A stretch of 64,000 nucleotides of DNA, taken from assembly GCA_039680605.1 (NCBI GenBank), contig JBDKTA010000022.1:124001-188000 (forward strand), in the 5' to 3' direction. The position numbers and the translations under genes were made by a program. The stretch comes from Planctomycetaceae bacterium (lineage in GTDB: Bacteria; Planctomycetota; Phycisphaerae; SM23-33). Under the pieces are notes generated by a model. The model ran no database searches. It saw only the letters and a program-made list of their open reading frames with translations, and had not been told where the DNA came from. Below are positions 1-64,000 of this stretch, piece by piece; the first letter of the stretch is position 1, and each line of letters opens with the position of its first letter.

Positions 1-1128
1 ATCGGAGTCTTTGTTCATGGTGACGATCGCCGTCATGATCGCCCCGATGACAACCATCCCGAATATCGCCCCGCCGACCATCAGCTTGGTCTTGAGCGGA
101 AGGGGCTGGCGCGGCAGGGTCGCCGTCGCCGGACCGGCGGACGGTTCCGCCGCCGACGGGAGCGCAACCTCGACCGGCTCGGGCGATTCGGGCTCTTCGT
201 CTTCATGCATGTCCGAGGCCACCGAGCCGACCGGCTCGACGCGCCCGCGGGTGGAGAACTTGCTCTTGATGGCGCGGCCGAGAACTTCCATCGACTCATA
301 CCGCCCGGCGGGGTCTTTGGCCATCATGCCCGCGACGATCTGCGCCAGCACCGGGGGCACGGCGGGGTTGACCTCGTTGAGCGGCGGGGCCGAGACGCCC
401 GCGCTGCCGTGCCACTTCATCCATCGCAGGCTCTCGGCGTGTTTGTCGCGGACAACGTCGGCGAAGACCTCGTCGAACCGCCGCCGCCCGGCCAGCATCT
501 CGTACGCCACGAAGCCCAGCGAATACATGTCGACGCGCTCGTCGTTGATGCCTCCGCCCAGCAGCTCCGGGGCCATGTATTTCGTCGTGCCCAGCAGCAT
601 CGAGGTGTTGCCGCTCTTGCGGGCGGCGACGCCGAAATCGGCCAGCTTCACCCGCAGCCCCTCGCCGATGAAGATGTTGGCCGGCTTGATGTCGCGGTGG
701 ATGATGCCCGCAGCATGGACCGTGTGCAGCGCCGCGGCCAGCCGCCAGATGATCTGCAGCGCCGCCTTGACGGGCAGGCCTTCGCCCTGCTCGGCGAGCA
801 CTTCCTCGAGCGTGCGCCCCGAGACGTACTCCATGACGATGAACAGCCCGCGCGGGTCCTCGATGAGTTCGTGAATGGTGACGATAGCCGGTTGTTCGGC
901 GCCCAGGCGGGCGAGGGTTCGCGCCTCGTTGCGGAACCGCTCGAGGAAGGCGGGGTCTTCCGCCAGGTGGGAGGAGATCTGCTTGATCGCCACGTCGCGG
1001 TCCAGCAGCGGTTCGTGGGCTTTATAGAGGATGGCCTGGCCGCCGATGCGGATGCGGCTGACGATGGTGTACTTGCCGATCTGCGTTCCGGCGGGCAGGC
1101 CGACGCCCTCTTTGTTTTCCTGAACCAT
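1..1128 (-). CDS. Ser/Thr protein kinase (PknB-like), C-terminus beyond window edge
   Basis: Eukaryote-type protein kinase, membrane-anchored, phosphorylating Ser/Thr of unknown targets. The frame is open from an ATG at 1128 to the window edge, so only the first 376 residues are visible. The glycine loop is near residues 25-36, the ATP lysine is in VAIK (K49), the catalytic loop is HRDIKPAN (D146, N151), and DFG is at 164-166. A hydrophobic segment at about 349-368 is a single membrane helix, so an extracytoplasmic domain probably follows outside the window. After the kinase domain comes an acidic, proline-rich linker. It lies downstream of the Tad pilus operon on the same strand, separated by a repeat and a terminator-like hairpin, so separate transcription is likely. 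Kinase identity is very secure; the ligand and substrate cannot be told. Confidence 0.93.
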   Translation of the reverse strand, partial: MVQENKEGVGLPAGTQIGKYTIVSRIRIGGQAILYKAHEPLLDRDVAIKQISSHLAEDPAFLERFRNEARTLARLGAEQPAIVTIHELIEDPRGLFIVMEYVSGRTLEEVLAEQGEGLPVKAALQIIWRLAAALHTVHAAGIIHRDIKPANIFIGEGLRVKLADFGVAARKSGNTSMLLGTTKYMAPELLGGGINDERVDMYSLGFVAYEMLAGRRRFDEVFADVVRDKHAESLRWMKWHGSAGVSAPPLNEVNPAVPPVLAQIVAGMMAKDPAGRYESMEVLGRAIKSKFSTRGRVEPVGSVASDMHEDEEPESPEPVEVALPSAAEPSAGPATATLPRQPLPLKTKLMVGGAIFGMVVIGAIMTAIVTMNKDSD

Positions 1129-1151
1129 GATCGCGATTCCCTGCTAACGGC

Positions 1152-1179
1152 AAAAAAGCCCCGGCGCATCCGGCGCCGG
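1152..1179 (-). terminator. Intrinsic terminator-like hairpin just upstream of the kinase
   Basis: Read on the minus strand, a perfect 7-bp stem CCGGCGC/GCGCCGG with a 5-nt loop is followed after GGC by six Ts. It lies about 23 nt before the kinase ATG. It could end transcripts coming from the Tad operon, or act as an attenuator in the kinase leader. Confidence 0.55.
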
Positions 1180-1258
1180 TCAATTCCCTCTTAGTTTACA
1201 TCGGAGAACGATTCATCGCACGATACGTTTTCATCCCTCCGTCTGACTGAAGAATCAA

Positions 1259-1360
1259 CAACCGACGACGAGGACGAGGACGACGACGAGGACGAGGGAA
1301 CGTGATGGAGCGTTTCTTGTTTTCTCGTCGTCGTCCTCGTCCTCGTCGTCGTCCTCGGTT
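1259..1360. repeat. R7 palindromic repeat (GACGAG-rich arms)
   Basis: The left arm (about 1260-1298) is built from GACGACGAGGACGAGGAC units. The right arm (about 1323-1359) is its reverse complement, and about 25 nt of loop lies between. The same element occurs at 43499-43672. It fills most of the 280-nt gap between the TadE-like gene and the kinase. No gene is seen in the gap. Confidence 0.8.
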
Positions 1361-1409
1361 TCTTCTGCTGCTTCAATCGAAACTTCAAACCTGCCTCTTC
1401 AGGCAAGCG

Positions 1410-2360
1410 TTACTCAAACGTATCCGGCGTGACGAAATCGGCCACCCCTTCGTTGGTGAGCACCTGTCTGGCGCGGATCACCAGGCCCAGTTCGCCGGCG
1501 CCGAAATCGAGGTTCTGGCGATTGTCCGAGTCCATCTTGGCGAACAACCACCCCGCGTACGGCACGGAGAGGTAGAACGTGTGCTGGACCGTCACGGCGA
1601 TATTTTCGTTGTCGGCGTAGAGGGTCTGCCGCCCGGCGGCGGGGTCGTCCAATTGGATCGAGGTATAGCGGTCGGCGTACTGGCGCTTGCGCGAGATGAT
1701 CTCGCCGATCCACGTCGGCGCCGCGGCGCCATATTCGTCAAACAGATTCGCCAGCGGCGCGTTGAGCTCGGCGTCGCGCGGGGGAAGGTCCGGGCTCGAA
1801 CACGAAACCGGCGTCACCGCCCACACCGCCGCGCGGCGAATGCGTTCGGTCTTGGCCGAGGGCGATAACCCAACAAAGTTGTGCGGTTCGTCGGCGCCGG
1901 CGTAGAGGGGCACGGTGACTACGGCCGTCCGCGCGGCGCAGTACGCCGCATAGTGTACGCAGACGTTGCCCACCATCAGCAGCGACGACTGGATCATCAG
2001 CAGCACCAGCATCAGGGCGATGGGCAGCACCATGACGAACTCGAGCATGGCCCCGCCGCCCTCGTCGGCAGCGATCGAAACGCCGGCCACTCGCGCGCCG
2101 CGCCCCAGAGCCCGCAGCACCACGACGATGCCCGCCAATCCCAACGCGGAAACGGCCCCCACCGCCACCGCCAGCGCCAGACCCGACAGCAGCCATCCGG
2201 CCACGGCTACCCCCGCCAGCGGCCAGAGCACCACGGCCAGCCCCAGCAGGATCTGTGGCAAAGGCTTTCCAGCCTGTGGCAAAGGTGGCACAGGCTTTCC
2301 AGCCTGTGTTGCCTGCCACAGCCTGGAAAGGCTGTGCCACCTGTTCCTCGCCTGCGCCAT
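1410..2360 (-). CDS. TadE-like pilus assembly protein with a repeat-encoded N-terminus
   Basis: 316 residues. After two hydrophobic segments (about 37-85) comes a TadE-type motif, GGGAMLEFVMVLPIALML, that starts a third membrane helix. This is the signature of the pseudopilin-like TadE/TadG proteins of Flp pili; the C-terminal 150 residues would be extracytoplasmic. The ATG at 2360 is chosen because it lies 2 nt after the stop of the prepilin peptidase, suggesting translational coupling, and GGAG sits about 10 nt upstream. Residues 7-36 are translated from three copies of palindromic repeat R1. That gives an odd WHSLSRLW and AGKPVPP-rich stretch unlike any TadE domain, so the mature gene has absorbed the repeat. 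Last visible gene of the Tad operon. Confidence 0.75.
   Translation of the reverse strand: MAQARNRWHSLSRLWQATQAGKPVPPLPQAGKPLPQILLGLAVVLWPLAGVAVAGWLLSGLALAVAVGAVSALGLAGIVVVLRALGRGARVAGVSIAADEGGGAMLEFVMVLPIALMLVLLMIQSSLLMVGNVCVHYAAYCAARTAVVTVPLYAGADEPHNFVGLSPSAKTERIRRAAVWAVTPVSCSSPDLPPRDAELNAPLANLFDEYGAAAPTWIGEIISRKRQYADRYTSIQLDDPAAGRQTLYADNENIAVTVQHTFYLSVPYAGWLFAKMDSDNRQNLDFGAGELGLVIRARQVLTNEGVADFVTPDTFE
2254..2341. repeat. R1 palindromic repeats (three copies) inside the tadE-like CDS
   Basis: Two direct copies of the R1 core (AGGCTTTCCAGCCTGT) and one inverted copy lie here, in frame within the N-terminal codons of the TadE-like gene. Further R1 copies are at 38676-38705 and 52783-52850. 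Confidence 0.85.
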
Positions 2361-2362
2361 CG

Positions 2363-3028
2363 TCAAAACGCTCCGATGAAATCCAAAGACAACTTGCCCT
2401 GCCGCACGAAGATCTCCACCAGCGCCGCGGCCGAGCCGATGCACATCGCCAGGCCCAGGGGCACCTTGGGACTGTCAGCCCGGGCCGGGTCGGGCCCTTT
2501 GGTGCGACTGGCCAGCGACACCCACAGAAACTGGCCGATTCGCTTGAGCGTCGCGCCCGTCACGCCTCGCACCACCATCAGCGCCAAGGCCATGAAGGCC
2601 GCCACGATCAGCCCGTAAAACAGCGCCGCCAGGGCGAACCGCATGCCCGTCAAGGCTCCCACGGCGGCCATCAGCTTCGCGTCGCCGCCGTGGATGCCCC
2701 CGGCCATCGCCGCCAGCAGCAGCGGGCCGCCGGCCAAGAGCAGACCCAGCACCGCCCCGAGCAGGCCGATGGTGGCCGGGTCGTCGCCGCGGGCCGGTGT
2801 GCCCGTGAAGCCTCCCACCAGCGTGTGGCCGATGAGACCAATGGCGATCGCCGGGTACGTCAACCAATTATAGATTTTTCCGCTGCGGACGTCGGTCACC
2901 GAGGCGATGATCAGCACCACCGCCAGCACGGCGTAAGCCCACAGGACAGTCCGGGAATCCCAGAGCCGATCCCACGGGCCAACGCCGGCCAGCATGCCCG
3001 ACGCCCACAGCACGCTCGCATGCACCAT
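2363..3028 (-). CDS. Prepilin peptidase, A24 family (TadV/CpaA-like)
   Basis: Inner-membrane aspartic protease that cleaves the leader of Flp prepilins and related pseudopilins. It has 221 residues and about six hydrophobic segments. The two catalytic aspartates expected in this family are visible: D46 in TDVRSGKIYNWLTYP and D116 in GIHGGDAKLMAAVGA, the latter being the GxGD-like motif. It lacks the N-terminal methyltransferase domain of full PilD enzymes, as is normal for TadV/CpaA. It lies between the Flp pilin and TadE genes on the same strand. A separate type IV pilus operon at 44-54 kb has no prepilin peptidase of its own here, so this one could in principle serve both; that is inference. 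Confidence 0.88.
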   Translation of the reverse strand: MVHASVLWASGMLAGVGPWDRLWDSRTVLWAYAVLAVVLIIASVTDVRSGKIYNWLTYPAIAIGLIGHTLVGGFTGTPARGDDPATIGLLGAVLGLLLAGGPLLLAAMAGGIHGGDAKLMAAVGALTGMRFALAALFYGLIVAAFMALALMVVRGVTGATLKRIGQFLWVSLASRTKGPDPARADSPKVPLGLAMCIGSAAALVEIFVRQGKLSLDFIGAF

Positions 3029-3061
3029 GAGTGCCCCTTGCGGCTGTGGCCGTCGCGGCCG

Positions 3062-3268
3062 TTACAGCGTCGAGGGATCGGTGCCGCCGCTGCCGCCCTT
3101 GATGGCCTGCCAGGCCTCGCCCGCCCAGCGCGAGATATCCTTCCAGAAGAAGATGATCACCGCCAACAGGGGCAGGGCCACTGCGGCGAAGATCAGCACG
3201 TACTCGACCATGTCCGCGCCGCCTTCGTCGTTGTGCAGTTTCTTGAGAGCCTTGAGCAGAGTCTTCAT
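3062..3268 (-). CDS. Flp-type pilin, first copy
   Basis: Small pilin of 68 residues with the Flp layout. A short positively charged, glycine-containing leader (KKLHNDEGGA) comes first, followed directly by a hydrophobic helix starting DMVEYVLIFAAVALPLLAVII. The glutamate-tyrosine pair in MVEY is the usual Flp mark near the cleavage site. The tail is glycine- and serine-rich. The ATG follows a gap of 47 nt from the upstream pilin gene. It is probably the pilus subunit or a minor pilin processed by the adjacent A24 peptidase. Confidence 0.82.
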   Translation of the reverse strand: MKTLLKALKKLHNDEGGADMVEYVLIFAAVALPLLAVIIFFWKDISRWAGEAWQAIKGGSGGTDPSTL

Positions 3269-3315
3269 GTCACGTCCTCATTCGATCGGCAAGTATGCAC
3301 CGGGTCCCGCGCCGA

Positions 3316-3498
3316 CTACGGGAGCGGCAATGTCGACATAAACGTCACCAGGCGGTAGTGCTCGCCGATGACGGCCAGCAGAACCTGAAACACGTAAATC
3401 ATCGGAAGCACGAAAAACACCAGCAGCAGCACCCACTCGATGGCCGTCTGGCCTCGCTGGTCGCTGTGCAACCGCCGGATTGTGCTGCAGTTCATCAT
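3316..3498 (-). CDS. Flp-like pilin or pseudopilin, second copy
   Basis: 60 residues: MMNCSTIRRLHSDQRGQTA leader, then a helix beginning IEWVLLLVFFVLPMIYVF. The glycine at the end of the leader and the glutamate at the second position of the hydrophobic stretch fit processing by a prepilin peptidase. The sequence differs strongly from the 68-residue pilin next to it, so the two probably have different roles rather than being recent duplicates. Start is the ATG at 3498 or the next one at 3495. Confidence 0.7.
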   Translation of the reverse strand: MMNCSTIRRLHSDQRGQTAIEWVLLLVFFVLPMIYVFQVLLAVIGEHYRLVTFMSTLPLP

Positions 3499-3513
3499 GA
3501 CATCTCACTACCA

Positions 3514-3616
3514 GGTGCCGTGGCGGGAGGGCTTTAGCCCGACAGCCACGACTGCAATGATTCAAGGTCCGGGGGTCGTGGCTCTCCGGGCCTTGGGCCC
3601 TGCGCGCCATGGCACC
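3514..3616. repeat. R12 imperfect inverted repeat between tadA and the pilin
   Basis: The ends GGTGCCGTGGC and GCCATGGCACC are inverted with one mismatch. They enclose smaller inverted pairs such as AGGGCTTTAGCCC and AGCCACGAC/GTCGTGGCT. It occupies the 129-nt gap inside the Tad operon. Confidence 0.55.
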
Positions 3617-3627
3617 CTGCGCACCAC

Positions 3628-4737
3628 TCAAACCTCCGCGAAAATCTCGCTGCAGTACTGCCACGTCCCCGTCAGCGTGCGGACCTTCGGTTCGTCGGCG
3701 AACGCCGACCGCTGTCCCGTCCAGACCAGCGTCTCGGTCGGGCGCCCGCGGTCGTCGCGACCGAAGGCGAAGATGTCGCGCAGGCGATGGCGACCGTCGT
3801 CGCCTATGGGCAGCACTTCGGACACCGCCGTGATCTTGCGATGGCCGCTGGAGAACCGCGTCATCTGCACGATGACGTCGATGGCCGAGGCGATCTGCGA
3901 TCGCAGGGCGTGCAGCGGCAGTTCCACCTTGTTCATCATCGCCAGGGTCTCCAGGCGATTGAGCGCGTCCATGGGCATGTTGGCGTGCAGCGTCGACATG
4001 CTGCCGCCATGTCCGCTGGTCATCGCCTGAATCATATCCAGCGCCTCGCCGCCGCGAACCTCGCCGATGATGATCCGGTCGGGCCTCAGACGCAGCGACG
4101 AGCGGAACAGGTCCGCGATGCTCACCTCGCCGCGCCCCCACCGGTCGGGAAGGCGGCTTTCCAGGCTGATCAGGTGGTCCTGCTGCAGGTCGAGTTCGGC
4201 CGAGTCTTCGATCACCACGATGCGCTGGTGCGCCGGGATGAACGAGCTGAGCACGTTGAGCAGGCAGGTCTTGCCGCTGCTGGTGCCGCCGGCGACGAGG
4301 ATGTTCTTCTCGGCCAGCACGCAGCTCTGGACATATTCGAGCACCTGCGGGGTCCAGGTGTTCAGTTCGACCAGGTGGCCGGCGTTGAAGCCCACCTTGG
4401 AGAACTTGCGGATCGTCATGCACGTTCCCGCCCGCGACAGCGGGGCCAAAACCACGTGTACGCGACTGCCGTCGGGCAGGCGGCTGTCTACCAGTGGATG
4501 CTCGGCCGTCAGACGCTTGCCGGTGTACTGCAGCACGTTGTTGACGGCCGCCAGCAGCGCCGCTTCGTCCTCGAACCGCACGTCGGTGCGCGTGAGCTTG
4601 CCGCCGCGCTCGATGTAGACCTCGTCGAAGCGGTTGATCATGATCTCGGAGACCGAGTCGTCGTGCAGGAAACCGGAGATCGGAGCCAGGAAGTGCTCGA
4701 CCGTCGCGGCAAAGATGTTGATTTTCTGCTCGGGCAT
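3628..4737 (-). CDS. tadA: Pilus assembly ATPase TadA/CpaF family
   Basis: Cytoplasmic secretion ATPase that powers Flp pilus assembly. 369 residues from the ATG at 4737; the frame is open further upstream into repeat DNA, but MPEQKINIF has a purine-rich ribosome-binding stretch (AGAGACCTGAG) before it and matches the family start. Visible motifs are the Walker A AGGTSSGKT, the aspartate-box region VVIEDSAEL, the Walker B-like IIIGEVRGGEALD, and the histidine box SGHGGSMSTLHAN. First gene of the compact operon. The membrane platform genes tadB and tadC, and an outer-membrane secretin, are not in the window. Confidence 0.92.
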   Translation of the reverse strand: MPEQKINIFAATVEHFLAPISGFLHDDSVSEIMINRFDEVYIERGGKLTRTDVRFEDEAALLAAVNNVLQYTGKRLTAEHPLVDSRLPDGSRVHVVLAPLSRAGTCMTIRKFSKVGFNAGHLVELNTWTPQVLEYVQSCVLAEKNILVAGGTSSGKTCLLNVLSSFIPAHQRIVVIEDSAELDLQQDHLISLESRLPDRWGRGEVSIADLFRSSLRLRPDRIIIGEVRGGEALDMIQAMTSGHGGSMSTLHANMPMDALNRLETLAMMNKVELPLHALRSQIASAIDVIVQMTRFSSGHRKITAVSEVLPIGDDGRHRLRDIFAFGRDDRGRPTETLVWTGQRSAFADEPKVRTLTGTWQYCSEIFAEV

Positions 4738-5102
4738 CTCAGGTCTCTTATCGGTGCGCGGCCGTGACCGCATTGAGGTTAACGCTCCGGAAACAAATTT
4801 ATCACAAACCGAGGGAATAATTTCGCCAGTGGCTTGAGCGCTTGAGTGTAGATAGACCCCCAGCGGCAAACAAGACCTTTTGGAGTGCGGCAGCCTTAGC
4901 TGCCGCTTTGGTAGTTTTTGGGACGGGCCAGTGCGTGCGGCTGCGAACAACGACGGGTGCCACGCACAACTCCGTTGTGCGTGCCCATGTGCCTTGTGCC
5001 AAAGAGACTGGTCAATGGAAGGGGCACGGCCCTGATCCTTGGGCTCCCCATTCGCGATCTGCGCTCGGGGACACGCACAACGGAGTTGTGCGTGGCACCC
5101 CG
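4738..5102. repeat. Repeat-only intergenic region with R5 and two R2 elements
   Basis: No gene is supported here. R5 (GGCAGCCTTAGCTGCC core) lies at 4881-4910. R2 (GCACAACTCCGTTGTGC, 10-bp arms) lies at 4955-4985, and an inverted copy at 5067-5101. Related copies are at 15321 and 60091 (R2) and at 39912 (R5). The promoter of the Tad operon must lie within or next to this stretch. Confidence 0.75.
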
Positions 5103-6650
5103 CTAACATTGGCGCGCTTCGTCCAGCGTGGGCATTTCCGGTCGCTTGAGCAGGTCGTCCAGGCGCAGCAGGTCCAGGTCGCGTTTGCACGACGCGGCGG
5201 CGGCCACCTTGCCCGACTTGAGGTAGTACGCGATGAATGACCGCCCCGGCAGGTCGCCGTCGATGACGATTTCGTCGAACTGGCGGGCGTAGCCCAGGTA
5301 GCGAACCGACAGCTTGAACTGCGTCGTCCAGAAGAACGGGACCCCGCCGTATTGCGTCGATCGCCCGGCCATGTTCATCGCGGCGATCTGCCCGAGCTGC
5401 TCGGCCAGCCGCCAGTGCTCGATGCGGATGGGCCCGCCGCTGCGCCAGTCGGGGAACATCGCAATATCCCCGGCGGCGTAGACGTCGTTGCCGGCATGCA
5501 TGGTCGAGTCGACAGTCAAGCTGCCGTCGCCGTTGAGCGCCAGACCCGATTCTTTGAGAAAGTCCGTCGCCGGACGCACACCCACGCCGACGACCACCAG
5601 GCCGGCCGCAAGATGATGCCCGTCGTCCAGAACGACAGCCTCCACTTTCTCGCGGCCCTCGAACCTCGCCACGGTGCGACCGAGGCGGAACGACACGCCG
5701 TTTTCCTCATGGAGCCCTTGGAACACGCGCCCGATCTCGTCGCCAAGGGTGCGTTGGAATGGTACGGAATCGGGTGCGACAACCGTGACGGACAGGCCGC
5801 GAGCCCGTAGCGAGGCGGCGACTTCCATGGCAATAAAGCTGGCGCCGATGACGACGGCTTTGGTTTCCTGCGTCGCGGCGGCGACGATCTTTCTGCAATC
5901 GTCGAATGTGCGCAGGGTGAAGATGTTTGCCAGCGTGGCCCCGGGCGCATCGAGCGTGCGGGGGAGGGCGCCGGCGGCCAGCAGCAGCTTGTCGTACGCC
6001 ACCTCGCCGCCGCCGTCGAGGATCACGCGGCGGCCGGACACGTCGACACCTGCCGCGGCGCGGTCGAGCTGCAGCTCGATGCCCTGCTTTTCATAAAACG
6101 CAAGGCTGCGCAGATAGGGCTCGAACTCGCCTTTGGCCATGTACGACTTGCTCAGGTCCGGGCGGTCATAGGGGCGCTGGCTGTCGCGGCTGATCATGAC
6201 GATTCGCCCGCAGAAGCCTTCTGCCCGCAGCGTCTGGGCGGCGGTAAACCCCGCGCCCCCGCCGCCGACGATGACAAATGCGCGGCCGTCGCGGGCGAGG
6301 TCCGGCGGCGTCAGTTGGGGTAAGCGCGACCGCTTGATTTTCTCGGGCAGCGTGACGATGAGCGCCTCGCCCTCGACGCGAAGATCGAAACGACAGAGGC
6401 AATCCTGCGCCGGCGGCTGGCGCAGATCTCCGCCGGCGGCATCGAACTGCGCGTGGTGCCACGGGCAGCGAACGCGGCCATCCTTGAGCAGCCCCTTGGC
6501 CAGCGGACCGTCGTAGTGCGTGCATTTGGCCTGCAGGGCGTAGTATTGCCCGGCGATGCGAACCAGCAGCAGTTCCGTTTCGCCGGCCTGGACAGACTTC
6601 ATCTGCCCATCCTGCAGGTCATCGATGCGGCCTATCGTGAAGTCGGACAT
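5103..6650 (-). CDS. Rieske [2Fe-2S]-FAD pyridine nucleotide-disulfide oxidoreductase (AIFM3-like)
   Basis: 515 residues from the ATG at 6650. An N-terminal Rieske domain carries both ligand boxes (CTHYDGPLAKG and CPWHHAQFD). It is followed by a FAD/NAD(P) reductase with GxGxxG-type folds (VIVGGGGAGFTAAQTLR near the domain start, then VVIGASFIAMEVAASLRARG for NAD) and a typical late motif, DVYAAGDIAMFPDW. This architecture is that of the apoptosis-inducing-factor-3/ferredoxin-reductase group, which passes electrons from NAD(P)H to a ferredoxin or oxygenase. No partner oxygenase is adjacent. The next gene in the same direction is over 360 nt away, so it is probably transcribed alone. Confidence 0.88.
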   Translation of the reverse strand: MSDFTIGRIDDLQDGQMKSVQAGETELLLVRIAGQYYALQAKCTHYDGPLAKGLLKDGRVRCPWHHAQFDAAGGDLRQPPAQDCLCRFDLRVEGEALIVTLPEKIKRSRLPQLTPPDLARDGRAFVIVGGGGAGFTAAQTLRAEGFCGRIVMISRDSQRPYDRPDLSKSYMAKGEFEPYLRSLAFYEKQGIELQLDRAAAGVDVSGRRVILDGGGEVAYDKLLLAAGALPRTLDAPGATLANIFTLRTFDDCRKIVAAATQETKAVVIGASFIAMEVAASLRARGLSVTVVAPDSVPFQRTLGDEIGRVFQGLHEENGVSFRLGRTVARFEGREKVEAVVLDDGHHLAAGLVVVGVGVRPATDFLKESGLALNGDGSLTVDSTMHAGNDVYAAGDIAMFPDWRSGGPIRIEHWRLAEQLGQIAAMNMAGRSTQYGGVPFFWTTQFKLSVRYLGYARQFDEIVIDGDLPGRSFIAYYLKSGKVAAAASCKRDLDLLRLDDLLKRPEMPTLDEARQC

Positions 6651-6660
6651 AAGTAATCCC

Positions 6661-6912
6661 CAGAAAACAAATCCGAAAAACGAAATTCGAAATCCGAAAC
6701 AAGGAGCAAACAACAAAAAGAAAACAACGAACCGAAAAACCGGGCGGACTTGGCATCAGTCCACTAAGTCCCTGTCCAGTTTATTCGGTTGTTGTTGTTC
6801 TTTTTGGTCTGCTTTTGTTTTTGCTTCTTGTTTCGGATTTCGATATTCGATTTTCGGATTTTCCGTTTTGCTTTTTGTTTCGAATTTCGGGTTTCGAATT
6901 TCGAATTTTCTT
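6661..6912. repeat. R9 AT-rich inverted repeat
   Basis: The left arm (about 6661-6750) reads AAATCCGAAACAAGGAGC and related words. The right arm (about 6785-6912) is the inverted counterpart, full of TTGTTT and TTCGGATTTCG. The loop holds GGACTT/AAGTCC, a small inner pair. It is far lower in GC than its surroundings. A second copy lies inside the Fe-S operon at 54964-55139. Confidence 0.8.
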
Positions 6913-6913
6913 T

Positions 6914-8086
6914 TCACTCTTCCGGGGGCTCGACCTTTCTGATTTCCTCGTCGCTTTCCAGCGCCATCTTGCTCGAGAGGAACTTCAGCAGGTCGCGCAG
7001 GGTAATGATGCCCACCAGCGTGCCGTGGTCGACCACCATCAGGCGGCTGGCCTGAGCCTGCGTCATGCGCGTCAGGGCGTGCATGGCGTCTTCGTTGGGC
7101 GGAATGCTGTTCTCGTCGCTGCAGGGCTGCATGATCTCGCCGACGGTCTTCATGGGCCACTGCTCTCGGGGCACCTCGCGGACTTTCTGGGTGGTGACAC
7201 ATCCGGTAAGCTGCCCGTCCTCAACCACCGGGAACATCTTGAAGTGGTATTGGAACACCTTGTCCTCGACGAGGTCCTTGAGGTTCAGCGACGTCGGAAC
7301 CGTCACCGGCTCGGTGTTCATGAACCGGTTGAGCGGCTCGCCGTGAAGCATCTCGCGAACGAGGATCTGCTGGTAGCCCTGCTTGGCGGCCGACCGCACG
7401 AACAGGCCGATGACGATCCACCACACGCCGCCGATGACGTTTCCGCCCAGCAGCAGTTCCAGGATCCCCAGCCCCACCAGCACGATCCCAAACCCCATGC
7501 CCACGCGCGACGCCACGTGCGTGGCCCAGCGCAGGTCCTTCTTGATCGCCCACAGCACCGCGCGCAAGATGCGCCCGCCATCGAGCGGGAAGCCCGGAAT
7601 CATGTTGAAAACCAGCAGGATGATGTTGATCAGCCCCACCCACTGCAGCACGCCGACGACCTCATTGGGCCAGCCCACTGCCGCCGCGCCGATGGCCGCG
7701 ACGATAAACACAACCCCCAGCACCAGGCTGATCGCCGGACCGGCCGCTGCGATGAGCCCTTCGGCTTTGGGCGTCGGCGGTTCGTCGGACATCTCAGCCA
7801 CCCCGCCGAGCATGAACAGCGTGATGCCCTTCATCGGCAGCCCGTACGCGCGGGCGACCAGCGAGTGGCACAGTTCGTGAATTACGATAGACGCGAACAG
7901 CCCCAGCGCCGCCGCCAGGGCCATCGCCAGGTAAGACCCCCACGCCAGGCCCGGAAACTGGGCCGGAAAAACGCCCGCCCCAAGCGACCAGACCACCAGA
8001 ACCAGGATTACCAGCCAGCTCAAGTCGATCCGGACGGTAAACCCCAAAATCGTGAACAGCTTGATGGATCGATTCAACATAAACAT
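6914..8086 (-). CDS. Site-2-type zinc metalloprotease (M50) with two CBS domains
   Basis: Intramembrane protease of 390 residues. The zinc motif HELCH lies in a membrane helix at about residues 70-74, and the second metal motif is [16 protein letters not shown] near 160-175. Several hydrophobic segments fill residues 10-230. Two CBS domains follow from about 245: [19 protein letters not shown] and the segment ending [20 protein letters not shown] domains usually bind adenine nucleotides and would regulate the protease. This is the group III M50/rhomboid-like SpoIVFB arrangement. The substrate is unknown; no anti-sigma factor gene is adjacent. Confidence 0.92.
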
Positions 8087-8373
8087 CTGTCTCCCCCCTT
8101 CGTTCCGGCTGTTAACTCCTGGTCCGGCCCAAGAGGCGTTCGTCTGGAAGCCACTTTCAATTTTAGGCCCGCCTTCGCGCCGCTGAAGGCGCCCGCCGGA
8201 GGCGCCGCCTGCGCGTCCGAGCGGCGCGGTCGCATGATCAGGCAGATCCCGCGCAAGTCCTGTCTGCCGCCGACGCCGGTGAGGCTGTCTCTCACCACCT
8301 GCCGGAACGGGACCTATGCCAAAACAGGCAGACCGCCCTTGAACTCTTTGAGGCCTCGGCGCTACTATTTCCC
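8087..8373. other. Intergenic region without a supported gene
   Basis: 287 nt between two divergent genes. It contains a GC-rich imperfect hairpin near 8165-8215 (GAAGGCGCCC and GGAGGCGCC words). A short open frame on the minus strand has no ribosome site and no recognisable protein features. Promoters for both neighbours should lie here. Confidence 0.4.
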
Positions 8374-8775
8374 ATGTTCATATGGGAAATCCTTCTGTCT
8401 TCGCTATTGGCGGCCGTGCTGAGCATGGTGCTGATCCTCGTGCTTGGGCGCACCGGACCCGGTCCGCTGATGGGCTTTCTCTTCTTCTTCATCACGATCT
8501 TTCTGGCGACCTGGGGCGGCGGACTGTGGCTGGGACGCATCCGCCCTGGAGAGTGGATGGTCAACTGGATGGGCTACGTCCTGGTAGCCATGCTGCTGTG
8601 GCTGGTGCTGGCGGCCGTGCTCCCGCGCCAGACCCGAACCGCGCGGCGCGCGGACGAGACCGCCGTGCCGGTCGTGCAACCCAAAGCCGCCCAGCCGCTG
8701 GCGCTGGGGATACTGTTCTGGCTGATGGTGCTCTTCCTGCTGGGCATCATCGCGGTCAACTATTACTTCTTCTGA
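8374..8775 (+). CDS. Small integral membrane protein, unknown function
   Basis: 133 residues with four hydrophobic segments at about 4-24, 32-50, 65-84 and 111-132, separated by short charged loops. The loop at 85-105 is rich in Arg and Ala. No family motif was recognised. The start is the ATG at 8374. It converges with the WbsX-like gene, whose stop lies 4 nt beyond its own stop. Coding is supported by the coherent membrane topology. Confidence 0.6.
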
Positions 8776-8778
8776 TGA

Positions 8779-9891
8779 TCACCGCGTGGAGGCCGCCATC
8801 GCGTCGCGGACGGCTTCGAGATATCCGTTGCCGAACACCGTATCGGGCTCCAGATAGCTCCCCTCGCTCCACTCGTTCCAGCTATTGACGGTGATCAGGC
8901 GCGGCGACAGGCGGCGGGCGTCCACGAAATCCATCGCCTCCCGCATGAACCCGCCGAAAAGCGCCGGGCTCGTCTGCGTGACCAGACCGTGCAGCGACGT
9001 CTTGAACCGCGGATTGGTGTCCCACCCGATCGACACGTGAGGATAGAACGGCACGGAGAACTCGTTGGACCATTTCGCCCAAGCCCCGACCGCCTGGCGG
9101 CCCCAGGCGTCATACGGGCCGTCGGCCGCAACGTAGTGCGCCCACTGGTAGTTAGTGAGGCTGTCGAAGCCCAGATACGAGAGCGTCTGCTCTTGCGTGC
9201 CGGCCGGGTCGTCCAGAACGCCGCCCTTGGACAACGGGACGTTGCGCCACAGGATGGCCTGGAGGTGCAAGCCGGGCAGTCCCGCCGCCTGCACGTTGGC
9301 GCGCAGGGCGTTCAGGGCGTCGCGCGCGGCATCGAGTCCGCCCAGGCCGCGGATCAGCGTGCCGACCTCATAGATCGACAGCACCGGTTTGCCGTCGATG
9401 CGATAGTACGACGGATGGCCGAAGTACCGCTCGATCAGCCGCCGCGTGGCAGCGTCGAACGTCGGCCGGTCCACCGCGCCGGGATAGATCTGCTTGTACG
9501 CGTGCGATTGCTCGAGGTCCCACAGCGTCGAGGCGTCGTGGTTGGCCCACATGATGTAGAAGCGGATATCGCCGTTGTTCCGCGCGCCGAGGAACCCCCG
9601 ATTGAGCGCCTCCTCGAGGAACGGCTGATTCTCGTACCAGTACCAGTCGAAGATGAACACATTGACGCCGTGCCCAGCCGCCGCGGCGATCTTCTGCTCC
9701 ATGACGCGCGGGTCGGCCTCGTCCTGGTATCCCCAGGCCGGCACGCGCGGCTGCCAGTGCCCCTCGAACTTCGGCGCGGCGGCGCGGATCGTCTGCCACT
9801 CGCCCTGCCCCTGGGGCATAAACCGCCGCCACCGAGGCTCATCGTGATACGCCGGCCAATAGTACGCCGCGATGTCGTAAGGTTGTTGCAT
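8779..9891 (-). CDS. WbsX-like glycosidase/glycosyltransferase (GH99-like TIM barrel)
   Basis: 370 residues with no signal peptide. The N-terminus IAAYYWPAYHDEPRW, followed by a WQPRVPAWGYQDEADPRVMEQKI segment and VFIFDWYWYENQPFLEEALN, is the pattern of the WbsX family. That family is annotated in O-antigen clusters and structurally related to GH99 endo-mannosidases. A conserved-looking C-terminal motif, TVNSWNEWSEGSYLEPD, supplies the acidic residues expected in the active site. It probably acts on a polysaccharide in the cytoplasm; the true reaction is not established. Single gene convergent with a membrane protein. Confidence 0.75.
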   Translation of the reverse strand: MQQPYDIAAYYWPAYHDEPRWRRFMPQGQGEWQTIRAAAPKFEGHWQPRVPAWGYQDEADPRVMEQKIAAAAGHGVNVFIFDWYWYENQPFLEEALNRGFLGARNNGDIRFYIMWANHDASTLWDLEQSHAYKQIYPGAVDRPTFDAATRRLIERYFGHPSYYRIDGKPVLSIYEVGTLIRGLGGLDAARDALNALRANVQAAGLPGLHLQAILWRNVPLSKGGVLDDPAGTQEQTLSYLGFDSLTNYQWAHYVAADGPYDAWGRQAVGAWAKWSNEFSVPFYPHVSIGWDTNPRFKTSLHGLVTQTSPALFGGFMREAMDFVDARRLSPRLITVNSWNEWSEGSYLEPDTVFGNGYLEAVRDAMAASTR

Positions 9892-10025
9892 GGTTCTTTC
9901 GCCTTGAAAGAGGGATGGACCAAGTCGGCGGGATTATACCCCGCCGCATCCAGTGGCGGCTTCTACTATTCCGCGAGCGGGCCAAGGAGGCGCGGCGGTA
10001 CAATGTTCGCAAAGGAGCTACCACT

Positions 10026-10313
10026 ATGGCAGCGTACGCTGTGTTCACGCGCGAGAGACTGCGCGATGCGGAAGAGATGAAGAAGTATTCCGATCAGGTC
10101 GGCCCGACGCTCGAGGGGCATCCGGTCAAGGTGCTGGCGGCGTATGGGCCGCAGGTGATGCTCGAGGGGGCGGGCGTCGAGGGCGTGGTGATCCTGGAGT
10201 TCCCCTCCATCGCCGCGGCCAAGGCCTGGTACGACAGCCCGGCGTATCGCAAGGTGCGCGAGCACCGCTTCAAAGGCGCCGACTACCGAGCCGTGATCGT
10301 CGAAGGGCTCTGA
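10026..10313 (+). CDS. DUF1330 family small protein
   Basis: 95 residues. The pattern AYAVFTRERLRDAEEMKKYSD...VKVLAAYGPQVMLEG...VVILEFPSIAAAKAWYDSPAY is the dimeric alpha/beta barrel DUF1330 fold, whose members have no proven common reaction. The start is fixed by AAGGAGC 9 nt upstream of the ATG. The frame is open further upstream, but that part overlaps the promoter region of the divergent gene. Transcribed alone, followed by repeat R8. Confidence 0.82.
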   Translation: MAAYAVFTRERLRDAEEMKKYSDQVGPTLEGHPVKVLAAYGPQVMLEGAGVEGVVILEFPSIAAAKAWYDSPAYRKVREHRFKGADYRAVIVEGL

Positions 10314-10316
10314 GGT

Positions 10317-10483
10317 TCACCGCAGAGGCCGCAGAGATCGCAGAGGGGAGGAAAGATGGAATACTGGAATGATGGAACTACAGGAAGAAACAGCCTGATC
10401 TGACCTCTCTTGGTCTAGTCGCCCAATATTCCAGCATTCTTTATACCTTCTTCCTCCGCGTTCTCTGCGCCCTCTGCGGTGAA
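10317..10483. repeat. R8 palindromic repeat
   Basis: The arms CACCGCAGAGGCCGCAGAG (left) and CCCTCTGCGGTGAA (right) are inverted. An inner inverted pair, ATACTGGAATG and AATATTCCAG, lies in the loop. Other R8 copies are near 20024, 23979, 42202 and 63684. Confidence 0.8.
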
Positions 10484-10537
10484 TCCTTGACGCCGGCGGG
10501 CATGTCTGCTACGCTTTCGCTATCCTTTGGAGCAGCC

Positions 10538-10942
10538 ATGATCACACGGGAAGCTGACTATGCCATTCGCACGGTGCTGGCGCTGGCCAAGCGGCCGCGG
10601 GACGCGGTCGTGCCCACGGCCGAACTGTCGCAGGAGATGGACATCCCCTTCCGCTTCCTGCGGCGCATCGCGGGCAAGCTGGTGCGTTCGGGGATCGTGG
10701 CGGCCCATCGCGGCAACGGCGGGGGGCTGCGGCTGTTGCTGAGCCCGCGCGGGCTGACGCTGCTGTCGGTGGTGGCGGCAGTGGACAGCCGCAGCATCAA
10801 GCTCAACACCTGCCTGGTCCGCAAGGGCAACTGCCCGCGATCGGGCCACTGCAGCGTCCACGAGGAACTGGCCCGCCTGCAGGAGGCCCTGGAGGGGATG
10901 CTCGGTCAGGTGACGTTTGAGAAACTGGTTAAGAAACAGTAA
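10538..10942 (+). CDS. Rrf2 family transcription regulator with three cysteines
   Basis: 134 residues from the ATG at 10538 (MITREADYAIRTVLALA, the classic Rrf2 opening). The frame runs upstream, but those codons lie in repeat DNA. A winged helix spans about 1-80. The cluster-binding loop has three cysteines (NTCLVRKGNCPRSGHCSVHEE), with spacing like IscR, so it probably senses Fe-S or redox state. It lies upstream of the CO dehydrogenase operon on the same strand but is separated from it by 470 nt of repeats, so control of cooS is an inference. Two more Rrf2 proteins lead the Fe-S operon at 56-57 kb. Confidence 0.85.
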   Translation: MITREADYAIRTVLALAKRPRDAVVPTAELSQEMDIPFRFLRRIAGKLVRSGIVAAHRGNGGGLRLLLSPRGLTLLSVVAAVDSRSIKLNTCLVRKGNCPRSGHCSVHEELARLQEALEGMLGQVTFEKLVKKQ

Positions 10943-11340
10943 TCAGTAAAACGTAGTCAGTAATCAGTAATCGGTAAACGGTAATCAGGTTTGGGGCTGC
11001 GATGTTCGGGGGCTGCACTTTCTTGCACTTTGTTGTACTTTTCACAGCGGTTTGCGGGGAAGGAACCGCAACGCCATCGGACGAGGGGCGATCGGGGACA
11101 GCCCTCTCTACCTCGCCAGTTTCAAAAACCAGATGTCCTGCAAAAGGAAAATATTTTCCTTCTCTGGACCGATTGCGGTTTCCCCGCTGCGCCAGTGCAA
11201 AAGAATTTGCGACTTGCCCAGAATTTCTCCCCCCAGTTGTCCAGTCACTATAATTAGGCTGTCAGGGGACGAGCCGCTCCCATCTTTGAGCCCGCCGACC
11301 ACCAGCGCCGATACTGATTACCGATTACTGATTACTGTTT
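10937..11340. repeat. R10-bounded element with an R11 copy, upstream of cooS
   Basis: R10 units (GTAATCAGTAATCGGTAA) lie at 10937-10988. Their inverted counterparts (TTACCGATTACTGATTAC) lie at about 11313-11338. Between them at 11021-11057 is R11 (TTTGTTGTACTTTTCACAG), found again at the far right end of the window. No gene is supported in the 470-nt gap; short frames there overlap each other and lack ribosome sites. Confidence 0.7.
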
Positions 11341-11413
11341 TTTTTAAACCTCCCCTTGACTTGCCCGCGCCGAATGATACTATTCCGGTGTCATTCAAGA
11401 AAGGACCCCCACC

Positions 11414-13297
11414 ATGACCCGCTGCGCTTCGGCTGACTCGTGCTTGTCCGACTTTCTCGCCCGCCATGGCGACGTCAACACGGCCTTCGACCGCATCGTC
11501 GAGCAGGAGGTCAAGTGCCAGTTCGGCCAGCTTGGCGTGTGTTGTCGCCTGTGCTCCAACGGTCCCTGTCGCGTCACGCCCGACGCGCCCAAGGGCGTCT
11601 GCGGCGCCACGGCAGACACGATGGTCGCCCGCGGGCTGCTGCGGTCGGTCGCCGCCGGGGCGGCGTGCTACCTGCACGTGGCCGAGTCGACGGCGCGGCG
11701 GCTCAAGGCTATCGGCGAGGGCGTTTCGCCGCTGACGATCCGCTCCAAGGACAGCCTCGACGCCCTTGCGGCCAAGCTGGGCGTCGCCGGCAAGACATGG
11801 CAAGATAATGCCCGCAACGTCGCCGACGCGATCCTGGCCGACCTGTACAAACCGCGCGGCGAGACGATGAGCCTGATCTCGCGCATGGCGCTGCCGCAGC
11901 GCGTGGCGGTGTGGGAGAAGACCGGCCTGCTCAGCGGCGGGGCCAAGAGCGAAGTCTTCGACGCGCTGGTCAAGACCTCGACCAACCTCAACACCGACGC
12001 CGTCGACCAACTGCTGCACTGCCTGCGACTGGGCATCTGCACGGGCCTCTACGGGCTGCAACTGACCAACCTGCTCAACGACGTGCTGATGGGCCAGCCG
12101 ACGATCCGCCAGGCCAAGGTCGGCTTCCAGGTGGCCGATCCGGCGTACGTGAATATCGCCGTCACCGGCCACAGCCACTCGGTGTGGGCGGGGCTGATCG
12201 AGTTCCTCGAGACCCCCGCCGGGCAGCAGATCGGCAAGAGCGCCGGCGCGGCGGGCGTGCGCATCGTCGGGCTGACGTGCGTGGGGCAGGACATGCAGCT
12301 CCGCGCCTCTTCGGCGGGCGACTGTTACGCGGGGCAGGCGGGCAACAACTTCACGCAGGAGGCGCTGGTGGCCACCGGGGCGATCGACCTGGTCGCCAGC
12401 GAGTTCAACTGCACGCTGTCGGGCATCGAGCCCATCGCCGCCAAGATGCTCACCCCGCTGGTGTGCCTGGACGACGTGGCCAAGCAAACCTCAGCCGCCA
12501 TGCTGGCCGACGTACACGGCAAAGAAGCGGCTTTGGCCGAACAGGTGACGCGGCTGGCCGCGGCGGCGTACGCCAAACGGCGCGGGCAGGTGAAGATCGA
12601 CGTGCCCAAACACGGCTACGACGACGTGGTGACCGGCGTCAGCGAGCAATCGCTGGTGGCGCTGCTGGGCGGAACGCTCGACCCGGTGATCGACCTGATC
12701 AAGGCAGGGACGATCAAAGGCGTCGCGGGCGTGCTGGGCTGCTCGAACCTCGCCGCGGGCGGACACGACGTCACGACCGTGGCGTTGACGCGCGAGCTGA
12801 TCAAGCGGGACATCCTGGTGCTCTCGGCCGGCTGCACCACCGGCGGGCTGTGCAACACGGGCTTCTGCTCGCCGTCGGCGGCGCAGTGGGCCGGTCCGGG
12901 CCTGCGGGCGGTGTGCGAAAAGCTGGGCATTCCGCCGGTGCTGAACTTCGGCCCGTGCCTGGCCATCGGGCGCATCGAGATGGTCGCCCACGCGCTGGCC
13001 GAGGCCATGGGCGTCGACCTGCCACAACTGCCGGTGGTGATCTCCGCCCCGCAGTGGCTCGAGGAGCAGGCCTTGGCCGACGGGTGCTTCGGCTTGGCTT
13101 TGGGCCTGACGCTGCACTTGTCGCAGGCCCCGCCGATTCTGGGCTCGCCGCTGGTGACGCGCGTGCTCACCGCCGACCTGGAGGGCATCACCGGCGGGCG
13201 CGTGATCGTCGAGGGCGACCCGGTCAAGGCCGCCGCCGCGATGGAAGGCGTCATCGACGCCAAGCTGGCCGCACTGGGCCTGGGGGTGGGCGCATGA
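11414..13297 (+). CDS. cooS: Anaerobic Ni-Fe carbon-monoxide dehydrogenase catalytic subunit, divergent
   Basis: 627 residues, close to the usual length of about 630. It would interconvert CO and CO2 using ferredoxin. The D- and B-cluster cysteines are all present (C35, C43, C44, C47, C52, C63). The C-cluster ligands also align with CODH-II of Carboxydothermus as recalled: H253, C289, C333, C443, C474, C515. Two functional features recalled for CODH-II are missing. The catalytic lysine after SAPxxxxE is glutamine (SAPQWLEEQA, Q552), and the histidine chain after AAGAA is replaced by CYLHVAESTARR. The enzyme is therefore a CODH by fold but may be slow, or may do another reaction. A four-cluster ferredoxin follows, with an ATGA overlap. 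Confidence 0.9.
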   Translation: MTRCASADSCLSDFLARHGDVNTAFDRIVEQEVKCQFGQLGVCCRLCSNGPCRVTPDAPKGVCGATADTMVARGLLRSVAAGAACYLHVAESTARRLKAIGEGVSPLTIRSKDSLDALAAKLGVAGKTWQDNARNVADAILADLYKPRGETMSLISRMALPQRVAVWEKTGLLSGGAKSEVFDALVKTSTNLNTDAVDQLLHCLRLGICTGLYGLQLTNLLNDVLMGQPTIRQAKVGFQVADPAYVNIAVTGHSHSVWAGLIEFLETPAGQQIGKSAGAAGVRIVGLTCVGQDMQLRASSAGDCYAGQAGNNFTQEALVATGAIDLVASEFNCTLSGIEPIAAKMLTPLVCLDDVAKQTSAAMLADVHGKEAALAEQVTRLAAAAYAKRRGQVKIDVPKHGYDDVVTGVSEQSLVALLGGTLDPVIDLIKAGTIKGVAGVLGCSNLAAGGHDVTTVALTRELIKRDILVLSAGCTTGGLCNTGFCSPSAAQWAGPGLRAVCEKLGIPPVLNFGPCLAIGRIEMVAHALAEAMGVDLPQLPVVISAPQWLEEQALADGCFGLALGLTLHLSQAPPILGSPLVTRVLTADLEGITGGRVIVEGDPVKAAAAMEGVIDAKLAALGLGVGA

Positions 13298-13794
13298 GGA
13301 CCAAGGTGATCCGCCGCGAGTTGTGTACCGGGTGCAAGAACTGCGAGATGGCGTGCATCGCCGCGCACAGCGAAGGGCCGGCGCTGGCGGTCTATCTGGC
13401 CGCCGGCGCGGAGGGAGCCCCTCGCCCGCGCGCCAAAGTGCAGCGCGACGCCGCCGGCGCATTGGTCCCGCAGTTCTGCCGCCACTGCAAAGAGCCCGCC
13501 TGCGTCGAGGCATGCATGAGCGGCGCCCTGGCTAAGCGCGAGGACGGGCTGGTCCTCTGCGACAGCGACCTCTGCGTCGGCTGTTACATGTGCGTGATGA
13601 GCTGCCCGTACGGCAACGCGAGGCCGTCGATGGGCCCGGACGACATGATGCTCAAGTGCGACGGCTGCCACGACCGCGACTGCATGGCGTGCGTGAAGGC
13701 CTGCCCGACCGGCTGCCTGAGCTGCGAGGAAGGCGCCGAGGCGGTGGTGTACGTCGAAGCCCAGGCGGCGCCGGCCGCGGGAGGTGAGCGATGA
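13294..13794 (+). CDS. CooF-like polyferredoxin, electron partner of CODH
   Basis: 166 residues with four cysteine groups: CTGCKNCEMAC, CRHCKEPACVEAC, CVGCYMCVMSCPYG and CDGCHDRDCMACVKACPTGC. This is the DMSO-reductase-subunit-B/CooF type and should hold four [4Fe-4S] clusters. Its ATG overlaps the cooS stop codon (ATGA), so it is translated with cooS. Its own stop overlaps the ATG of the truncated third gene in the same way. It would carry electrons from CODH to an NAD(P) reductase or another acceptor. No hydrogenase or acetyl-CoA synthase genes are nearby. Confidence 0.9.
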   Translation: MRTKVIRRELCTGCKNCEMACIAAHSEGPALAVYLAAGAEGAPRPRAKVQRDAAGALVPQFCRHCKEPACVEACMSGALAKREDGLVLCDSDLCVGCYMCVMSCPYGNARPSMGPDDMMLKCDGCHDRDCMACVKACPTGCLSCEEGAEAVVYVEAQAAPAAGGER

Positions 13795-14021
13795 GGCACG
13801 TGATTATCGGACCCAGTGCCGCCGCGACGGCCGCGTCTCTCGCTTCGCTCGCGACTGCGCCCTGGGCTGACGAATTGCAGGCCTACGGCCCGCATGCCAA
13901 GGATTCGCCATTGGGCCCAACAGCATCCAAAGCGGCGTCGCTGCCGCCGCAGTCCATAGGTCGCCCGCCGCGGCGCGGGGTTGTCATCGCCGCGCCGAGG
14001 CCGTCTGCCGCTGCGATTTGA
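13791..14021 (+). pseudogene. Remnant of a FAD/NAD oxidoreductase (third CODH-cluster gene)
   Basis: The frame begins MRHVIIGPSAAATAA, which matches the start of the NADH:acceptor flavoprotein that commonly follows cooF. That start normally forms the dinucleotide-binding loop. After about 15 residues the similarity ends: the next 60 codons are compositionally simple and stop at 14021, where a full gene would need about 400 residues. The following gene lies on the opposite strand and overlaps its end. The most likely reading is a gene lost by deletion or by insertion of repeat DNA, while its coupled start codon was kept. It may still be translated as a 76-residue peptide. Confidence 0.5.
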
Positions 14022-14304
14022 GCGTGCCGATGAACTGCTTCCACGGCGTGGCGGACATTGTCTCGGTGGTGGCGTGGCCGTACGCACGGATGATCATGGC
14101 GGCGTGCTCGGCGTCGTCGCGGCTGGGCGCTTCGATCAGATCGACCACGTCGAAGCGGCCCATCAAGGCGTAGCTGTCCTTCCAGACGACGTCCGGGCAG
14201 TCTTCCTTGATGCGCTGCTTGACCTCATCGGCGAGGGCGGGCAGATCCTGCGGGTCGCGGAAGGCGTCGGGCGAGAGCTTGCTGAGGATAACGTAGGTGT
14301 CCAT
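13984..14304 (-). CDS. GYD domain protein
   Basis: 106 residues from the ATG at 14304 (MDTYVILSKLSPDAFRDP). The pattern of a small alpha/beta barrel with DSYALMGRFDVVDLIEAPSRDDAEHAAMIIRAYGHATTETM fits the GYD (DUF3303-like) family, small cytoplasmic proteins of unknown role. GGGGGAC precedes the ATG. The open frame upstream is rejected because those codons overlap the divergent promoter region of the CrtI-like gene. Confidence 0.75.
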   Translation of the reverse strand: MDTYVILSKLSPDAFRDPQDLPALADEVKQRIKEDCPDVVWKDSYALMGRFDVVDLIEAPSRDDAEHAAMIIRAYGHATTETMSATPWKQFIGTLKSQRQTASARR

Positions 14305-14390
14305 GCGTCCCCCTTTCTGATGGATTATAGCGCGGCGGACGAGGAGTTGGGGCACTGAGGCGACCAGGCCGAGGAGACATACAATTCGCC

Positions 14391-16061
14391 ATGCCTGATG
14401 TGGATGCGACACGACCGCAAGATTTGCCCGGCGCCGACGCGGTCATTGTCGGCTCGGGACCTAACGGGTTGGCGGCGGCGGTCGCTCTGTCGCAGGCGGG
14501 GCTCAAGACGCTGGTGATCGAGCAGGCCGCCACCATCGGCGGCGGCCTGCGGACGGCTGAGCTGACGCTGCCGGGGTTTCGCCACGACGTCTGCTCGGCG
14601 ATTCACCCGCTGGCGCTGGGCTCGCCGTTCTTCCGCTGGCTGGCGCTGGAGCGGCATGGGCTGGAGTGGATTCACTCCCCCGCCCCGCTGGCCCACCCGC
14701 TCGACGGGCGCGAGGCGGTCGTGATCGAGCGGTCCGTCGAAGACACAGCCGCCGGCTTGCTGGGCATCGACGCCGGGGCGTACCGCGACCTGATGACCCC
14801 GCTGGTGCAGCGATGGGACGCTCTGCTCGAGGACATTCTCGCTCCGCCGCACATCCCGCGACACCCCTTCACGCTGGGGCGATTCGCCGCCAACGCCGCG
14901 CGATCGGCGCGGGGGTTGGCCCAGAGGCTCTTCGCTGGCCCGCGGGCCCGCGCGCTGATCGCCGGCCTTGTAGCGCACTCGGCGATGAGCCTGGACGCCT
15001 CCCCCTCGGCGGCCTTCGCTCTGGTCCTCGCCGCCGCAGCGCACGCGGTCGGCTGGCCGCTGCCCCGCGGAGGCTCGCAAAGCCTCGCCGACGCCCTGGC
15101 CGCGTACATCACGACCGCCGGCGGCTCGATCATCACAGGCGTCAATATCCAGAGCCTCGACGATCTGCTGCCTGCTCCTGCGTGCCACGGGCGTCCCGCC
15201 CATGCTCTTTCTCTGTGGCATGGGCGTCCCGCCCATGCTCTTTCTGTGTGGCATGGGCGTCTCGCCCATGCTCTTGGGTGGCATAGGGGTCACCCGTGCT
15301 CAGCGGATCCGGGTTCAACGATCAGGGACACGCACAACGGAGTTGTGCGTGGCACCCGTCCTCTCGTGCTGCTGGACGTCACGCCGCGTCAAGTGCTCGC
15401 CCTCGCCGGCCACCGCCTGCATCCGCGATATCGCCGACAACTCCAGCGATACCGCTACGGCCCGGGCGTCTTCAAGATCGACTGGGCGCTGGCCGAACCG
15501 ATCCCCTGGCAGGCGGCTGACTGCCGCCGCGCCGCCACGGTTCACCTCGGTGGAACCTTCGACGAGATCGCCGCCTCCGAGAACGAAGTCCTGCGTGGGC
15601 AGCACCCCCAGCGGCCCTTCGTGCTGCTGGCCCAGCAGAGCCTCTTCGACCCCACCCGTGCGCCCGAGGGCAAACACACCGGCTGGGCGTACTGCCACGT
15701 GCCCAACGGTTCGACCACCGACATGACCGACGCCATCGAGGCCCAGGTCGAGCGGTTCGCCCCCGGGTTCCGCGAGGTGATCCTCGCCCGCCACACGCGC
15801 ACGGCAGCCGCCCTGGAAGCGTACAACCCCAACTGCGTCGGCGGCGACATCAACGGCGGGGCCATCGACTGGCGGCAGCTCTTCTTTCGCCCCGCTCTGC
15901 GCGCCAACCCTTACGCGACGGGCTTGCCGGGGGTGTACATCTGCTCATCCTCGACGCCCCCCGGCGGCGGCGTCCACGGCATGTGCGGCTACCACGCCGC
16001 CCGAGCGGCACTGAAAGCCGCCCAATCAGCTATTAGCGATTTTGCCAGTAATCGCAAATAA
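14391..16061 (+). CDS. CrtI/phytoene-desaturase-like FAD oxidoreductase with an in-frame repeat insertion
   Basis: 556 residues. The N-terminal dinucleotide-binding motif VIVGSGPNGLAAAVALSQAG, followed by EQAATIGGGLRT, and the C-terminal FAD motif SSSTPPGGGVHGMCGYHAARAAL place it in the phytoene desaturase/carotenoid isomerase group of amine-oxidase-like proteins. Substrate unknown. Residues about 264-322 do not belong to the fold. They translate three R3 copies (giving HGRPAHALS repeated) and one R2 copy (THNGVVRGT), inserted where other members have a loop between INIQSLDDLLPA and PLVLLDVTPRQVLALAG. The frame is maintained through all copies. Whether the protein works with this insert is unknown. 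Confidence 0.8.
   Translation: MPDVDATRPQDLPGADAVIVGSGPNGLAAAVALSQAGLKTLVIEQAATIGGGLRTAELTLPGFRHDVCSAIHPLALGSPFFRWLALERHGLEWIHSPAPLAHPLDGREAVVIERSVEDTAAGLLGIDAGAYRDLMTPLVQRWDALLEDILAPPHIPRHPFTLGRFAANAARSARGLAQRLFAGPRARALIAGLVAHSAMSLDASPSAAFALVLAAAAHAVGWPLPRGGSQSLADALAAYITTAGGSIITGVNIQSLDDLLPAPACHGRPAHALSLWHGRPAHALSVWHGRLAHALGWHRGHPCSADPGSTIRDTHNGVVRGTRPLVLLDVTPRQVLALAGHRLHPRYRRQLQRYRYGPGVFKIDWALAEPIPWQAADCRRAATVHLGGTFDEIAASENEVLRGQHPQRPFVLLAQQSLFDPTRAPEGKHTGWAYCHVPNGSTTDMTDAIEAQVERFAPGFREVILARHTRTAAALEAYNPNCVGGDINGGAIDWRQLFFRPALRANPYATGLPGVYICSSSTPPGGGVHGMCGYHAARAALKAAQSAISDFASNRK
15181..15358. repeat. R3 (three copies plus partial) and R2 inside a coding gene
   Basis: R3 core CATGGGCGTCCCGCCCATG or close variants lie at about 15184-15206, 15215-15241 and 15248-15273, with a decayed copy to 15292. 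R2 lies at 15321-15358. All lie in frame in the CrtI-like gene. R3 and R2 occur together again in the LarA-like gene at 60091-60173. Confidence 0.9.
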
Positions 16062-16093
16062 GGCCCTTGCTTATTTTCGCCGTCGCAAATAAG
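16052..16093 (+). promoter_or_regulatory. Candidate operator of the HTH-Fic gene
   Basis: TCGCAAATAAG occurs twice (16052-16062 and 16083-16093), with an inverted near-copy CTTATTTTCG between them (16070-16079). The sites overlap the stop codon of the upstream gene and end about 10 nt before the preferred Fic start. As the Fic protein has a C-terminal winged helix, autorepression is plausible but unproven. Confidence 0.5.
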
Positions 16094-16102
16094 ATTCCAG
16101 AC

Positions 16103-17266
16103 ATGAAGAAGCCCTCAACTCAACCTCTCACCGGCCGCTACGTGCGATGCGCGGGCGGGGTTCGGGCGTTTATTCCCGCCCCGTTGCCCCCCGAGATCAT
16201 CTGGACGCCCAAGCTGCTCCGCGCCTTGTCAGAGGCCGATCGTCTGATCGGCCAACTTGCCGGCGAAGGACGCAGCCTGCCCAACCCGCACCTGCTCATG
16301 CGGCCGTTCATCAAACGCGAGGCCGTGCTGTCCAGCCGGATCGAAGGCACCCAGGCCACGCTGGGAGAATTGCTTGCAGCCGACGCCGGGGCGGTCGTGG
16401 GTCGCAGCCCCGAGGACCTGCGCGAGGTGGGCAACTACGTGGTCGCCCTGGACCATGGCATAAAGATGCTCAAGAAGCTTCCCCTTTCCCTGCGGCTGGT
16501 CAAGGAGATCCACGCAAAGCTAATGCAGGGGGTCCGCGGCGGCGTGGCAACCCCGGGCGAGTTCCGCCGCAGCCAGAACTGGATCGGCCCGCCCGGAGGC
16601 ACGCTGGCCAATGCCTCTTACGTGCCCCCGCCGCCGGATGAATTGCTCGCGTGCCTGGGCCAGTGGGAAAAGTTCCTGCACGACCGTACGCTGCCGGCGC
16701 TGGTCCAGGCCGCCCTGATGCATTACCAGTTCGAGGCCATCCATCCCTTCCTCGACGGCAACGGCCGCGTGGGGCGGCTGCTGATCACGCTGTTTCTGAT
16801 CGAGCGCGAGGTTCTGCCCACGCCGCTGCTGTATCTCAGCGCGTTCTTCGACGCCACCCGCGGCGACTACTACGACCATCTCTCAGCCGTCCGCACCGAC
16901 GCGGCATGGGGCGCCTGGCTGGAGTACTTCCTCAACGGCGTGGCCCGCATGTCCGCCGACGCCCTCAGCCGCGCCGAACGCATCAACGCACTTGCGGCGC
17001 AGTGGCGCGAGAAAGTATCGGCCGCCACGTCACGCGCGGCGGCGCAACTGGTCGATCTGCTGGTCGAGAACCCGTACTGGACAATCAGCAAGGCCGCCCA
17101 ACGCCTGGGCGTAGCGTTTACGACCGCGCGCCGCGCGGTGGAAAAGCTCGTGCCGTTGGGCATCCTGCAGCAGACCACCGACACCCGCCGCGACCGCGTC
17201 TTCTGCGCCACGGCCATCATGAACATTCTGGACGAACCGGCCAGCATCGGAGGCGCTGCAGAATAA
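16103..17266 (+). CDS. Fic family AMP-transferase with C-terminal winged helix
   Basis: 387 residues from the ATG at 16103; an alternative ATG at 16067 would overlap the candidate operator. The Fic active loop HPFLDGNGRVGR is complete. An N-terminal inhibitory motif of the S/TxxxEG type is present as SSRIEGTQ, making this a self-inhibited (class II) enzyme. The N-terminal DUF4172-like region contains PPPEIIW-like PLPPEIIWTPKLL. The C-terminal segment NPYWTISKAAQRLGVAFTTARRAVEKL is a winged helix. It would AMPylate a protein target in the cytoplasm and may repress itself. The stop overlaps the start of the TPR gene (TAATG). Confidence 0.92.
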   Translation: MKKPSTQPLTGRYVRCAGGVRAFIPAPLPPEIIWTPKLLRALSEADRLIGQLAGEGRSLPNPHLLMRPFIKREAVLSSRIEGTQATLGELLAADAGAVVGRSPEDLREVGNYVVALDHGIKMLKKLPLSLRLVKEIHAKLMQGVRGGVATPGEFRRSQNWIGPPGGTLANASYVPPPPDELLACLGQWEKFLHDRTLPALVQAALMHYQFEAIHPFLDGNGRVGRLLITLFLIEREVLPTPLLYLSAFFDATRGDYYDHLSAVRTDAAWGAWLEYFLNGVARMSADALSRAERINALAAQWREKVSAATSRAAAQLVDLLVENPYWTISKAAQRLGVAFTTARRAVEKLVPLGILQQTTDTRRDRVFCATAIMNILDEPASIGGAAE

Positions 17267-18228
17267 TGAAAAGGAAAATCGCACTGATAGTGGTTCTCGT
17301 TGTGCTGGGGACAGGGGCAGCCTTGGCGCTCTTCTGGAACCGCCCGCAAGAGGAAGCCGAGGACGTAACGGCGTTGATGGCTGAGGCCTCAGTGTTATGT
17401 GATCAAGGAAAGTATTCGCAAGCCGAGCCCTTGCAGAAGCGCATCCTGGCGATCAACGAAAAGAGCCTTGGCCCGGATCATCCTGACACGGCTAGATCCT
17501 TGAATGATCTGGGCATCGTCTATCTGGAGCAAGGCCAGTATCAGCAAGCCCAACCGCTCTTGAAGAAGGCTTTGGAGACAAGAGAAAAGTCAGCCGGATC
17601 CGACTACGCCTCCATAGCGGCCTCACTAAACAACCTGGGAATGCTTCACAAACTTCAAGGTAACTATGCGGCCGCAGAGCCATTCTATAGACGGGCTTTG
17701 GCGATCCGTGAAAAAGAGCTCGGTCCTCATCATCCCTATGTGGCCCAGTCCCTCAATAACCTTGCGACTGTGTACTACGCACAGGGTGAGTTTGGTGAGG
17801 CCGAGGCGTGCTTCAAACGCGCCCTGGCAATTAAGGAAAAGGTTCTGGGCTCCGACGCCCCCGCTGTGGCAACATCTTTGGGTAATCTGGCCGAAGTCTA
17901 TCGTGCCCAACGCAACTGGGCTGCGGCCGAACCGCTTTACCGGCGAGCCTTGGAAATTGACGAGAAGGCCCTTGGCAATGAGCATGCTTCTGTGGCAATC
18001 GACCTGAATAACCTCGCGTCACTTTACTGCGACCAAGGCAAGTATTCAGATGCCGAAAACCTTCTCAACAGATCCTTGGCAATCATGGAGAAAGCGCTGG
18101 GGCCGGACCATCCGAATGTGGCTGGCGTTCTCAAGAGCATGGCACTTTTATCTGAAGCAAAGGGAGACAAGGCCAAAGCCGAGACACTCAGAGCCCGTGC
18201 CGCGAAGATTACGTCACAGCCGCGCTGA
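17266..18228 (+). CDS. Membrane-anchored tetratricopeptide repeat protein
   Basis: 320 residues. An N-terminal hydrophobic segment (about 5-24, LIVVLVVLGTGAALALFW) anchors it or serves as a signal. Seven TPR units of 42 residues follow, of the kinesin-light-chain type (for example SLNNLGMLHKLQGNYAAAEPFYRRALAIREKELGPHHP). The start ATG shares bases with the Fic stop codon, so the two are co-transcribed. A target or partner for the Fic protein is possible but not shown. GC and codon use look lower than in neighbouring genes. Confidence 0.85.
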   Translation: MKRKIALIVVLVVLGTGAALALFWNRPQEEAEDVTALMAEASVLCDQGKYSQAEPLQKRILAINEKSLGPDHPDTARSLNDLGIVYLEQGQYQQAQPLLKKALETREKSAGSDYASIAASLNNLGMLHKLQGNYAAAEPFYRRALAIREKELGPHHPYVAQSLNNLATVYYAQGEFGEAEACFKRALAIKEKVLGSDAPAVATSLGNLAEVYRAQRNWAAAEPLYRRALEIDEKALGNEHASVAIDLNNLASLYCDQGKYSDAENLLNRSLAIMEKALGPDHPNVAGVLKSMALLSEAKGDKAKAETLRARAAKITSQPR

Positions 18229-18377
18229 GGCAATCGTCGCCGGAACGGCCGGCCCCTTTCGTTAGCAAATCAACGACGAACAGTAGTCTGCGCAATGATC
18301 AACGTGATAGACTGCCTTGAATAAATCCTTAGAATGACTGGCCTCTTTAATGTCTTCCCTTATAAAAGAGCATTTAT

Positions 18378-19643
18378 ATGCCTGATGCGAAGACCAAGCG
18401 GTACCTGGCGGCGGTGGATAAGACTCGGCCGGCGCGGATGAAGTGGTGGAACGAGGCGCGGTACGGGATGTTTGTTCACTGGGGGCTGTACGCGCAGATC
18501 GCCCGCAACGAGTGGGTCATGAACTTCGAGGCCTGGGAGAAGGACGAGTACGACGCCTTTGCCGACACCTGGAAGCCCAGGCCCCGCGCCGCTCGCGAGT
18601 GGGCAAAGCTGGCCGTCAAGGCCGGCATGAAGTACATGGTCCTGACCACCAAGCACCACGAGGGGTTCTGCCTCTGGGACACGCAGCAGACCGACTTCAA
18701 CGCCGTCAAACGCGGGCCGCGACGCGACCTGGTGGCCGAGTTCGTCGACGCCTGCCGCGAGTTCGGCCTAAAGGTCGGGTTCTACTACTCGCTGATGGAC
18801 TGGCGCCACGACGACGGAATGCGCTGCGGCAAAGATGAATCCGCCCGCCGGCGGTTCGTCGACTTCACCCACGCCTGCGTGCGCGAGCTGATGACCAACT
18901 ACGGCAAGGTCGACATCCTCTGGTACGACGTCTCGTGGCCGCTGAGCAAAGCGGAGCAGTGGGAAAGCGTCACGATGAACGCCATGGCCCGCAAGCTCCA
19001 GCCGCATATCCTCATCAACGACCGCTCGCAGATCCCCGAGGACTTCAACACCCCCGAGGGGCAGGTAAAGCCCTCCGAAGCCGGCCGCGGCTGGGAGGCG
19101 TGCATGATGTCGGACGAGACCTCGTGGGGCTACATGCCCTCCGCCGCGGCAGACACCGTCACCGCCCGCGACATCCTCCGCATGCTCGCCACCGCCAGCG
19201 CCAACCAGGGCAACCTGCTGCTCAACGTCGGACCGGCGCCGGACGGCACGATCCCCGCCACCGCGGCAGAGCCGCTGCTGACCGTCGGCAAGTGGCTCAA
19301 GCTCAACGGCGAGGCGGTCTACGGCCGCCTGGACCGCAACAACCTCTGGGGCTCGGCGTGCGGGATCTCGTCTCTGCGCGGCAACACGTCGTACTTCTGG
19401 TGCCGCAACTGGCCCGGCCGCGAGATTCGCCTGGGCAATTACCCGACGAAACTCAAGAAGGTCTCGTTCCTGGTCAGCGGCCGTCCCATCGAGTACGAGC
19501 AGCGCGAAAAGTGCATCATCCTCAAGAACCTCCCGCCGACCAGCCCCGACAAGCTCGCCGGCGTGACGATCATCAAACTTGAGTTCGCAAAGAAACCCGA
19601 GTTCATCAATGGCGGCGCCACGACGATGGCCTTGGGCCTCTGA
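18378..19643 (+). CDS. Alpha-L-fucosidase family GH29, cytoplasmic
   Basis: 421 residues without a signal peptide. The opening WWNEARYGMFVHWGLYAQ, the TTKHHEGFCLWD segment and the nucleophile motif VDILWYD (D184) identify GH29. This enzyme releases terminal alpha-L-fucose by a retaining mechanism. The acid/base residue is variable in the family and is not assigned. Being cytoplasmic, it may handle imported oligosaccharides, while the two lipoprotein GH29 enzymes at 24 and 28 kb act outside. The start is the ATG at 18378 with a weak AAAGAG upstream. Transcribed alone. Confidence 0.9.
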   Translation: MPDAKTKRYLAAVDKTRPARMKWWNEARYGMFVHWGLYAQIARNEWVMNFEAWEKDEYDAFADTWKPRPRAAREWAKLAVKAGMKYMVLTTKHHEGFCLWDTQQTDFNAVKRGPRRDLVAEFVDACREFGLKVGFYYSLMDWRHDDGMRCGKDESARRRFVDFTHACVRELMTNYGKVDILWYDVSWPLSKAEQWESVTMNAMARKLQPHILINDRSQIPEDFNTPEGQVKPSEAGRGWEACMMSDETSWGYMPSAAADTVTARDILRMLATASANQGNLLLNVGPAPDGTIPATAAEPLLTVGKWLKLNGEAVYGRLDRNNLWGSACGISSLRGNTSYFWCRNWPGREIRLGNYPTKLKKVSFLVSGRPIEYEQREKCIILKNLPPTSPDKLAGVTIIKLEFAKKPEFINGGATTMALGL

Positions 19644-20165
19644 GAGCCGCTTTCACCGCGGAGATCTTGACGCGGCCTCGCTTCGCGCGGCCGCAACCAA
19701 AGGCGGGGTCTCGCCGCCCAGAGCCTTGAGCCGTTTCGCCGGCCGCCGTCGCCGTGGGACCCCAGGCCCCAAGCCGGCCCCCCGTGAGCCTCCGTTTGGG
19801 GCCTGCCCACGACACCGACGGCCTGATCTCGCTGCTATTGAAGCTGTCGTGTTTCTCTTCGCCACCGGGGGGGACCTCCGACGGAGTCGGCTCGGGATGG
19901 CGTTGTTGTTTCGTGCCATCCCGTGTTGTGGGTTATCGCTGATGCAGCAAATCTTCGCAGGAAGAAAAGAAATGGACGGTTAGCATCGCGCAGACCGCAG
20001 AGTTTTGTCAACGGTTCAGGGATCGAATCAGCCGCTGAGGTCGCTGAGGCCGCAGATGGAAAAGGTTGTTTTATCTTCTACCATCCTCAGCGTCCTCAGC
20101 GACCTCTGCGGCTCAATCTGCCCATGCCACAGAGACCGCGGACGCGGCGCCCGCGATTTGCGACT
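19644..20165. repeat. Intergenic region with R8 elements, no gene
   Basis: About 520 nt between convergent genes. A palindromic R8-type pair lies at 20024-20120: GCCGCTGAGGTCGCTGAGG and its inverse CCTCAGCGACCTCTGCGGC, with a near-identical copy at 42202. A half copy (CACCGCGGAGATC) sits near 19653. The stretch 19690-19920 is GC-rich without recognisable features. Confidence 0.65.
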
Positions 20166-21275
20166 TCAGGCCTCCATCCACTGGCGCACCGCCTCAAAGC
20201 GGTACAGCTCGGTGGCCAGGCCGTCGCAGCCCAGCCACAGCACCATGTGGGCCTTGCGGAGGCGCGGGGTGTAAAGGCGGTCGAGCTCGCGCCATATCTC
20301 CTCGCGCGTGACGCGGGGCTTCTGGAAGACGTTGGGGTTGAAGATCGTCCCCAGCAGCACGACATCCTCGCCCAGCACGTCCAGCGCCCGCTCCGGCGGC
20401 ACGTCGCCCACGCTCGGCGGCGTCAGGGCGTTGATCGCGTCGGCCCCGGTCCGCGCGATCAGCCCCAGCAGGCCCTCCAGGCGCCCGCACATGTGCAGCA
20501 CCACCTTTCGGTCATGCTCGTGCATCACATCCACAAGGTCGGCGATCTGCCCCAGCGAGTACCGCTCGTAGATCGCCGGACTCGTCAGCGTCGTCGAGGT
20601 GTTCTCGACGGGGCAGACAGCCGCCACGTCCATCCGCCGCGCGATGATGCGATACTCGGCCATCCGCACGGCGTGCATCGCGTCCATCAGGGCCTCGACC
20701 TCGCGCGGGCGGTCGGCCAGCAGGTAATAGAAGTTCTCCAGGCCGATGTCCATCTCGATGAGCTGCTGCACCGGCGAGGGCTCCAGCGTGAGCATGTAGA
20801 TGCCGTCGTCGCCGATGGCCGCCTGCACGCGGGCCAGCGACTCCTCCGCCGCCGGTGCGGCCGCTTCCTCGACCAGCGTCTCGCGCCACAACGCCGTCGC
20901 GCACGCCAGGTCCTCCGGCGTCGCGATGGGATACTTCACCGGATGCCCCGCCCGCCACGCCGACTCCAACGTTCCCCAGCGGCAAACCGTGCGGGTCCGC
21001 CACGTGCCGTCGCCCTCGCCCGCCGTCTCGACCGTGCATGGCGCCACCCGCCGGTACGGCATGGCCGCGCACTGGTCTGCCGCCAGCGCCGCGTTGCCGA
21101 ACTGCAGAATGTCGCACCCGATCGCCCGATAGAACTCCAGCACCGGGCACTCCCGCAGCCGCCTGGGCATCAAAGACCGCCCAGCCGCATCGGCCACGGT
21201 CGTCCAGCTCAACCGGTCCGCGCCGCGGCGGTTGAGGATATTCGTAATGCACTCGCGCCCGTTCATGGAAGACAT
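20166..21275 (-). CDS. URO-D family protein (corrinoid methyltransferase MtaA-like), copy 1
   Basis: 369 residues (or 366 from the ATG at 21266). The TIM-barrel pattern of the uroporphyrinogen decarboxylase superfamily is visible, with the zinc motif HMCG in KVVLHMCGRLEGLL. MtaA and related methyltransferases use such His-x-Cys sites to move a methyl group between a corrinoid protein and a thiol. True HemE is unlikely because the N-terminal substrate-binding motif of HemE is absent. No corrinoid protein gene lies nearby. One of four URO-D superfamily proteins in this window. Confidence 0.75.
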   Translation of the reverse strand: MSSMNGRECITNILNRRGADRLSWTTVADAAGRSLMPRRLRECPVLEFYRAIGCDILQFGNAALAADQCAAMPYRRVAPCTVETAGEGDGTWRTRTVCRWGTLESAWRAGHPVKYPIATPEDLACATALWRETLVEEAAAPAAEESLARVQAAIGDDGIYMLTLEPSPVQQLIEMDIGLENFYYLLADRPREVEALMDAMHAVRMAEYRIIARRMDVAAVCPVENTSTTLTSPAIYERYSLGQIADLVDVMHEHDRKVVLHMCGRLEGLLGLIARTGADAINALTPPSVGDVPPERALDVLGEDVVLLGTIFNPNVFQKPRVTREEIWRELDRLYTPRLRKAHMVLWLGCDGLATELYRFEAVRQWMEA

Positions 21276-21426
21276 CTTACCGCGGCGTGTCCGGCGAAGT
21301 CGCTGACATTCAGCGAGCCTACGACCTGCAACCTGAATCGCGACCGATCGGCGCTGCTACAATTCACTGAGCACAGTTCAAGGCTCCGGCGATATCGGGA
21401 CATGCCGGCCCGGCGAGGTGAGGAAC

Positions 21427-21615
21427 ATGAAGACGAAGATCAAGACACATGGCTCCCAGGCCGCCAAACGCTCAGCCGCCGCCAAAGGCGGCCGCAAGAC
21501 CCGAAAGGGATCTCTGCCGCGACAAACGGAGTTCTGGCGTCAAGAGACACAGACCCTGCGCCACCAGCAGCAGGCGGTCAGCCTCCGCAAGAAGCCCATC
21601 GCCTACTCCGAATGA
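21427..21615 (+). CDS. Small basic protein, hypothetical
   Basis: 62 residues, rich in Lys, Arg, Gln and Ala (MKTKIKTHGSQAAKRSAAAKGGRKTRKG). GAGGTGAGG lies 4-12 nt before the ATG, a good ribosome site, which supports translation. There is no recognised domain; composition suggests a nucleic-acid-binding tail or disordered protein. Isolated on the plus strand between minus-strand genes. Confidence 0.45.
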   Translation: MKTKIKTHGSQAAKRSAAAKGGRKTRKGSLPRQTEFWRQETQTLRHQQQAVSLRKKPIAYSE

Positions 21616-21872
21616 ACAACGAAGACTTGCTACACAGGACACAAAGGGCGCAAAGGCCGGCTGCGTTACAGAGAAAATAAAGATTTCCCCGTCCGTCCGG
21701 CTCGGGCACCTACATCTTGGTCTATGACATCGGGGGGGCGGTGAGGTGATGCTGCAATTCCTGAATCTGGAGAGGCTGGAAAGCTTCCGGGGCCGCTATC
21801 GTGCCAAAGATGGAAGAGAAGTTGTCCTCGAACGATAGCCGCAGAAAACTCAATTTGATGTTCGTACTGCCG

Positions 21873-22610
21873 TTATTTCTGCGGCTCAATTCGATATTCA
21901 AGCGTGACGACGGCCTTGGCGGTCTTCTCGATTGTCGAGGTGTCGTAGACGCCGTAGCCGGAAGTATCGGTGGAGTTTCTCTTGGTGATCTGCAGAACGC
22001 CCTGCTCGGCCGAGACCAGGGCGCCGACTTTCGCGTGGCTGTTTTCGGCTAGCGCCAAGGCGCGGCGGTAGCCGTCGTCGGTGGCTTTGGCCAGCAGCTT
22101 CAGCTTGGTGTCTTTCAGGTCGCTGACGAGAAACTCCGGGGCCGTCACGCTGATGTTAATGTCTTCCTTGATCAATCCCGCAATGCTTATCGCAGCGTCT
22201 CTGATCCGCGTGACATTGCCCGAGGTCACCACGACCGTCTGGTTGGCGTCATAAAACTCCACTTCGTTGGTCTCGTTTCCCTTATCGTTGCGTTTGTTGA
22301 CCTGGGTCGTCTGGATCGTGCCGGTCCCGATCTCCGATTCGACGAAGCCTTTTTGTTTCAGGTGCTCCAGGATGGCGCTGCGCCCGACCTGCAGCTTGTC
22401 GTAAGCCTCTTTGAGACTCGCACCGCGGACATGGTTCGAGCACGCAAACTTGCCGATGTCCGAAACGATATCGGCCTCGGCATAGCCTTTGACCGTGATA
22501 GGCTTCTCGTGCTTGATGTTGACGAAGAACTTCGACAGCACAACCGACGATGCAATCAATCCCAGCGCCAATATGGCAGCGGCGGCTGCCAGTTTTATCG
22601 CCTTGCCCAT
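21873..22610 (-). CDS. SIMPL domain (DUF541) periplasmic protein
   Basis: 245 residues from the ATG at 22610, chosen for the AAGGAAT ribosome site. An N-terminal signal or anchor helix (about 5-25) is followed by the SIMPL pattern: ITVKGYAEADIVSDIGKFACS, then LEHLKQKGFVESEIGTGTIQTTQVN, then SAEQGVLQITKRN near the end. SIMPL proteins are exported and oligomerise; their role is poorly defined, with links to stress and to outer-membrane integrity. A frame extending upstream to 22757 is rejected as it has no ribosome site. Confidence 0.82.
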   Translation of the reverse strand: MGKAIKLAAAAAILALGLIASSVVLSKFFVNIKHEKPITVKGYAEADIVSDIGKFACSNHVRGASLKEAYDKLQVGRSAILEHLKQKGFVESEIGTGTIQTTQVNKRNDKGNETNEVEFYDANQTVVVTSGNVTRIRDAAISIAGLIKEDINISVTAPEFLVSDLKDTKLKLLAKATDDGYRRALALAENSHAKVGALVSAEQGVLQITKRNSTDTSGYGVYDTSTIEKTAKAVVTLEYRIEPQK

Positions 22611-22812
22611 TTGATATTCCTTTAGGCCAGACTGTGTGTAGGCATTATCACGCCGCGACGGGAGTCTGTCACGGATAATGCCCGCCCGCGGCCTTGTCCG
22701 GCGATGAGACAAGCGAAGCAGCGGGTCTATTTTGCGAAAATGAAATTTCTTTCGCACGGAGGCGATTCGAAAAACGTCAAGCCGCCCGGCGGCGGGAGCA
22801 AGGCGTTCGCGC

Positions 22813-23937
22813 TCAGCCCAGGGGCGGGGCGATTTTGGCCAGGGTTTCGCCTACGACTTCGCCGTAGCGTTTGAGGCGCTGGGGGGTGGTAGCCCAGGTT
22901 GTCGGGCTTCCGGCGCAGATGGCGAAGCGGCGTTGTTTGCCGATCCCGCGGGCCTGCTCGGCCGCGTCGGCGCGCCAGAGCTCTTCGCTGCCCTGCTCGA
23001 TCACCTGGAGGATCTGGCTGTTGCTGAACAGGCAGACGCCCTCCCCGACGGCGCTGCGGATCTCGCCGATGTCGTTGCGGTAGTTCTTCATCGACGACTC
23101 AGTCTGCAGGCAGTCGATCCCCAGAGCGGCCAGGTGCGGCAGGCGCGGGCCGACCCAGCCGAGGTACTCCTGCACCGCGATCATCCCCGCGTCGTGGATG
23201 GCGTCGACCATCCGCTTGAGGTACGGCAGAACGAACGTGCGGAAGTGCTCGTCGCCCAGCAGCTCGGCCCCGCAGGGGTATTCATTGATGCGAACGGCAT
23301 GCATGCCGCAACGGCCAAAGGCTTTGATCCAGGCGATCGTCCCTGCCGTGGCCCGCTCGGCCAGAGCATGCACCAGCGAGGGGTTCTCGATCAGCGCCTC
23401 GTACACGCCCTCGAACGTCAGGGCGCGGTAGACGTTGCTGAAGGCCCCGCCGACGTTGCCGAAGAGAAAGACGCTGTCGCCCAGTTCCTTCGCGAGCAGG
23501 CGGGTGAAGTCAAAGCTGCCCGCGGCGAGCAGTTCGTCGACCGACTGCGGCGCCGGCTCGGCTTCGACCTCGGCGGCGCTGTGGTATCGCTGTTGGGTGA
23601 CCGGCTCGTCTTTCCAGAACTCCGGGAAGGGCGTCTCGACGCCGCTGGCCAGTTCGATCAGGACCGGCACGCCGTCATCGACGCGGATGCTGTAGCGGCT
23701 GTCCTGCCCGCAGGGTCCGCAGCCGGCCATCAGCCAGTCCAGGCCGACCTGCTCGTGCATGGCCCGGAAGCACGCCAGGCGCTGGGCGTCGGAGCCGAAC
23801 TGCACGTGCAACCACGTCAGGCCAAGCATCTGCGGCCAATACGGCATGAGCGAAAAGTCCGGGTACGGGTTGATAAACGGGTAGCGGTCGAACGGCTGGC
23901 CGGCGATGGCGGCTTTCATGCGCTGCAGCGATGTCAT
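22813..23937 (-). CDS. URO-D superfamily protein lacking the His-x-Cys motif, copy 2
   Basis: 374 residues, MTSLQRMKAAIAGQPFDRYPFINPYPDF opening like other URO-D/MtaA-like proteins. Barrel motifs are recognisable (VFLFGNVGGAFSNVYRALTFEG; YLKRMVDAIHDAGMIAVQEYLG). At the place where the other three copies have His-x-Cys, this one reads AVQEYLGW, so the usual zinc site is missing. It may bind a different cofactor or be non-catalytic. Stands alone between repeat regions. Confidence 0.62.
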   Translation of the reverse strand: MTSLQRMKAAIAGQPFDRYPFINPYPDFSLMPYWPQMLGLTWLHVQFGSDAQRLACFRAMHEQVGLDWLMAGCGPCGQDSRYSIRVDDGVPVLIELASGVETPFPEFWKDEPVTQQRYHSAAEVEAEPAPQSVDELLAAGSFDFTRLLAKELGDSVFLFGNVGGAFSNVYRALTFEGVYEALIENPSLVHALAERATAGTIAWIKAFGRCGMHAVRINEYPCGAELLGDEHFRTFVLPYLKRMVDAIHDAGMIAVQEYLGWVGPRLPHLAALGIDCLQTESSMKNYRNDIGEIRSAVGEGVCLFSNSQILQVIEQGSEELWRADAAEQARGIGKQRRFAICAGSPTTWATTPQRLKRYGEVVGETLAKIAPPLG

Positions 23938-23978
23938 TGCGGTGCGATCCTTTCTTGCGTCTCATCCGGGAAACAGCT

Positions 23979-24064
23979 TGAACCGCGGAGATCGCAGAGA
24001 CCGCAGAGAAGCAAGGGGGTTTATTGATACCATCTCTGCGGTCTCCGCGATCTCCGCGGTGAAA
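23979..24064. repeat. R8 palindromic repeat, near perfect
   Basis: The arms AACCGCGGAGATCGCAGAG and its exact complement CTCCGCGATCTCCGCGGT extend for about 30 bp each, with a loop of about 20 nt. It sits between divergent genes. The promoter region of the fucosidase at 24182 follows. Confidence 0.88.
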
Positions 24065-24181
24065 TACCCGTTGGCCGGGTGCATCTATTTCAGGGCAGAG
24101 TATAGGCAACACGGCGACAATTAGCTACAGTTGGTCATACAGTAGAGGAACTTTGATCATTCCTTGGCAAAGGATTGTCAG

Positions 24182-25537
24182 ATGATTTTCAATCGAGTAC
24201 TGGTTCTGTGTCTTGCGGCCGCAATCTTGACCGGCTGCCAGAGCGAGACGATCTCTTCCGGCAGCACCCGCTGCCCCGACCGCCTCGCCCGCGACGAGCG
24301 GATGGAGTGGTTCCGCGACGCGAGGTACGGCATGTTCGTACACTACGGGCCCTTCTCGCAGTGGTACGACTGGTACGTCTCGAAAACGCTGCCGAACAAG
24401 GCCCCTGAGGGCGCCACGCCCGAGCAGCGAAAGCGCTGGTACGTCGCCGGCCTGACGCCGCAGCGCGACTTCGCCCGCCACCTCGCCCGGACGGCCAAGG
24501 CGGCCGGCATGAAGTACATCGTCTTCACCACCAAGCACCACGAAGGCTTTGTGCTGTGGGACACCAAGCTGACGGAGTTCAACTCGATGAACATGGGGCC
24601 GGGCTTCGACATGGTGGCCGAGTACGTCAAGGCCTGCCGCGAGGAAGGGCTCAAGATCGGGTTCTACTACTCGCTGTGGGACTTCAACCACCCCGACGGC
24701 ATTGCCAGCAAGCATGACGACGCCTCGCGCCGGCGGTTCCTGGATTACACGCAGGGCCTGCTGCGCGAGCTGATGACCAACTACGGCAAGATCGACATCC
24801 TCTGGTACGACGGCCCGAGCCCGCTGGGATACGGCGGCGAGTGGGAAGCCCAGAAGATGAACGCGATGGTCCGCCGCCTGCAACCGGGGATCATCATCAA
24901 CGACCGCTCCCTGACGGCAGAAGACTTCACCTGCTCCGAAGGGCACATCAGCGCCACGCTGCACCCCGATAGCGACTGGGAAGCGTGCATGCCCTTCCAC
25001 CACAAGCTCTGGACCTGGTACCCCGCCGACTACAAGAACTACTACACCCCACGCGACATCGTCGACATGTTCCGCCAGATCGTCGCCGGCACGGGCAACC
25101 TGCTGATGAATGTCGGACCCAACCCCGCCACCGGTCACATCGGCAACGTCGAACTGGAGCGGTTAGCCGTGGTGGGCAAATGGCTCGAGGCGCACGGCGA
25201 GGCGATCTACGGCCACGTGGACCGCCCCGAGGCGCTGGGCTTCATCACCAACGACGCCGGCGGGTTCTGGACGCGCAAGGGCAACACTGCGTACCTGTGG
25301 CTGCCCAAGTGGCCCGGCGGCGGCAAAATCGTGCTGGAGAACGTGCATGGCAAGCTGCTCAGCGCGAGCATCGTCACCAACGGCGCCAAGCTGGGCATCG
25401 ATCGCGCGCCCCAGGCGGACACCGAGACCGTCAAGAACGCCTCGCGCGTCACGCTGACGGGCCTGCCCAAAAAATGCCCCGACGCTGTGTGCAACTACGC
25501 GATCCTCAAGATCCAGTTCGAGACGTACCCGCGATAG
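24182..25537 (+). CDS. Alpha-L-fucosidase family GH29, lipoprotein, first of pair
   Basis: 451 residues from the ATG at 24182, with AAAGGA upstream; a TTG at 24164 is a weaker alternative. The signal peptide ends in the lipobox ILTGC (C19), so the protein is lipid-anchored outside the cytoplasmic membrane. GH29 marks are WFRDARYGMFVHYGPFSQW, FTTKHHEGFVLWD and IDILWYDG with nucleophile D210. It removes alpha-L-fucose from polysaccharides. It shares long blocks with the enzyme at 27825 and lies 21 nt before the GH95-like gene, so the three form an operon-like unit. Confidence 0.92.
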   Translation: MIFNRVLVLCLAAAILTGCQSETISSGSTRCPDRLARDERMEWFRDARYGMFVHYGPFSQWYDWYVSKTLPNKAPEGATPEQRKRWYVAGLTPQRDFARHLARTAKAAGMKYIVFTTKHHEGFVLWDTKLTEFNSMNMGPGFDMVAEYVKACREEGLKIGFYYSLWDFNHPDGIASKHDDASRRRFLDYTQGLLRELMTNYGKIDILWYDGPSPLGYGGEWEAQKMNAMVRRLQPGIIINDRSLTAEDFTCSEGHISATLHPDSDWEACMPFHHKLWTWYPADYKNYYTPRDIVDMFRQIVAGTGNLLMNVGPNPATGHIGNVELERLAVVGKWLEAHGEAIYGHVDRPEALGFITNDAGGFWTRKGNTAYLWLPKWPGGGKIVLENVHGKLLSASIVTNGAKLGIDRAPQADTETVKNASRVTLTGLPKKCPDAVCNYAILKIQFETYPR

Positions 25538-25558
25538 AAACTCGCCGGAGATTCAATA

Positions 25559-27718
25559 GTGAACGCAGCCGACCACACGGGCGAGAAGATCGTCTCCGCT
25601 CACAAGGCCGTCTTCGCGCAGCCGCCCGAGAACACGCCCTGCAACGCGGCTGTCGACGGCCCGCTGCTGGGCAACGGCGACACGCTGGCAGCCCTGGGCG
25701 GCAGCGCCGAGGGCCTGCGGTTTCACATCAACAAGAACGACCTGTGGGTCATGAAGCTCCCGCACGAGTCCAAACCCCAGCCCCTGGCGGTGCTGGAGCT
25801 GTCCTTGCCCGACATGGCCGGCGCCTCGTACCAAGTCGAGCAGGCGATGCTGACGGCTGTGACGAGCGGGCGGTTCGAGAAAGGCCCGCGCACGCTGCTG
25901 ATGGAGGCGTATGTTTGCGCCGTTGAAAATCTGCTGGTCGTCAAACTCGAGGCCCGCGGCGGCGCGATAGCGGCCACGATGCGTCTGGATACGCCGGCGA
26001 ATGTTCTCTCGGGCGAAACGGCCAATCTCTTCGACAAGGATCAAGTGCAGGTCGCCCAGCGCGTCTTTGACAAGGATGTGATCGTTACAGCCGGGGCGGC
26101 CTGCGCTGTCAAGAACCCCGGCCCGGACGGCTCGTTCGTGCTTGAGCCGGGCAAGCCCGTCACGATTGCGGCGGCCGTGTGCAGCATTTTTGATGAGAAG
26201 GATTACTGCGCGGCCGCAATACATCAGGCGCTAAGCGTTGATGATTCTCGCCTGGCTGAGCTGCGCCAGTCGCACGAGCAATGGTGGCGGGCGTTCTGGG
26301 ACGAGTCGTTCGTCGAGATCCCCGACAAGGCGCTCGAGCAGCGGTACTATCTGTCGAACTACGTGCTGGCCAGCGCCAGCCGCGTGAAGGACTTTCCGCC
26401 GGGGCTCTTCGGATGGGTGACCAACGACGATCCGATGTGGGCGGGCGACTACCACACCAACTACAACCACGTCGCCACGTTCTACGGGCTCTATGCGGCC
26501 AACCACATCGCCCAGGCCGACCCGTGCCACCAACCGTTCCTGGACGGGCTGGACTTCTATCGCCGCTGGTGCCGCGAGGAACTCGGCGTCGAGGGCGTGT
26601 ACCAGCCGGTAGGCATCGGCCCCAAGGGCTCGGTGGCGTACCTGATCGCCCTGATGCAAAAGAGCAACAGCGCTTACTCCTGCGTGCCGATGGCCTTTCG
26701 CTGGTACGCCACGTACGACTTGGACTTCGCCCGCCAGGTCTGGCCCTTCGTGTCGGGGACAGCCCTGTTCTGGGAGAACTGGCTCAAGTTCGAGAACGGG
26801 CGTTACGTTATCTACCAGGACGCCGTCCACGAAGGCTCGGGCGACGACATCAACCCCATCGTCTCGCTGGGCTTCGTGCGGATGGTGATGGACCTGGCGC
26901 TGGACATCAGCCGCGAATTGGGCGTCGACGCACCCCGCCGGGCGAAGTGGCAGCACATCCGCGATCACATCAGCGACTACCCCGCCTGCACAGTGCGAGA
27001 CCTGCCCGAAAAGTTCTGGCCGCGGCATCTGCCCCATGACGAGGGCACCCTGAGCCTGCCGATCTTCCGCTATACCGAGAAGGGCACGCCCTGGTGGGCC
27101 GACAACACCGTCGGCCTTCAGCACATCTATCCCGCCGGCGGGATCGGTCTCGACAGCCCGCCCGAGCTGCTCGATCGCTCGCGAAATCAGATCACCGTGA
27201 TGGCGCGATGGGACGACTTCAACGGCAAGAACAGCATCTATGCAGCCGCCGCCCGCGTCGGCTACGACCCGCACGTCATCCTGGACGAGATGCGGAACAT
27301 GCTGGCGGATATCGGCCTGCCCAACGGGATGATCCGCGGCAACCCGCACGGAATGGAAAACCAGAGCATCGTCCCCAACGCGATCCAGGAAATGCTGCTG
27401 CAGAGCCATGACGGCGTGCTGCGGTTCTTCCCGTGCTGGCCGGGCGAAATGGACGGGCGTTTCGGCTCGCTCCGCGCCCGCGGGGCGTTTCTCGTCTGGG
27501 CGCGCCTGGCGGGCGGGCAAGTCCGCGACGTCAAGATCCTCAGCGAAAAGGGCCGCGACTGCACGGTCGTGAATCCCTGGCCGGGCAAGCCCGTCGCATT
27601 GCACCGCAACGGCAAGGCGGCCGAAACTTTCCGGGCCGACCGCTTTGCATTCAAAACCTCCCGCGGTGAGCACCTGGCGCTGGCGCCACAGGCGGGACAT
27701 ACGCCATTATCTCATTGA
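25559..27718 (+). CDS. Six-hairpin glycosidase, GH95-like
   Basis: 719 residues starting at a GTG (25559) with CCGGAG upstream. An N-terminal beta-sandwich with the PLLGNGDTLAALGG motif is followed by a long (alpha/alpha)6-like domain (for example DYHTNYNHVATFYGLYAANH and YPAGGIGLDSPPELLDRSRNQ). The order of domains fits GH95 alpha-fucosidases/galactosidases or a close relative. No signal peptide is visible, so export is uncertain. It sits between two GH29 fucosidase genes, supporting a role in fucose removal or in breaking a fucosylated glycan. The specific catalytic residues could not be verified. Confidence 0.6.
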   Translation: MNAADHTGEKIVSAHKAVFAQPPENTPCNAAVDGPLLGNGDTLAALGGSAEGLRFHINKNDLWVMKLPHESKPQPLAVLELSLPDMAGASYQVEQAMLTAVTSGRFEKGPRTLLMEAYVCAVENLLVVKLEARGGAIAATMRLDTPANVLSGETANLFDKDQVQVAQRVFDKDVIVTAGAACAVKNPGPDGSFVLEPGKPVTIAAAVCSIFDEKDYCAAAIHQALSVDDSRLAELRQSHEQWWRAFWDESFVEIPDKALEQRYYLSNYVLASASRVKDFPPGLFGWVTNDDPMWAGDYHTNYNHVATFYGLYAANHIAQADPCHQPFLDGLDFYRRWCREELGVEGVYQPVGIGPKGSVAYLIALMQKSNSAYSCVPMAFRWYATYDLDFARQVWPFVSGTALFWENWLKFENGRYVIYQDAVHEGSGDDINPIVSLGFVRMVMDLALDISRELGVDAPRRAKWQHIRDHISDYPACTVRDLPEKFWPRHLPHDEGTLSLPIFRYTEKGTPWWADNTVGLQHIYPAGGIGLDSPPELLDRSRNQITVMARWDDFNGKNSIYAAAARVGYDPHVILDEMRNMLADIGLPNGMIRGNPHGMENQSIVPNAIQEMLLQSHDGVLRFFPCWPGEMDGRFGSLRARGAFLVWARLAGGQVRDVKILSEKGRDCTVVNPWPGKPVALHRNGKAAETFRADRFAFKTSRGEHLALAPQAGHTPLSH

Positions 27719-27824
27719 GTTGACCCACAGATGCGAGGAACAGGAATCCAAAGATAGGGTTGTTTCGAGTCATCCATTCGCTTCCAATACGCATGAGAAT
27801 CCGCAACCAACGGAAGGGTACGCC

Positions 27825-29183
27825 ATGAACCGAGTACGAACGTTGATCATGCTGCTGGCCTGTGCGGTTCTGATGGGCTGCGGCGCCATTTCTTCAAAAA
27901 CCCCCGACAGCCTCGCCCACGACGAGCGGATGGAGTGGTTCCGCGAAGCTCGCTACGGCATGTTCGTCCACTACGGGCCCTTCTCGCAGTGGTATGACCG
28001 CAACATGGCCAAGACGCAGTCGGCCCAGCCGCCGGCCGACGCCACGCCCGAGCAGAAGAGGCGGTGGTCGGTCGAGCGGCTCACGCCGCCGCGAACCTTC
28101 GCCCGCCACTGGGCCCGGACCGCCAAGGCCGCCGGGATGAAGTACGTCGTCTTCACTACCAAGCACCACGAGGGGTTCGTGCTTTGGGACACCAAGCTCA
28201 GCGACTACAACGCCATGCGGATGGGCCCGGGGTTCGACATGGTCGCCGAGTTCGCCGACGCCTGCCGCAGCGAGGGGCTCAAGGTCGGGTTCTACTATTC
28301 CCTGCTCGACGGGGATCATCCCGACGGCAGGCGATGCGAAAACGACCCTGCCGCCCGACGCCGGTTCCTGGACTACACCCAGGGCTTGCTGCGCGAGCTG
28401 ATGACCAACTACGGCCGCGTCGACCTGCTCTGGTACGACGGCCCGACGCCGCTGGGATACGCCGGCGAATGGCAGTCGCAGGAAATGAACGCCATGGTCC
28501 GCCGCCTCCAGCCGGGAATCATCATCAATGACCGCTCATTGATGGCCGAGGATTTCACCTGCTTCGAGGGCTCGATCGGCGGAACGATGACTCCCGACCA
28601 GGACTGGGAATCGTGCATGCAGTTCAACTGGACCAGCGAGTCTTCGTACCCGACCTGGACGTGGTTCCCGACCCCCCCGCAGAACTATCGCTCCGGGCGC
28701 GACATCATCGATATGCTCCAGCGATGCACCGCCGGTACGGGCAACCTGCTGCTCAACGTCGGACCAAACCCCGCCACCGGTCAGATCGGTCCCGTTGAAC
28801 AGGAGCGAATGGCTCTCGTCGGCGAGTGGCTCAAGACTCACGGCGAGGCGGTGTTCGGCCGCGCCGATCGCATCGAGAAACTAGCGAAGGTAACCAACGA
28901 CGCCGACGGAAAGTGGACGCGCAAGGGCAACGTCGCTTACCTCTGGCTGCCCAAGTGGCCCTCCGGCGGCAAGGTCGTGCTGGACAACGTGCAGTCTGAC
29001 CTGTTAGCCGCCAGCGTCCTGACTAACGGCGCCCGGCTGGACATCCAGGCGATTCCCCAAGTCGACGCCAAGGCCGGCCTGAACGTTTCGCGGGTGACGC
29101 TGTCGGGCCTGGCTCAAGAATGCCCCGACCTCATCTGCGACTACGCCGTCCTCAAGCTCGAGTTCGCCTCGTATCCGCGATAG
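27825..29183 (+). CDS. Alpha-L-fucosidase family GH29, lipoprotein, second of pair
   Basis: 452 residues from the ATG at 27825, preceded by GGAAGGG. The lipobox VLMGC (C19) marks a lipoprotein. Sequence blocks (WFREARYGMFVHYGPFSQW, VDLLWYDGPTPLGYAGEW with nucleophile D205) closely match the enzyme at 24182, so the two arose by duplication around the GH95-like gene. The pair differs in the 60-80 and 265-290 regions, which border the active site, suggesting different substrate preferences. Confidence 0.92.
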   Translation: MNRVRTLIMLLACAVLMGCGAISSKTPDSLAHDERMEWFREARYGMFVHYGPFSQWYDRNMAKTQSAQPPADATPEQKRRWSVERLTPPRTFARHWARTAKAAGMKYVVFTTKHHEGFVLWDTKLSDYNAMRMGPGFDMVAEFADACRSEGLKVGFYYSLLDGDHPDGRRCENDPAARRRFLDYTQGLLRELMTNYGRVDLLWYDGPTPLGYAGEWQSQEMNAMVRRLQPGIIINDRSLMAEDFTCFEGSIGGTMTPDQDWESCMQFNWTSESSYPTWTWFPTPPQNYRSGRDIIDMLQRCTAGTGNLLLNVGPNPATGQIGPVEQERMALVGEWLKTHGEAVFGRADRIEKLAKVTNDADGKWTRKGNVAYLWLPKWPSGGKVVLDNVQSDLLAASVLTNGARLDIQAIPQVDAKAGLNVSRVTLSGLAQECPDLICDYAVLKLEFASYPR

Positions 29184-29188
29184 CGTCG

Positions 29189-30139
29189 TCACGACTTGCG
29201 TCTCTCGAAAACCTTGAGCACCTGGTACGTCACCCAGCCGACGGCCGCCAACCCCAGGCAGAACATCGGGTAGGTCACCCACCAGGGCGCGTAGGCTTCA
29301 GTGACCTTGGTGTATTCGGACATGCCGCCGATACTGGCCACCACGTTGAGCGGCAGGAACACGACGCTCAGGATGGTCAGGCGTTTGATCAGGACGTTGA
29401 GGTTGTTGTTGACGATCGAGGCGCGGGCGTCCATGAGTCCGGCCAGCACGTTGGCGTAGATCTGCGCCTGCTCGTGGCACTGGGCGTTTTCGATGTACAG
29501 GTCGTCGACGTATTCAAGCTGTTCGGGCGTGAGGCCGGCCGTGGCGGCGTTGCGGGCGTTGGTCCGCAGGCGGTCGATCGTGCGCCCGTTGGCGGCCATC
29601 GCGTTGACGTAGTACACCAGGCTCTTCTCGATGGCGAACATCAGCAGCAGGTTGCGGTTCTCCATCGCCGACATGATCTTGGGCTCGAGCTCATTGGCCA
29701 GTTCGTTGATGGCCTTGAGGTGGCTGTAGAAATGCTGGATGCACTTGGAGATGATCCGCAGGAACAGCGTCTGCAGCGAATCGATCTTGGTGAACGGGCG
29801 GCCCTCGAAGGCCGGCTGGTCGTCCTCGCGAGAGACGATCACCAGGCGGTCGGCGTAGAGGAACAGACCCAGCGACTGCACGCCCAGGTCGTACTTGTCG
29901 TGCAGCAGGAAGCGTTTGGGGTACTTGAAGATCACGACCAGGTGATCGGTCTCAAGCTCCAGGCGGGGCAGTTCATCGGGGTCCAGTGCCGAGTTGAGCG
30001 AGTGGGCGTCGAGGTTGAACTCCGGACCGGTCAGGCGGGCCTTGTCTTCCTCCGTCGGGGCGATGAAAAGCCAGACCGGTCCGGCGTTGTCCGCCGCCTG
30101 GCTGAGTTTGCCGCCCTCGATCTGGAAGCACGTCAGCAT
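29189..30139 (-). CDS. CorA-like divalent cation transporter
   Basis: 316 residues from the ATG at 30139; the earlier start at 30238 lies in a less conserved lead sequence. A large cytoplasmic domain is followed by two C-terminal membrane helices: ILSVVFLPLNVVASIGGM and WWVTYPMFCLGLAAVGWVTYQV. The signature after the first helix is GMSEY rather than the GMN of magnesium transporters, so the ion carried may differ, or the protein may be a ZntB-type relative. The helical segment LANELEPKIMSAMENRNLL fits the CorA long helix. Convergent with the fucosidase gene. Confidence 0.75.
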   Translation of the reverse strand: MLTCFQIEGGKLSQAADNAGPVWLFIAPTEEDKARLTGPEFNLDAHSLNSALDPDELPRLELETDHLVVIFKYPKRFLLHDKYDLGVQSLGLFLYADRLVIVSREDDQPAFEGRPFTKIDSLQTLFLRIISKCIQHFYSHLKAINELANELEPKIMSAMENRNLLLMFAIEKSLVYYVNAMAANGRTIDRLRTNARNAATAGLTPEQLEYVDDLYIENAQCHEQAQIYANVLAGLMDARASIVNNNLNVLIKRLTILSVVFLPLNVVASIGGMSEYTKVTEAYAPWWVTYPMFCLGLAAVGWVTYQVLKVFERRKS

Positions 30140-30311
30140 CGCCGACTCCGCCGGATGCCCCCCGCCGCCTGCGGCGCCGCATCCGACAAGGGGATGATAC
30201 CGCGCTGCACGCCGCCAGACCGAATACCTTTTTTCCACTACACAAAAACTTTCGCCGGCATTCCAAGGCTATAATGCAGCCGGATTTTCCGGACCATCAA
30301 AGGACCCCCCC

Positions 30312-32522
30312 GTGACCGAACGCATCAAACGCCTGCTAGCCATCACGCTGCGAAGCTGCGGCATGCACGACCCCCTCGCCGGCGAACTCGCCCGACAGGG
30401 CGACGAACGGGCCGCCGGGCTCAGCGACATCCTCCGCCAGGCCCATTCGCTGGCCCACTACTACCGCCACTGCACGCTGGTCGTTGCCGACGACGAACTG
30501 ATCGTCGGCGGCGGGCTGCTCAACATGCTCCCGCCCGGAAAGAGCGGCGCCGTGGGCGAACTGCCCGCCGTGCCCATGACCGTCGAACCGCATGTCCAGG
30601 GCAGCGACCCGTTCATGACCCAGGGCCTCGTCCGCGGCGCGGGCAATCACACCTCCGTCGATTACGACACGCTGCTGGCCGCCGGGTTCCAGGGCCTCAT
30701 CGACCACATCGACCGCCGCGCAGCGCGCCTGTCCGCCGAAGAATCGCCAGCCGGACAGGGTGGCATGGCGACACGCGCAGCGGGTCGCCATGGGGCATCT
30801 GACGACAAGAAGGAATACCTCGACGCGCTGAAGATCTTCGCCACGGCCTGCAGAGACCTGGGCCGGCGCTATCACGACCACGCCCTCGAATTGGCTGCCA
30901 AAGAAACCCGCCCCGCCCGCAAGGCGGAACTGGAAGCCATCGCCGCCAACTGTCAGGCCGCGACGGGCGCCGGTCCGCAAACCTTCTGGCAGGCGTGCCA
31001 GTGCCTGTGGTTCGGGTTCTATCTGCTGCCCGACGCGCCCGGGCGGGTCGACCAGTACCTCTGGCCGTTCTACCAGCGCGAGACGGCCGCAGGCACCCTG
31101 ACGCGCGAGCGGGCCGGCGAGTTGATCGCCTGTCTGTGGATGAAGTATTTCCAGGTGCATGGTTTCAGCACGCCCAACATGGCCCGCCACCACCTGACCC
31201 TCGGCGGCCTGCGCGGCGACGGCAGCGACGGCGCCACCGACCTGACGGACCTGTGCCTGGAGGTGTTCGAAGAACTGCGAATCCCCAGCCCGCAGGTGGG
31301 CGTGCGCTGGCACCGCGGCATGAGGCCCCAGACGCTGCGCCGCGCGGTGGCGGCGTTGCGTAGCGGAACCGGCAGCCCGGGGTTCTGCTCGGATGAGCAG
31401 ATCGTGCCGGCGCTGGTCGCCCTCGGCGTGGCGGTCGAAGACGCCCGCGACTTCGCCATGTCCGGCTGTCACGAGATCATCATCACCGGCAGAGCGCACA
31501 TGGGGTCGGTCGAGTGCTTCCTCAACATGCCCAAGCTCATCCGCATCGTGCTGGGGCTCGAGCCGGCCTTTGCGCCGCTGCCGGAGATCAAACTCGACAG
31601 CATGGACGCGATCTGGCGGGCCTTGACGATGCAGATGGAACGCCTGGCGCTGTCGATGCACGACTACTCGTACGCCCGCGATCAGCATGCCGCCCAGTGG
31701 GTGGCCCTGCAGGCCTCGCTGCTGACCCGCGACTGCATCGACAATGTCAAAGGCTTCTGGCAGGGCGGCGCCCGGTACAACTTCTGCAACTGCGACATCA
31801 TCGGCGCGGCCAACCTCGCCGACTCGCTGGCCGTCATCGAGCAACTGGTCTTCATCGACCGCGCCGTCACGCTCGAAAACCTCGCCGCCGCCCTCGCCGA
31901 CGACTGGGTCGGCCACGAAACGCTTCGCAGCCGCGTCCTGCAGCGCCTGCCGCACTTCGGCAATGACGACGCGCGCGCCGATTCCATCGCCGCCCGCATC
32001 ATCACCACCTTCTCAGACCTCATCGCCAGGCACCGCCCCTACCGCGGCGGCCGCTATACGCTGGGGACCCTGGCGGGAGTGGAGAATATGCACATCTCGT
32101 TCGGCACGGTCACCGGCGCCACCCCCGACGGCCGCAAGAGCGGGCAGACCTTCGCCTCGAGCCTCGCCCCGGCCCCCGGTCGCGACACCCGCGGCGTCAC
32201 GGCCATGCTCAACTCCGTCGCCGCCCTGCCCCACCGCCTGCTGCCGACCTCGACGACGGTCAACGTCAAACTCGACCCGTCGCTGCTGCGCGACGACGAG
32301 GGCATCGACAAGATCGCGGCGCTGATCGAAGGGCACTTCCGAGCCGGCGGGCAGCACCTGCAGATCAGCATGGTCAACCGGGCGATGCTGCTGGAGGCCC
32401 GGCGGAACCCCGCCCGCTATGGCGACGTGATGGTCCGCGTCGCCGGCTACAGCGCCCCGTTCGCCTCGCTCACGCCCGACATCCAGGACGAAATTCTCGA
32501 GCGCACCGAGCACGGACTATGA
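30312..32522 (+). CDS. Glycyl radical enzyme, pyruvate formate-lyase family, of unknown substrate
   Basis: 736 residues starting at a GTG. The radical cysteine lies in SGCHE (C386, with E388 kept at the position of the dehydratase base), and the glycyl radical loop is RVAGYSAPF (G712). The His between Cys and Glu replaces the Val of many dehydratase members (GCVE), pointing to an uncharacterised subgroup. The enzyme is oxygen-sensitive and needs a radical-SAM activase, which is not found in this window. Residues 149-162 come from repeat R4 inserted in frame. Two URO-D genes follow downstream on the same strand; the first starts 55 nt after this stop, suggesting an operon. Confidence 0.85.
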   Translation: MTERIKRLLAITLRSCGMHDPLAGELARQGDERAAGLSDILRQAHSLAHYYRHCTLVVADDELIVGGGLLNMLPPGKSGAVGELPAVPMTVEPHVQGSDPFMTQGLVRGAGNHTSVDYDTLLAAGFQGLIDHIDRRAARLSAEESPAGQGGMATRAAGRHGASDDKKEYLDALKIFATACRDLGRRYHDHALELAAKETRPARKAELEAIAANCQAATGAGPQTFWQACQCLWFGFYLLPDAPGRVDQYLWPFYQRETAAGTLTRERAGELIACLWMKYFQVHGFSTPNMARHHLTLGGLRGDGSDGATDLTDLCLEVFEELRIPSPQVGVRWHRGMRPQTLRRAVAALRSGTGSPGFCSDEQIVPALVALGVAVEDARDFAMSGCHEIIITGRAHMGSVECFLNMPKLIRIVLGLEPAFAPLPEIKLDSMDAIWRALTMQMERLALSMHDYSYARDQHAAQWVALQASLLTRDCIDNVKGFWQGGARYNFCNCDIIGAANLADSLAVIEQLVFIDRAVTLENLAAALADDWVGHETLRSRVLQRLPHFGNDDARADSIAARIITTFSDLIARHRPYRGGRYTLGTLAGVENMHISFGTVTGATPDGRKSGQTFASSLAPAPGRDTRGVTAMLNSVAALPHRLLPTSTTVNVKLDPSLLRDDEGIDKIAALIEGHFRAGGQHLQISMVNRAMLLEARRNPARYGDVMVRVAGYSAPFASLTPDIQDEILERTEHGL
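30758..30797. repeat. R4 palindrome inside the glycyl radical enzyme gene
   Basis: ATGGCGAC and GTCGCCAT form inverted arms around about 11 nt. The wider unit GGTGGCATGGCGACACGCG recurs outside genes at 60787-60900. It adds about 14 codons in frame. Confidence 0.85.
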
Positions 32523-32577
32523 AACCGCACAAATTAATCGGCTGCCGAGGCCGGTCCAGTCGAGTACATTGCCGACC

Positions 32578-33744
32578 ATGATTCCACGCGAACGAGTACT
32601 GGCGGCCTTGGAGCACCGGGAAGGCGACCGCATTCCCTGGGGCGAGCATTTCATCGACTACAACGTGTACGAGGACATCCTCGGCCGGCCGACGCTGGTG
32701 CATTCAAAGTTCCGCGAGACGCAGGCGTACTGGGACGGGCGGCGCGACGACATTGTCGCCGACTACATCCGCGACGGGGGCGACCTGATCCGCGCGCTCG
32801 ACATGGACATCTACACCGTCGGCATGATGGCGCCGAAGGGCTACGCGCCCAAGCCGCTCAAACGGATCGACCACGAGACGTTTGAGGACGAAGGCGGAAA
32901 CCTCCACCGCATCTCGGCCACCACGCACGACCTGAGACCGTGGAAGATCAAGCCCAACACGGCCTATCAGCCCCCGACGCTCGAAGGCCTGCAGCAGCAG
33001 ATCGACCAGTTCGATCCTAATGCCATTGGCGACCCTGCCGACTCGTGCTGGGACTGGGTGCGTGCAGCCGTGGCCGAAATGAAGCCCACGCACTACATTG
33101 TGCTGCTCTGCGGCGACCTGGAATGGCCGACCTTCGGCGCCAACGAGGAAGAAGGCTGGATGAACCTGATCCTCCAGCCGGAGATCTGCCGCAAGATCTG
33201 CCAGCTTCGCCAACTTCACCTGACGCGCGAGGTCAAGCTCTTCGCCATGCTGGGCGTCGACGGCATCATGCCCTGCGGCGACCTGGGCTCCAGCACCAGC
33301 CTCATGGCCAGTCCGCAGATCTATCGCGACATGGTCCTGCCCGTACACCAGGCGCACGTGGCGGCCGCCCACGCGGCGGGGCTGCACGTCCTCAAGCACT
33401 GCTGCGGGCACGTCTGGCCGATCATCGACGATCTGGCCGACACGTACGACGCGTACGAAGGCATCCAGGCCAGCGCCGGGATGGATATCGCTGCACTCAA
33501 GCAGCGCGTGGGCGACCGGCTGTGCCTCTGGGGCGGGATCTGGCACGAGCACATCATCGCCGGCGGCATTGACGACATCCGAGCCGACGCGGCCCACGCC
33601 TTCGCCAACGCCGCGCCCGGTGGCGGATTCATCATGGGCTCGACGCACTCGATCGCCGTAGGCGCCAAGGCCGCCAACGTGCTGGAAATGAAACGACTGG
33701 TCAACGACTGGGGCCGCTACCCGCTGGGCCACTTGCCGCTGTAG
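32578..33744 (+). CDS. URO-D family protein (methyltransferase-like), copy 3
   Basis: 388 residues from the ATG at 32578 (MIPRERVLAALEHREGDRIPWGEHF, typical of URO-D-like proteins of anaerobes). The barrel zinc motif appears as LKHCCGHVW, giving His-x-Cys. It follows the glycyl radical enzyme by 55 nt and is probably co-transcribed with it. A role in moving a methyl or one-carbon unit from the product is possible but is only inference. Overlaps 44 nt at its end with the opposite-strand lipoprotein gene. Confidence 0.75.
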   Translation: MIPRERVLAALEHREGDRIPWGEHFIDYNVYEDILGRPTLVHSKFRETQAYWDGRRDDIVADYIRDGGDLIRALDMDIYTVGMMAPKGYAPKPLKRIDHETFEDEGGNLHRISATTHDLRPWKIKPNTAYQPPTLEGLQQQIDQFDPNAIGDPADSCWDWVRAAVAEMKPTHYIVLLCGDLEWPTFGANEEEGWMNLILQPEICRKICQLRQLHLTREVKLFAMLGVDGIMPCGDLGSSTSLMASPQIYRDMVLPVHQAHVAAAHAAGLHVLKHCCGHVWPIIDDLADTYDAYEGIQASAGMDIAALKQRVGDRLCLWGGIWHEHIIAGGIDDIRADAAHAFANAAPGGGFIMGSTHSIAVGAKAANVLEMKRLVNDWGRYPLGHLPL

Positions 33745-34357
33745 CCTGCTTTAGATATTTCTCCTGTTCCGCGTACCAACATGCCCCTTCAGGATCGTAA
33801 TCGCGCCATTCTTCGAGATGGCTGTCTCGAACTCGCAGCCTGGATTTGTCCGGGGCATCAGCTTCCGCCTGCAACAATCGGATTAAAAGGTGGTCGTCGC
33901 GGCGGATCTTGATCCCAAGCGTACAATTGGTTCCTCCAAAGCGGGGGACGGCGTACCCCCCTTCATATGGAATGAGAAATACAACGACCCTATCGCCGAT
34001 AGACAGGCTGTCTGCGGCGGGGCACTTCAGCACGCTAGCCGCCATCAATTTCGCTTGTTCGCTATCGGGGACGCGCTGCTGGCTATCACCAACGGCCGTA
34101 TCTGCGTAAAAGAGCTTTTCGATGCGGAATGTGTAATCGTTCAGTTTCAATGATGACGGATGAGTTCCACAGGGCTGGACCGAGCTAACCGTGCCGAGAA
34201 GAACAGCCGCGGTATTTGCAGACAAGGGGCTGGGAGTATACCAGTACATGTAGCCTGCGTTATAGCACTGCTGCTCTGGAATTGAAGAGGAGCACGCAAG
34301 GCAGCACACAGCACACAACAACAAGAGTCCCGTGAATACTTTCATGGGCTTTCCCAT
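33701..34357 (-). CDS. Hypothetical lipoprotein
   Basis: 218 residues (214 if the ATG at 34345 is used). A signal peptide ends in a lipobox CLAC followed by Ser residues (about residue 22). The rest, with YTFRIEKLFYADTAVGD and SIGDRVVVFLIPYEGGYAVPRF, looks like a small beta-barrel seen in proteins that bind at the cell surface; no family is recognised. The 44-nt convergent overlap with the URO-D gene is unusual but both frames read well. GC is lower than in neighbours. Confidence 0.65.
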   Translation of the reverse strand: MGKPMKVFTGLLLLCAVCCLACSSSIPEQQCYNAGYMYWYTPSPLSANTAAVLLGTVSSVQPCGTHPSSLKLNDYTFRIEKLFYADTAVGDSQQRVPDSEQAKLMAASVLKCPAADSLSIGDRVVVFLIPYEGGYAVPRFGGTNCTLGIKIRRDDHLLIRLLQAEADAPDKSRLRVRDSHLEEWRDYDPEGACWYAEQEKYLKQATAASGPAGSGPSR

Positions 34358-34437
34358 CCCAGTTCCTGGGGCATTGTAACGCCTGGGATTGATTCAAGCA
34401 AAGAAGTGACCATAATGGCGGCGAAGAAGGAGAAGCC

Positions 34438-35418
34438 ATGCTTTCCCGCGAACGAGTTATCGAAGTCATCAAGCACCGCAAGCCCGATCGCATTCCGCTG
34501 TACGGATGGGTGGGGTGGAATCTGCCGGAGAAGATCAACGCCCGCTGGGGCTCGCTGGAGGCCTTCGAGTCCAAGTATGAGTTCGATTACGCCCACCTCT
34601 TCGGCGGGCCGGGCACGTGGTCGGGAGAGCACCTGCAGAAGCTCGGCGCCGAGCTCAAGCGCCCCATCGAGCCGGCCGACCTGCGCGACGTGCCCACGCT
34701 GGACCCCAACGACATGGCCGCGTACGAGGGCGTGAAACAGGGGATCGCGCATCACAGGGACAAGTACGGGCGGTTCACGTACATCCAGACGCCGGGGCTG
34801 TTCGAGGCCCTCAACGGGATCTTCGGCATCGAGAACCACCTGGCGTACCTGGCGCTGTACCCCGACGACATCAAGGACGTGTACGCCCGCCAGGCGGCGT
34901 GGAACAAGGCCTTCGCGCTGAACTGCCTGGACCTGGGCGTGGACATGATCCACGTCAGCGACGACTGGGGCTCGGAGCGCAGCCTGCTGTTCTCGCCGCG
35001 CACGTGGCGCGAGCTGATCTATCCTTACCACAAGATCACCTGCGACGCCGTCAAGGCCCGCGGCGGGTTCATGAGCCTGCACTGCGACGGAAACTTTACC
35101 GAGGTGATCGACGGCGTGATCGAGCTGGGTTACGACGTGGTGCACCCGTGGCAGGAGTCGGCGGGCATGTCGCTGAAGATGTTTAAGGACAAGTACGCCA
35201 GCCGCCTGACCGTGATGGGCGGGCTGGACGTGCAGACGACGATCGGTTTTGGCAAGCTGGACTTCCTCGTCAGCGAGATCGATCGCGTGATGCGGATGTT
35301 CGCCGACGGCGGCCTGCTGTTCTGCACCACGCACTTCGTGCAGAACCACTGCACTGTGGAAGAACTCGAGTTGGCCTTCGACACGGCGTATGCTCTGGCT
35401 CGCGAAGTCACAAAATGA
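34438..35418 (+). CDS. URO-D family protein, copy 4
   Basis: 326 residues. The start ATG at 34438 has AGAAGGAGAA upstream, a strong ribosome site. The opening MLSRERVIEVIKHRKPDRIPLYGWVGW matches copy 3. The zinc motif is LHCDGNF (His-x-Cys). It is shorter than the other copies and lacks part of the N-terminal region. No methyltransferase partner or corrinoid protein lies beside it. Confidence 0.75.
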   Translation: MLSRERVIEVIKHRKPDRIPLYGWVGWNLPEKINARWGSLEAFESKYEFDYAHLFGGPGTWSGEHLQKLGAELKRPIEPADLRDVPTLDPNDMAAYEGVKQGIAHHRDKYGRFTYIQTPGLFEALNGIFGIENHLAYLALYPDDIKDVYARQAAWNKAFALNCLDLGVDMIHVSDDWGSERSLLFSPRTWRELIYPYHKITCDAVKARGGFMSLHCDGNFTEVIDGVIELGYDVVHPWQESAGMSLKMFKDKYASRLTVMGGLDVQTTIGFGKLDFLVSEIDRVMRMFADGGLLFCTTHFVQNHCTVEELELAFDTAYALAREVTK

Positions 35419-35488
35419 GCAGGGATGGATGGAATACGCAGGAATCAATGTGGATGAGGGCGGGAAGATTTAGAGAAAGGGCACGTCA

Positions 35489-35959
35489 ATGTGGGAACTG
35501 ATTGTCCCAGGCGTTAGAGGCATTCAAGCGGCTCCGCGCGCGGCTGACGCAACCCTGGCGGCCGCGATCTTGCTGCTGCAGGTCGTGTTCTACCTGACAA
35601 TCTGGTGGAATTTCGTCCGAAAGGCCGGATACTCGCGATGGCACATGTTTTGGGCAGTGATACCATTCGGTTGGATCATCGCCGCGCTCGTCTTGGTCCT
35701 ACGGCGATGGCCGGCCCAGTGGGAATTGATCCGCTATCGAATTCGTGCCGGTGCCGCCACCGTCGGCGATGCCCGCGCCATCCTCGGCCTTCCGCGTCGG
35801 AAAACAGTAATTCGTGCTCCTGAAATGCTGCCGCTGTACGATGCCATTGCCAAGCAGTTCGCCGGAACAGAAGTCGCCCACGAAGCCTTGGCCGAAAGAC
35901 AGAACCTGACGGCCGCAGTAGCCGATTTGGGCAGTCACGCCACCACAGCAGAGGCCTGA
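35489..35959 (+). CDS. Membrane protein, DUF805-like
   Basis: 156 residues with two hydrophobic helices (about 24-44 and 52-72). The sequence between them, FVRKAGYSRWHMFWAVIPFGW, has the RKAG-x-x-x-W pattern of small membrane proteins of unknown function. A soluble tail of about 80 residues follows. GAAAGG lies before the ATG. Its 3' end overlaps the opposite-strand membrane protein by 25 nt. Confidence 0.6.
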   Translation: MWELIVPGVRGIQAAPRAADATLAAAILLLQVVFYLTIWWNFVRKAGYSRWHMFWAVIPFGWIIAALVLVLRRWPAQWELIRYRIRAGAATVGDARAILGLPRRKTVIRAPEMLPLYDAIAKQFAGTEVAHEALAERQNLTAAVADLGSHATTAEA

Positions 35960-36675
35960 GGATTCAGCGGGTTGGTCCGCAGCGCCAGCGAGAAGAGGTA
36001 GGGATACTCCTTCTTGAGGTGCCCCATGTAGGCGGTCCATTCACCCAGCAGGCTCATGTAGACGCGGCGCACGTCGCCGGACAGGTGGTCGATATCGCTC
36101 TGGGGCAGGCTCGACAGGTCCGGGCGGTGGCTCAACTCCTCGGCCAGGTGGAACACAGCCCAGAGCAGGTCCGTGACGCGCTGGTGTTCGAGCAGGTTAG
36201 GGTTCTCCAGCAGACGCAGCAGAAACTCCCGCTTGGACTGCAGGCTGTCCTTAAGGATGGGAAGCTGCTCGGCCTTGAGCATCATCTGAGGCTGTCGGCG
36301 GCGCAGCTTGGCGTTCGCGGCCGAAAACTGTCGCGCCGACCACTCCCCGGTGACGGCCAGGAGACCGCGGGTCGAGTCGATCTCACTGTCGCACTTTGAC
36401 AGGCGCGAAATGAGGTCGTTGCCGACCTCGCTGAAGAATGCGCCGACAACCATGTTGAGCTTGCTGAACCGCTCATGTTTCTCGTGGCGCTGGAGCAGTT
36501 GGTGCAGCACGAGCGTCACCAGCAGCACCTCGATGGGCAGGAATGCGATGTCGCCGACGAGGTAGATGAAGATGTGATGCGCATCGCCGAACATCAGCCA
36601 ATGCCCCAGGTACATGACGGCCGTGGCGGCGATCAACGCCGCGGCCAGGGCGATCTGCCAGCGGTAGTGCTTCAT
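35935..36675 (-). CDS. Inner-membrane protein with two N-terminal helices, unknown
   Basis: 246 residues from the ATG at 36675, which has AAAGGAG upstream. Two hydrophobic helices lie at about 7-27 and 35-60, followed by a helical cytoplasmic domain (residues 65-230) rich in Leu, Arg and Glu. No domain was recognised. A possible sensor or scaffold role cannot be tested from the sequence. Confidence 0.6.
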   Translation of the reverse strand: MKHYRWQIALAAALIAATAVMYLGHWLMFGDAHHIFIYLVGDIAFLPIEVLLVTLVLHQLLQRHEKHERFSKLNMVVGAFFSEVGNDLISRLSKCDSEIDSTRGLLAVTGEWSARQFSAANAKLRRRQPQMMLKAEQLPILKDSLQSKREFLLRLLENPNLLEHQRVTDLLWAVFHLAEELSHRPDLSSLPQSDIDHLSGDVRRVYMSLLGEWTAYMGHLKKEYPYLFSLALRTNPLNPQASAVVA

Positions 36676-36801
36676 CGATTCTCCTTTGGTGAAAGAACGC
36701 GGCACATTGTATCGCCCACAGCGGCGATTGAATGCGCCCAACGGCGGCGATATACTGTTCCGCAGCCGCGCCTGCATGTGCGGCCGAAGGGAGCGTCGAT
36801 C

Positions 36802-37140
36802 ATGTGGAAGTGTCCGGCCCTGATCCTGTTGTGCCTGGGGGCGCTGGTCTGCGGCGGCTGCTTCAAAGCCGACGTGACCGTGCCCGAGGTGCCCTACTCC
36901 TCTCCGCCGCCGCCAACGCCGTCGGGGGTGATCCCGTCGGCGGTTCCCGGCGACCGCGGCGACCTGCTGCGCGAGAACCAGCAGCTTCGCCAGCGCACGG
37001 CCTGGCTGCAGGATGATACCGCGCGACTCCAGAGGAAGCAGAACTCGCTGCAGAAGGACCTGGGCAAGATCCAGGCCGACATCGACAAGGCGGCGGGCGA
37101 ACGCGACCGCTACCGCCGCATAGCGGAGGGAAGCCGATGA
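36802..37140 (+). CDS. Short coiled-coil lipoprotein, copy 1
   Basis: 112 residues. Lipobox VCGGC at the end of the signal (about C22). A proline-rich linker is followed by a coiled coil from about 55 to 105 (LLRENQQLRQRTAWLQDDTARL...). Resembles Lpp-like or other periplasmic stalk proteins. The stop overlaps the start of copy 2 (ATGA), so both are made together. The shared motif ADVTV and the same layout show that copies 1 and 2 are paralogues. Confidence 0.7.
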   Translation: MWKCPALILLCLGALVCGGCFKADVTVPEVPYSSPPPPTPSGVIPSAVPGDRGDLLRENQQLRQRTAWLQDDTARLQRKQNSLQKDLGKIQADIDKAAGERDRYRRIAEGSR

Positions 37141-37454
37141 AAACCATACCCCTCATGCTGATCGCCGGTGCCGCGATGCTGCTTTCAGCCGGCTGCGCGG
37201 ACGTGACCGTGCGCAGGCCGGATCGCCCGGCGGCGGTGTACGAAAGCGCCCCGCCGGTCGACAGCGGGCAGTCTGCCGCCTCGCTGGGCCGGGAGAACGC
37301 CCAGCTCCGCGCGTCGCTGGGGCGGCTGGAGCAGGACCACCGCGCCGCCGAGGCCGCCGTGAATTCGCTCGAACGGCAGAAGAGCGCCCTGAAGCGCACG
37401 CGCGAGCAGGTCGAGAACGACCGCGACTACTACAAGAAACGCGCGAAGTCGTAG
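37137..37454 (+). CDS. Short coiled-coil lipoprotein, copy 2
   Basis: 105 residues. Lipobox LSAGC (C20), followed by ADVTVRRPDRPAAVYES and a coiled coil from about 48 to 100 (LGRENAQLRASLGRLEQDH...). Translationally coupled to copy 1. Probably a periplasmic or outer-membrane-anchored spacer. A longer relative lies at 43742. Confidence 0.7.
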   Translation: MKTIPLMLIAGAAMLLSAGCADVTVRRPDRPAAVYESAPPVDSGQSAASLGRENAQLRASLGRLEQDHRAAEAAVNSLERQKSALKRTREQVENDRDYYKKRAKS

Positions 37455-37467
37455 TCCCCGCTACGGC

Positions 37468-37947
37468 TCACGGAGCGGTCAGTGTCACCGGCGCCACCTG
37501 GACCGCCACGATCACCGGACGGTCGCGCCAGCGGTTGTAGAACTGGTCCGACATCCGCCGCTGACCGCCGAGTTCGACGCCGGCACTGGGCGACATGTCC
37601 GCCCCGAAGAGGCTGACCGGGCCGGTCGTCTGCACCTTGTCGTTGACCGACACATCCGGGACCGGGCTGTCAACGTCGACCAGCACCAGCATCTCCTCGT
37701 CGGTCGCGTCGGCCAGCAGCAGCATCCGCGGCGTGTAGATGTACTTCACCGAGCCCATCACCGTGACGGTGCGCCCCAGGTACGCCGTCGGTCTGGCGTT
37801 GATCAACCCGATGGTGGTCTGCGACTGGTCGACCAACAACGTCGGCGACGGCGTGGCCTGTGTCTGGCACCCTCCGGCCGCCATCGTGGCAACCAGAACC
37901 CCCGCCGCCATCAGCATCCACCGGCCCCTGACAGTGTGTGTGAGCAT
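37468..37947 (-). CDS. Small lipoprotein with OB-fold-like domain
   Basis: 159 residues from the ATG at 37947, after GGGAGGGG. Lipobox AAGGC (C27). The body YLGRTVTVMGSVKYIYTPRMLLLADATDEEMLVLVDVD has the strand pattern of a small OB-fold (nucleic-acid or sugar binding, or the bacterial OB lipoprotein type). No specific family is recognised. An upstream-extended frame is rejected as it has no ribosome site. Confidence 0.6.
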   Translation of the reverse strand: MLTHTVRGRWMLMAAGVLVATMAAGGCQTQATPSPTLLVDQSQTTIGLINARPTAYLGRTVTVMGSVKYIYTPRMLLLADATDEEMLVLVDVDSPVPDVSVNDKVQTTGPVSLFGADMSPSAGVELGGQRRMSDQFYNRWRDRPVIVAVQVAPVTLTAP

Positions 37948-38035
37948 GTCAGTCCCCTCCCGATGAAGTATAGCCCGCGTGGCGGGCAGGCGAAAACGTT
38001 TGGGGCGCCGGCACAGTTGGATTATCCTCGCAGTC

Positions 38036-39931
38036 ATGAGCACTATGGCAAATGCGGCGCCCACTGTTTTTGTCAGCCCCGGCGGCTGTGACGCCAACGA
38101 TGGGGGTTCGCCCCAGCGGTCGCTGGCGACGGTTCATCGCGCGGCGGCGGCAGTGCGCGAGCTGGCCAGCGAGGGCCGCGGCGACATTGTGGTCGAACTG
38201 GCCGATGGGACCTACGTGCTCGACAGCCCGCTCTGCCTGGGCGCCCGCGACGGCGGCGCGGGCAAGCATCGCGTGATCTATCGCGCCGCCCCGGGCGCAC
38301 GACCGATGCTCTCGGGCGGGCGCACTATCGGCCCCTGGAGCAAGGCCGCCCATCCGACCCTGGCCAACCTCTGGTCGGCGCACGTGCCGGACCTGCCCCC
38401 CACGCGACAACTCTACGTCAACGGGCGCGCCGCCGCGATGGCACGCGGGGACAAGCTGCGCCCGCGCGACGAAGACGGCGTCGAGGCGGACTTTGCGTTC
38501 CACAATCAGATCGAGACGGCCATCTCTAACGGCAGCGAGACGCCGGTGTATGAAGGCTACACCACGCGCAGCCTCGCAACGATCAGCACGTGGCGCAACG
38601 CCCGGGATATCGAGTTCGTCTACGACGTGGTCTGGACGCGGGTGATTCTGCCCGTGGAGCGGATTGAGCCCGAACGTGGCACAGGCTTTCCAGCCTGTGA
38701 CGCCTGCGTTGTGAAAATGAAGATGCCCGCCTTCCGCGACGCCCAGATCAAGGACGGCATGCACATCGACGGGCCGGACTTCATCCAGAACGCCTATGAA
38801 CTGCTGGGCACGCCGGGGCAGTGGTATCACGACCGCGCCGCGGGGGTACTCTATTACACGCCCCTGCCAGAGGAAGACATGACGACCGCGACCGTCATCG
38901 TGCCCGTGCTGGAGACGCTGCTGGAAGTGCGAGGCAGCCTGGACGAGCCCGCGCGAAACATCCGCTTCGAGGGGCTGACGTTTTCGTACACCACGTTCCT
39001 GCGGCCGCGAACGCTGGGGCACGCGGAGATCCAGGCGAACTTCCTGAAGAACCCGGCGGTGGACGTCGACCATACATCATACCTCAAGACGCCCGGCGGC
39101 GTGGTGCTCGACGCGGCGAGCGACGTGTACTTCCACCGCTGCACGTTTTCGCGCATGGGGGCCGGGGCGCTGGATATCCAGAACGGCTCGCGCGACAACG
39201 TGGTGCGGGGCTGCCTGTTCACGCAGACGGCGGCCGGGGCCGTCCAGGTCGGCGACGTGCAGGTCAGCGATGCGCACCCGGACGACCCGCGGACGATCGT
39301 GTCGGGCAACGTGATCGACAACTGCCGCCTGGTCGCCATCGGCACCGAGTTCAAGGGCAGCATCGGGATCTTCGTCGGCTACGCGGCCGGCACGGTGATC
39401 ACGCACAATGAAATCTCCGAGGTGGGCTATACGGGCATCTCGGTCGGCTGGGGCTGGGGGTACTACGACCCGTGGAGCGAGCCCGACAAGCCCAAGTTCT
39501 ACCGCGACGGGTGTTACCCGCGATTCGACACCCCCACGACCTGTCGCAATACGCTCGTCGAGCACAACCACGTGCATCACGTGCTCAACTCGCTCAACGA
39601 CGGCGGCGGCATTTACACGCTAGGCCTGCAGATCGGGGCCGTCATCCGCGAGAACCACGTGCATGACAACGGCGCCGGCCGCGGCGGGCCCGGCGGCCTG
39701 TACCTGGACGAAGGATCCGCCGGCATGGAGATCGTGGGCAACGTGATCTACAACGTCCGCCGCCCCTACCGCCTGCACCTGACCATGCCCCGCCAGCAGT
39801 GGGCCCTCAACGAGCACGACAACTTCTTCGCCGTCAGCCCCGACGACCCGCGATTCCCCCGCAGCATCGCCGATCACGCCGGCCTGGAAGAAGACTATCG
39901 CGACCTGCTCTATGGAGTGCGGCAGCCATAG
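38036..39931 (+). CDS. Right-handed parallel beta-helix (pectate-lyase-like) protein
   Basis: 631 residues from the ATG at 38036 (650 from a GTG at 37979, which gives a more signal-like start). It opens TVFVSPGGCDANDGGSPQRSLATVHRAA, the usual start of the glycan-lyase beta-helix proteins with DUF1565-like motif. Later repeats of the type VVRGCLFTQTAAGAVQVGD and NTLVEHNHVHHVLNSLNDGGG form the helix coils. It would bind or cleave an exported polysaccharide. A copy of R1 lies in frame at 38676-38705 (giving GTGFPACDAC), and the last codons and stop codon are supplied by repeat R5. Active residues are not assigned. Confidence 0.7.
   Translation: MSTMANAAPTVFVSPGGCDANDGGSPQRSLATVHRAAAAVRELASEGRGDIVVELADGTYVLDSPLCLGARDGGAGKHRVIYRAAPGARPMLSGGRTIGPWSKAAHPTLANLWSAHVPDLPPTRQLYVNGRAAAMARGDKLRPRDEDGVEADFAFHNQIETAISNGSETPVYEGYTTRSLATISTWRNARDIEFVYDVVWTRVILPVERIEPERGTGFPACDACVVKMKMPAFRDAQIKDGMHIDGPDFIQNAYELLGTPGQWYHDRAAGVLYYTPLPEEDMTTATVIVPVLETLLEVRGSLDEPARNIRFEGLTFSYTTFLRPRTLGHAEIQANFLKNPAVDVDHTSYLKTPGGVVLDAASDVYFHRCTFSRMGAGALDIQNGSRDNVVRGCLFTQTAAGAVQVGDVQVSDAHPDDPRTIVSGNVIDNCRLVAIGTEFKGSIGIFVGYAAGTVITHNEISEVGYTGISVGWGWGYYDPWSEPDKPKFYRDGCYPRFDTPTTCRNTLVEHNHVHHVLNSLNDGGGIYTLGLQIGAVIRENHVHDNGAGRGGPGGLYLDEGSAGMEIVGNVIYNVRRPYRLHLTMPRQQWALNEHDNFFAVSPDDPRFPRSIADHAGLEEDYRDLLYGVRQP
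38676..38705. repeat. R1 copy inside the beta-helix gene
   Basis: CACAGGCTTTCCAGCCTGTG, with 8-bp arms around TTCC, lies in frame in the gene. Identical cores are at 2254-2341 and 52783-52850. Confidence 0.85.
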
Positions 39932-39998
39932 CTGCCGCTTTTAGAGTTGTTCAACCGCGAGAAACTTCCAAAGCGGCAGCTAAGGCTGCCGCACTCCA
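39912..39998. repeat. R5 long inverted repeat spanning the beta-helix stop codon
   Basis: Two R5 units (GCGGCAGC/GCTGCCGC arms) at 39912-39942 and 39970-39998 are inverted to each other, making a large palindrome. The first contributes the final VRQP and stop of the beta-helix protein. It fills the gap to the xylanase gene. Confidence 0.85.
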
Positions 39999-40002
39999 CA
40001 GG

Positions 40003-41316
40003 TCACTTCTTCGCCTGGACGTCGAGCGAGACCTTGCCGGCTTTGCCTACGGAGAATGCGATCGGCCCCGAGGGCGTGATGATCTCGTAATCGCCCAGGT
40101 ATCCGCGGAAGGTCGCGTGCCCGGCGGCGTCGGTGGTCAGGGCCTGCGGACCGGTCCACCACTTCTTCTTGATCAGGTTCATCAGCGCCGTGTACACAGG
40201 CTTGGGCGTCATGTCGGGGTTGAGCAGGCCCGAGGGGGCGTTCATCCAGGAGCGGTGTTCGCTGAAGTCCCACCACGTGATCGCTTCGACGGACGGGTGC
40301 GAGAAGAGCACGCTATAAACCTCAACAGCCTGGGCGGCCTGACTCTTGAGGCCTTGCGGCGTTGACGGCCACGACGCGCGGCGCGTGAACCAGTCGTTGT
40401 CGCGGCGCTTCATCAACTCGCCCGAAAGAATCGTCAGTTCGGTGAAGTGAATGGGCTTCTTGAACTTCGCGAATCGCTCGCAGATCGCCCACAGATCCTT
40501 GGCGCCGAAGAATCCCTTGTGCATGTGCGTCTGCAGGCCGATGGCGTCGATGCTCGCGCCGGCATCCAGACACGACTGCACCAGGTCTACGAACGCCTTG
40601 GAGTTGTCGTAGTCGTTGAGCACCAGCAGGGCCTTGGGGTTGGCCTTGCGGGCGGCCGCGAAGGCCTTGACGATCAACTGCGTGCGGCCGGGCTTGCTGC
40701 ACAGCGCGGCGATGGGATTGCCCGCGCCGGCGGCTGGCATCACGACCGGCTCGTTGACGACATCCCAGGCGTCGACCGTGTCGGCAAAGTCCTTCACCTC
40801 GCGCGTGACGCGGTCCAGCAGAAGTTCCTCGACCTTTTCGCCGGGCTTTGCCGCCAGCCACGTCGGCACGACATTGTGCCAGACCAGGGGGTGGCCCTTG
40901 GCGATGATCCGATTCTCCTTGCACCAATCCGCCATGATCCGCCGCTGGGCGGCCTGCGTCTGCCCCGGCTGGGGCTCATAGCCGCCCCAGTAGAACGGGA
41001 TGGTGGCAAAGTTCATCAGCGCGGCGTACCGCTGGCGGAAGGCCTGCTCCAGTTGCGGCGTGGGAAAGCGCCCCACCAGGCCGACGTTGCTGCCAAAGAG
41101 AAACTTGTGCCTCACCTGGCGCACCGTGACCTTCGCCCCGGCCAGCGGTTTGCCCTCGGGCGACAGAACCCTCAGCGTCACCTCGGCCGTACGATGCTCG
41201 CGAATGCGGCGGTCGATCTGCTCTTGCGACAGCGGGTCGGGCATGGCGTCTTCTCCCCACGCCGCGGCCGGCAACGCCATCGCCGCGACCAGGATAATCT
41301 GCACGCTTCTCGTCAT
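40003..41316 (-). CDS. Endo-1,4-beta-xylanase family GH10, exported
   Basis: 437 residues with a signal peptide (residues about 1-22, ending AAAWGED). An N-terminal small beta domain (LRVLSPEGKPLAGAKVTVRQVRHKFLFGSNVG) leads to the GH10 barrel. The acid/base is E189 in VDAWDVVNEP, and the nucleophile is E293 in PIHFTELTI. WHNVVPTW and LQTHMHKG are further GH10 marks. The C-terminal part (GHATFRGYLGDYEIITPSG) is a small beta-sandwich. It would cut xylan outside the cytoplasm. Convergent with the beta-helix gene. Confidence 0.92.
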   Translation of the reverse strand: MTRSVQIILVAAMALPAAAWGEDAMPDPLSQEQIDRRIREHRTAEVTLRVLSPEGKPLAGAKVTVRQVRHKFLFGSNVGLVGRFPTPQLEQAFRQRYAALMNFATIPFYWGGYEPQPGQTQAAQRRIMADWCKENRIIAKGHPLVWHNVVPTWLAAKPGEKVEELLLDRVTREVKDFADTVDAWDVVNEPVVMPAAGAGNPIAALCSKPGRTQLIVKAFAAARKANPKALLVLNDYDNSKAFVDLVQSCLDAGASIDAIGLQTHMHKGFFGAKDLWAICERFAKFKKPIHFTELTILSGELMKRRDNDWFTRRASWPSTPQGLKSQAAQAVEVYSVLFSHPSVEAITWWDFSEHRSWMNAPSGLLNPDMTPKPVYTALMNLIKKKWWTGPQALTTDAAGHATFRGYLGDYEIITPSGPIAFSVGKAGKVSLDVQAKK

Positions 41317-41395
41317 CTGGGATTGTCCTTACAATGTCGTCCGTATTCCCGTCCCCACGGGCCACGCTGCCTGAGATAGCATAAGGAGCACACGC

Positions 41396-42145
41396 ATGGA
41401 ATACCACATGACGCGTCCGCAGGAATTGGCCGCCCAGCGCCGGGCCTTGCCGGTGGCGTACCTGGGCCTGGGCATCCTCGAATGGCACGGAAAGCAGAAC
41501 CCGCTGGGCCTCGACGGCGTCAAGGCCGACGCGGTGGGCAAATACATGTCGGAGAAGGTCGGCGGGGTAGCCGTGCCGCCGCTGTTCTGGGGCGACCACC
41601 GCGGCGTGATCGCCGAGGTCGTCTTCGATCGCAAGGTCAGCTCGTGGCTGCCCGAGGGCGTCGGCGACCATGCCACCCCGATCGCCCAGGCCATGGGCCT
41701 CTCGCGACCCCGGCTCGAGCAGGAAGGCCGCCGCTGCGAGACCGCCGGCGGCTGGCGGCTTTGGAAGGAACTCGTCGAGCACATCTTTTTCGAGCTCGAG
41801 TCGCTCGAGTTCAAGATGATCATGCCCTACCCGGGGCACTATCCGCTGATCGGCCCGCTGCACGAGGCTGTCGAGTCGTATAAGGCCCACGGCGGGAAGT
41901 GCAAGATTTTCATCCTGATGGACCAGCTCGTTCACGGCGGCGACCACGCCGCCAAGCTCGAGACCTCAATGCTCCTGTACCTCACGCCGGGCCTGGTGGA
42001 CCTGACCCAGCTCAGCGAGGCCGACACGGTCCACCTCGGCGTCCTCGGCGAAGACCCGCTCAAGACCGCCAGCGCCGAGTTCGGCCGCCAGATCGTCGAA
42101 GGCCTGGAAAAGATCGTCCGCGAGCAGGTCAAGGATCTGCGTTAG
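41396..42145 (+). CDS. Creatininase family amidohydrolase
   Basis: 249 residues. The metal motif LEWHGKQNPLGLD supplies E29, H31 and D40, corresponding to the E-x-H-G...TD pattern of creatininase, F420/mycofactocin maturation proteins and related amidases. The rest of the fold (MIMPYPGHYPLIGPLHEAVESY) fits. AAGGAG lies upstream of the ATG. The substrate is unknown; no creatine pathway gene is near. Confidence 0.78.
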   Translation: MEYHMTRPQELAAQRRALPVAYLGLGILEWHGKQNPLGLDGVKADAVGKYMSEKVGGVAVPPLFWGDHRGVIAEVVFDRKVSSWLPEGVGDHATPIAQAMGLSRPRLEQEGRRCETAGGWRLWKELVEHIFFELESLEFKMIMPYPGHYPLIGPLHEAVESYKAHGGKCKIFILMDQLVHGGDHAAKLETSMLLYLTPGLVDLTQLSEADTVHLGVLGEDPLKTASAEFGRQIVEGLEKIVREQVKDLR

Positions 42146-42201
42146 CGATCGATGCTTGGTCCGCAGCCTAATGCGACTTTTGTTACTGACGTCGGTCGAG
42201 T

Positions 42202-42292
42202 GAGCCGCAGAGGTCGCTGAGGACGCTGAGGATGTTGGAATCAAACAACCTCTTCCCTCTGCGACCTCTGCGACCTCAGCGGCTGATTTGAT
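42202..42292. repeat. R8 palindromic repeat
   Basis: GCCGCAGAGGTCGCTGAGG and the inverse CCTCTGCGACCTCAGCGGC are the arms, with a loop of about 22 nt. Closely related to the copy at 20024-20120. Confidence 0.85.
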
Positions 42293-42324
42293 CCTCGGGG
42301 TTGGGCCGCAGAGAAACAGATTCG

Positions 42325-43434
42325 CTACCGAAACAGCGAGCCCAGCGGGCCGCTGTGAAAGTAGTTTCCGTCCTGGAAGAACTTCATCGCTTCGGCGACG
42401 GTGGTGAAGACTTTGGTCGCCGTTTCGGTGATGAAGGGCGAAGGGGCGGCCGTGGGGCGCCAGATGACGTAGACTTCCTTGGCGGCCTCGTGAGCGTGCT
42501 GGAGCTCGCGTTCGACGCCGCTGGAGATGCCCGGCTGCCCGCCCGCCAGGGCGGGGATCAGCGAGACGATCATGTCGGACTGGTCGATGAGCTTGAAGTC
42601 GCGAGCGTAGATCTGCCCGTCGATGTCGGGCAGGATGTCCAGCAGTTCATGCACGTCCAGCGTCGCCTGTTCGCCGGCAGGGCCCGCGGTGATGGTGCGA
42701 TGCCCCTCAGCGGCCGCCTGCAGCGCCAATACGGAGAGGTACTTTTCCTCCATGTCGCTGGGGTCGAAGCAGACGAAGAACGGTTTTAGCTGGCGGCGGA
42801 AGGCGTCGATCTCGGCCAGCACGTCCGGGTTGGCCGAGACGTGCGACATCGGAAAGCTCAGGTACGCCTTTTTCATCCTGGGATTGAAGATGAGCCCCAT
42901 CAGAGCGCGGGCCATCGAGTCCTCACTCCCGCGGGCGATGACGTAGCACTTGCCGCCGTTGCCGACGCCCTGGCAGAGCAGCTCGGTTGCCAGGATCTCC
43001 TCCTCGCGCCAGACCATCAGGTCTTTGAGCGTGTGGTCGCTGTGCCCGTCGCGCACCAGCCGCCAATGCACGCGGTCGACGTTGTCGACGACGATCAGGT
43101 AGAGATCCGCTTCCAGGGCGATCATCTGGTCGTAGTCGAATGCCGGGAACAGCCCGTGGCGCCAGCGGAACGTCGCGTGCGTGTTGACGATGATGTTGGC
43201 GCTGGTGCGGCAGGCGGCCAGCACGTCTTTGAAGACGCTGCGGCGCAGGCTGTTGAGTCGGGACAGGGGCAGGTCGAGGATGCGCCCGCGCGGGACGTCC
43301 GGCGCCTCGGCGTACATCATCTCGCCGATGCTCAGGAGCTTGAGGTCGCACCCCTGCCGCCGCGCCATCTCGACGCAGCGGTGCAGCAGCGGCTTGCGGT
43401 CCAATCCGACTTGTCCGGTGATGACGATTCGCAT
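42325..43434 (-). CDS. Putative NTP-binding protein of unknown function
   Basis: 369 residues from the ATG at 43434 (372 from a GTG at 43443). The start MRIVITGQVGLDRKPLLHRC resembles a nucleotide-binding P-loop in which the invariant Lys-Ser/Thr is displaced, so real NTP binding is uncertain. The N-terminal half looks like an adenylate-kinase-type fold (DLYLIVVDNVDRVHWRL), and the C-terminal half like a Rossmann-type nucleotide domain (AYLSFPMSHV; DMIVSLIPALAGG; VYVIWRPTAAPSPFI). The stop lies in a repeat-rich gap. No neighbour explains it. Confidence 0.55.
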   Translation of the reverse strand: MRIVITGQVGLDRKPLLHRCVEMARRQGCDLKLLSIGEMMYAEAPDVPRGRILDLPLSRLNSLRRSVFKDVLAACRTSANIIVNTHATFRWRHGLFPAFDYDQMIALEADLYLIVVDNVDRVHWRLVRDGHSDHTLKDLMVWREEEILATELLCQGVGNGGKCYVIARGSEDSMARALMGLIFNPRMKKAYLSFPMSHVSANPDVLAEIDAFRRQLKPFFVCFDPSDMEEKYLSVLALQAAAEGHRTITAGPAGEQATLDVHELLDILPDIDGQIYARDFKLIDQSDMIVSLIPALAGGQPGISSGVERELQHAHEAAKEVYVIWRPTAAPSPFITETATKVFTTVAEAMKFFQDGNYFHSGPLGSLFR

Positions 43435-43498
43435 GAGGGGCACTTTAGCACAGGGGAAAAGATACGTCCACGAATGAGACGAATGGGGAGAGAGACAA

Positions 43499-43672
43499 AA
43501 ACCGACGACGAGGACGAGGACGAGGACGAGAAGAAAGAACGCTCGTGCGTTTCGTTAGCGGTCGCGCTTGCTCGACGTGTTGACCGGTTCCGAACAACCG
43601 CGCGGAGCAAGCTCCGCCGCTAACATCGCTCAGAACGCTCGTCCTCGTCGTCGTCCTCGTCCTCGTCGTCGG
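43499..43672. repeat. R7 element with an R6 element nested inside
   Basis: The R7 arms GACGACGAGGACGAGGAC (43499-43532) and the inverse (43636-43672) flank an R6 unit at 43554-43624. The R6 unit starts GTTAGCGG and ends GAGCAAGCTCCGCCGC plus TAAC, itself an inverted pair. The copy at 1259-1360 has R7 without R6, so R6 appears to have entered R7. Confidence 0.85.
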
Positions 43673-43741
43673 TTGTTTCCCGTTGTTTCCCATTTGCATC
43701 GAGTCTGTTAGAATACGCCCCAACTACATAGGACACCGACC

Positions 43742-44296
43742 ATGAGACAGTTCTGCCTGATACTAAGCGTACTGGGAATCATCCTGGCGGGCGGATGCAA
43801 CTGGAAGGGATTCAAAAAACCCGTCGCCAACGAGCCCGGCCCGGCGGCGTACCGCCAGGCGCAGGAGCTGCAGAACGAGATCGACAAGCTCAACGAGCAA
43901 TTGACCCTTCGCAGCACCCAGCAGGAAGAACTGGCCCGCCGCTGCGACGCCCTGGCCGACGAAGCGCGAAGATACAAGTTCCTCAACGAGCAGCAGGCCA
44001 AGCAGATCCGCGACATCTCCCAAGCCCCTCTTGAACGAGACGAGTACAAGCGCCTGGCCAACGACCTCAAGGCCCTCAACACCCGCCAGAGTCATCGCCT
44101 GGCCGATCTCGAAGCCGCCAACAGGCTGCTCGAAGTCAAGATCAAGAGCTTGGGCGGCGAAGCGCCCCAGATGCCCGCCTCGCCCGACACGTCCGCACCC
44201 GCCGCCACGCAACCGGCGGCCGTGCCCCTGCCGCCGTCGACGCCGCCCTCGACGCAACCGGCCAGCGCCGCATCGCCCATCGGCGGGGCGTTTTGA
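43742..44296 (+). CDS. Coiled-coil lipoprotein, longer relative
   Basis: 184 residues. Lipobox LAGGC (C19). A coiled coil (about 40-135, with QELQNEIDKLNEQLTLRSTQQEEL) is followed by a Pro/Ala/Ser-rich tail (PATQPAAVPLPPSTPPST). The layout repeats that of the two small lipoproteins at 36-37 kb. The C-terminal tail could pass through the cell wall or bind peptidoglycan, but no anchor is seen. Convergent with the pilus operon. Confidence 0.7.
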   Translation: MRQFCLILSVLGIILAGGCNWKGFKKPVANEPGPAAYRQAQELQNEIDKLNEQLTLRSTQQEELARRCDALADEARRYKFLNEQQAKQIRDISQAPLERDEYKRLANDLKALNTRQSHRLADLEAANRLLEVKIKSLGGEAPQMPASPDTSAPAATQPAAVPLPPSTPPSTQPASAASPIGGAF

Positions 44297-44312
44297 AAGC
44301 GCCCGCGTCCCG

Positions 44313-44843
44313 TCAGTAGGACTGGTTCCTGCGCAGCGCCGCCGAGCAGGTGGCGGTGTAGGTTTCATTGGCGCATGTCATCGTCAGTCGCACCTTGACG
44401 CTCTGGCACAAACCGCCGGCGTCTTCGCGGATGACGTTGAAGGTCGAAATGGCCACGTCGCCGCCGGCCTCGCCGCCGTCGCCCAGCAGCACCGCGTCGT
44501 CGACGGCGCCGTTGACCGTCCGGCGCATGTGCAGTTGCCCGCCGGTCAGTTGGTACACGATGGTCTGCAGCCCGCTGCCGTCGTCGGGCGGCGTGATCGT
44601 CAGGCTCGTCGAGGTCGAGTTGACGTTCGTGGCGGTTCGAATCTCGCGCGACATGCGGTCCATCACGGCCCGGGCAGTCTGCGCCACCGCGGCGATGCGG
44701 TTGTTCTGGGTGTAGCTGGTCAGGGCGGCCTGCAGCGCCACCGCCACGCCGGCCAGCACGATGCCCAGAACGGCCAGCGTCAGCAGCACCTCCACCAGCG
44801 TGAAACCCCGCCGCGCCGCGATTTTCGGCAGAGGCTTGCTCAT
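44313..44843 (-). CDS. Type IV pilin-like/type II secretion pseudopilin (minor, C-terminal gene)
   Basis: 176 residues. The N-terminal prepilin leader RRGFTLVEVLLTLAVLGIVLAG has glycine before the cleavage point and glutamate at position 5 of the mature protein, the class III signal. The globular part is small. The stop of the upstream gene overlaps its start (ATGA), so it is the last gene of the operon. Confidence 0.88.
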   Translation of the reverse strand: MSKPLPKIAARRGFTLVEVLLTLAVLGIVLAGVAVALQAALTSYTQNNRIAAVAQTARAVMDRMSREIRTATNVNSTSTSLTITPPDDGSGLQTIVYQLTGGQLHMRRTVNGAVDDAVLLGDGGEAGGDVAISTFNVIREDAGGLCQSVKVRLTMTCANETYTATCSAALRRNQSY

Positions 44844-46204
44844 GACCCACCCTCGCGATAGGTAGCGCCCTGCGGCGTCAGTGTGAAGGTCTGGACAAAC
44901 CCCGCCGGGTTGGACGAGGCGTTTTGCCGATCGACCAGAATGTCCACGTTGCCGCCGACCGACGTCGTCTCCGGCGCCAGACCGATCACCGCCCCCTTCA
45001 CCGTCCCGGTGGCCGTTCCGGTGAAGGTGAGCTTGTCTGCCGCAATTGTGCCGTTGATCGCGCTGAAGTTTCCGGCGAAGGTCACGTCAAACCCCGGGGC
45101 AAGGACGAACGTTCCGGTCTTGGCACGAATGGCCGCGAACTCGGCAGTGGCGGGAAGCGTCTCGACGCCATAGGCCTCGACGTTTCCGGCGAATCGCAGC
45201 GTACACGCCGACAGCGGCTGGTTGGAGGGTTCCGTCACGACCATGCCGTTGATGACGGCTTTGCCCTCAAACCGCACGTTGTTGGGCGCTTCGACATAGA
45301 TGATGCCGTTGATGACGACGTCATTGTTGAAGACGGGGTTGAGCCCGGCGGCGATGCGGATGTTGGTCAGCGTCGCCACCTGATTGGGCGGCTGCGTCGT
45401 CAGGCGGTTGGTCGCCAGTGGCGCCAAGGTTGTGACGTCCACCTGGGGAAAGTCCGGCGGTTCCGCGACGGCATGAATGTGCTGGGCCATCAGCAGCGGA
45501 TTGCTCGTGCCGCCCAGGCTCGGACTGCCGCTGATGACCATGAAGCGCGGATCCTGCACCACCGTGGCGTCGCCGGCGACGATCGCGCTGCCGGCGAGGC
45601 TGACGGCCACCGCGTCGCTGGTGGTGGCCGAGAGGATGCTGGCTTCGGAGGGCGAGTTGACGCCGAGGATGCGGGCGCTGCCGGAGATGCTCAGCGGTCC
45701 CCGCGACGCCAGACCGTAATTGAATGCGGCGCTGTTGCGCGGGACCAGCAGCAGTTCGATCGAGATGTTCCGCGTGAGGCCCCGGGCGCTGCCGGCGACG
45801 CTGACGCGGCAGCGATTGGGGCCGCACCAGGCGATCACAGCGGAGAAGCTGCCGTCGGGCGTGGCGATCGCGGGCACGGTAACGCTCTGCGCGCCGGCGG
45901 TGACAGCCGCCCCGGCCAGATTGCTCGTCCCGTTGAGTCGCGGGCCCAGCGCAGCAGCCATATTGGCGGCGAAGGTGGCCTCGGTGGTGTCGGCGCCAAG
46001 ACGCATCCCCCGCATCCGCGTCAGCAGGAACGCCAGACCGCTTTCGGCTGACAGACGTGCCCTGGCCGCGTCGGAGAGATTGCTCGACGAGATCATGCTC
46101 AAGGCCGACGAGTTGGTCATGGCCGCGGCCAGGGTCATCATGATCGACAACAGGATCAGTGTCAGGATGTACGCAAAGGCTCGGGATGTTCGGCGGCGTT
46201 TCAT
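44840..46204 (-). CDS. PilX/PilY-like pilus accessory protein
   Basis: 454 residues. The N-terminal helix (RAFAYILTLILLSIMMTLAAAMTNSSALSM) fits the PilX-N region of minor pilins. The rest is a long beta-rich stretch with recurring motifs such as ISGSARILGV and AGSAIVAGDATV, similar to polymer-forming beta-solenoid domains. It overlaps both neighbours by 4 nt (ATGA-type), a sign of one transcript. The function is inferred from position and helix only. Confidence 0.6.
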   Translation of the reverse strand: MKRRRTSRAFAYILTLILLSIMMTLAAAMTNSSALSMISSSNLSDAARARLSAESGLAFLLTRMRGMRLGADTTEATFAANMAAALGPRLNGTSNLAGAAVTAGAQSVTVPAIATPDGSFSAVIAWCGPNRCRVSVAGSARGLTRNISIELLLVPRNSAAFNYGLASRGPLSISGSARILGVNSPSEASILSATTSDAVAVSLAGSAIVAGDATVVQDPRFMVISGSPSLGGTSNPLLMAQHIHAVAEPPDFPQVDVTTLAPLATNRLTTQPPNQVATLTNIRIAAGLNPVFNNDVVINGIIYVEAPNNVRFEGKAVINGMVVTEPSNQPLSACTLRFAGNVEAYGVETLPATAEFAAIRAKTGTFVLAPGFDVTFAGNFSAINGTIAADKLTFTGTATGTVKGAVIGLAPETTSVGGNVDILVDRQNASSNPAGFVQTFTLTPQGATYREGGS

Positions 46205-46710
46205 TCGGTCGACCTCCGCACGGCAAGGAACGCGCTGGTGTGTACGGGCTGCCCCTTGAACGACACGCTCACCTCGACGCGGACAATATCGCTGGCGCCG
46301 TTGGCGACGGCGGCCGACAGATTATCCGGGTCGCGCCAGGTCATGGTGATGGTCTGCGACCAGCCGCTCATGTCGGTGATGGCCGATCCGTACGCGTCGC
46401 GCGGGGGGCTGTACGTGACGTTCATCAGGTCGTTGAGGTCGTCGACGAACGTCTGCGGGCTCGTGCCGTCGGGTCCGGGCGGGTTGTTCGGCGTCTGCGG
46501 ATCGACGAAGGGAAGGCGCAGAGTCCACTCCCGGATCTCCTGGGCCAGGAACACCGCCTGGGTCATCTTGCGTCCGGCGCCGTTGACGGACGTGCCGCTC
46601 TGGACGGCCAGCATCAGCGCGGTGACGCCCGTTCCCAGCAAGGCTGTCGCGATGGCGGCCTCGATCAGCGTGAACCCGCCGCGCCCGCGTCGCCTGGTTG
46701 TGCGTGTCAT
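46201..46710 (-). CDS. Type IV pilin-like pseudopilin
   Basis: 169 residues. Class III prepilin signal RGRGGFTLIEAAIATALLGTGVTALML with G before the cut and E at +5. The soluble head has low complexity and Pro/Gly in the middle (PQTPNNPPGPDGTSPQTF). Together with the 176-residue gene, it provides the minor or major pseudopilins of the complex. The start is the ATG at 46710, 26 nt after the upstream gene. Confidence 0.88.
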   Translation of the reverse strand: MTRTTRRRGRGGFTLIEAAIATALLGTGVTALMLAVQSGTSVNGAGRKMTQAVFLAQEIREWTLRLPFVDPQTPNNPPGPDGTSPQTFVDDLNDLMNVTYSPPRDAYGSAITDMSGWSQTITMTWRDPDNLSAAVANGASDIVRVEVSVSFKGQPVHTSAFLAVRRSTE

Positions 46711-46736
46711 TTAATCGCCTCAATCCTCCGGGAAAA

Positions 46737-47870
46737 CTACTTGAACATACTGGACATCTTGAAGATCGGCAGGATGATGCTCATGGCGATGAAGCCCACG
46801 ATCCCGCCCATGGCTACGATCATCACCGGTTCCATCATGCTGGTGACCGACTTGATCGTGCTCTTGAGTTCCTTGGCGTAATACTCCGACACATCCTGAA
46901 GCACGGCCGCCAGCGACCCGGACTCTTCGCCCGCGGCGATCATCTGCACGACGTTCCGCGGCAGCAGCGGGTTGCTTGCCAGCACGGTAACGATCTTTCC
47001 GCCGTCGTGGACCGCCTCGTGAACTTTCATCCACATGGCGCGGTAGAGGTAGTTGCCCGAGACCTCGGCGGTGATGCGCAGCGTGTCGAGCATGGGCACG
47101 CCCGCGGCGACCAACTCGCCCATCGTCTGGATGCCGCGGGTGATGTACAGCGCGCGGAACATCTTCTTCATCAGCGGAACGCGAAGCTTGAAGCGGTCCC
47201 AGGTGCGGCGCCCTCCGTCGGTGCGCACCCAGAAGCGGAACGCCCCCGCCGCTACCGCCACCGCCCCCAGCGGGACGTACCAGTAGTTGCGAAGGAAGTC
47301 GCTGAGGTTGAGCAGGAAGGTCGTCGAGGCCGGCAGCAGGTGCTCGTTGCCTTTGAACACCAGGGCGAACTTGGGCAGCACGAACGTCAGCAGGAAGGTC
47401 GTGCAACTGACGGCCATCGTGGCGATGATACCCGGATAGATCATCGCGCCGATGACCATGTTGCGCGTCTCGACCTGCTGGGTCTGGTACGCCGCCACGC
47501 GCTCGAGCATGGCCGCGAAGTTGCCCGACAGTTCCGACGCTTTGACCATGTTAATGTACAGCGGGCTGAAGACCTGCCGGTGGCGCGTCAGCGCCTCGGA
47601 AAAGCTCTTGCCGCTTTCCAGGTCGTGCTGGATCTGCTCGACGATGAGCCTGAAGCTCTTCTTGGTGATCTGAGAGGCGATGCCCTCGATGGCGCTGCGG
47701 ATGTCGATGCCCGCCTTGATCATCACCGACAACTGGCAGGTGAAGCCCAGGATGTCCTTGAGCCCCGGACCCGGCTGCCAGTTCAGGACGGCCTTGATCT
47801 TCTCCGACGCCGACGAGCCCGCCGTCGGGGCGGCGGGGGCGGCTGCAGCGGAATATCCTACGCTTGCCAT
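46737..47870 (-). CDS. pilC: Type IV pilus/type II secretion inner-membrane platform protein (PilC/GspF)
   Basis: 377 residues. Two GspF domains of about 120 residues each are visible: residues 40-165 (FTCQLSVMIKAGIDIRSAIEGIA) and 240-365 (ITRGIQTMGELVAAGVPMLDTLRITAEVSGN). Three hydrophobic helices are at about 140-165, 190-215 and 345-372. This membrane platform is turned by the ATPases. It lies directly after pilT with no gap. Confidence 0.93.
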   Translation of the reverse strand: MASVGYSAAAAPAAPTAGSSASEKIKAVLNWQPGPGLKDILGFTCQLSVMIKAGIDIRSAIEGIASQITKKSFRLIVEQIQHDLESGKSFSEALTRHRQVFSPLYINMVKASELSGNFAAMLERVAAYQTQQVETRNMVIGAMIYPGIIATMAVSCTTFLLTFVLPKFALVFKGNEHLLPASTTFLLNLSDFLRNYWYVPLGAVAVAAGAFRFWVRTDGGRRTWDRFKLRVPLMKKMFRALYITRGIQTMGELVAAGVPMLDTLRITAEVSGNYLYRAMWMKVHEAVHDGGKIVTVLASNPLLPRNVVQMIAAGEESGSLAAVLQDVSEYYAKELKSTIKSVTSMMEPVMIVAMGGIVGFIAMSIILPIFKMSSMFK

Positions 47871-48944
47871 TTATGCCACTTCTTTCAGGCCCAGCGCCGC
47901 GGCCATGCGGTCGGACTTACTGGCGGCCGCCAGCGCCTGGGCGCGGGTGATCTTTCCGGTGTAGAGCAGGCCCTTGATCGCGTCGTCGAGAGGCACCATG
48001 CCCGCCGAAGCGCTGGTCTGGATGATGTTGGCGATCTCATGCACGCGATTGGTGCGGATGCAGTTTCGCACGGCGGCGTTGCAGACCATGATCTCGCACG
48101 CCGGCGCCATGCCCGGACCGTCAGCCCGCTTGAACAGCGCCATCGACACGACCGCCTGGAGCGTGTTGGCCAACATCGCGCGGATCTGGTTCTGCTGGTC
48201 GCCGGGATAAATATCCAGGATGCGCTCGACGGTCTGTGCGGCCGACTGCGTGTGCATCGTCGAAAGCACCAGGTGTCCGGTCTCGGCGGCGGTGATGGCG
48301 GCCGAGGTGGTCTCCAGGTCGCGCATTTCGCCGACAAGGATCACATCCGGGTCCTGGCGCAGGGCGTGGCGCAGACCCGAGGCGAAGGTCGGCACGTCGC
48401 TGCCCAGCTCGCGCTGCTCGATGACGCTCTTGACGTTGCGGAACTCGTACTCGACCGGGTCTTCCAGCGTGATGATGTGGCGGCTGGACGTCTCGTTGAT
48501 CAACTGGATCATCGACGCCAGCGTGGTGCTCTTGCCGTGTCCGGTCTGCCCGGTGACCAGCACCAGCCCGCGGGGAAGGCGGGCGAAGTTCTCGATCACC
48601 TCGGGCAGGTTGAGCCGCTGGAAGGTGGGAACCTTGCTGGAGACCGCTCGGAAGGCGATGGCCACCACGCCCCGCTGAAAGTGGGCGTTGACGCGGAACC
48701 GAGCGCCCGAGGGGGCGGTGGTCGAGAAGTCCATGTCGCGCCGTTCCAGAAACTGCCCCCAGCGATGCTCGTCGAGCATCTGCCGGGCGAAGCCTTCGAC
48801 TTCGGCGGCCGTCAAGGGCGGACACTCGCCAACCGGGGCCAGCTCGGTGCTCACGCGAAACAGCGGCGGAAGGTCCGGCACCAGGTGCAGATCGCTGGCG
48901 CCAAGTTCCAGGGTCTTCTCAAGCAGTTCGGGCAATGTCGGCAT
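47871..48944 (-). CDS. pilT: Twitching motility/retraction ATPase PilT
   Basis: 357 residues. Walker A TGQTGHGKS, the Asp box ITLEDPVEYEF, Walker B ILVGEMRDLETTSAA and the His box STMHTQSA are all present. The N-terminal domain ASDLHLVPDLPPLFRV fits PilT. As the retraction motor it removes pilin subunits, giving twitching or DNA uptake. A repeat (R6) separates it from pilB. Confidence 0.94.
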   Translation of the reverse strand: MPTLPELLEKTLELGASDLHLVPDLPPLFRVSTELAPVGECPPLTAAEVEGFARQMLDEHRWGQFLERRDMDFSTTAPSGARFRVNAHFQRGVVAIAFRAVSSKVPTFQRLNLPEVIENFARLPRGLVLVTGQTGHGKSTTLASMIQLINETSSRHIITLEDPVEYEFRNVKSVIEQRELGSDVPTFASGLRHALRQDPDVILVGEMRDLETTSAAITAAETGHLVLSTMHTQSAAQTVERILDIYPGDQQNQIRAMLANTLQAVVSMALFKRADGPGMAPACEIMVCNAAVRNCIRTNRVHEIANIIQTSASAGMVPLDDAIKGLLYTGKITRAQALAAASKSDRMAAALGLKEVA

Positions 48945-48970
48945 CGATGATCCTCACGTAGACACAACTC

Positions 48971-49048
48971 GTTAGCGGTCGAGCTTGCTCGACGCGGTTG
49001 TTTCCCTGACCGGGGAAGAAACCGCGCGGAGCAAGCTCCGCCGCTAAC
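48971..49048. repeat. R6 palindromic element between pilB and pilT
   Basis: GTTAGCGG...GAGCTTGCTC and GAGCAAGCTCCGCCGC...TAAC are inverted arms with a short loop. The same element occurs at 43554-43624, nested in R7. It lies in a 114-nt intercistronic gap of an otherwise gap-free operon. Confidence 0.85.
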
Positions 49049-49058
49049 TGGTCCTCTC

Positions 49059-50834
49059 TTAACTTACTTCGGTTATCCGCATGACCTCCTGCACCGTGGT
49101 CAGTCCGGCGGCGATTTTTTCCAGACCGTCCTGGCGCAGGGAATGCATACCGCTCTTGAGGGCGGCTTTGCGAATCTGCGACAGGGCGGCGCCGCTGGAG
49201 ATAAGGTCTCGCAGTTCCTCGTCGAGTTCCAGCAGTTCGTAGAGTCCCACGCGGCCTTTGTAACCGGTCTGGCGGCAGCGGTCGCAGCCGGCGCCGACGA
49301 ACAGCGGCACGTCGGCGGCGTTTTGCTTTTGCATGTACGCCCGCAGCGGGGCACTGACATCGGTCAGCGGCTGGCGGCAGTTGGAGCAGATCTTTCGCAC
49401 CAGGCGCTGGGCGAGCACGGCGTTCAAGGCGGCGCTGATCAGGTACGGCTCGACGCCGATGTTGATCAACCGCGTGATGCTCGACGGCGCGTCGTTGGTG
49501 TGCAGCGTCGAGAGCACCATGTGCCCGGTGAGCGACGCCTGCACCGCGATACGCGCGGTCTCCTGGTCGCGAATCTCGCCAATCATCACCACGTCCGGGT
49601 CCTGACGCAGCAGGCTGCGCAGGGCCGCCGAAAACGTCATCCCGATGTGCTCCTGCACGTTGACCTGGTTGACCGTGGCCAGTTCGTACTCGACGGGGTC
49701 CTCGACGGTCGAGATGTTCTGGCGCTGGCTGTCCATGATCTGCAGGGCCGAGTACAGCGTGGTGCTCTTGCCGCTGCCGGTAGGCCCCGTCACCAGCACG
49801 ATCCCGTGCGGGCGCAGGATGTGGCGGCGGAAGCCCTCCAGCGTGTTGGCGTTCATGCCCAGGTTTTCCAGCCCGACGGTGATCGAGGTGTTGTCCAGGA
49901 TGCGGATGACGCACTTTTCGCCGTGGGTCATCGGCAGCGTGCTGACGCGCAGGTCGATCCCGCGCCCATGCACCATCGCCCGGATGCGACCGTCCTGGGG
50001 CAAGCGCCGCTCGGCGATATTGAGATTGGCCATGATCTTCAACCGCGACAGCACCGCCGCGTGCATCGCCAGGGGCGGGGCCTGCTGCTCGAAGAGCATC
50101 CCGTCGATCCGGTAGCGAACCTTCAGACGCTTCTCGCCGGGCTCGATGTGGATGTCGCTGGCCGCGTCGCGCACCGCCGCCGAGATCAGGTAGTTCACAT
50201 AGCGGATCACCGGACTCTCGCCGGCGATGCGCTCCAGGTCCGCGACGTCTTTGGCCGCCTGCGAGACGACCTCCACGTCGTCGTCGGCGATGTCGCGGAT
50301 GATCTCTTCGACCTGCTGGGCCGGGCTGGTTGTCAGCTCCTCCAGCACGCGCAGGATGTCCTCGCCCGAGGCCACCGCCAGGCGCAGTCGCCACCCCAGA
50401 CGGCGCTTCAGGTCGTCGATGAGAAAGATGTCGGCCGGGTCCGCCAGGGCGACCAGGATATCCTCGCCCTCGCGCGAGACGGGAATGACGCGCTTGGACT
50501 TGAGATAGTCCAGCGGCGCCAGAGACAGCAGGTTCACGTCGACGTCGGCGGCAGTCAGGGCCAGGTACGGCAGGTTGAAGTATCCCGCGACGGCCTTGCA
50601 GGCGGTCAGGGCGTCGATGGCGCGGGTTCGGACCAAGGCGGCCAGGACGGTGAGTTTGGGGTGGTCCTTGAGGAACTCGAGGGCCTGCTCGACCTGCTCG
50701 GGAGTGACCAAAGCGTTGTCGAGCAGCCAGCGGTGCGGACCGGGGGGCACGCGCACGACCTGCGCTGGCGGCCAGGCGTCGTCTGCGTGCCCCGCTGCGG
50801 GGGGGGTCGAGTTGTGAGCCAGTTGGGGAGCCAT
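49059..50834 (-). CDS. pilB: Pilus assembly/extension ATPase PilB (GspE family)
   Basis: 591 residues from the ATG at 50834. An N-terminal MshEN-like domain (LTACKAVAGYFNLPYLAL) is followed by the ATPase core: Walker A TGPTGSGKS, Asp box STVEDPVEYELATV, Walker B VMIGEIRDQETARIA, His box STLHTNDAPSSI. The zinc-binding four-cysteine region CSNCRQP...CDRCRQTGYKGR is present. It drives extension of the pilus or secretion pseudopilus. GspII_E N-terminal domains of this type can bind c-di-GMP, which fits the candidate riboswitch of the operon. Confidence 0.94.
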   Translation of the reverse strand: MAPQLAHNSTPPAAGHADDAWPPAQVVRVPPGPHRWLLDNALVTPEQVEQALEFLKDHPKLTVLAALVRTRAIDALTACKAVAGYFNLPYLALTAADVDVNLLSLAPLDYLKSKRVIPVSREGEDILVALADPADIFLIDDLKRRLGWRLRLAVASGEDILRVLEELTTSPAQQVEEIIRDIADDDVEVVSQAAKDVADLERIAGESPVIRYVNYLISAAVRDAASDIHIEPGEKRLKVRYRIDGMLFEQQAPPLAMHAAVLSRLKIMANLNIAERRLPQDGRIRAMVHGRGIDLRVSTLPMTHGEKCVIRILDNTSITVGLENLGMNANTLEGFRRHILRPHGIVLVTGPTGSGKSTTLYSALQIMDSQRQNISTVEDPVEYELATVNQVNVQEHIGMTFSAALRSLLRQDPDVVMIGEIRDQETARIAVQASLTGHMVLSTLHTNDAPSSITRLINIGVEPYLISAALNAVLAQRLVRKICSNCRQPLTDVSAPLRAYMQKQNAADVPLFVGAGCDRCRQTGYKGRVGLYELLELDEELRDLISSGAALSQIRKAALKSGMHSLRQDGLEKIAAGLTTVQEVMRITEVS

Positions 50835-50836
50835 AT

Positions 50837-51487
50837 TTATTCCCGCAGGGTCAGGACGCCTCGCAGGTGCTTCCATGCCAGGGTGACCTGGCGCTGTTCG
50901 ATCTTGGTGACGGTCCAACCATTGAGGCTTTGCCCTTCGGTCAGCAGGTTATTGGAGATCATGGCCACGGCCCCGCTCGATCCGCTCAGGACCGACTGGA
51001 GCACCATCGCCTCGATGTGCCCGCGGGCCTGGGCCTCTTCCTTGGCGTTTTCGTCTTTGACCGGCGCGGGGGGCTTCGGCGCCGCTGCGGGGGCCGGCGG
51101 CGGAGGCGGCGCGATCGCCACGTGTACGAACGGATTGCACGCCAGGGCGTCGCGCGGAATCTGCCTCTGGCGGGCCTGGAAATAGAACGCGTTGACCATA
51201 TCCTTGGCGCTGCCGCCGGCGCCGCCGAAGGGTCCCACCGCCAGCAGCGACAGCGCCTCGTCGACTCGCTGCTCGGTCTGCTGCTGGTCCGCCGAGGCCA
51301 TCGACGGTCTCTCGCGCAGCGCCATCAGGGCGATCCCCCCGATCCCGGCCAGGAACATCACCACCAGCATCAAGTTGGTGCGGGCGGCCACGTCGCCGGG
51401 CCTGGCCGATCGTGTGACCGGGGCGTTAAAGGGCGTCTGGGCGTCGGTCTCGCCGGCGGCGTTGAATGGAGCATGATCGTCGGTCAT
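50837..51487 (-). CDS. PilP/GspC-like inner-membrane linker protein
   Basis: 216 residues. One transmembrane helix (LMLVVMFLAGIGGIALM, about 39-55), then a Pro/Ala-rich linker and a C-terminal beta domain (VLSGSSGAVAMISNNLLTEGQSLNGWTVTKIEQRQVTLAW). The order matches PilP or GspC/PulC proteins, which link the platform to an outer-membrane secretin. It overlaps the PilO gene by 4 nt. The secretin gene itself is absent from the window. Confidence 0.62.
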   Translation of the reverse strand: MTDDHAPFNAAGETDAQTPFNAPVTRSARPGDVAARTNLMLVVMFLAGIGGIALMALRERPSMASADQQQTEQRVDEALSLLAVGPFGGAGGSAKDMVNAFYFQARQRQIPRDALACNPFVHVAIAPPPPPAPAAAPKPPAPVKDENAKEEAQARGHIEAMVLQSVLSGSSGAVAMISNNLLTEGQSLNGWTVTKIEQRQVTLAWKHLRGVLTLRE

Positions 51488-52050
51488 GGGCGCCCTCCGG
51501 TGCCGCCCTCGAAGAACACCGACATCACCAGGTCGGTGCTGACGGCCCCTTCGGCCGCCCCGTCGGGCTTGTTGAGCGTCATCGAGCGGATCTGCATGAT
51601 CCGCGGTTGATTTTCCAGCGCCTGCAGGAAGGCGTAGAGCCCCATGAAATCGCCGTCGAGTTGCACGGCGATGGGCTGCTCTGCCGGCGACATCCCCTGC
51701 TCGGTCATCACCCGCTCCTTGCGAGGCAGCGTGCGGATGCTCTTGGTGCTGAGGCGGTTGGTCTCCGCCGTGCGCCAGATCTCCTGCAGGACCTTGTCGA
51801 TCTCTTTCTCGTTGGGCAGCTTGGACTGGAAGAACTCGACCGCCTTGGACAGTTCGGCGATTTCCTTTCGCAGCGAGCCGATAGTGGCGACCGCCTGGTT
51901 GATGGCTTTGAGTTTTTGCTGTTTGGCGTTGATCTCGGTCCGCATGCGCTCGTTGTGGGCGTTCTGCGGACGGAAGACGAACTGCCAGGCGCCGAAGGGG
52001 ATCGCCGCCAGCAGGACCAGGATCACCAGTTCTCGCGGACCGAACTTCAT
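51484..52050 (-). CDS. pilO: PilO-like inner-membrane pilus alignment protein
   Basis: 188 residues. A single helix (LVILVLLAAIPFGAWQFVF) near the N-terminus is followed by a coiled coil (INAKQQKLKAINQAVATIGSLRKEIAELS) and a ferredoxin-like domain. This is the usual PilO layout. It overlaps pilN and pilP by 4 nt on each side. Confidence 0.78.
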   Translation of the reverse strand: MKFGPRELVILVLLAAIPFGAWQFVFRPQNAHNERMRTEINAKQQKLKAINQAVATIGSLRKEIAELSKAVEFFQSKLPNEKEIDKVLQEIWRTAETNRLSTKSIRTLPRKERVMTEQGMSPAEQPIAVQLDGDFMGLYAFLQALENQPRIMQIRSMTLNKPDGAAEGAVSTDLVMSVFFEGGTGGRP

Positions 52051-52751
52051 GGGGCGCCTCCCTGCAAAGCCGCCATGGTAGGCGCGGGCGCCTCGGCGGC
52101 GGTCTGACCGGGGGCGATGGCGTTGATCGCGTCGGCCCCGGGGGCCAGTTCCATCGACAGGCGAAACTCGCGCACGCTGGACTGGTCGCGCGTCTTGGCC
52201 AGGCTGTAGACCAGGTCCACCCCGCGCGTCAGGGGGTTGCGGGCGAGGTTGGCGATCAGGCGGGCGACCTCCACGTCGGTCGGCGCCAGGCCGGTAATTT
52301 CGATGGCGACCTGCTGGGCGGGCGGCTGGGCCTGGCGGGGTTGGTCGGTGATCTTCTTGTCGGCCGGTCCCGCCGCGGGCGCGGCGATGACGATCTTGGA
52401 CGCCACGTCGAGCTTAAGCAGGCTGGTGCCTTTGGGAAGGGCGTTGGTGATCACGCCCAGCAGCGTACTCCGCGGGACGCGCTCGATGAGGCTCTTGGCC
52501 AGCTCGGCCTTGTGGAGCATTTGCACCTTGCGGGCCTCGAGTTCGTGCATCTGCGAGATCAGCGCCGCCGCCTGCGAGTACCGCGCGTTGGTCTGGTCCC
52601 GCACGGACAGCGTATAGCCGGTGTTGCGTTCGCTGACATACGCCGCGGCCAGCACCCCGCCGATCACGACGGCGAACAGGCACACGAAAATGCGATTGGC
52701 GCGGTTTTGCCATCGCCGGCGGATATAGTCTTCAGGCAGCAGGTTCATCAT
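52047..52751 (-). CDS. pilN: PilN-like inner-membrane pilus protein
   Basis: 234 residues (MMNLLPEDYIRRRWQNRANR, the PilN opening, which binds PilM). One helix (IFVCLFAVVIGGVLAAAYV) leads to a coiled coil and a small alpha/beta domain. A second start ATG is at 52748. A repeat (R1) separates it from pilM by 102 nt. Confidence 0.78.
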   Translation of the reverse strand: MMNLLPEDYIRRRWQNRANRIFVCLFAVVIGGVLAAAYVSERNTGYTLSVRDQTNARYSQAAALISQMHELEARKVQMLHKAELAKSLIERVPRSTLLGVITNALPKGTSLLKLDVASKIVIAAPAAGPADKKITDQPRQAQPPAQQVAIEITGLAPTDVEVARLIANLARNPLTRGVDLVYSLAKTRDQSSVREFRLSMELAPGADAINAIAPGQTAAEAPAPTMAALQGGAP

Positions 52752-52782
52752 GCCGATCGCCCGACCTTTCCATCATCAATTC

Positions 52783-52850
52783 GGTGGCACAGGCTTTCCA
52801 GCCTGTGATCTAACCTGTCAATCGCCACAGCCTGGAAAGGCTGTGCCACC
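52783..52850. repeat. R1 inverted pair between pilM and pilN
   Basis: A copy of R1 (GGTGGCACAGGCTTTCCAG onward) and its inverse (CTGGAAAGGCTGTGCCACC) lie with a short spacer. They fill the 102-nt gap between pilM and pilN. Confidence 0.9.
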
Positions 52851-52853
52851 AAG

Positions 52854-53900
52854 TCAGTTCGCATTGGCGCCCAACCCGAGCCCCACCGCCACGGCCCAAT
52901 CGGGCTGCGGCCCCGAGACCTGGCCGCTGCGGCGCTTCACGCGCACCAGCGGGTCGCCGCCGGAGACCGGCAGGTTCAACTGGCGACCGAGCGACTGGCA
53001 CAGTCGCGCGTCGCAGGCCCCGCCGCCGACAATCACCGCCCGCTCGACAGCCGGCGAGAGAAACACCGACTCGTAATACCGAAGACACTGTGTCAGTTCC
53101 CGCGCCAGTGGCGCCGCGGAGGCATCGATCGCCTGGTCCAGTGCGGCCTCGCCGGCGGCGGCGGGACTCTGGCGGCGGAGCCTGGCGGCCTCGGGCGCGT
53201 CGACGCCCAGCGTCTCGCCCAGCATCTTGTCCAGATCTTCGCAGCCCAGGGCGAGATTGCGGGCAAAGCGCATCGTTCCGCCTTGTGACAGGGCGGCCTG
53301 CGTGCTGTGGGCGCCGATATCCACCAGCAGCACCGTACGGGTTTGCTCGGAGGCGCGGCGGAAGAGTCGCGCGAAGCATTCGACGATCGCGCAGCACTCG
53401 ATCCCCACGCCCACCACGTCCAGGCGGGCGCGTCTGGCCATCGCCAGGTACGCGTCCATCAGCGCTCGCGAGATGCTGACGGTGAGGATCTCGATCATCG
53501 GTTCGGCCTGGGCGTGCGTCTCGCCCAGCACCGCGTGGCGGATGATCGCCTGCTCGGGCGGGTAAGGCAGCTTGCCCGCCAGTTCCCCGACGATGGCCGT
53601 TTCGATATCCTCCTGGGCCATCTTGGGAATCTTGACATGCTGGACGAGCGTGTCGCACGCCGGAATCGACAGCACGCATGTACGCCCCTTGAACCGCCCG
53701 CCGCGCAGGCTGCGCCGGATGGCGTCGGCCTGGACATCCAGGCGGGCGTCGAGGTCGCCGCCGGGGGGCAGAGGTTCCGTGTGGGCGTCGACGAGAGTCA
53801 GGTCCTCGTTGACGCGATGGAGCTGGACCATCTTGAGCGCACCGGTTCCCAGGTCCACTCCGATAGGCAGGTTTTGTCCGCGCACAATCCGCAAGGCCAT
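52854..53900 (-). CDS. pilM: PilM-like actin-fold pilus protein
   Basis: 348 residues from the ATG at 53900, with CCAGGAG before it. Actin-like ATPase motifs are visible: IGVDLGTGALKMVQL (phosphate 1), LLVDIGAHSTQAALSQGG (phosphate 2) and AVIVGGGACDARL (adenosine). PilM binds the N-terminal tail of PilN on the cytoplasmic side. First gene of the operon; the leader of about 315 nt upstream holds the candidate riboswitch. Confidence 0.88.
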   Translation of the reverse strand: MALRIVRGQNLPIGVDLGTGALKMVQLHRVNEDLTLVDAHTEPLPPGGDLDARLDVQADAIRRSLRGGRFKGRTCVLSIPACDTLVQHVKIPKMAQEDIETAIVGELAGKLPYPPEQAIIRHAVLGETHAQAEPMIEILTVSISRALMDAYLAMARRARLDVVGVGIECCAIVECFARLFRRASEQTRTVLLVDIGAHSTQAALSQGGTMRFARNLALGCEDLDKMLGETLGVDAPEAARLRRQSPAAAGEAALDQAIDASAAPLARELTQCLRYYESVFLSPAVERAVIVGGGACDARLCQSLGRQLNLPVSGGDPLVRVKRRSGQVSGPQPDWAVAVGLGLGANAN

Positions 53901-53944
53901 CGAATAACTCCTGGCGGCGCATCGTACGGGTAGGCTTCTCAGGG

Positions 53945-54016
53945 TGCCCGAGGTTGGGCGGCGCCGCTTGCCTCCGATCTCTTGGGTCAAGATCGGCCGC
54001 AGGCAAGGCGCACTTG
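53945..54016 (-). other. Long hairpin between candidate riboswitch and pilM
   Basis: Read on the minus strand, CGCCTTGCCT...CCGATCT pairs with AGATCGG...AGGCAAG...GGCG. That gives roughly 17 base pairs with small internal loops. It has no T-run. It could hide or expose sequences near the pilM start, but its ribosome site lies about 45 nt further on. Confidence 0.45.
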
Positions 54017-54054
54017 AATAGCCGCTGCTCGAAGTCAGCGGACCGGATGAAAAC

Positions 54055-54160
54055 CCTGTGGGCAGCGGCCCCGCCCGACCACGGGCCAGCCGCTTTGCGC
54101 CCCGGCCTGGCGACCGGTTAGCCTTTTTCCGCAGGAATGCAGCCTTTCACCGGTAGCTTA
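54055..54160 (-). promoter_or_regulatory. Candidate c-di-GMP-I (GEMM-like) riboswitch in the pilM leader
   Basis: On the minus strand, AAAAAGGCTAACCGG, then a short hairpin (CCGGTC/GGCCGG), then GGGGCGCAAAGC are in the order of the GEMM core (GGCAAACC...GGGACGCAAAGC). A GC-rich second hairpin (GCGGC...GCCCG/CGGGC...GCCGC) follows. It lies 155-260 nt before pilM. c-di-GMP controls pilus genes in many bacteria. Two core positions differ from the consensus as I recall it, and the tetraloop is not of the GAAA type, so this is a candidate rather than an identification. Confidence 0.45.
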
Positions 54161-54214
54161 AGTTACAGAAGTGCCGACGGCGAATTGTCCGTACATTCGA
54201 TGGCGGGTCACGAT

Positions 54215-54541
54215 TTACTGTGGCGGGATTCGGACGGTCACATCGCCGTGGACGACGGCTTTGCAGGCCAGGCGGTCGTTCGGTTTGGAGTCGCCCATGG
54301 CGTCGAGCTGGTCGAGTTCGGCCTCGTCGGGTTCGCTGAGGTTCTCCATGCCCTTCTCGACGAGCACGCGGCAGCTTCCGCAGACGCCCATGCCGCCGCA
54401 GATGTGCATGATCCCCACGCCGTGGCTCAGAGCGATGTCCAGCAGGCTGCCCGGATCGCCCGTGCGGGCGTAAGGGTAATGCTCCTCATCCACCTCGACG
54501 GTCGCTTCCATCGGCAGATATGTCACTTTGTACGTGGCCAT
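54215..54541 (-). CDS. fdx: [2Fe-2S] ferredoxin of plant/ISC type
   Basis: 108 residues. Cluster ligands lie in HICGGMGVCGSCRVLVEKG and, later, RLACKAVV (four cysteines in CxxxxxCxxC...C order). It lies 24 nt after iscU in the same operon, so it probably supplies electrons for Fe-S assembly. The motif CGGMGVCGSC is typical of such ferredoxins. Confidence 0.85.
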   Translation of the reverse strand: MATYKVTYLPMEATVEVDEEHYPYARTGDPGSLLDIALSHGVGIMHICGGMGVCGSCRVLVEKGMENLSEPDEAELDQLDAMGDSKPNDRLACKAVVHGDVTVRIPPQ

Positions 54542-54565
54542 GTCACCTCTCCCCGGACAGCAGGA

Positions 54566-54952
54566 TCAGAGCTTGCCGTTCTTCTTCTTCCAGTCGTTGA
54601 CGGCGTCGCGGACGGCTTCCTCGGTCATCACCGAACAATGCACCTTGGCTGGAGGCAGTTCGAGCTCCTGGGCAATGTGGGCGTTGGTGATTGCCAGGGC
54701 CTCTTCGACCGTCTTGCCCTTGAGCCACTCCGTCGCCAGCGAGCCCGACGCGATGGCCGCTCCGCAACCGAACGTCTTGAAACGGGTATCGACGATGCGG
54801 CCGTCGTCGCTGATGCGCAACTGCAGCTTCGTCACATCGCCGCACTGTGTGGCGGTGATGGTGGCTGTGCCCACGGACAAATCTGCTTCGTCCATGCTGC
54901 CGACGTTGCGCGGATGCTCAAAGTGGTCCAACATCTTTTCGCTGAAAAACAT
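54566..54952 (-). CDS. iscU: Fe-S cluster scaffold protein IscU
   Basis: 128 residues from the ATG at 54952 (MFFSEKMLDHFEHPRNVGSMDE). The three scaffold cysteines lie in TATQCGDVTKLQL, FGCGAAIASGSL and KVHCSVMTEEAVRDAV, the standard IscU pattern, with Asp after the first cysteine. It receives sulfur from the adjacent IscS and builds [2Fe-2S] clusters. The frame's upstream extension is repeat DNA and is rejected. Confidence 0.93.
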   Translation of the reverse strand: MFFSEKMLDHFEHPRNVGSMDEADLSVGTATITATQCGDVTKLQLRISDDGRIVDTRFKTFGCGAAIASGSLATEWLKGKTVEEALAITNAHIAQELELPPAKVHCSVMTEEAVRDAVNDWKKKNGKL

Positions 54953-54963
54953 CGTGGGCTCCT

Positions 54964-55139
54964 GAAAAGAAAATCCGAATAAACAAAAGACAAATCCGAA
55001 ACAAACAACAAACCGAAAATCCGAAACAAACAACAAACGGCTAAAAGCAAACAACAAAATCTCAACCCCCGCACCGTTTGTTTTTTGTCTTTCTTGTTTG
55101 TTTGATTCTTGTTTCGGATTTCGATTTTGTTGTTTCGAA
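54964..55139. repeat. R9 AT-rich inverted repeat inside the Fe-S operon
   Basis: ATCCGAAACAAACAACAAA-rich sequence on the left and its inverse (TTTGTTTGATTCTTGTTTC and similar) on the right, with a loop near 55065. It occupies nearly all of the 188-nt gap between iscS and iscU. The same family is at 6661-6912. Confidence 0.85.
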
Positions 55140-55140
55140 T

Positions 55141-56337
55141 TTACTTCTTAGTAGCGATTTCGTAAAGCGGGCTCATCTCTCGCAATTGCTGGACGGCCGT
55201 GACGACTTTGGCGATCACGTAGTCCACTTCGCCCTCGGTGGTGCTCTTGCCCAGGCTGAAGCGCAGCGAGCTGTGGGCCAGGTCGTCGCCGACGCCGATG
55301 CCTGCCAGCACGTGGCTGGGCTCGAGCGAGGCGCTGGTGCAGGCCGATCCGGTCGAGACGGCCACGTCGCGCATCTTGAGCATCAACGCCTCGCCCTCGA
55401 CATACGCAAACGAGAGGTTCAGCGTGTTGGGCAGGCGCTGCGTCGGGTGGCCGTTGAGCGTCACGAAGTCTACCGCCGACATGATGCCCTTCTCCAGGCG
55501 GTCGCGCAGCGCTGCGATGCGCGCGGCGTCGGCGGTCATCTCTTCGGCCGCGATCTGGCAGGCCTTGCCGAACCCCACGATGCCCGGCACGTTGAGCGTT
55601 CCGCTGCGCATCCCGCGTTCGTGCCCGCCGCCGTGCATCTGGCAGGCCAGCTTCACCCGCGGGTTCCGCCGCCGCACATACAGGGCGCCGACGCCTTTGG
55701 GTCCGTACAGCTTATGGGCCGACATGCTCAGCAGGTCGATGCCCATCGCCTCGACGTCGAGGTGTACCTTGCCCACCGCCTGTGTGGCGTCGCTGTGGAA
55801 CAGCACGCCCTTGGACTTGGCCAAGGCCCCGATCTGGGCCACCGGCGCCAGCGTCCCTATCTCGTTGTTGGCGGCCATGATCGAAATCAGGATCGTCCCG
55901 TCCGTCAGCGCGGCGGCGACCTGTTCTGCCGAGACCACGCCGAACTTGTCGGGCTTGAGAAAAGTGATCGTGTATCCGTGCTGGGCGAGGTACTTGCACG
56001 GGTCCAGCACCGCGTGGTGCTCGATGGCCGAGGTGATGATGTGCCTGCCCTTTTCGGCGTACATCTCCGCGACGCCCTTGATGGCCAGGTTGTTGGCCTC
56101 GGTGGCGCCGGAGGTGATGACCATGTCCTTGGCCTCGGCGGCGATGATCTTGCCGATCTGCTCGCGGGCGGTCTCGACGGCGGCCTCGGCCTTCCAACCG
56201 AAGCTGTGGCTGTGGCTGGCGGCGTTTCCGAATGCCTCGGTCAGGTACGGCATCATCGCATCGAGCACCCGGCTGTCCAGGGGCGTCGTGGCGTTGTGGT
56301 CCATGTAGATGGGTGTCTTGACATCCATGGTGCTCAT
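55141..56337 (-). CDS. iscS: Cysteine desulfurase (IscS/NifS)
   Basis: 398 residues. PLP lysine in SMSAHKLYGPKG, active cysteine loop in VSTGSACTSASLEPSHV, and the N-terminal YMDHNATTPLD. It removes sulfur from cysteine for cluster building on IscU. The start ATG at 56337 lies 2 nt after the second Rrf2 gene. The loop containing CTSASLEPSHVL is the long type seen in IscS. Confidence 0.94.
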   Translation of the reverse strand: MSTMDVKTPIYMDHNATTPLDSRVLDAMMPYLTEAFGNAASHSHSFGWKAEAAVETAREQIGKIIAAEAKDMVITSGATEANNLAIKGVAEMYAEKGRHIITSAIEHHAVLDPCKYLAQHGYTITFLKPDKFGVVSAEQVAAALTDGTILISIMAANNEIGTLAPVAQIGALAKSKGVLFHSDATQAVGKVHLDVEAMGIDLLSMSAHKLYGPKGVGALYVRRRNPRVKLACQMHGGGHERGMRSGTLNVPGIVGFGKACQIAAEEMTADAARIAALRDRLEKGIMSAVDFVTLNGHPTQRLPNTLNLSFAYVEGEALMLKMRDVAVSTGSACTSASLEPSHVLAGIGVGDDLAHSSLRFSLGKSTTEGEVDYVIAKVVTAVQQLREMSPLYEIATKK

Positions 56338-56339
56338 TC

Positions 56340-56780
56340 TTATTGCCTCGCCCCCGAAGCCACCGGTGCGACAATCTCCGCCAGCGTCACCCGCTTAAGG
56401 AAGTCCTGCAGCCGCCGCTGCACCCGGTGAACCGGATCGTGTACCGGGCAGAGCAACTGGTTGGCCTCGCTGCAGGCCGCCAAGTCGCCGGTGACGTGCG
56501 AAATGCATGCCGCCTGGCGAACCGGGCCCTCAAGCTTCGTCGAGAACTCCTCCAGCGTCACCTCCGAGAGGTGCCTGGCCAAGCGGTATCCGCCATGAGC
56601 GCCGCGCACGGACTCGACATACCCGGCGGCCGCCAACCGCTTCATCACGTTCATCATCAGGGCCTGGGGGATGCCATAGCACTGGGCAATCTCACGGGCC
56701 GTGGCCAACTGCCCTTGGGGCAAGTGCGCCAAGTGCCCCATAGCTGTCAGCCCGTAGCCGGTCTTTTTTGTCAGACCCAT
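56340..56780 (-). CDS. Rrf2 family regulator, IscR-like (second of pair)
   Basis: 146 residues from the ATG at 56780. The winged helix opens MGLTKKTGYGLTAMGHLA. Three cysteines and a histidine (AACISHVTGDLAACSEANQLLCPVHD) provide a possible cluster site like that of IscR. It starts just after a perfect 8-bp palindrome and is co-transcribed with iscS. It probably senses Fe-S status and controls the operon. Confidence 0.85.
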   Translation of the reverse strand: MGLTKKTGYGLTAMGHLAHLPQGQLATAREIAQCYGIPQALMMNVMKRLAAAGYVESVRGAHGGYRLARHLSEVTLEEFSTKLEGPVRQAACISHVTGDLAACSEANQLLCPVHDPVHRVQRRLQDFLKRVTLAEIVAPVASGARQ

Positions 56781-56813
56781 CACCAGAGAAATCCTTAACT
56801 CGTCCACCCATAT

Positions 56814-56834
56814 ATAGCACCCAGTAGGTGCTAT
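56814..56834. promoter_or_regulatory. Palindromic operator candidate for the Fe-S operon
   Basis: ATAGCACC and GGTGCTAT are 8-bp inverted arms with a 5-nt spacer. They lie 34-54 nt upstream of the second Rrf2 gene, in the gap between the two Rrf2 genes. The symmetry and position fit binding by one of these dimeric regulators. Confidence 0.55.
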
Positions 56835-56915
56835 TTTCAAATGCAAAAAGAAAGGAACCCAAAAAAGATCCAATAAGCCGCTTGCGGCTTGGCGGGTATT
56901 ACCAGCAAAACAGGC

Positions 56916-57326
56916 TCAGGACGTCTGAGTCACCGGCGCGAGCAGATCCGCCAGCGACGTGGAGGACAGTTTCTCCACCAGCACCTGCTGAATATTCGTC
57001 CAGACAGGTTTCATGCTGCATTCAGACTTGCACTTGGAGGGTTGCTGCTGGCAAAAGTTGACGGCGATGGGGCCTTCAATGACTTCGATAATCTGCCGGA
57101 GCGAGATCTCGGAAGGTTCCCGCGACAGGCGATACCCGCCATTCTTGCCCCGGATTGGCGTGACGATGTCTGCCTTGGCCAGCGAGGCGAAGATCTTGGT
57201 CAGATACTGTTTTGGAAGCTCTCGCTCCTGGCAGATGCACTCCAGGGTAATCGGCCCGTTGCCATGCTTCTGTGCCAGCATGACCATCCCCCTCAGTGCA
57301 AGCTCTGCCGCCATGGATAACTTCAT
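56916..57326 (-). CDS. Rrf2 family regulator (first of pair)
   Basis: 136 residues (MKLSMAAELALRGMVMLAQKHGNGPI). It has a winged helix and three cysteines (NFCQQQPSKCKSECSMKP). Only about 25-30% of its residues look shared with the second Rrf2, so the two are not recent duplicates. A TTGACA box lies at 57405-57410 (minus strand) with a weak GACCAT 17 nt downstream, a possible promoter for the operon. Confidence 0.85.
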   Translation of the reverse strand: MKLSMAAELALRGMVMLAQKHGNGPITLECICQERELPKQYLTKIFASLAKADIVTPIRGKNGGYRLSREPSEISLRQIIEVIEGPIAVNFCQQQPSKCKSECSMKPVWTNIQQVLVEKLSSTSLADLLAPVTQTS

Positions 57327-57450
57327 TGTTAAGACCCCTTGTAACTAAATAGAGACTTCCCAAGTTCCCCACCCCGCGAACATGGTCCCAGTTCCGCCCG
57401 GCGTTGTCAAGCGGAACCGCACAAAATTTTCCTAACGACTTAATTTAGCA

Positions 57451-59304
57451 CTACTTGACCGATATAACCCGACTCAGCGCGGGCAGGAAATAGTCCTGTA
57501 CGACCCGCTGCCAGCTCATCTTCATCGCCAGATCGTAGCCAGAACTGATCCGGTCGGATACAGCCGCATCTTCACGGCACAACCCGTCAACCACCAGCGC
57601 CGCGATTCGCCGGGCCTCTGCCGATTCGATCTCGTCGCGCAGGGACACCGGTATCGTTAACATCTCTGAGACGCTTGTCGGGCCATTCTGTTTCAGGAAA
57701 TTGGCGATTTTTATGGAAAATCCAAAATTGTCCCTTCCAGCGGCCGCCTGTGCGAATCCGACGCATCCGCAGATGTTCGAGGGAACGCACATGGCCCCGA
57801 AGCTCAGCGGTTCGAGTTGGCTGATCCCGAAGGGTTCGTAGACGCTCATCCCGAACTCGACGTCGGTCCCGCGGCGGATATCGGCGAAGCTCATGTCCTC
57901 GGGCATGCGGTCGCCGCACAGTTCCCGCGCCCAGCCCCACTGGTTGACATGCACCACCTTGACGGCCTGGTGCTCGCGGTTGAAGTGGAGGAACATCCCA
58001 CCGAGCACTTCCTCGCCGTAGCACAGGTCGGGATAGCCTTCCTCGTGGACCACCGGCCAACCGTACACCCGCTCCATGTGGCGGATGTCCTGTCCGCGCC
58101 GCTGCCCGGCCAGCGTGCCGAGCATGAAGTACACCGCCGTCTCGCCGCGTTTGGCCAGCAGCGGTTCCATCTCGTGCAGCACCCCCAGGTCGCGCCAGAT
58201 CCCCTTGCTCAGCACCGGGCGGGCGACGTGGCTGAAGATCCACGTCGGTTTCTCGCCCAGCAAATTGCCCGCGTACGTCTGCATCCGCTGCAGGCTTTGG
58301 CGCTTCTCTTCCAGCGTGATCCGGGCCGCCGGAATCCCGTTGTAGACCAGGTCGATCTCCTTGGCGGCAAAATGCCGGTCGAGGAACTGCAGCTCCTCGC
58401 GGATGTAGTCGCCCACGGCGAAGACGTTGTCGCAGTGCCGCGCCGCCTTCACCAGCGCGTGCTTGTAGTTCTCGAACACGCTGGGGAAGACTTCCTCCAT
58501 CGTCCGCCCCTCTCGCCGGGCGGCCGACATCACGTTGTAGAACATCGTGTCGTGACCGGGCGTCTTCTCGACGATCGGACGCGCCGAGGCCACCTCGTGC
58601 GCATAGAACACCGTGCGATATCCCCGCGCCCGCGGATGCGCCGCCGCAGCCGCTGCCGCCGCCGACAACGCCGAGCCGGCTGAGGGATCCTGACCCGCGC
58701 TGGTCGAGGGCTCGCGAACGGTCGGAGAGGAATGCCCCATCATCGCCTTGAGCACCGTGGGCATGCCCATGTACTCGTGCGAAAGCAGCACCACCTGCTC
58801 GTCGACGCCGTCTGCCCCGATCACCTTGAGCGCCTCGAAGCCCGGTTCGGCCAGACGCACGTATTCCTCGTACTCCCACACCGACTCAAAGCGGTCGCTG
58901 GCAACGGCGAACATCTTATACAGGTCCGCCTTGAACAGGTTCAACCGCTCGCGGTTGGCGTGAAAAACGTCGACCAGCAGCACCTCGGCCTGGCACGTGT
59001 GACCGTTGACGTCCTCGCGCACGCCGCGCGTGCCGTAGATGATCCCCACGTCGTACGTGCGCTCAATGGGGCGGAACTTCTCGCTCCAGCCGTCGGCGTC
59101 GATCCCGTCGAGGCTGCTATAGATGATGCGACCTTCTTCGCCAAGACGCGCGTGGGCGGGTTGGTCCGTCGAGAACAGCGGGCCCAGCAGGATCGTGCGG
59201 CTGACCGCGTCGGCGTACGCCTGTGCCGTCATCAGCCCCGAGATCACCGTCCCGATGCCCCCGATCTTCTCCACCGCCTCGTGCGTCACGTGAACGACAA
59301 TCAT
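57451..59304 (-). CDS. Glycogen/starch-synthase-like glycosyltransferase
   Basis: 617 residues. The opening VHVTHEAVEKIGGIGTVISGL resembles the ADP-glucose-binding start of glycogen synthases (K-x-G-G-L/I-G). The C-terminal motif GMSVYEPFGISQLEPLSFGAMCVPSN has the E-x7-E catalytic pair of GT-B enzymes. It could extend a glucan in the cytoplasm. A low-complexity stretch of about 30 residues (195-226, Ser, Ala rich, with an alanine run) interrupts the N-terminal domain. Single-gene transcript. No branching enzyme is nearby. Confidence 0.78.
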   Translation of the reverse strand: MIVVHVTHEAVEKIGGIGTVISGLMTAQAYADAVSRTILLGPLFSTDQPAHARLGEEGRIIYSSLDGIDADGWSEKFRPIERTYDVGIIYGTRGVREDVNGHTCQAEVLLVDVFHANRERLNLFKADLYKMFAVASDRFESVWEYEEYVRLAEPGFEALKVIGADGVDEQVVLLSHEYMGMPTVLKAMMGHSSPTVREPSTSAGQDPSAGSALSAAAAAAAAHPRARGYRTVFYAHEVASARPIVEKTPGHDTMFYNVMSAARREGRTMEEVFPSVFENYKHALVKAARHCDNVFAVGDYIREELQFLDRHFAAKEIDLVYNGIPAARITLEEKRQSLQRMQTYAGNLLGEKPTWIFSHVARPVLSKGIWRDLGVLHEMEPLLAKRGETAVYFMLGTLAGQRRGQDIRHMERVYGWPVVHEEGYPDLCYGEEVLGGMFLHFNREHQAVKVVHVNQWGWARELCGDRMPEDMSFADIRRGTDVEFGMSVYEPFGISQLEPLSFGAMCVPSNICGCVGFAQAAAGRDNFGFSIKIANFLKQNGPTSVSEMLTIPVSLRDEIESAEARRIAALVVDGLCREDAAVSDRISSGYDLAMKMSWQRVVQDYFLPALSRVISVK

Positions 59305-59379
59305 GCGAAATAATCCTTTCCGCTCCGCTGCTACCTTAAACTACTGACAGTACGCACTGTTCCTGTAGAATGGGCGCCT

Positions 59380-60750
59380 ATGAATCTCATCGGCCAAGGA
59401 CAACCCGACGCCGCACTTACCGGCGAACAAATCGAAACCATCGTCGCCCGCCTGGCCGACCGGATCGCCGCCGACGGCAAGCGGATCCTGGTGCTGATTC
59501 CCGATCAGACCCGCTCGTGTCCGCTGGGGCTGATCGTGCGGCTGCTTCACAAGCATATCGCCAACCGGGCGGATAAGCTGGATTTCCTCATCGCCCTGGG
59601 AACGCATCAACCGCTGGACGAGGCACGCATCGACTCGCTGCTGGGCATGGCCGGCGGACAGCGAGACCGCCTGCTCAGCGGCAGCAGCGTCTTCAACCAC
59701 GACTGGAAGAACCCCGGGGCCCTCAAGACGATCGGGCGCCTGACCGCCGACCGCGTCGCCGAGATCACCGGCGGACGATTCTCGATGGACGTCGACGTCA
59801 CCATCAACCGCCGGGTCTTCGACTACGACCTGGTGCTCGTCGCCGGGCCTGTCTTCCCGCACGAGGTCGCCGGATTCTCCGGCGGCGAAAAATATTTCTT
59901 CCCCGGAATCTGCGGGCAGGAACTGCTGGACTTCTTTCACTGGCTCGGGGCCGTCATCACCTGCCCGCGCGTCATCGGCGTCAAAGACACCCCCGTGCGC
60001 CGCACCCTCCAGGCCGCCGGCGAAATGCTCCCCGTGCCCACCGCCGCGCTGTCCATGGTCGTCGCCCCACTGTGTGACACGGGCAAGATGGGTGCCACGC
60101 ACAACTCCGTTGTGCGTGTCCCTGATCTTCAAGGGCAGAGGTCAGGGAGCATGGGCGAGACGCCCATGCCACAACTGACCGGGCTGTTCGCCGGGTCGCT
60201 GCGCGATTCCTGGTCCGCCGCGGCGGACCTCTCGGCCAAGGTCCATATCCGCTACGTCCAGACGCCCTATCAGTCGGTGCTCGCGCGGGCGCCCGAAATG
60301 TACGACGACCTCTGGGTGGCCGCCAAGTGCATGTACAAGATGGAACCGGTGATGGCCGACGGCGGCGAGTTGATCATCTTCGCCCCGCACGTGAAGGAAA
60401 TCTCCTACACGCACGGGCACATCATCCGCAAGATCGGCTACCACACGCTGGAATACTTCCTGGCCCAGTGGGACCGCTTCAAGGACTACCCCTGGGGCGT
60501 GCTGGCCCACTCGACCCACGTCAAAGGCATCGGCACGTATGACACAGCCGGGCACGAAAGCCCCCGCATTCGCGTGACCCTGGCCACCGGCATCGACGAG
60601 GCCACATGCAGAGCCGTCAATCTCGGATACCGCGACCCGGCCACAATCAACCCCGCCCACTGGCAGGACCGCCCCGGCCACCTCTACATTCCCAAGGCCG
60701 GCGAAACGCTCTACCGCCTGAAGAATCCCCCCGCCTGGCAGACGTTTTAG
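59380..60750 (+). CDS. LarA family (DUF2088) protein with in-frame repeat insertion
   Basis: 456 residues. The lactate-racemase-type motif HEVAGFSGGEKYFFPG is complete (H161, K171), and the other likely catalytic histidine is H107 (FNHDW), as recalled for LarA. LarA uses a nickel-pincer nucleotide, made by LarB, LarC and LarE, none of which is seen here. The substrate is probably an alpha-hydroxy acid or sugar acid rather than lactate. Residues about 234-265 are encoded by R2 and R3 copies (ATHNSVVRV and SMGETPMPQ) in frame, at a place where other members have a short loop. Confidence 0.82.
   Translation: MNLIGQGQPDAALTGEQIETIVARLADRIAADGKRILVLIPDQTRSCPLGLIVRLLHKHIANRADKLDFLIALGTHQPLDEARIDSLLGMAGGQRDRLLSGSSVFNHDWKNPGALKTIGRLTADRVAEITGGRFSMDVDVTINRRVFDYDLVLVAGPVFPHEVAGFSGGEKYFFPGICGQELLDFFHWLGAVITCPRVIGVKDTPVRRTLQAAGEMLPVPTAALSMVVAPLCDTGKMGATHNSVVRVPDLQGQRSGSMGETPMPQLTGLFAGSLRDSWSAAADLSAKVHIRYVQTPYQSVLARAPEMYDDLWVAAKCMYKMEPVMADGGELIIFAPHVKEISYTHGHIIRKIGYHTLEYFLAQWDRFKDYPWGVLAHSTHVKGIGTYDTAGHESPRIRVTLATGIDEATCRAVNLGYRDPATINPAHWQDRPGHLYIPKAGETLYRLKNPPAWQTF
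60091..60173. repeat. R2 and R3 copies inside the LarA-like gene
   Basis: R2 (GCACAACTCCGTTGTGC) lies at 60091-60126 and R3 (CATGGGCGAGACGCCCATG) at 60147-60173, in frame. The same pair, in the opposite order and orientation, is at 15181-15358. Confidence 0.9.
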
Positions 60751-61057
60751 AAGCAGTGGTGAGTGGTGAGTGGGACAGTGGCGAGCGACCCGCACCGGGT
60801 GGCATGGCGACACGCGTTGTTGTTTCATGCGGGTCGCCATGGTTAGCGCTGCATTGCCCATGGCGACCCCGATACAGCCGGTGTCGCCATGCCACCCGTC
60901 ATTACGAATCTTTGCCCCTTTCTTCTTCTCTGCGTTCTCTGCGACCTCCGCGGTGAGAGGTTTTTTTCGCAGTGGCGCGTTCGTGGCTCCTACAATAAAG
61001 AGTCTCATCTGACCTTACACGTTGACTTGTCATTCCCGGCGGCGACAATCGGGGGCG
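60751..61057. repeat. Intergenic region with R4 copies and a half R8
   Basis: Two R4 units (60787-60842 and 60856-60900) face each other: ATGGCGAC/GTCGCCAT arms. A half R8 (TCTGCGACCTCCGCGGTGAG) lies at about 60935-60955. No gene is seen. The promoter of coaE should lie in the last 100 nt. Confidence 0.75.
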
Positions 61058-61684
61058 ATGAGCGGCGGACCATCCAAACCTGTGATTGGAATTCTGGGCG
61101 GCGTCGGCGCCGGCAAGAGCACCGTCGCCGCGGCCTTGGGGCGCCTGGGGTGCCGCGTGATCGACGCCGACGCGATCGGACATCAGATGCTCGATGACCC
61201 GGCCGTGCGCGACGAGCTCGCTGCCGCCTTGGGCGAGGGCGTTGTGGATACCAAGGGAAACATCGACCGCCCCGCTGTGGCCAAGACGGTGTTCAACAAT
61301 CCCGAGGCGCTGGCGGCCCTGAACGCCGTCATGCACCCGCGCATGCGGCTGCGGATTGAAGAGCTCCTGGCCGCCGCCGGTGCGGACGAGTGCGCCAAAG
61401 GCGTAGTGCTGGACGCGGCGATCATGGTCGAAGCCGGATGGAACGATCTGTGTACGGCGATGCTATTTGTCGAGTCCGACCCTCAGACTCGCAGCGCCCG
61501 GGCGCAGGCGTCCCGCGGGTGGGATCGCAAAATGTGGCAGCGGCGAGAAGATTCACAGATTTCGCTGGACAGGAAACGCTCGATGTGCCAATATAGTGTG
61601 TACAACTGCTCTGACGTGAGTGATCTGGAGCAGCAGGTCCGCGAGGTTTTCACGAGAATTACGCACGCCAAGGGACCTTCCTGA
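61058..61684 (+). CDS. coaE: Dephospho-CoA kinase
   Basis: 208 residues from the ATG at 61058. The P-loop IGILGGVGAGKSTVA and VIDADAIGHQML (CoA-substrate contacts) are typical. It catalyses the last step of coenzyme A synthesis, phosphorylating dephospho-CoA. The ribosome site is weak (GGGGGCG). The gene lies before rho on the same strand with about 200 nt between. Confidence 0.9.
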   Translation: MSGGPSKPVIGILGGVGAGKSTVAAALGRLGCRVIDADAIGHQMLDDPAVRDELAAALGEGVVDTKGNIDRPAVAKTVFNNPEALAALNAVMHPRMRLRIEELLAAAGADECAKGVVLDAAIMVEAGWNDLCTAMLFVESDPQTRSARAQASRGWDRKMWQRREDSQISLDRKRSMCQYSVYNCSDVSDLEQQVREVFTRITHAKGPS

Positions 61685-61880
61685 TTCGCCCTGTGCTGAA
61701 GGCACGAACGCTTCCGCCTGTTGGTCGGTTGCAGATATTCGCTGATTCTGGGGCTGACGACGCCCCACCGAGGACGAACGAAGAACATACCGCCGCCGGC
61801 TGCCCAGCCGGACGAGGGGACCGAAATCCCGCCTGTTGCCGAGCATACCTGGGCTGAAATGCCGGCTGGAGCACACGACC

Positions 61881-63548
61881 GTGGAGAAGAAAGCCAAGAA
61901 ACGCAAATACGTCCGCAAAGCCAAGGTGCAGGAAACCGACGCGCCGCCGGCAGAAGACGTCACCCCCGCCGCACCCGTCGTCGGCGACGTTGAAGACGAC
62001 GCCGCCGCCAAGGCCGCCCAGGCCGTCGAGGACGCCGCCGAAGGCATCACGCCCCCGCCCGAACCCGAGCGCGAACCCGAACCCGACGAAGGCGAAGGGC
62101 TCGGACCCGTCGATCGACCCAAGCCCGCCGCGCCCGATGAACCGTATGAAGAACCTGCCGGCGCCGATAATCGCGACCAGCAGGACAAACGCAGCGAGCA
62201 TCGCCGTCGCTACGAAGCCGAGCTCGAAGGCGACGCCAGCGACGTCGTCGTCGCCGCCGCCCGCGAGACCCACGCCAAGTACGAAAAGGTCAAACGCGGC
62301 AGCCTTCACATGACCGAGCTGCAGGCCATGGAACTGGCAGACCTGCACAAGATCGCCGAGGAAGAAGGCGTCAGCAAAACGCTGCCGCGCAACGAGCTGG
62401 TCTTCGAGATCATCAAGACGCGCGTGCAGAAGACCGGCCTCATGTACGGCGAAGGCGTGCTGGAAATCCTCCCCGACGGGTTCGGGTTCCTGCGCAGCCC
62501 CGAGTACAACTACCTGCCCAGCCCCGACGACATCTATGTTTCCCCCAGCCAGATCCGCCGCTTTAACCTTAAAGAAGGCTCGCTGGTGGCCGGGCAGATC
62601 CGCCCTCCCAAGGAATCGGAAAAGTACTTCGCCCTGCTGCGCGTCGAAGCCATTAACTTCGGCAGCCCCGAAGATTCCGCCAAGCGCGGCGAGTTCGAAG
62701 AACTCACCCCCACGCACCCCGACCGCAGAATCTTCCTGGAGACCACGGCCGACGACTACTCGATGCGCGTGGTCAACCTGATTACGCCGGTAGGCTTCGG
62801 CCAGCGCATGCTGATCGTCGCCCCGCCGCGCACCGGAAAGACGATGCTGCTGCAGAAGATGGCCAACGCCATCGTCAAGAACCACCCCGATGCGCACGTG
62901 ATCATCCTGCTGATCGACGAACGTCCGGAAGAAGTGACCTGGATGCAGCGCGGCTGCCCCGGCGCCGAGGTTGTCTCCTCGACCTTCGACGAAGGCTACG
63001 CCCGCCACCTGCAGATCGCTGAGATGATCCTGGCCAAGGCCAAGCGCATGGTCGAGTTCGGCAAGGACGTCGTGGTGCTGATGGATTCCATCACCCGCCT
63101 CGCCCGGGCGTACAACGCCGTCGCCCCCGGCAGCGGCCGCATCATGACCGGCGGCGTCGGCATCGACGCCCTGCAGAAACCCAAGCGGTTCTTCGGATCG
63201 GCCCGCGCGATCGAAAATGGCGGCTCGCTGACCGTGATCGCCACGGCCCTGATCGACACCGGAAGCCGCATGGACGAAGTCATCTTCGAAGAGTTCAAAG
63301 GCTCGGGCAACAGCGAGCTGTACCTCGACCGCAGACTCGTCGACCGACGCGTGTGGCCGGCAGTGGACATCTCCCGCTCCGGCAGCCGCAAGGAAGAACT
63401 CCTGCTCGACCCGGCCGAGGCGAGACTCGTCGGAGGCCTGCGAAAGGTCTTGGCCGACATGCAACCGACCGAGGCAATGGAACTGCTCCTGAGCAAACTC
63501 AAGAAGACGCACTCCAATGCAGAGTTCCTGATGTCGATGAATTTCTGA
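61881..63548 (+). CDS. rho: Transcription termination factor Rho with an acidic N-terminal extension
   Basis: 555 residues if the GTG at 61881 (GGAG about 10 nt before) is the start; a TTG at 61836 would add 15. The N-terminal 140 residues are Pro/Glu/Asp/Ala-rich and disordered, unlike compact Rho. Then come the Rho-N ([20 protein letters not shown]), cold-shock RNA-binding ([38 protein letters not shown]) and ATPase domains with Walker [12 protein letters not shown], plus the R-loop region ([17 protein letters not shown]). It releases RNA polymerase at Rho-dependent sites. Such extensions are known in several phyla. Confidence 0.93.
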
Positions 63549-64000
63549 CAACAGGAAACAGTAAACGGTAACCAGTAATCGGTAACCGGTAATCAGTGAT
63601 TGGTATGTAATCGCAATCAAGCTCCGGGGAGCACCCGTTCCCCGGAGCTTTTTTGCGCGCCCATCGTTAGCCCGAAAACTGCATGAACCGCAGAGACCGC
63701 AAAGTACGCAGAGAAGAAATTGGCTCAAAACAAGACCATCTAACGTCGCGAGCGGCGATAATCTGAAAAACAGATTGTCCATGAGACCCACTCCGCAAAA
63801 TTTCTGTAAGCCTTTTGATTCAAGACACCTCTGCGGTCTCAGCGATCTCCGCGGTGAAATATCCGGGTTAGCGGGGGGGGCTTGCCCCGCGCGTTTTGGG
63901 AGCGGACCTTATCGACCGTGGGGCACGCCAGCGGTTCATTCTGCCCCCCGGCCGCTTGCTCTTCCTTGTACTTTGTTGTACTTTTCACAGCACTTTGCGG
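63549..64000. repeat. Downstream region with R10, R8 and R11 repeats
   Basis: R10 (GTAAACGGTAACCAGTAATC and related) lies at 63558-63602. R8 arms lie at 63684-63715 and 63829-63860. R11 (TTTGTTGTACTTTTCACAG) lies at 63964-64000, cut by the window edge, matching 11021-11057. No gene is seen between 63660 and the edge. Confidence 0.8.
63620..63654 (+). terminator. Intrinsic terminator of rho
   Basis: AGCTCCGGGGA and TCCCCGGAGCT form an 11-bp stem with an 8-nt loop, followed directly by TTTTTT. It lies 70 nt after the rho stop codon. The strongest terminator in the window. Confidence 0.92.

Follow-up and report, generated by a model that had tools for sequence, protein, structure and literature searches.

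A LarA-like gene in the stretch of DNA analysed here (the window, 64,000 nt long, positions 124001-188000 of contig C22 in a draft genome of 5.23 Mb and 72 contigs, our G000) carries a composite REP made up of half an R4 palindrome, an R2 element, a structured spacer and an R3 element. Our main reading, to which we give a probability of roughly 0.86, is that this composite entered the turn of a beta-hairpin and was retained since the reading frame was kept and only a surface turn became longer; the insert would be translated, and the enzyme would keep its function. R2 and R3 would be non-autonomous repeats, probably mobilised by two different HUH/Y1 transposases (RAYT, TnpA_REP) of the same genome: for R2 a free-standing RAYT on contig C39, and for R3 a RAYT that lies inside etfB on contig C4.

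Because RAYTs process hairpins on single-stranded DNA, insertion probably proceeds via a single-stranded intermediate and would be blind to the reading frame. Selection would then purge the copies that shift the frame or break the fold, so that REPs may land widely while copies within genes survive if the frame is kept and the site is a turn or linker.

The composite insert and its repeat families

The product of the host ORF (59380-60750, + strand, 456 aa) is predicted to belong to the LarA family (nickel-pincer racemase-like) on the basis of a Lar_N domain (Pfam, E 6.9e-23), a LarA fold (4nar is the closest solved structure by Foldseek, TM 0.82, with lactate racemases next) and the catalytic-type residues H107, H161 and K171, which are invariant among 28 orthologues. 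An orthologue was found by protein search in 29 of 35 family genomes. All aligned family orthologues have a short four-residue beta turn (MVV-KGHD-LAGLYFG type) except that of G034, which has a longer and different insert at the same turn; in the window protein, the four residues are replaced by 37 (residues 229-265; 60064-60174, + strand).

Within this insert, a half palindrome reading CACGGGCAAGAT (60078-60089, +), matching the left arm of copies of a third REP-type family, R4 (CACGGGCAAGATGCCCGTGCTAC), adjoins the R2 element GGGTGCCACGCACAACTCCGTTGTGCGTGTCCCTGA (60090-60125, +; core ACGCACAACTCCGTTGTGCGT at 60097-60117). A spacer hairpin with an 11-bp stem (60119-60148, +; MFE -16.1 kcal/mol, z -5.2) overlaps the end of R2 and is followed by the R3 element GCATGGGCGAGACGCCCATGCCAC (GTGGCATGGGCGTCTCGCCCATGC on the minus strand; 60149-60172, -), a REP with a GTGG head. 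The sequence-only reading had already placed R2 and R3 side by side and in frame within this gene, and both are present there in an open ORF; its limits of 60091-60173 are essentially right for the repeats, but the real insert is larger and also contains the half R4 and the spacer hairpin. In an AlphaFold2 model built with the 28 aligned orthologues (mean pLDDT 87, pTM 0.87), the insert sits exactly between strands 221-228 and 266-272, and pLDDT falls below 50 at residues 233-259. The model thus places the insert as a predicted disordered loop that lengthens the beta-hairpin turn, in agreement with the protruding loop that had been supposed at residues 234-265.

Both repeats occur in numbers that far exceed chance: with up to two mismatches, the R2 core is found 119 times in the genome (0 for a reversed-pattern control), and the R3 core GGGCGTCYCGCCC is found 445 times (2 for the control). 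A GTRG-type head stands at the foot of the hairpin in R3 (GTGGCATGGGCG), in R4 (GTAGCACGGGC) and in R1 (GTGGCACAGGC), another family in the window, which forms classic inverted pairs (GTGGCACAGGCTTTCCAGCCTGTG, a short spacer and the inverse). R2 is bordered by GGGTGCC and GTCCCTGA, and no clear GTRG head was seen beside its stem. An R1 element (38676-38699) lies in frame in a beta-helix/GH141-like ORF of the window (37967-39928, +), and R1 pairs are in frame in several more genes of the genome. Elsewhere in the window, two inverted R2 copies (4952-4989 and 5063-5100, 82 nt apart) form a REPIN-like pair close to where two ORFs end.

The co-occurrence of R2 with R3, noted at first in coding genes from the sequence alone, extends to the whole genome. 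A pattern search returned 29 R2-spacer-R3 composites, all in a single order and orientation, with none in 34 other family genomes and none for the reversed-pattern control. In an unselected 780 kb, 7 of 24 R2 elements had an R3 within 100 nt downstream, oriented as in the LarA-like gene, whereas 500 trials of random placement averaged 0.34 and never exceeded 3; two R2s in this sample also had an R3 upstream. Given the 29 composites of the same order and this excess over random placement, R2 and R3 often act as one composite unit, and each is also found alone.

It is possible, but on balance unlikely, that R2 instead targets R3 and inserts beside or into R3 arrays, in which case the LarA turn would first have been hit by REPs of the R3/R4 type and only later by R2. 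About half of the composites, as judged by eye, have a half-REP to the left of R2 like that in the LarA-like gene, as if an older REP had been split; most have more R3 units after the first; and each repeat also occurs by itself. However, the spacer that separates R2 from R3 folds in most copies into a hairpin of its own (mean z -2.5 over the 29 composites, z < -1 in 22 of them), unlike the usual spacer of R3 arrays, and copying of the composite as a unit is the simpler account of the fixed order and orientation.

A second in-frame R2/R3 site in the window (15182-15360, -) consists of three R3 units and one R2, in the same order and orientation as in the LarA-like gene, within an FAD-dependent oxidoreductase-like ORF (14391-16061, +). 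The coding-score thresholds were strict enough to miss this site; by the same score, just two of the 29 composites keep the frame within a gene: that of the LarA-like gene and a weaker one. REPs in general are mainly extragenic, with 12 of 67 clusters in the 780 kb lying within ORFs whose flanks look coding on either side. Besides the LarA-like gene, twelve REP-bearing ORFs of this sample keep the frame and have coding-like flanks, and several of the repeats are inside Pfam domains; of four apparent cases of frameshifted coding sequence, at least one looks intergenic, with a stop immediately ahead of the repeat. These genome-wide frame statistics rest on the approximately 780 kb and the 29 composites.

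Two other features of the window may be recorded here. Stretches of 40 nt at 1257-1296 and 43638-43677, 42 kb apart and belonging to a GAC/GAG-rich repeat, are perfectly complementary, and three paralogous gene stretches (18620-18919, 24274-24801 and 27902-28429) are 74-81% identical and in tandem order.

Integrity of the host gene and recurrence at one beta turn

The LarA-like gene might be thought a decaying pseudogene that stays open only since GC-rich repeats lack stops in most frames. Read from the sequence, no frame of R3 and only one of the six frames of R2 contains a stop, a property that would in any case help both repeats to survive within genes. A pseudogene nevertheless seems improbable to us: all 456 codons of the ORF are open, both flanks of the insert score as coding, the residues invariant among the 28 orthologues are intact on both sides of it, the length added relative to the empty site is divisible by three, and the model keeps a pLDDT of 87 outside the insert. 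We therefore do not favour decay, on the strength of the coding flanks, the invariant residues and the model, and retain the reading of an insert tolerated in a presumably working gene.

Among 109 LarA-like homologues from many phyla, an internal insert of at least 12 aa is found in only three, all of them REP-like and all at the same turn: the window gene, the orthologue in G034 (locus L067; another genus of the family) and a homologue in a Chloroflexi MAG (L287). The turn occupies 10-12 columns in 78 of 81 aligned rows, and a comparison with 80 more distant homologues found the site empty in 77. The G034 insert contains three palindromes of the GGGCGTCYCGCCC type, whose core has 389 copies in the G034 genome, and the Chloroflexi insert consists of two inverted repeats with GTAG heads (GTAGGGGCAGGTTT...AAACCTGCCCCTAC in that order), whose family has seven close copies in the MAG. 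Since every large insert is REP-like and falls at this one turn, the turn appears to be a tolerated site, which is what the sequence-only reading had guessed. A fourth apparent carrier, L243, was discarded when its long insert proved to be merely a run of N.

The three inserts are unrelated as peptides. The best tree gives two separate gains for the window and G034 inserts, although the AU test does not reject a shared origin with later divergence (p 0.27 for a single origin); the Chloroflexi insert is clearly separate in origin from the other two. The recurrent use of one turn in three lineages could also be taken as a sign of adaptation, with REP-encoded loops recruited for a new function such as an interaction or regulatory loop. 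We regard this as very unlikely: the peptides are unrelated, the window copy is predicted to be disordered, and tolerance of the inserts suffices. A misjoin through the repeat is conceivable in a draft assembly with a repeat of such high copy number, but a misjoin would link different genes, whereas here a single orthologue, read in one frame and with its conserved core complete, lies on either side of the insert, and we reject it.

Transposase genes of the RAYT type

The genome has 15 Y1_Tnp matches, and at the ten RAYT loci first returned neither R1 nor R2 flanked the gene. Two loci supply the candidates. On contig C39, a free-standing RAYT of 195 aa (L156:2320-2907) with the motifs HxH (EHVH) and YIHNNP has R2 copies on each side. 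On both sides of this gene (L156:1965-3289), R2 alternates with a variant, ACGCACAGCGGAGCTGTGCGT, each unit measuring approximately 173 nt.

On contig C4 (18785-20416, equivalent to L025:844-2478, - strand), a second RAYT (Pfam Y1_Tnp, E 1.2e-8; motifs NHVH and YAWKNP) lies in frame inside etfB and is flanked by inverted R3 arrays. A single ORF of 544 aa without a stop runs from EtfB through an R3-encoded linker, the RAYT and another R3-encoded linker back into EtfB, at a junction where the EtfB of relatives has only four residues (GEVD type). The AlphaFold2 model of the fusion (pLDDT 72; pTM 0.49, which leaves the placement of the domains unsure) has both folds joined by disordered linkers and matches EtfB structures and 4er8, a RAYT bound to REP (Foldseek). 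Taken together, R2 and R3 each have a candidate cognate RAYT, that on C39 for R2 and that embedded in etfB for R3, although mobilisation by these enzymes is proposed from sequence and context.

The closest family relatives of the etfB RAYT occur one per genome and likewise lie within a host gene without breaking its frame: seven of them interrupt valyl-tRNA synthetase (ValRS) at its CP1 editing-domain junction, and one interrupts the C-terminal part of the same enzyme. A relative at E 1e-35 or better is present in 47 of 397 genomes of the class, and at 29 of the 31 loci examined the R3-type RAYT is in frame inside a host ORF (the other two are not embedded); the relatives in other genomes of the class are at loci L097-L104 and L206-L235. 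The HxH motif is intact at all 31. The hosts of the 29 are ValRS at CP1 (17) or in its C-terminal part (1), a DinG-like helicase (6), an N6/N4 DNA methylase (2) and, once each, a DUF1156 methylase, a type ISP enzyme and EtfB; three of these ORFs, some of DinG type, were assigned by flank similarity rather than by an individual Pfam scan. The ValRS site itself is found in several states: empty alleles with a gap of 15-17 aa (up to 20), alleles with a REP-like remnant or REPs only (21-33 aa; G020, G032, G033, G026 and G011), and REP-RAYT-REP alleles (241-334 aa).

The clustering of host labels on the RAYT tree suggests that inheritance has been mostly vertical, with some changes of host. A single origin of all ValRS-embedded RAYTs was rejected (AU p 0.018), on a tree with long branches and modest support.

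We lean, by a little better than even odds, toward a wider interpretation in which a RAYT clade of this class exists as in-frame insertion domains of conserved proteins (at the ValRS editing-domain junction and in DinG-like helicases, EtfB and DNA methylases), flanked by in-frame REPs and seeding REPs into tolerated loops elsewhere, the LarA insert being one such footprint. The transposase would then be made within an essential protein and so be protected from loss. RAYTs have been described as domesticated transposases whose reasons for persistence are unclear (PMC8266576, PMC8049555). Lodging in frame within an essential gene would offer them a simple route to persistence, since any inexact deletion would be harmful. 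What was a vague idea of mobile repeats hidden in genes thereby becomes a testable series: one beta turn of one enzyme family that is either empty or, in three separate organisms, filled by a REP-like insert, and one ValRS junction with empty, REP-only and REP-RAYT-REP alleles.

Relation to known systems

The embedded RAYTs resemble inteins and homing elements, in which a conserved host protein likewise carries, in frame and at one fixed site, a protein encoded by a mobile element, and both occupied and empty alleles exist. They differ from these in that Pfam revealed no splicing domain in the fusions examined, the REP-encoded linkers stay in the predicted fusion protein, and the nuclease belongs to the HUH type.

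REPs and REPINs are short, high-copy palindromes that occur as singletons, inverted pairs and clusters, mostly between genes, and whose cognate HUH/Y1 gene is flanked by its own repeats (PMC3733652, PMC3116915, PMC8266576); copying of REPs by RAYTs through single-stranded DNA has been established in vitro for E. coli and others (PMC8266576). R2 and R3 are likewise short high-copy palindromes, with a GTRG head in R3 and R4 and RAYT genes flanked by their own repeats. PMC3733652 describes dimers that combine two REP families, and also structured spacers; here, in contrast to ordinary REPs and REPINs, a hybrid of two families makes up a composite unit that lies in frame in a housekeeping-type gene, and the transposase gene of R3 is itself in frame inside etfB.

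Intragenic REPs are also known. GTAG REPs of Opitutus terrae and others, some with GTGG heads, are reported as singles, dimers and clusters that encode 20 to 80 aa within ORFs, and the recB genes of two Xanthomonas species have REPs at about the same site (PMC3733652), a situation nearly identical to that of the same-turn LarA inserts. Compared with these Opitutus-type intragenic REPs, the recurrence at one turn described here crosses phyla and is tied to a structural model. The Rickettsia palindromic elements (RPE), which the same paper describes as palindromic repeats in frame in genes of apparently functional proteins, resemble the LarA insert by description only, and that paper describes no cognate RAYT for them, whereas R2 and R3 here each have a candidate. 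Nor does the accessible part of PMC3733652 mention a RAYT gene embedded in a host ORF.

No report of an in-frame RAYT in a tRNA synthetase was found in the literature searched, a body of work that left most subscription papers outside its coverage. Embedded RAYTs may have gone unnoticed because proteins longer than expected were dropped from a survey of Y1 transposases, where they were taken for gene fusions or annotation errors (PMC6006769), and the present fusions bear on how such proteins are annotated. In-frame intragenic REPs, GTGG heads, hybrid dimers and cognate RAYTs are thus already known; what is new, as far as the literature searched shows, is the reuse of one beta turn across phyla and, above all, the residence of RAYT genes in frame in essential or conserved genes.
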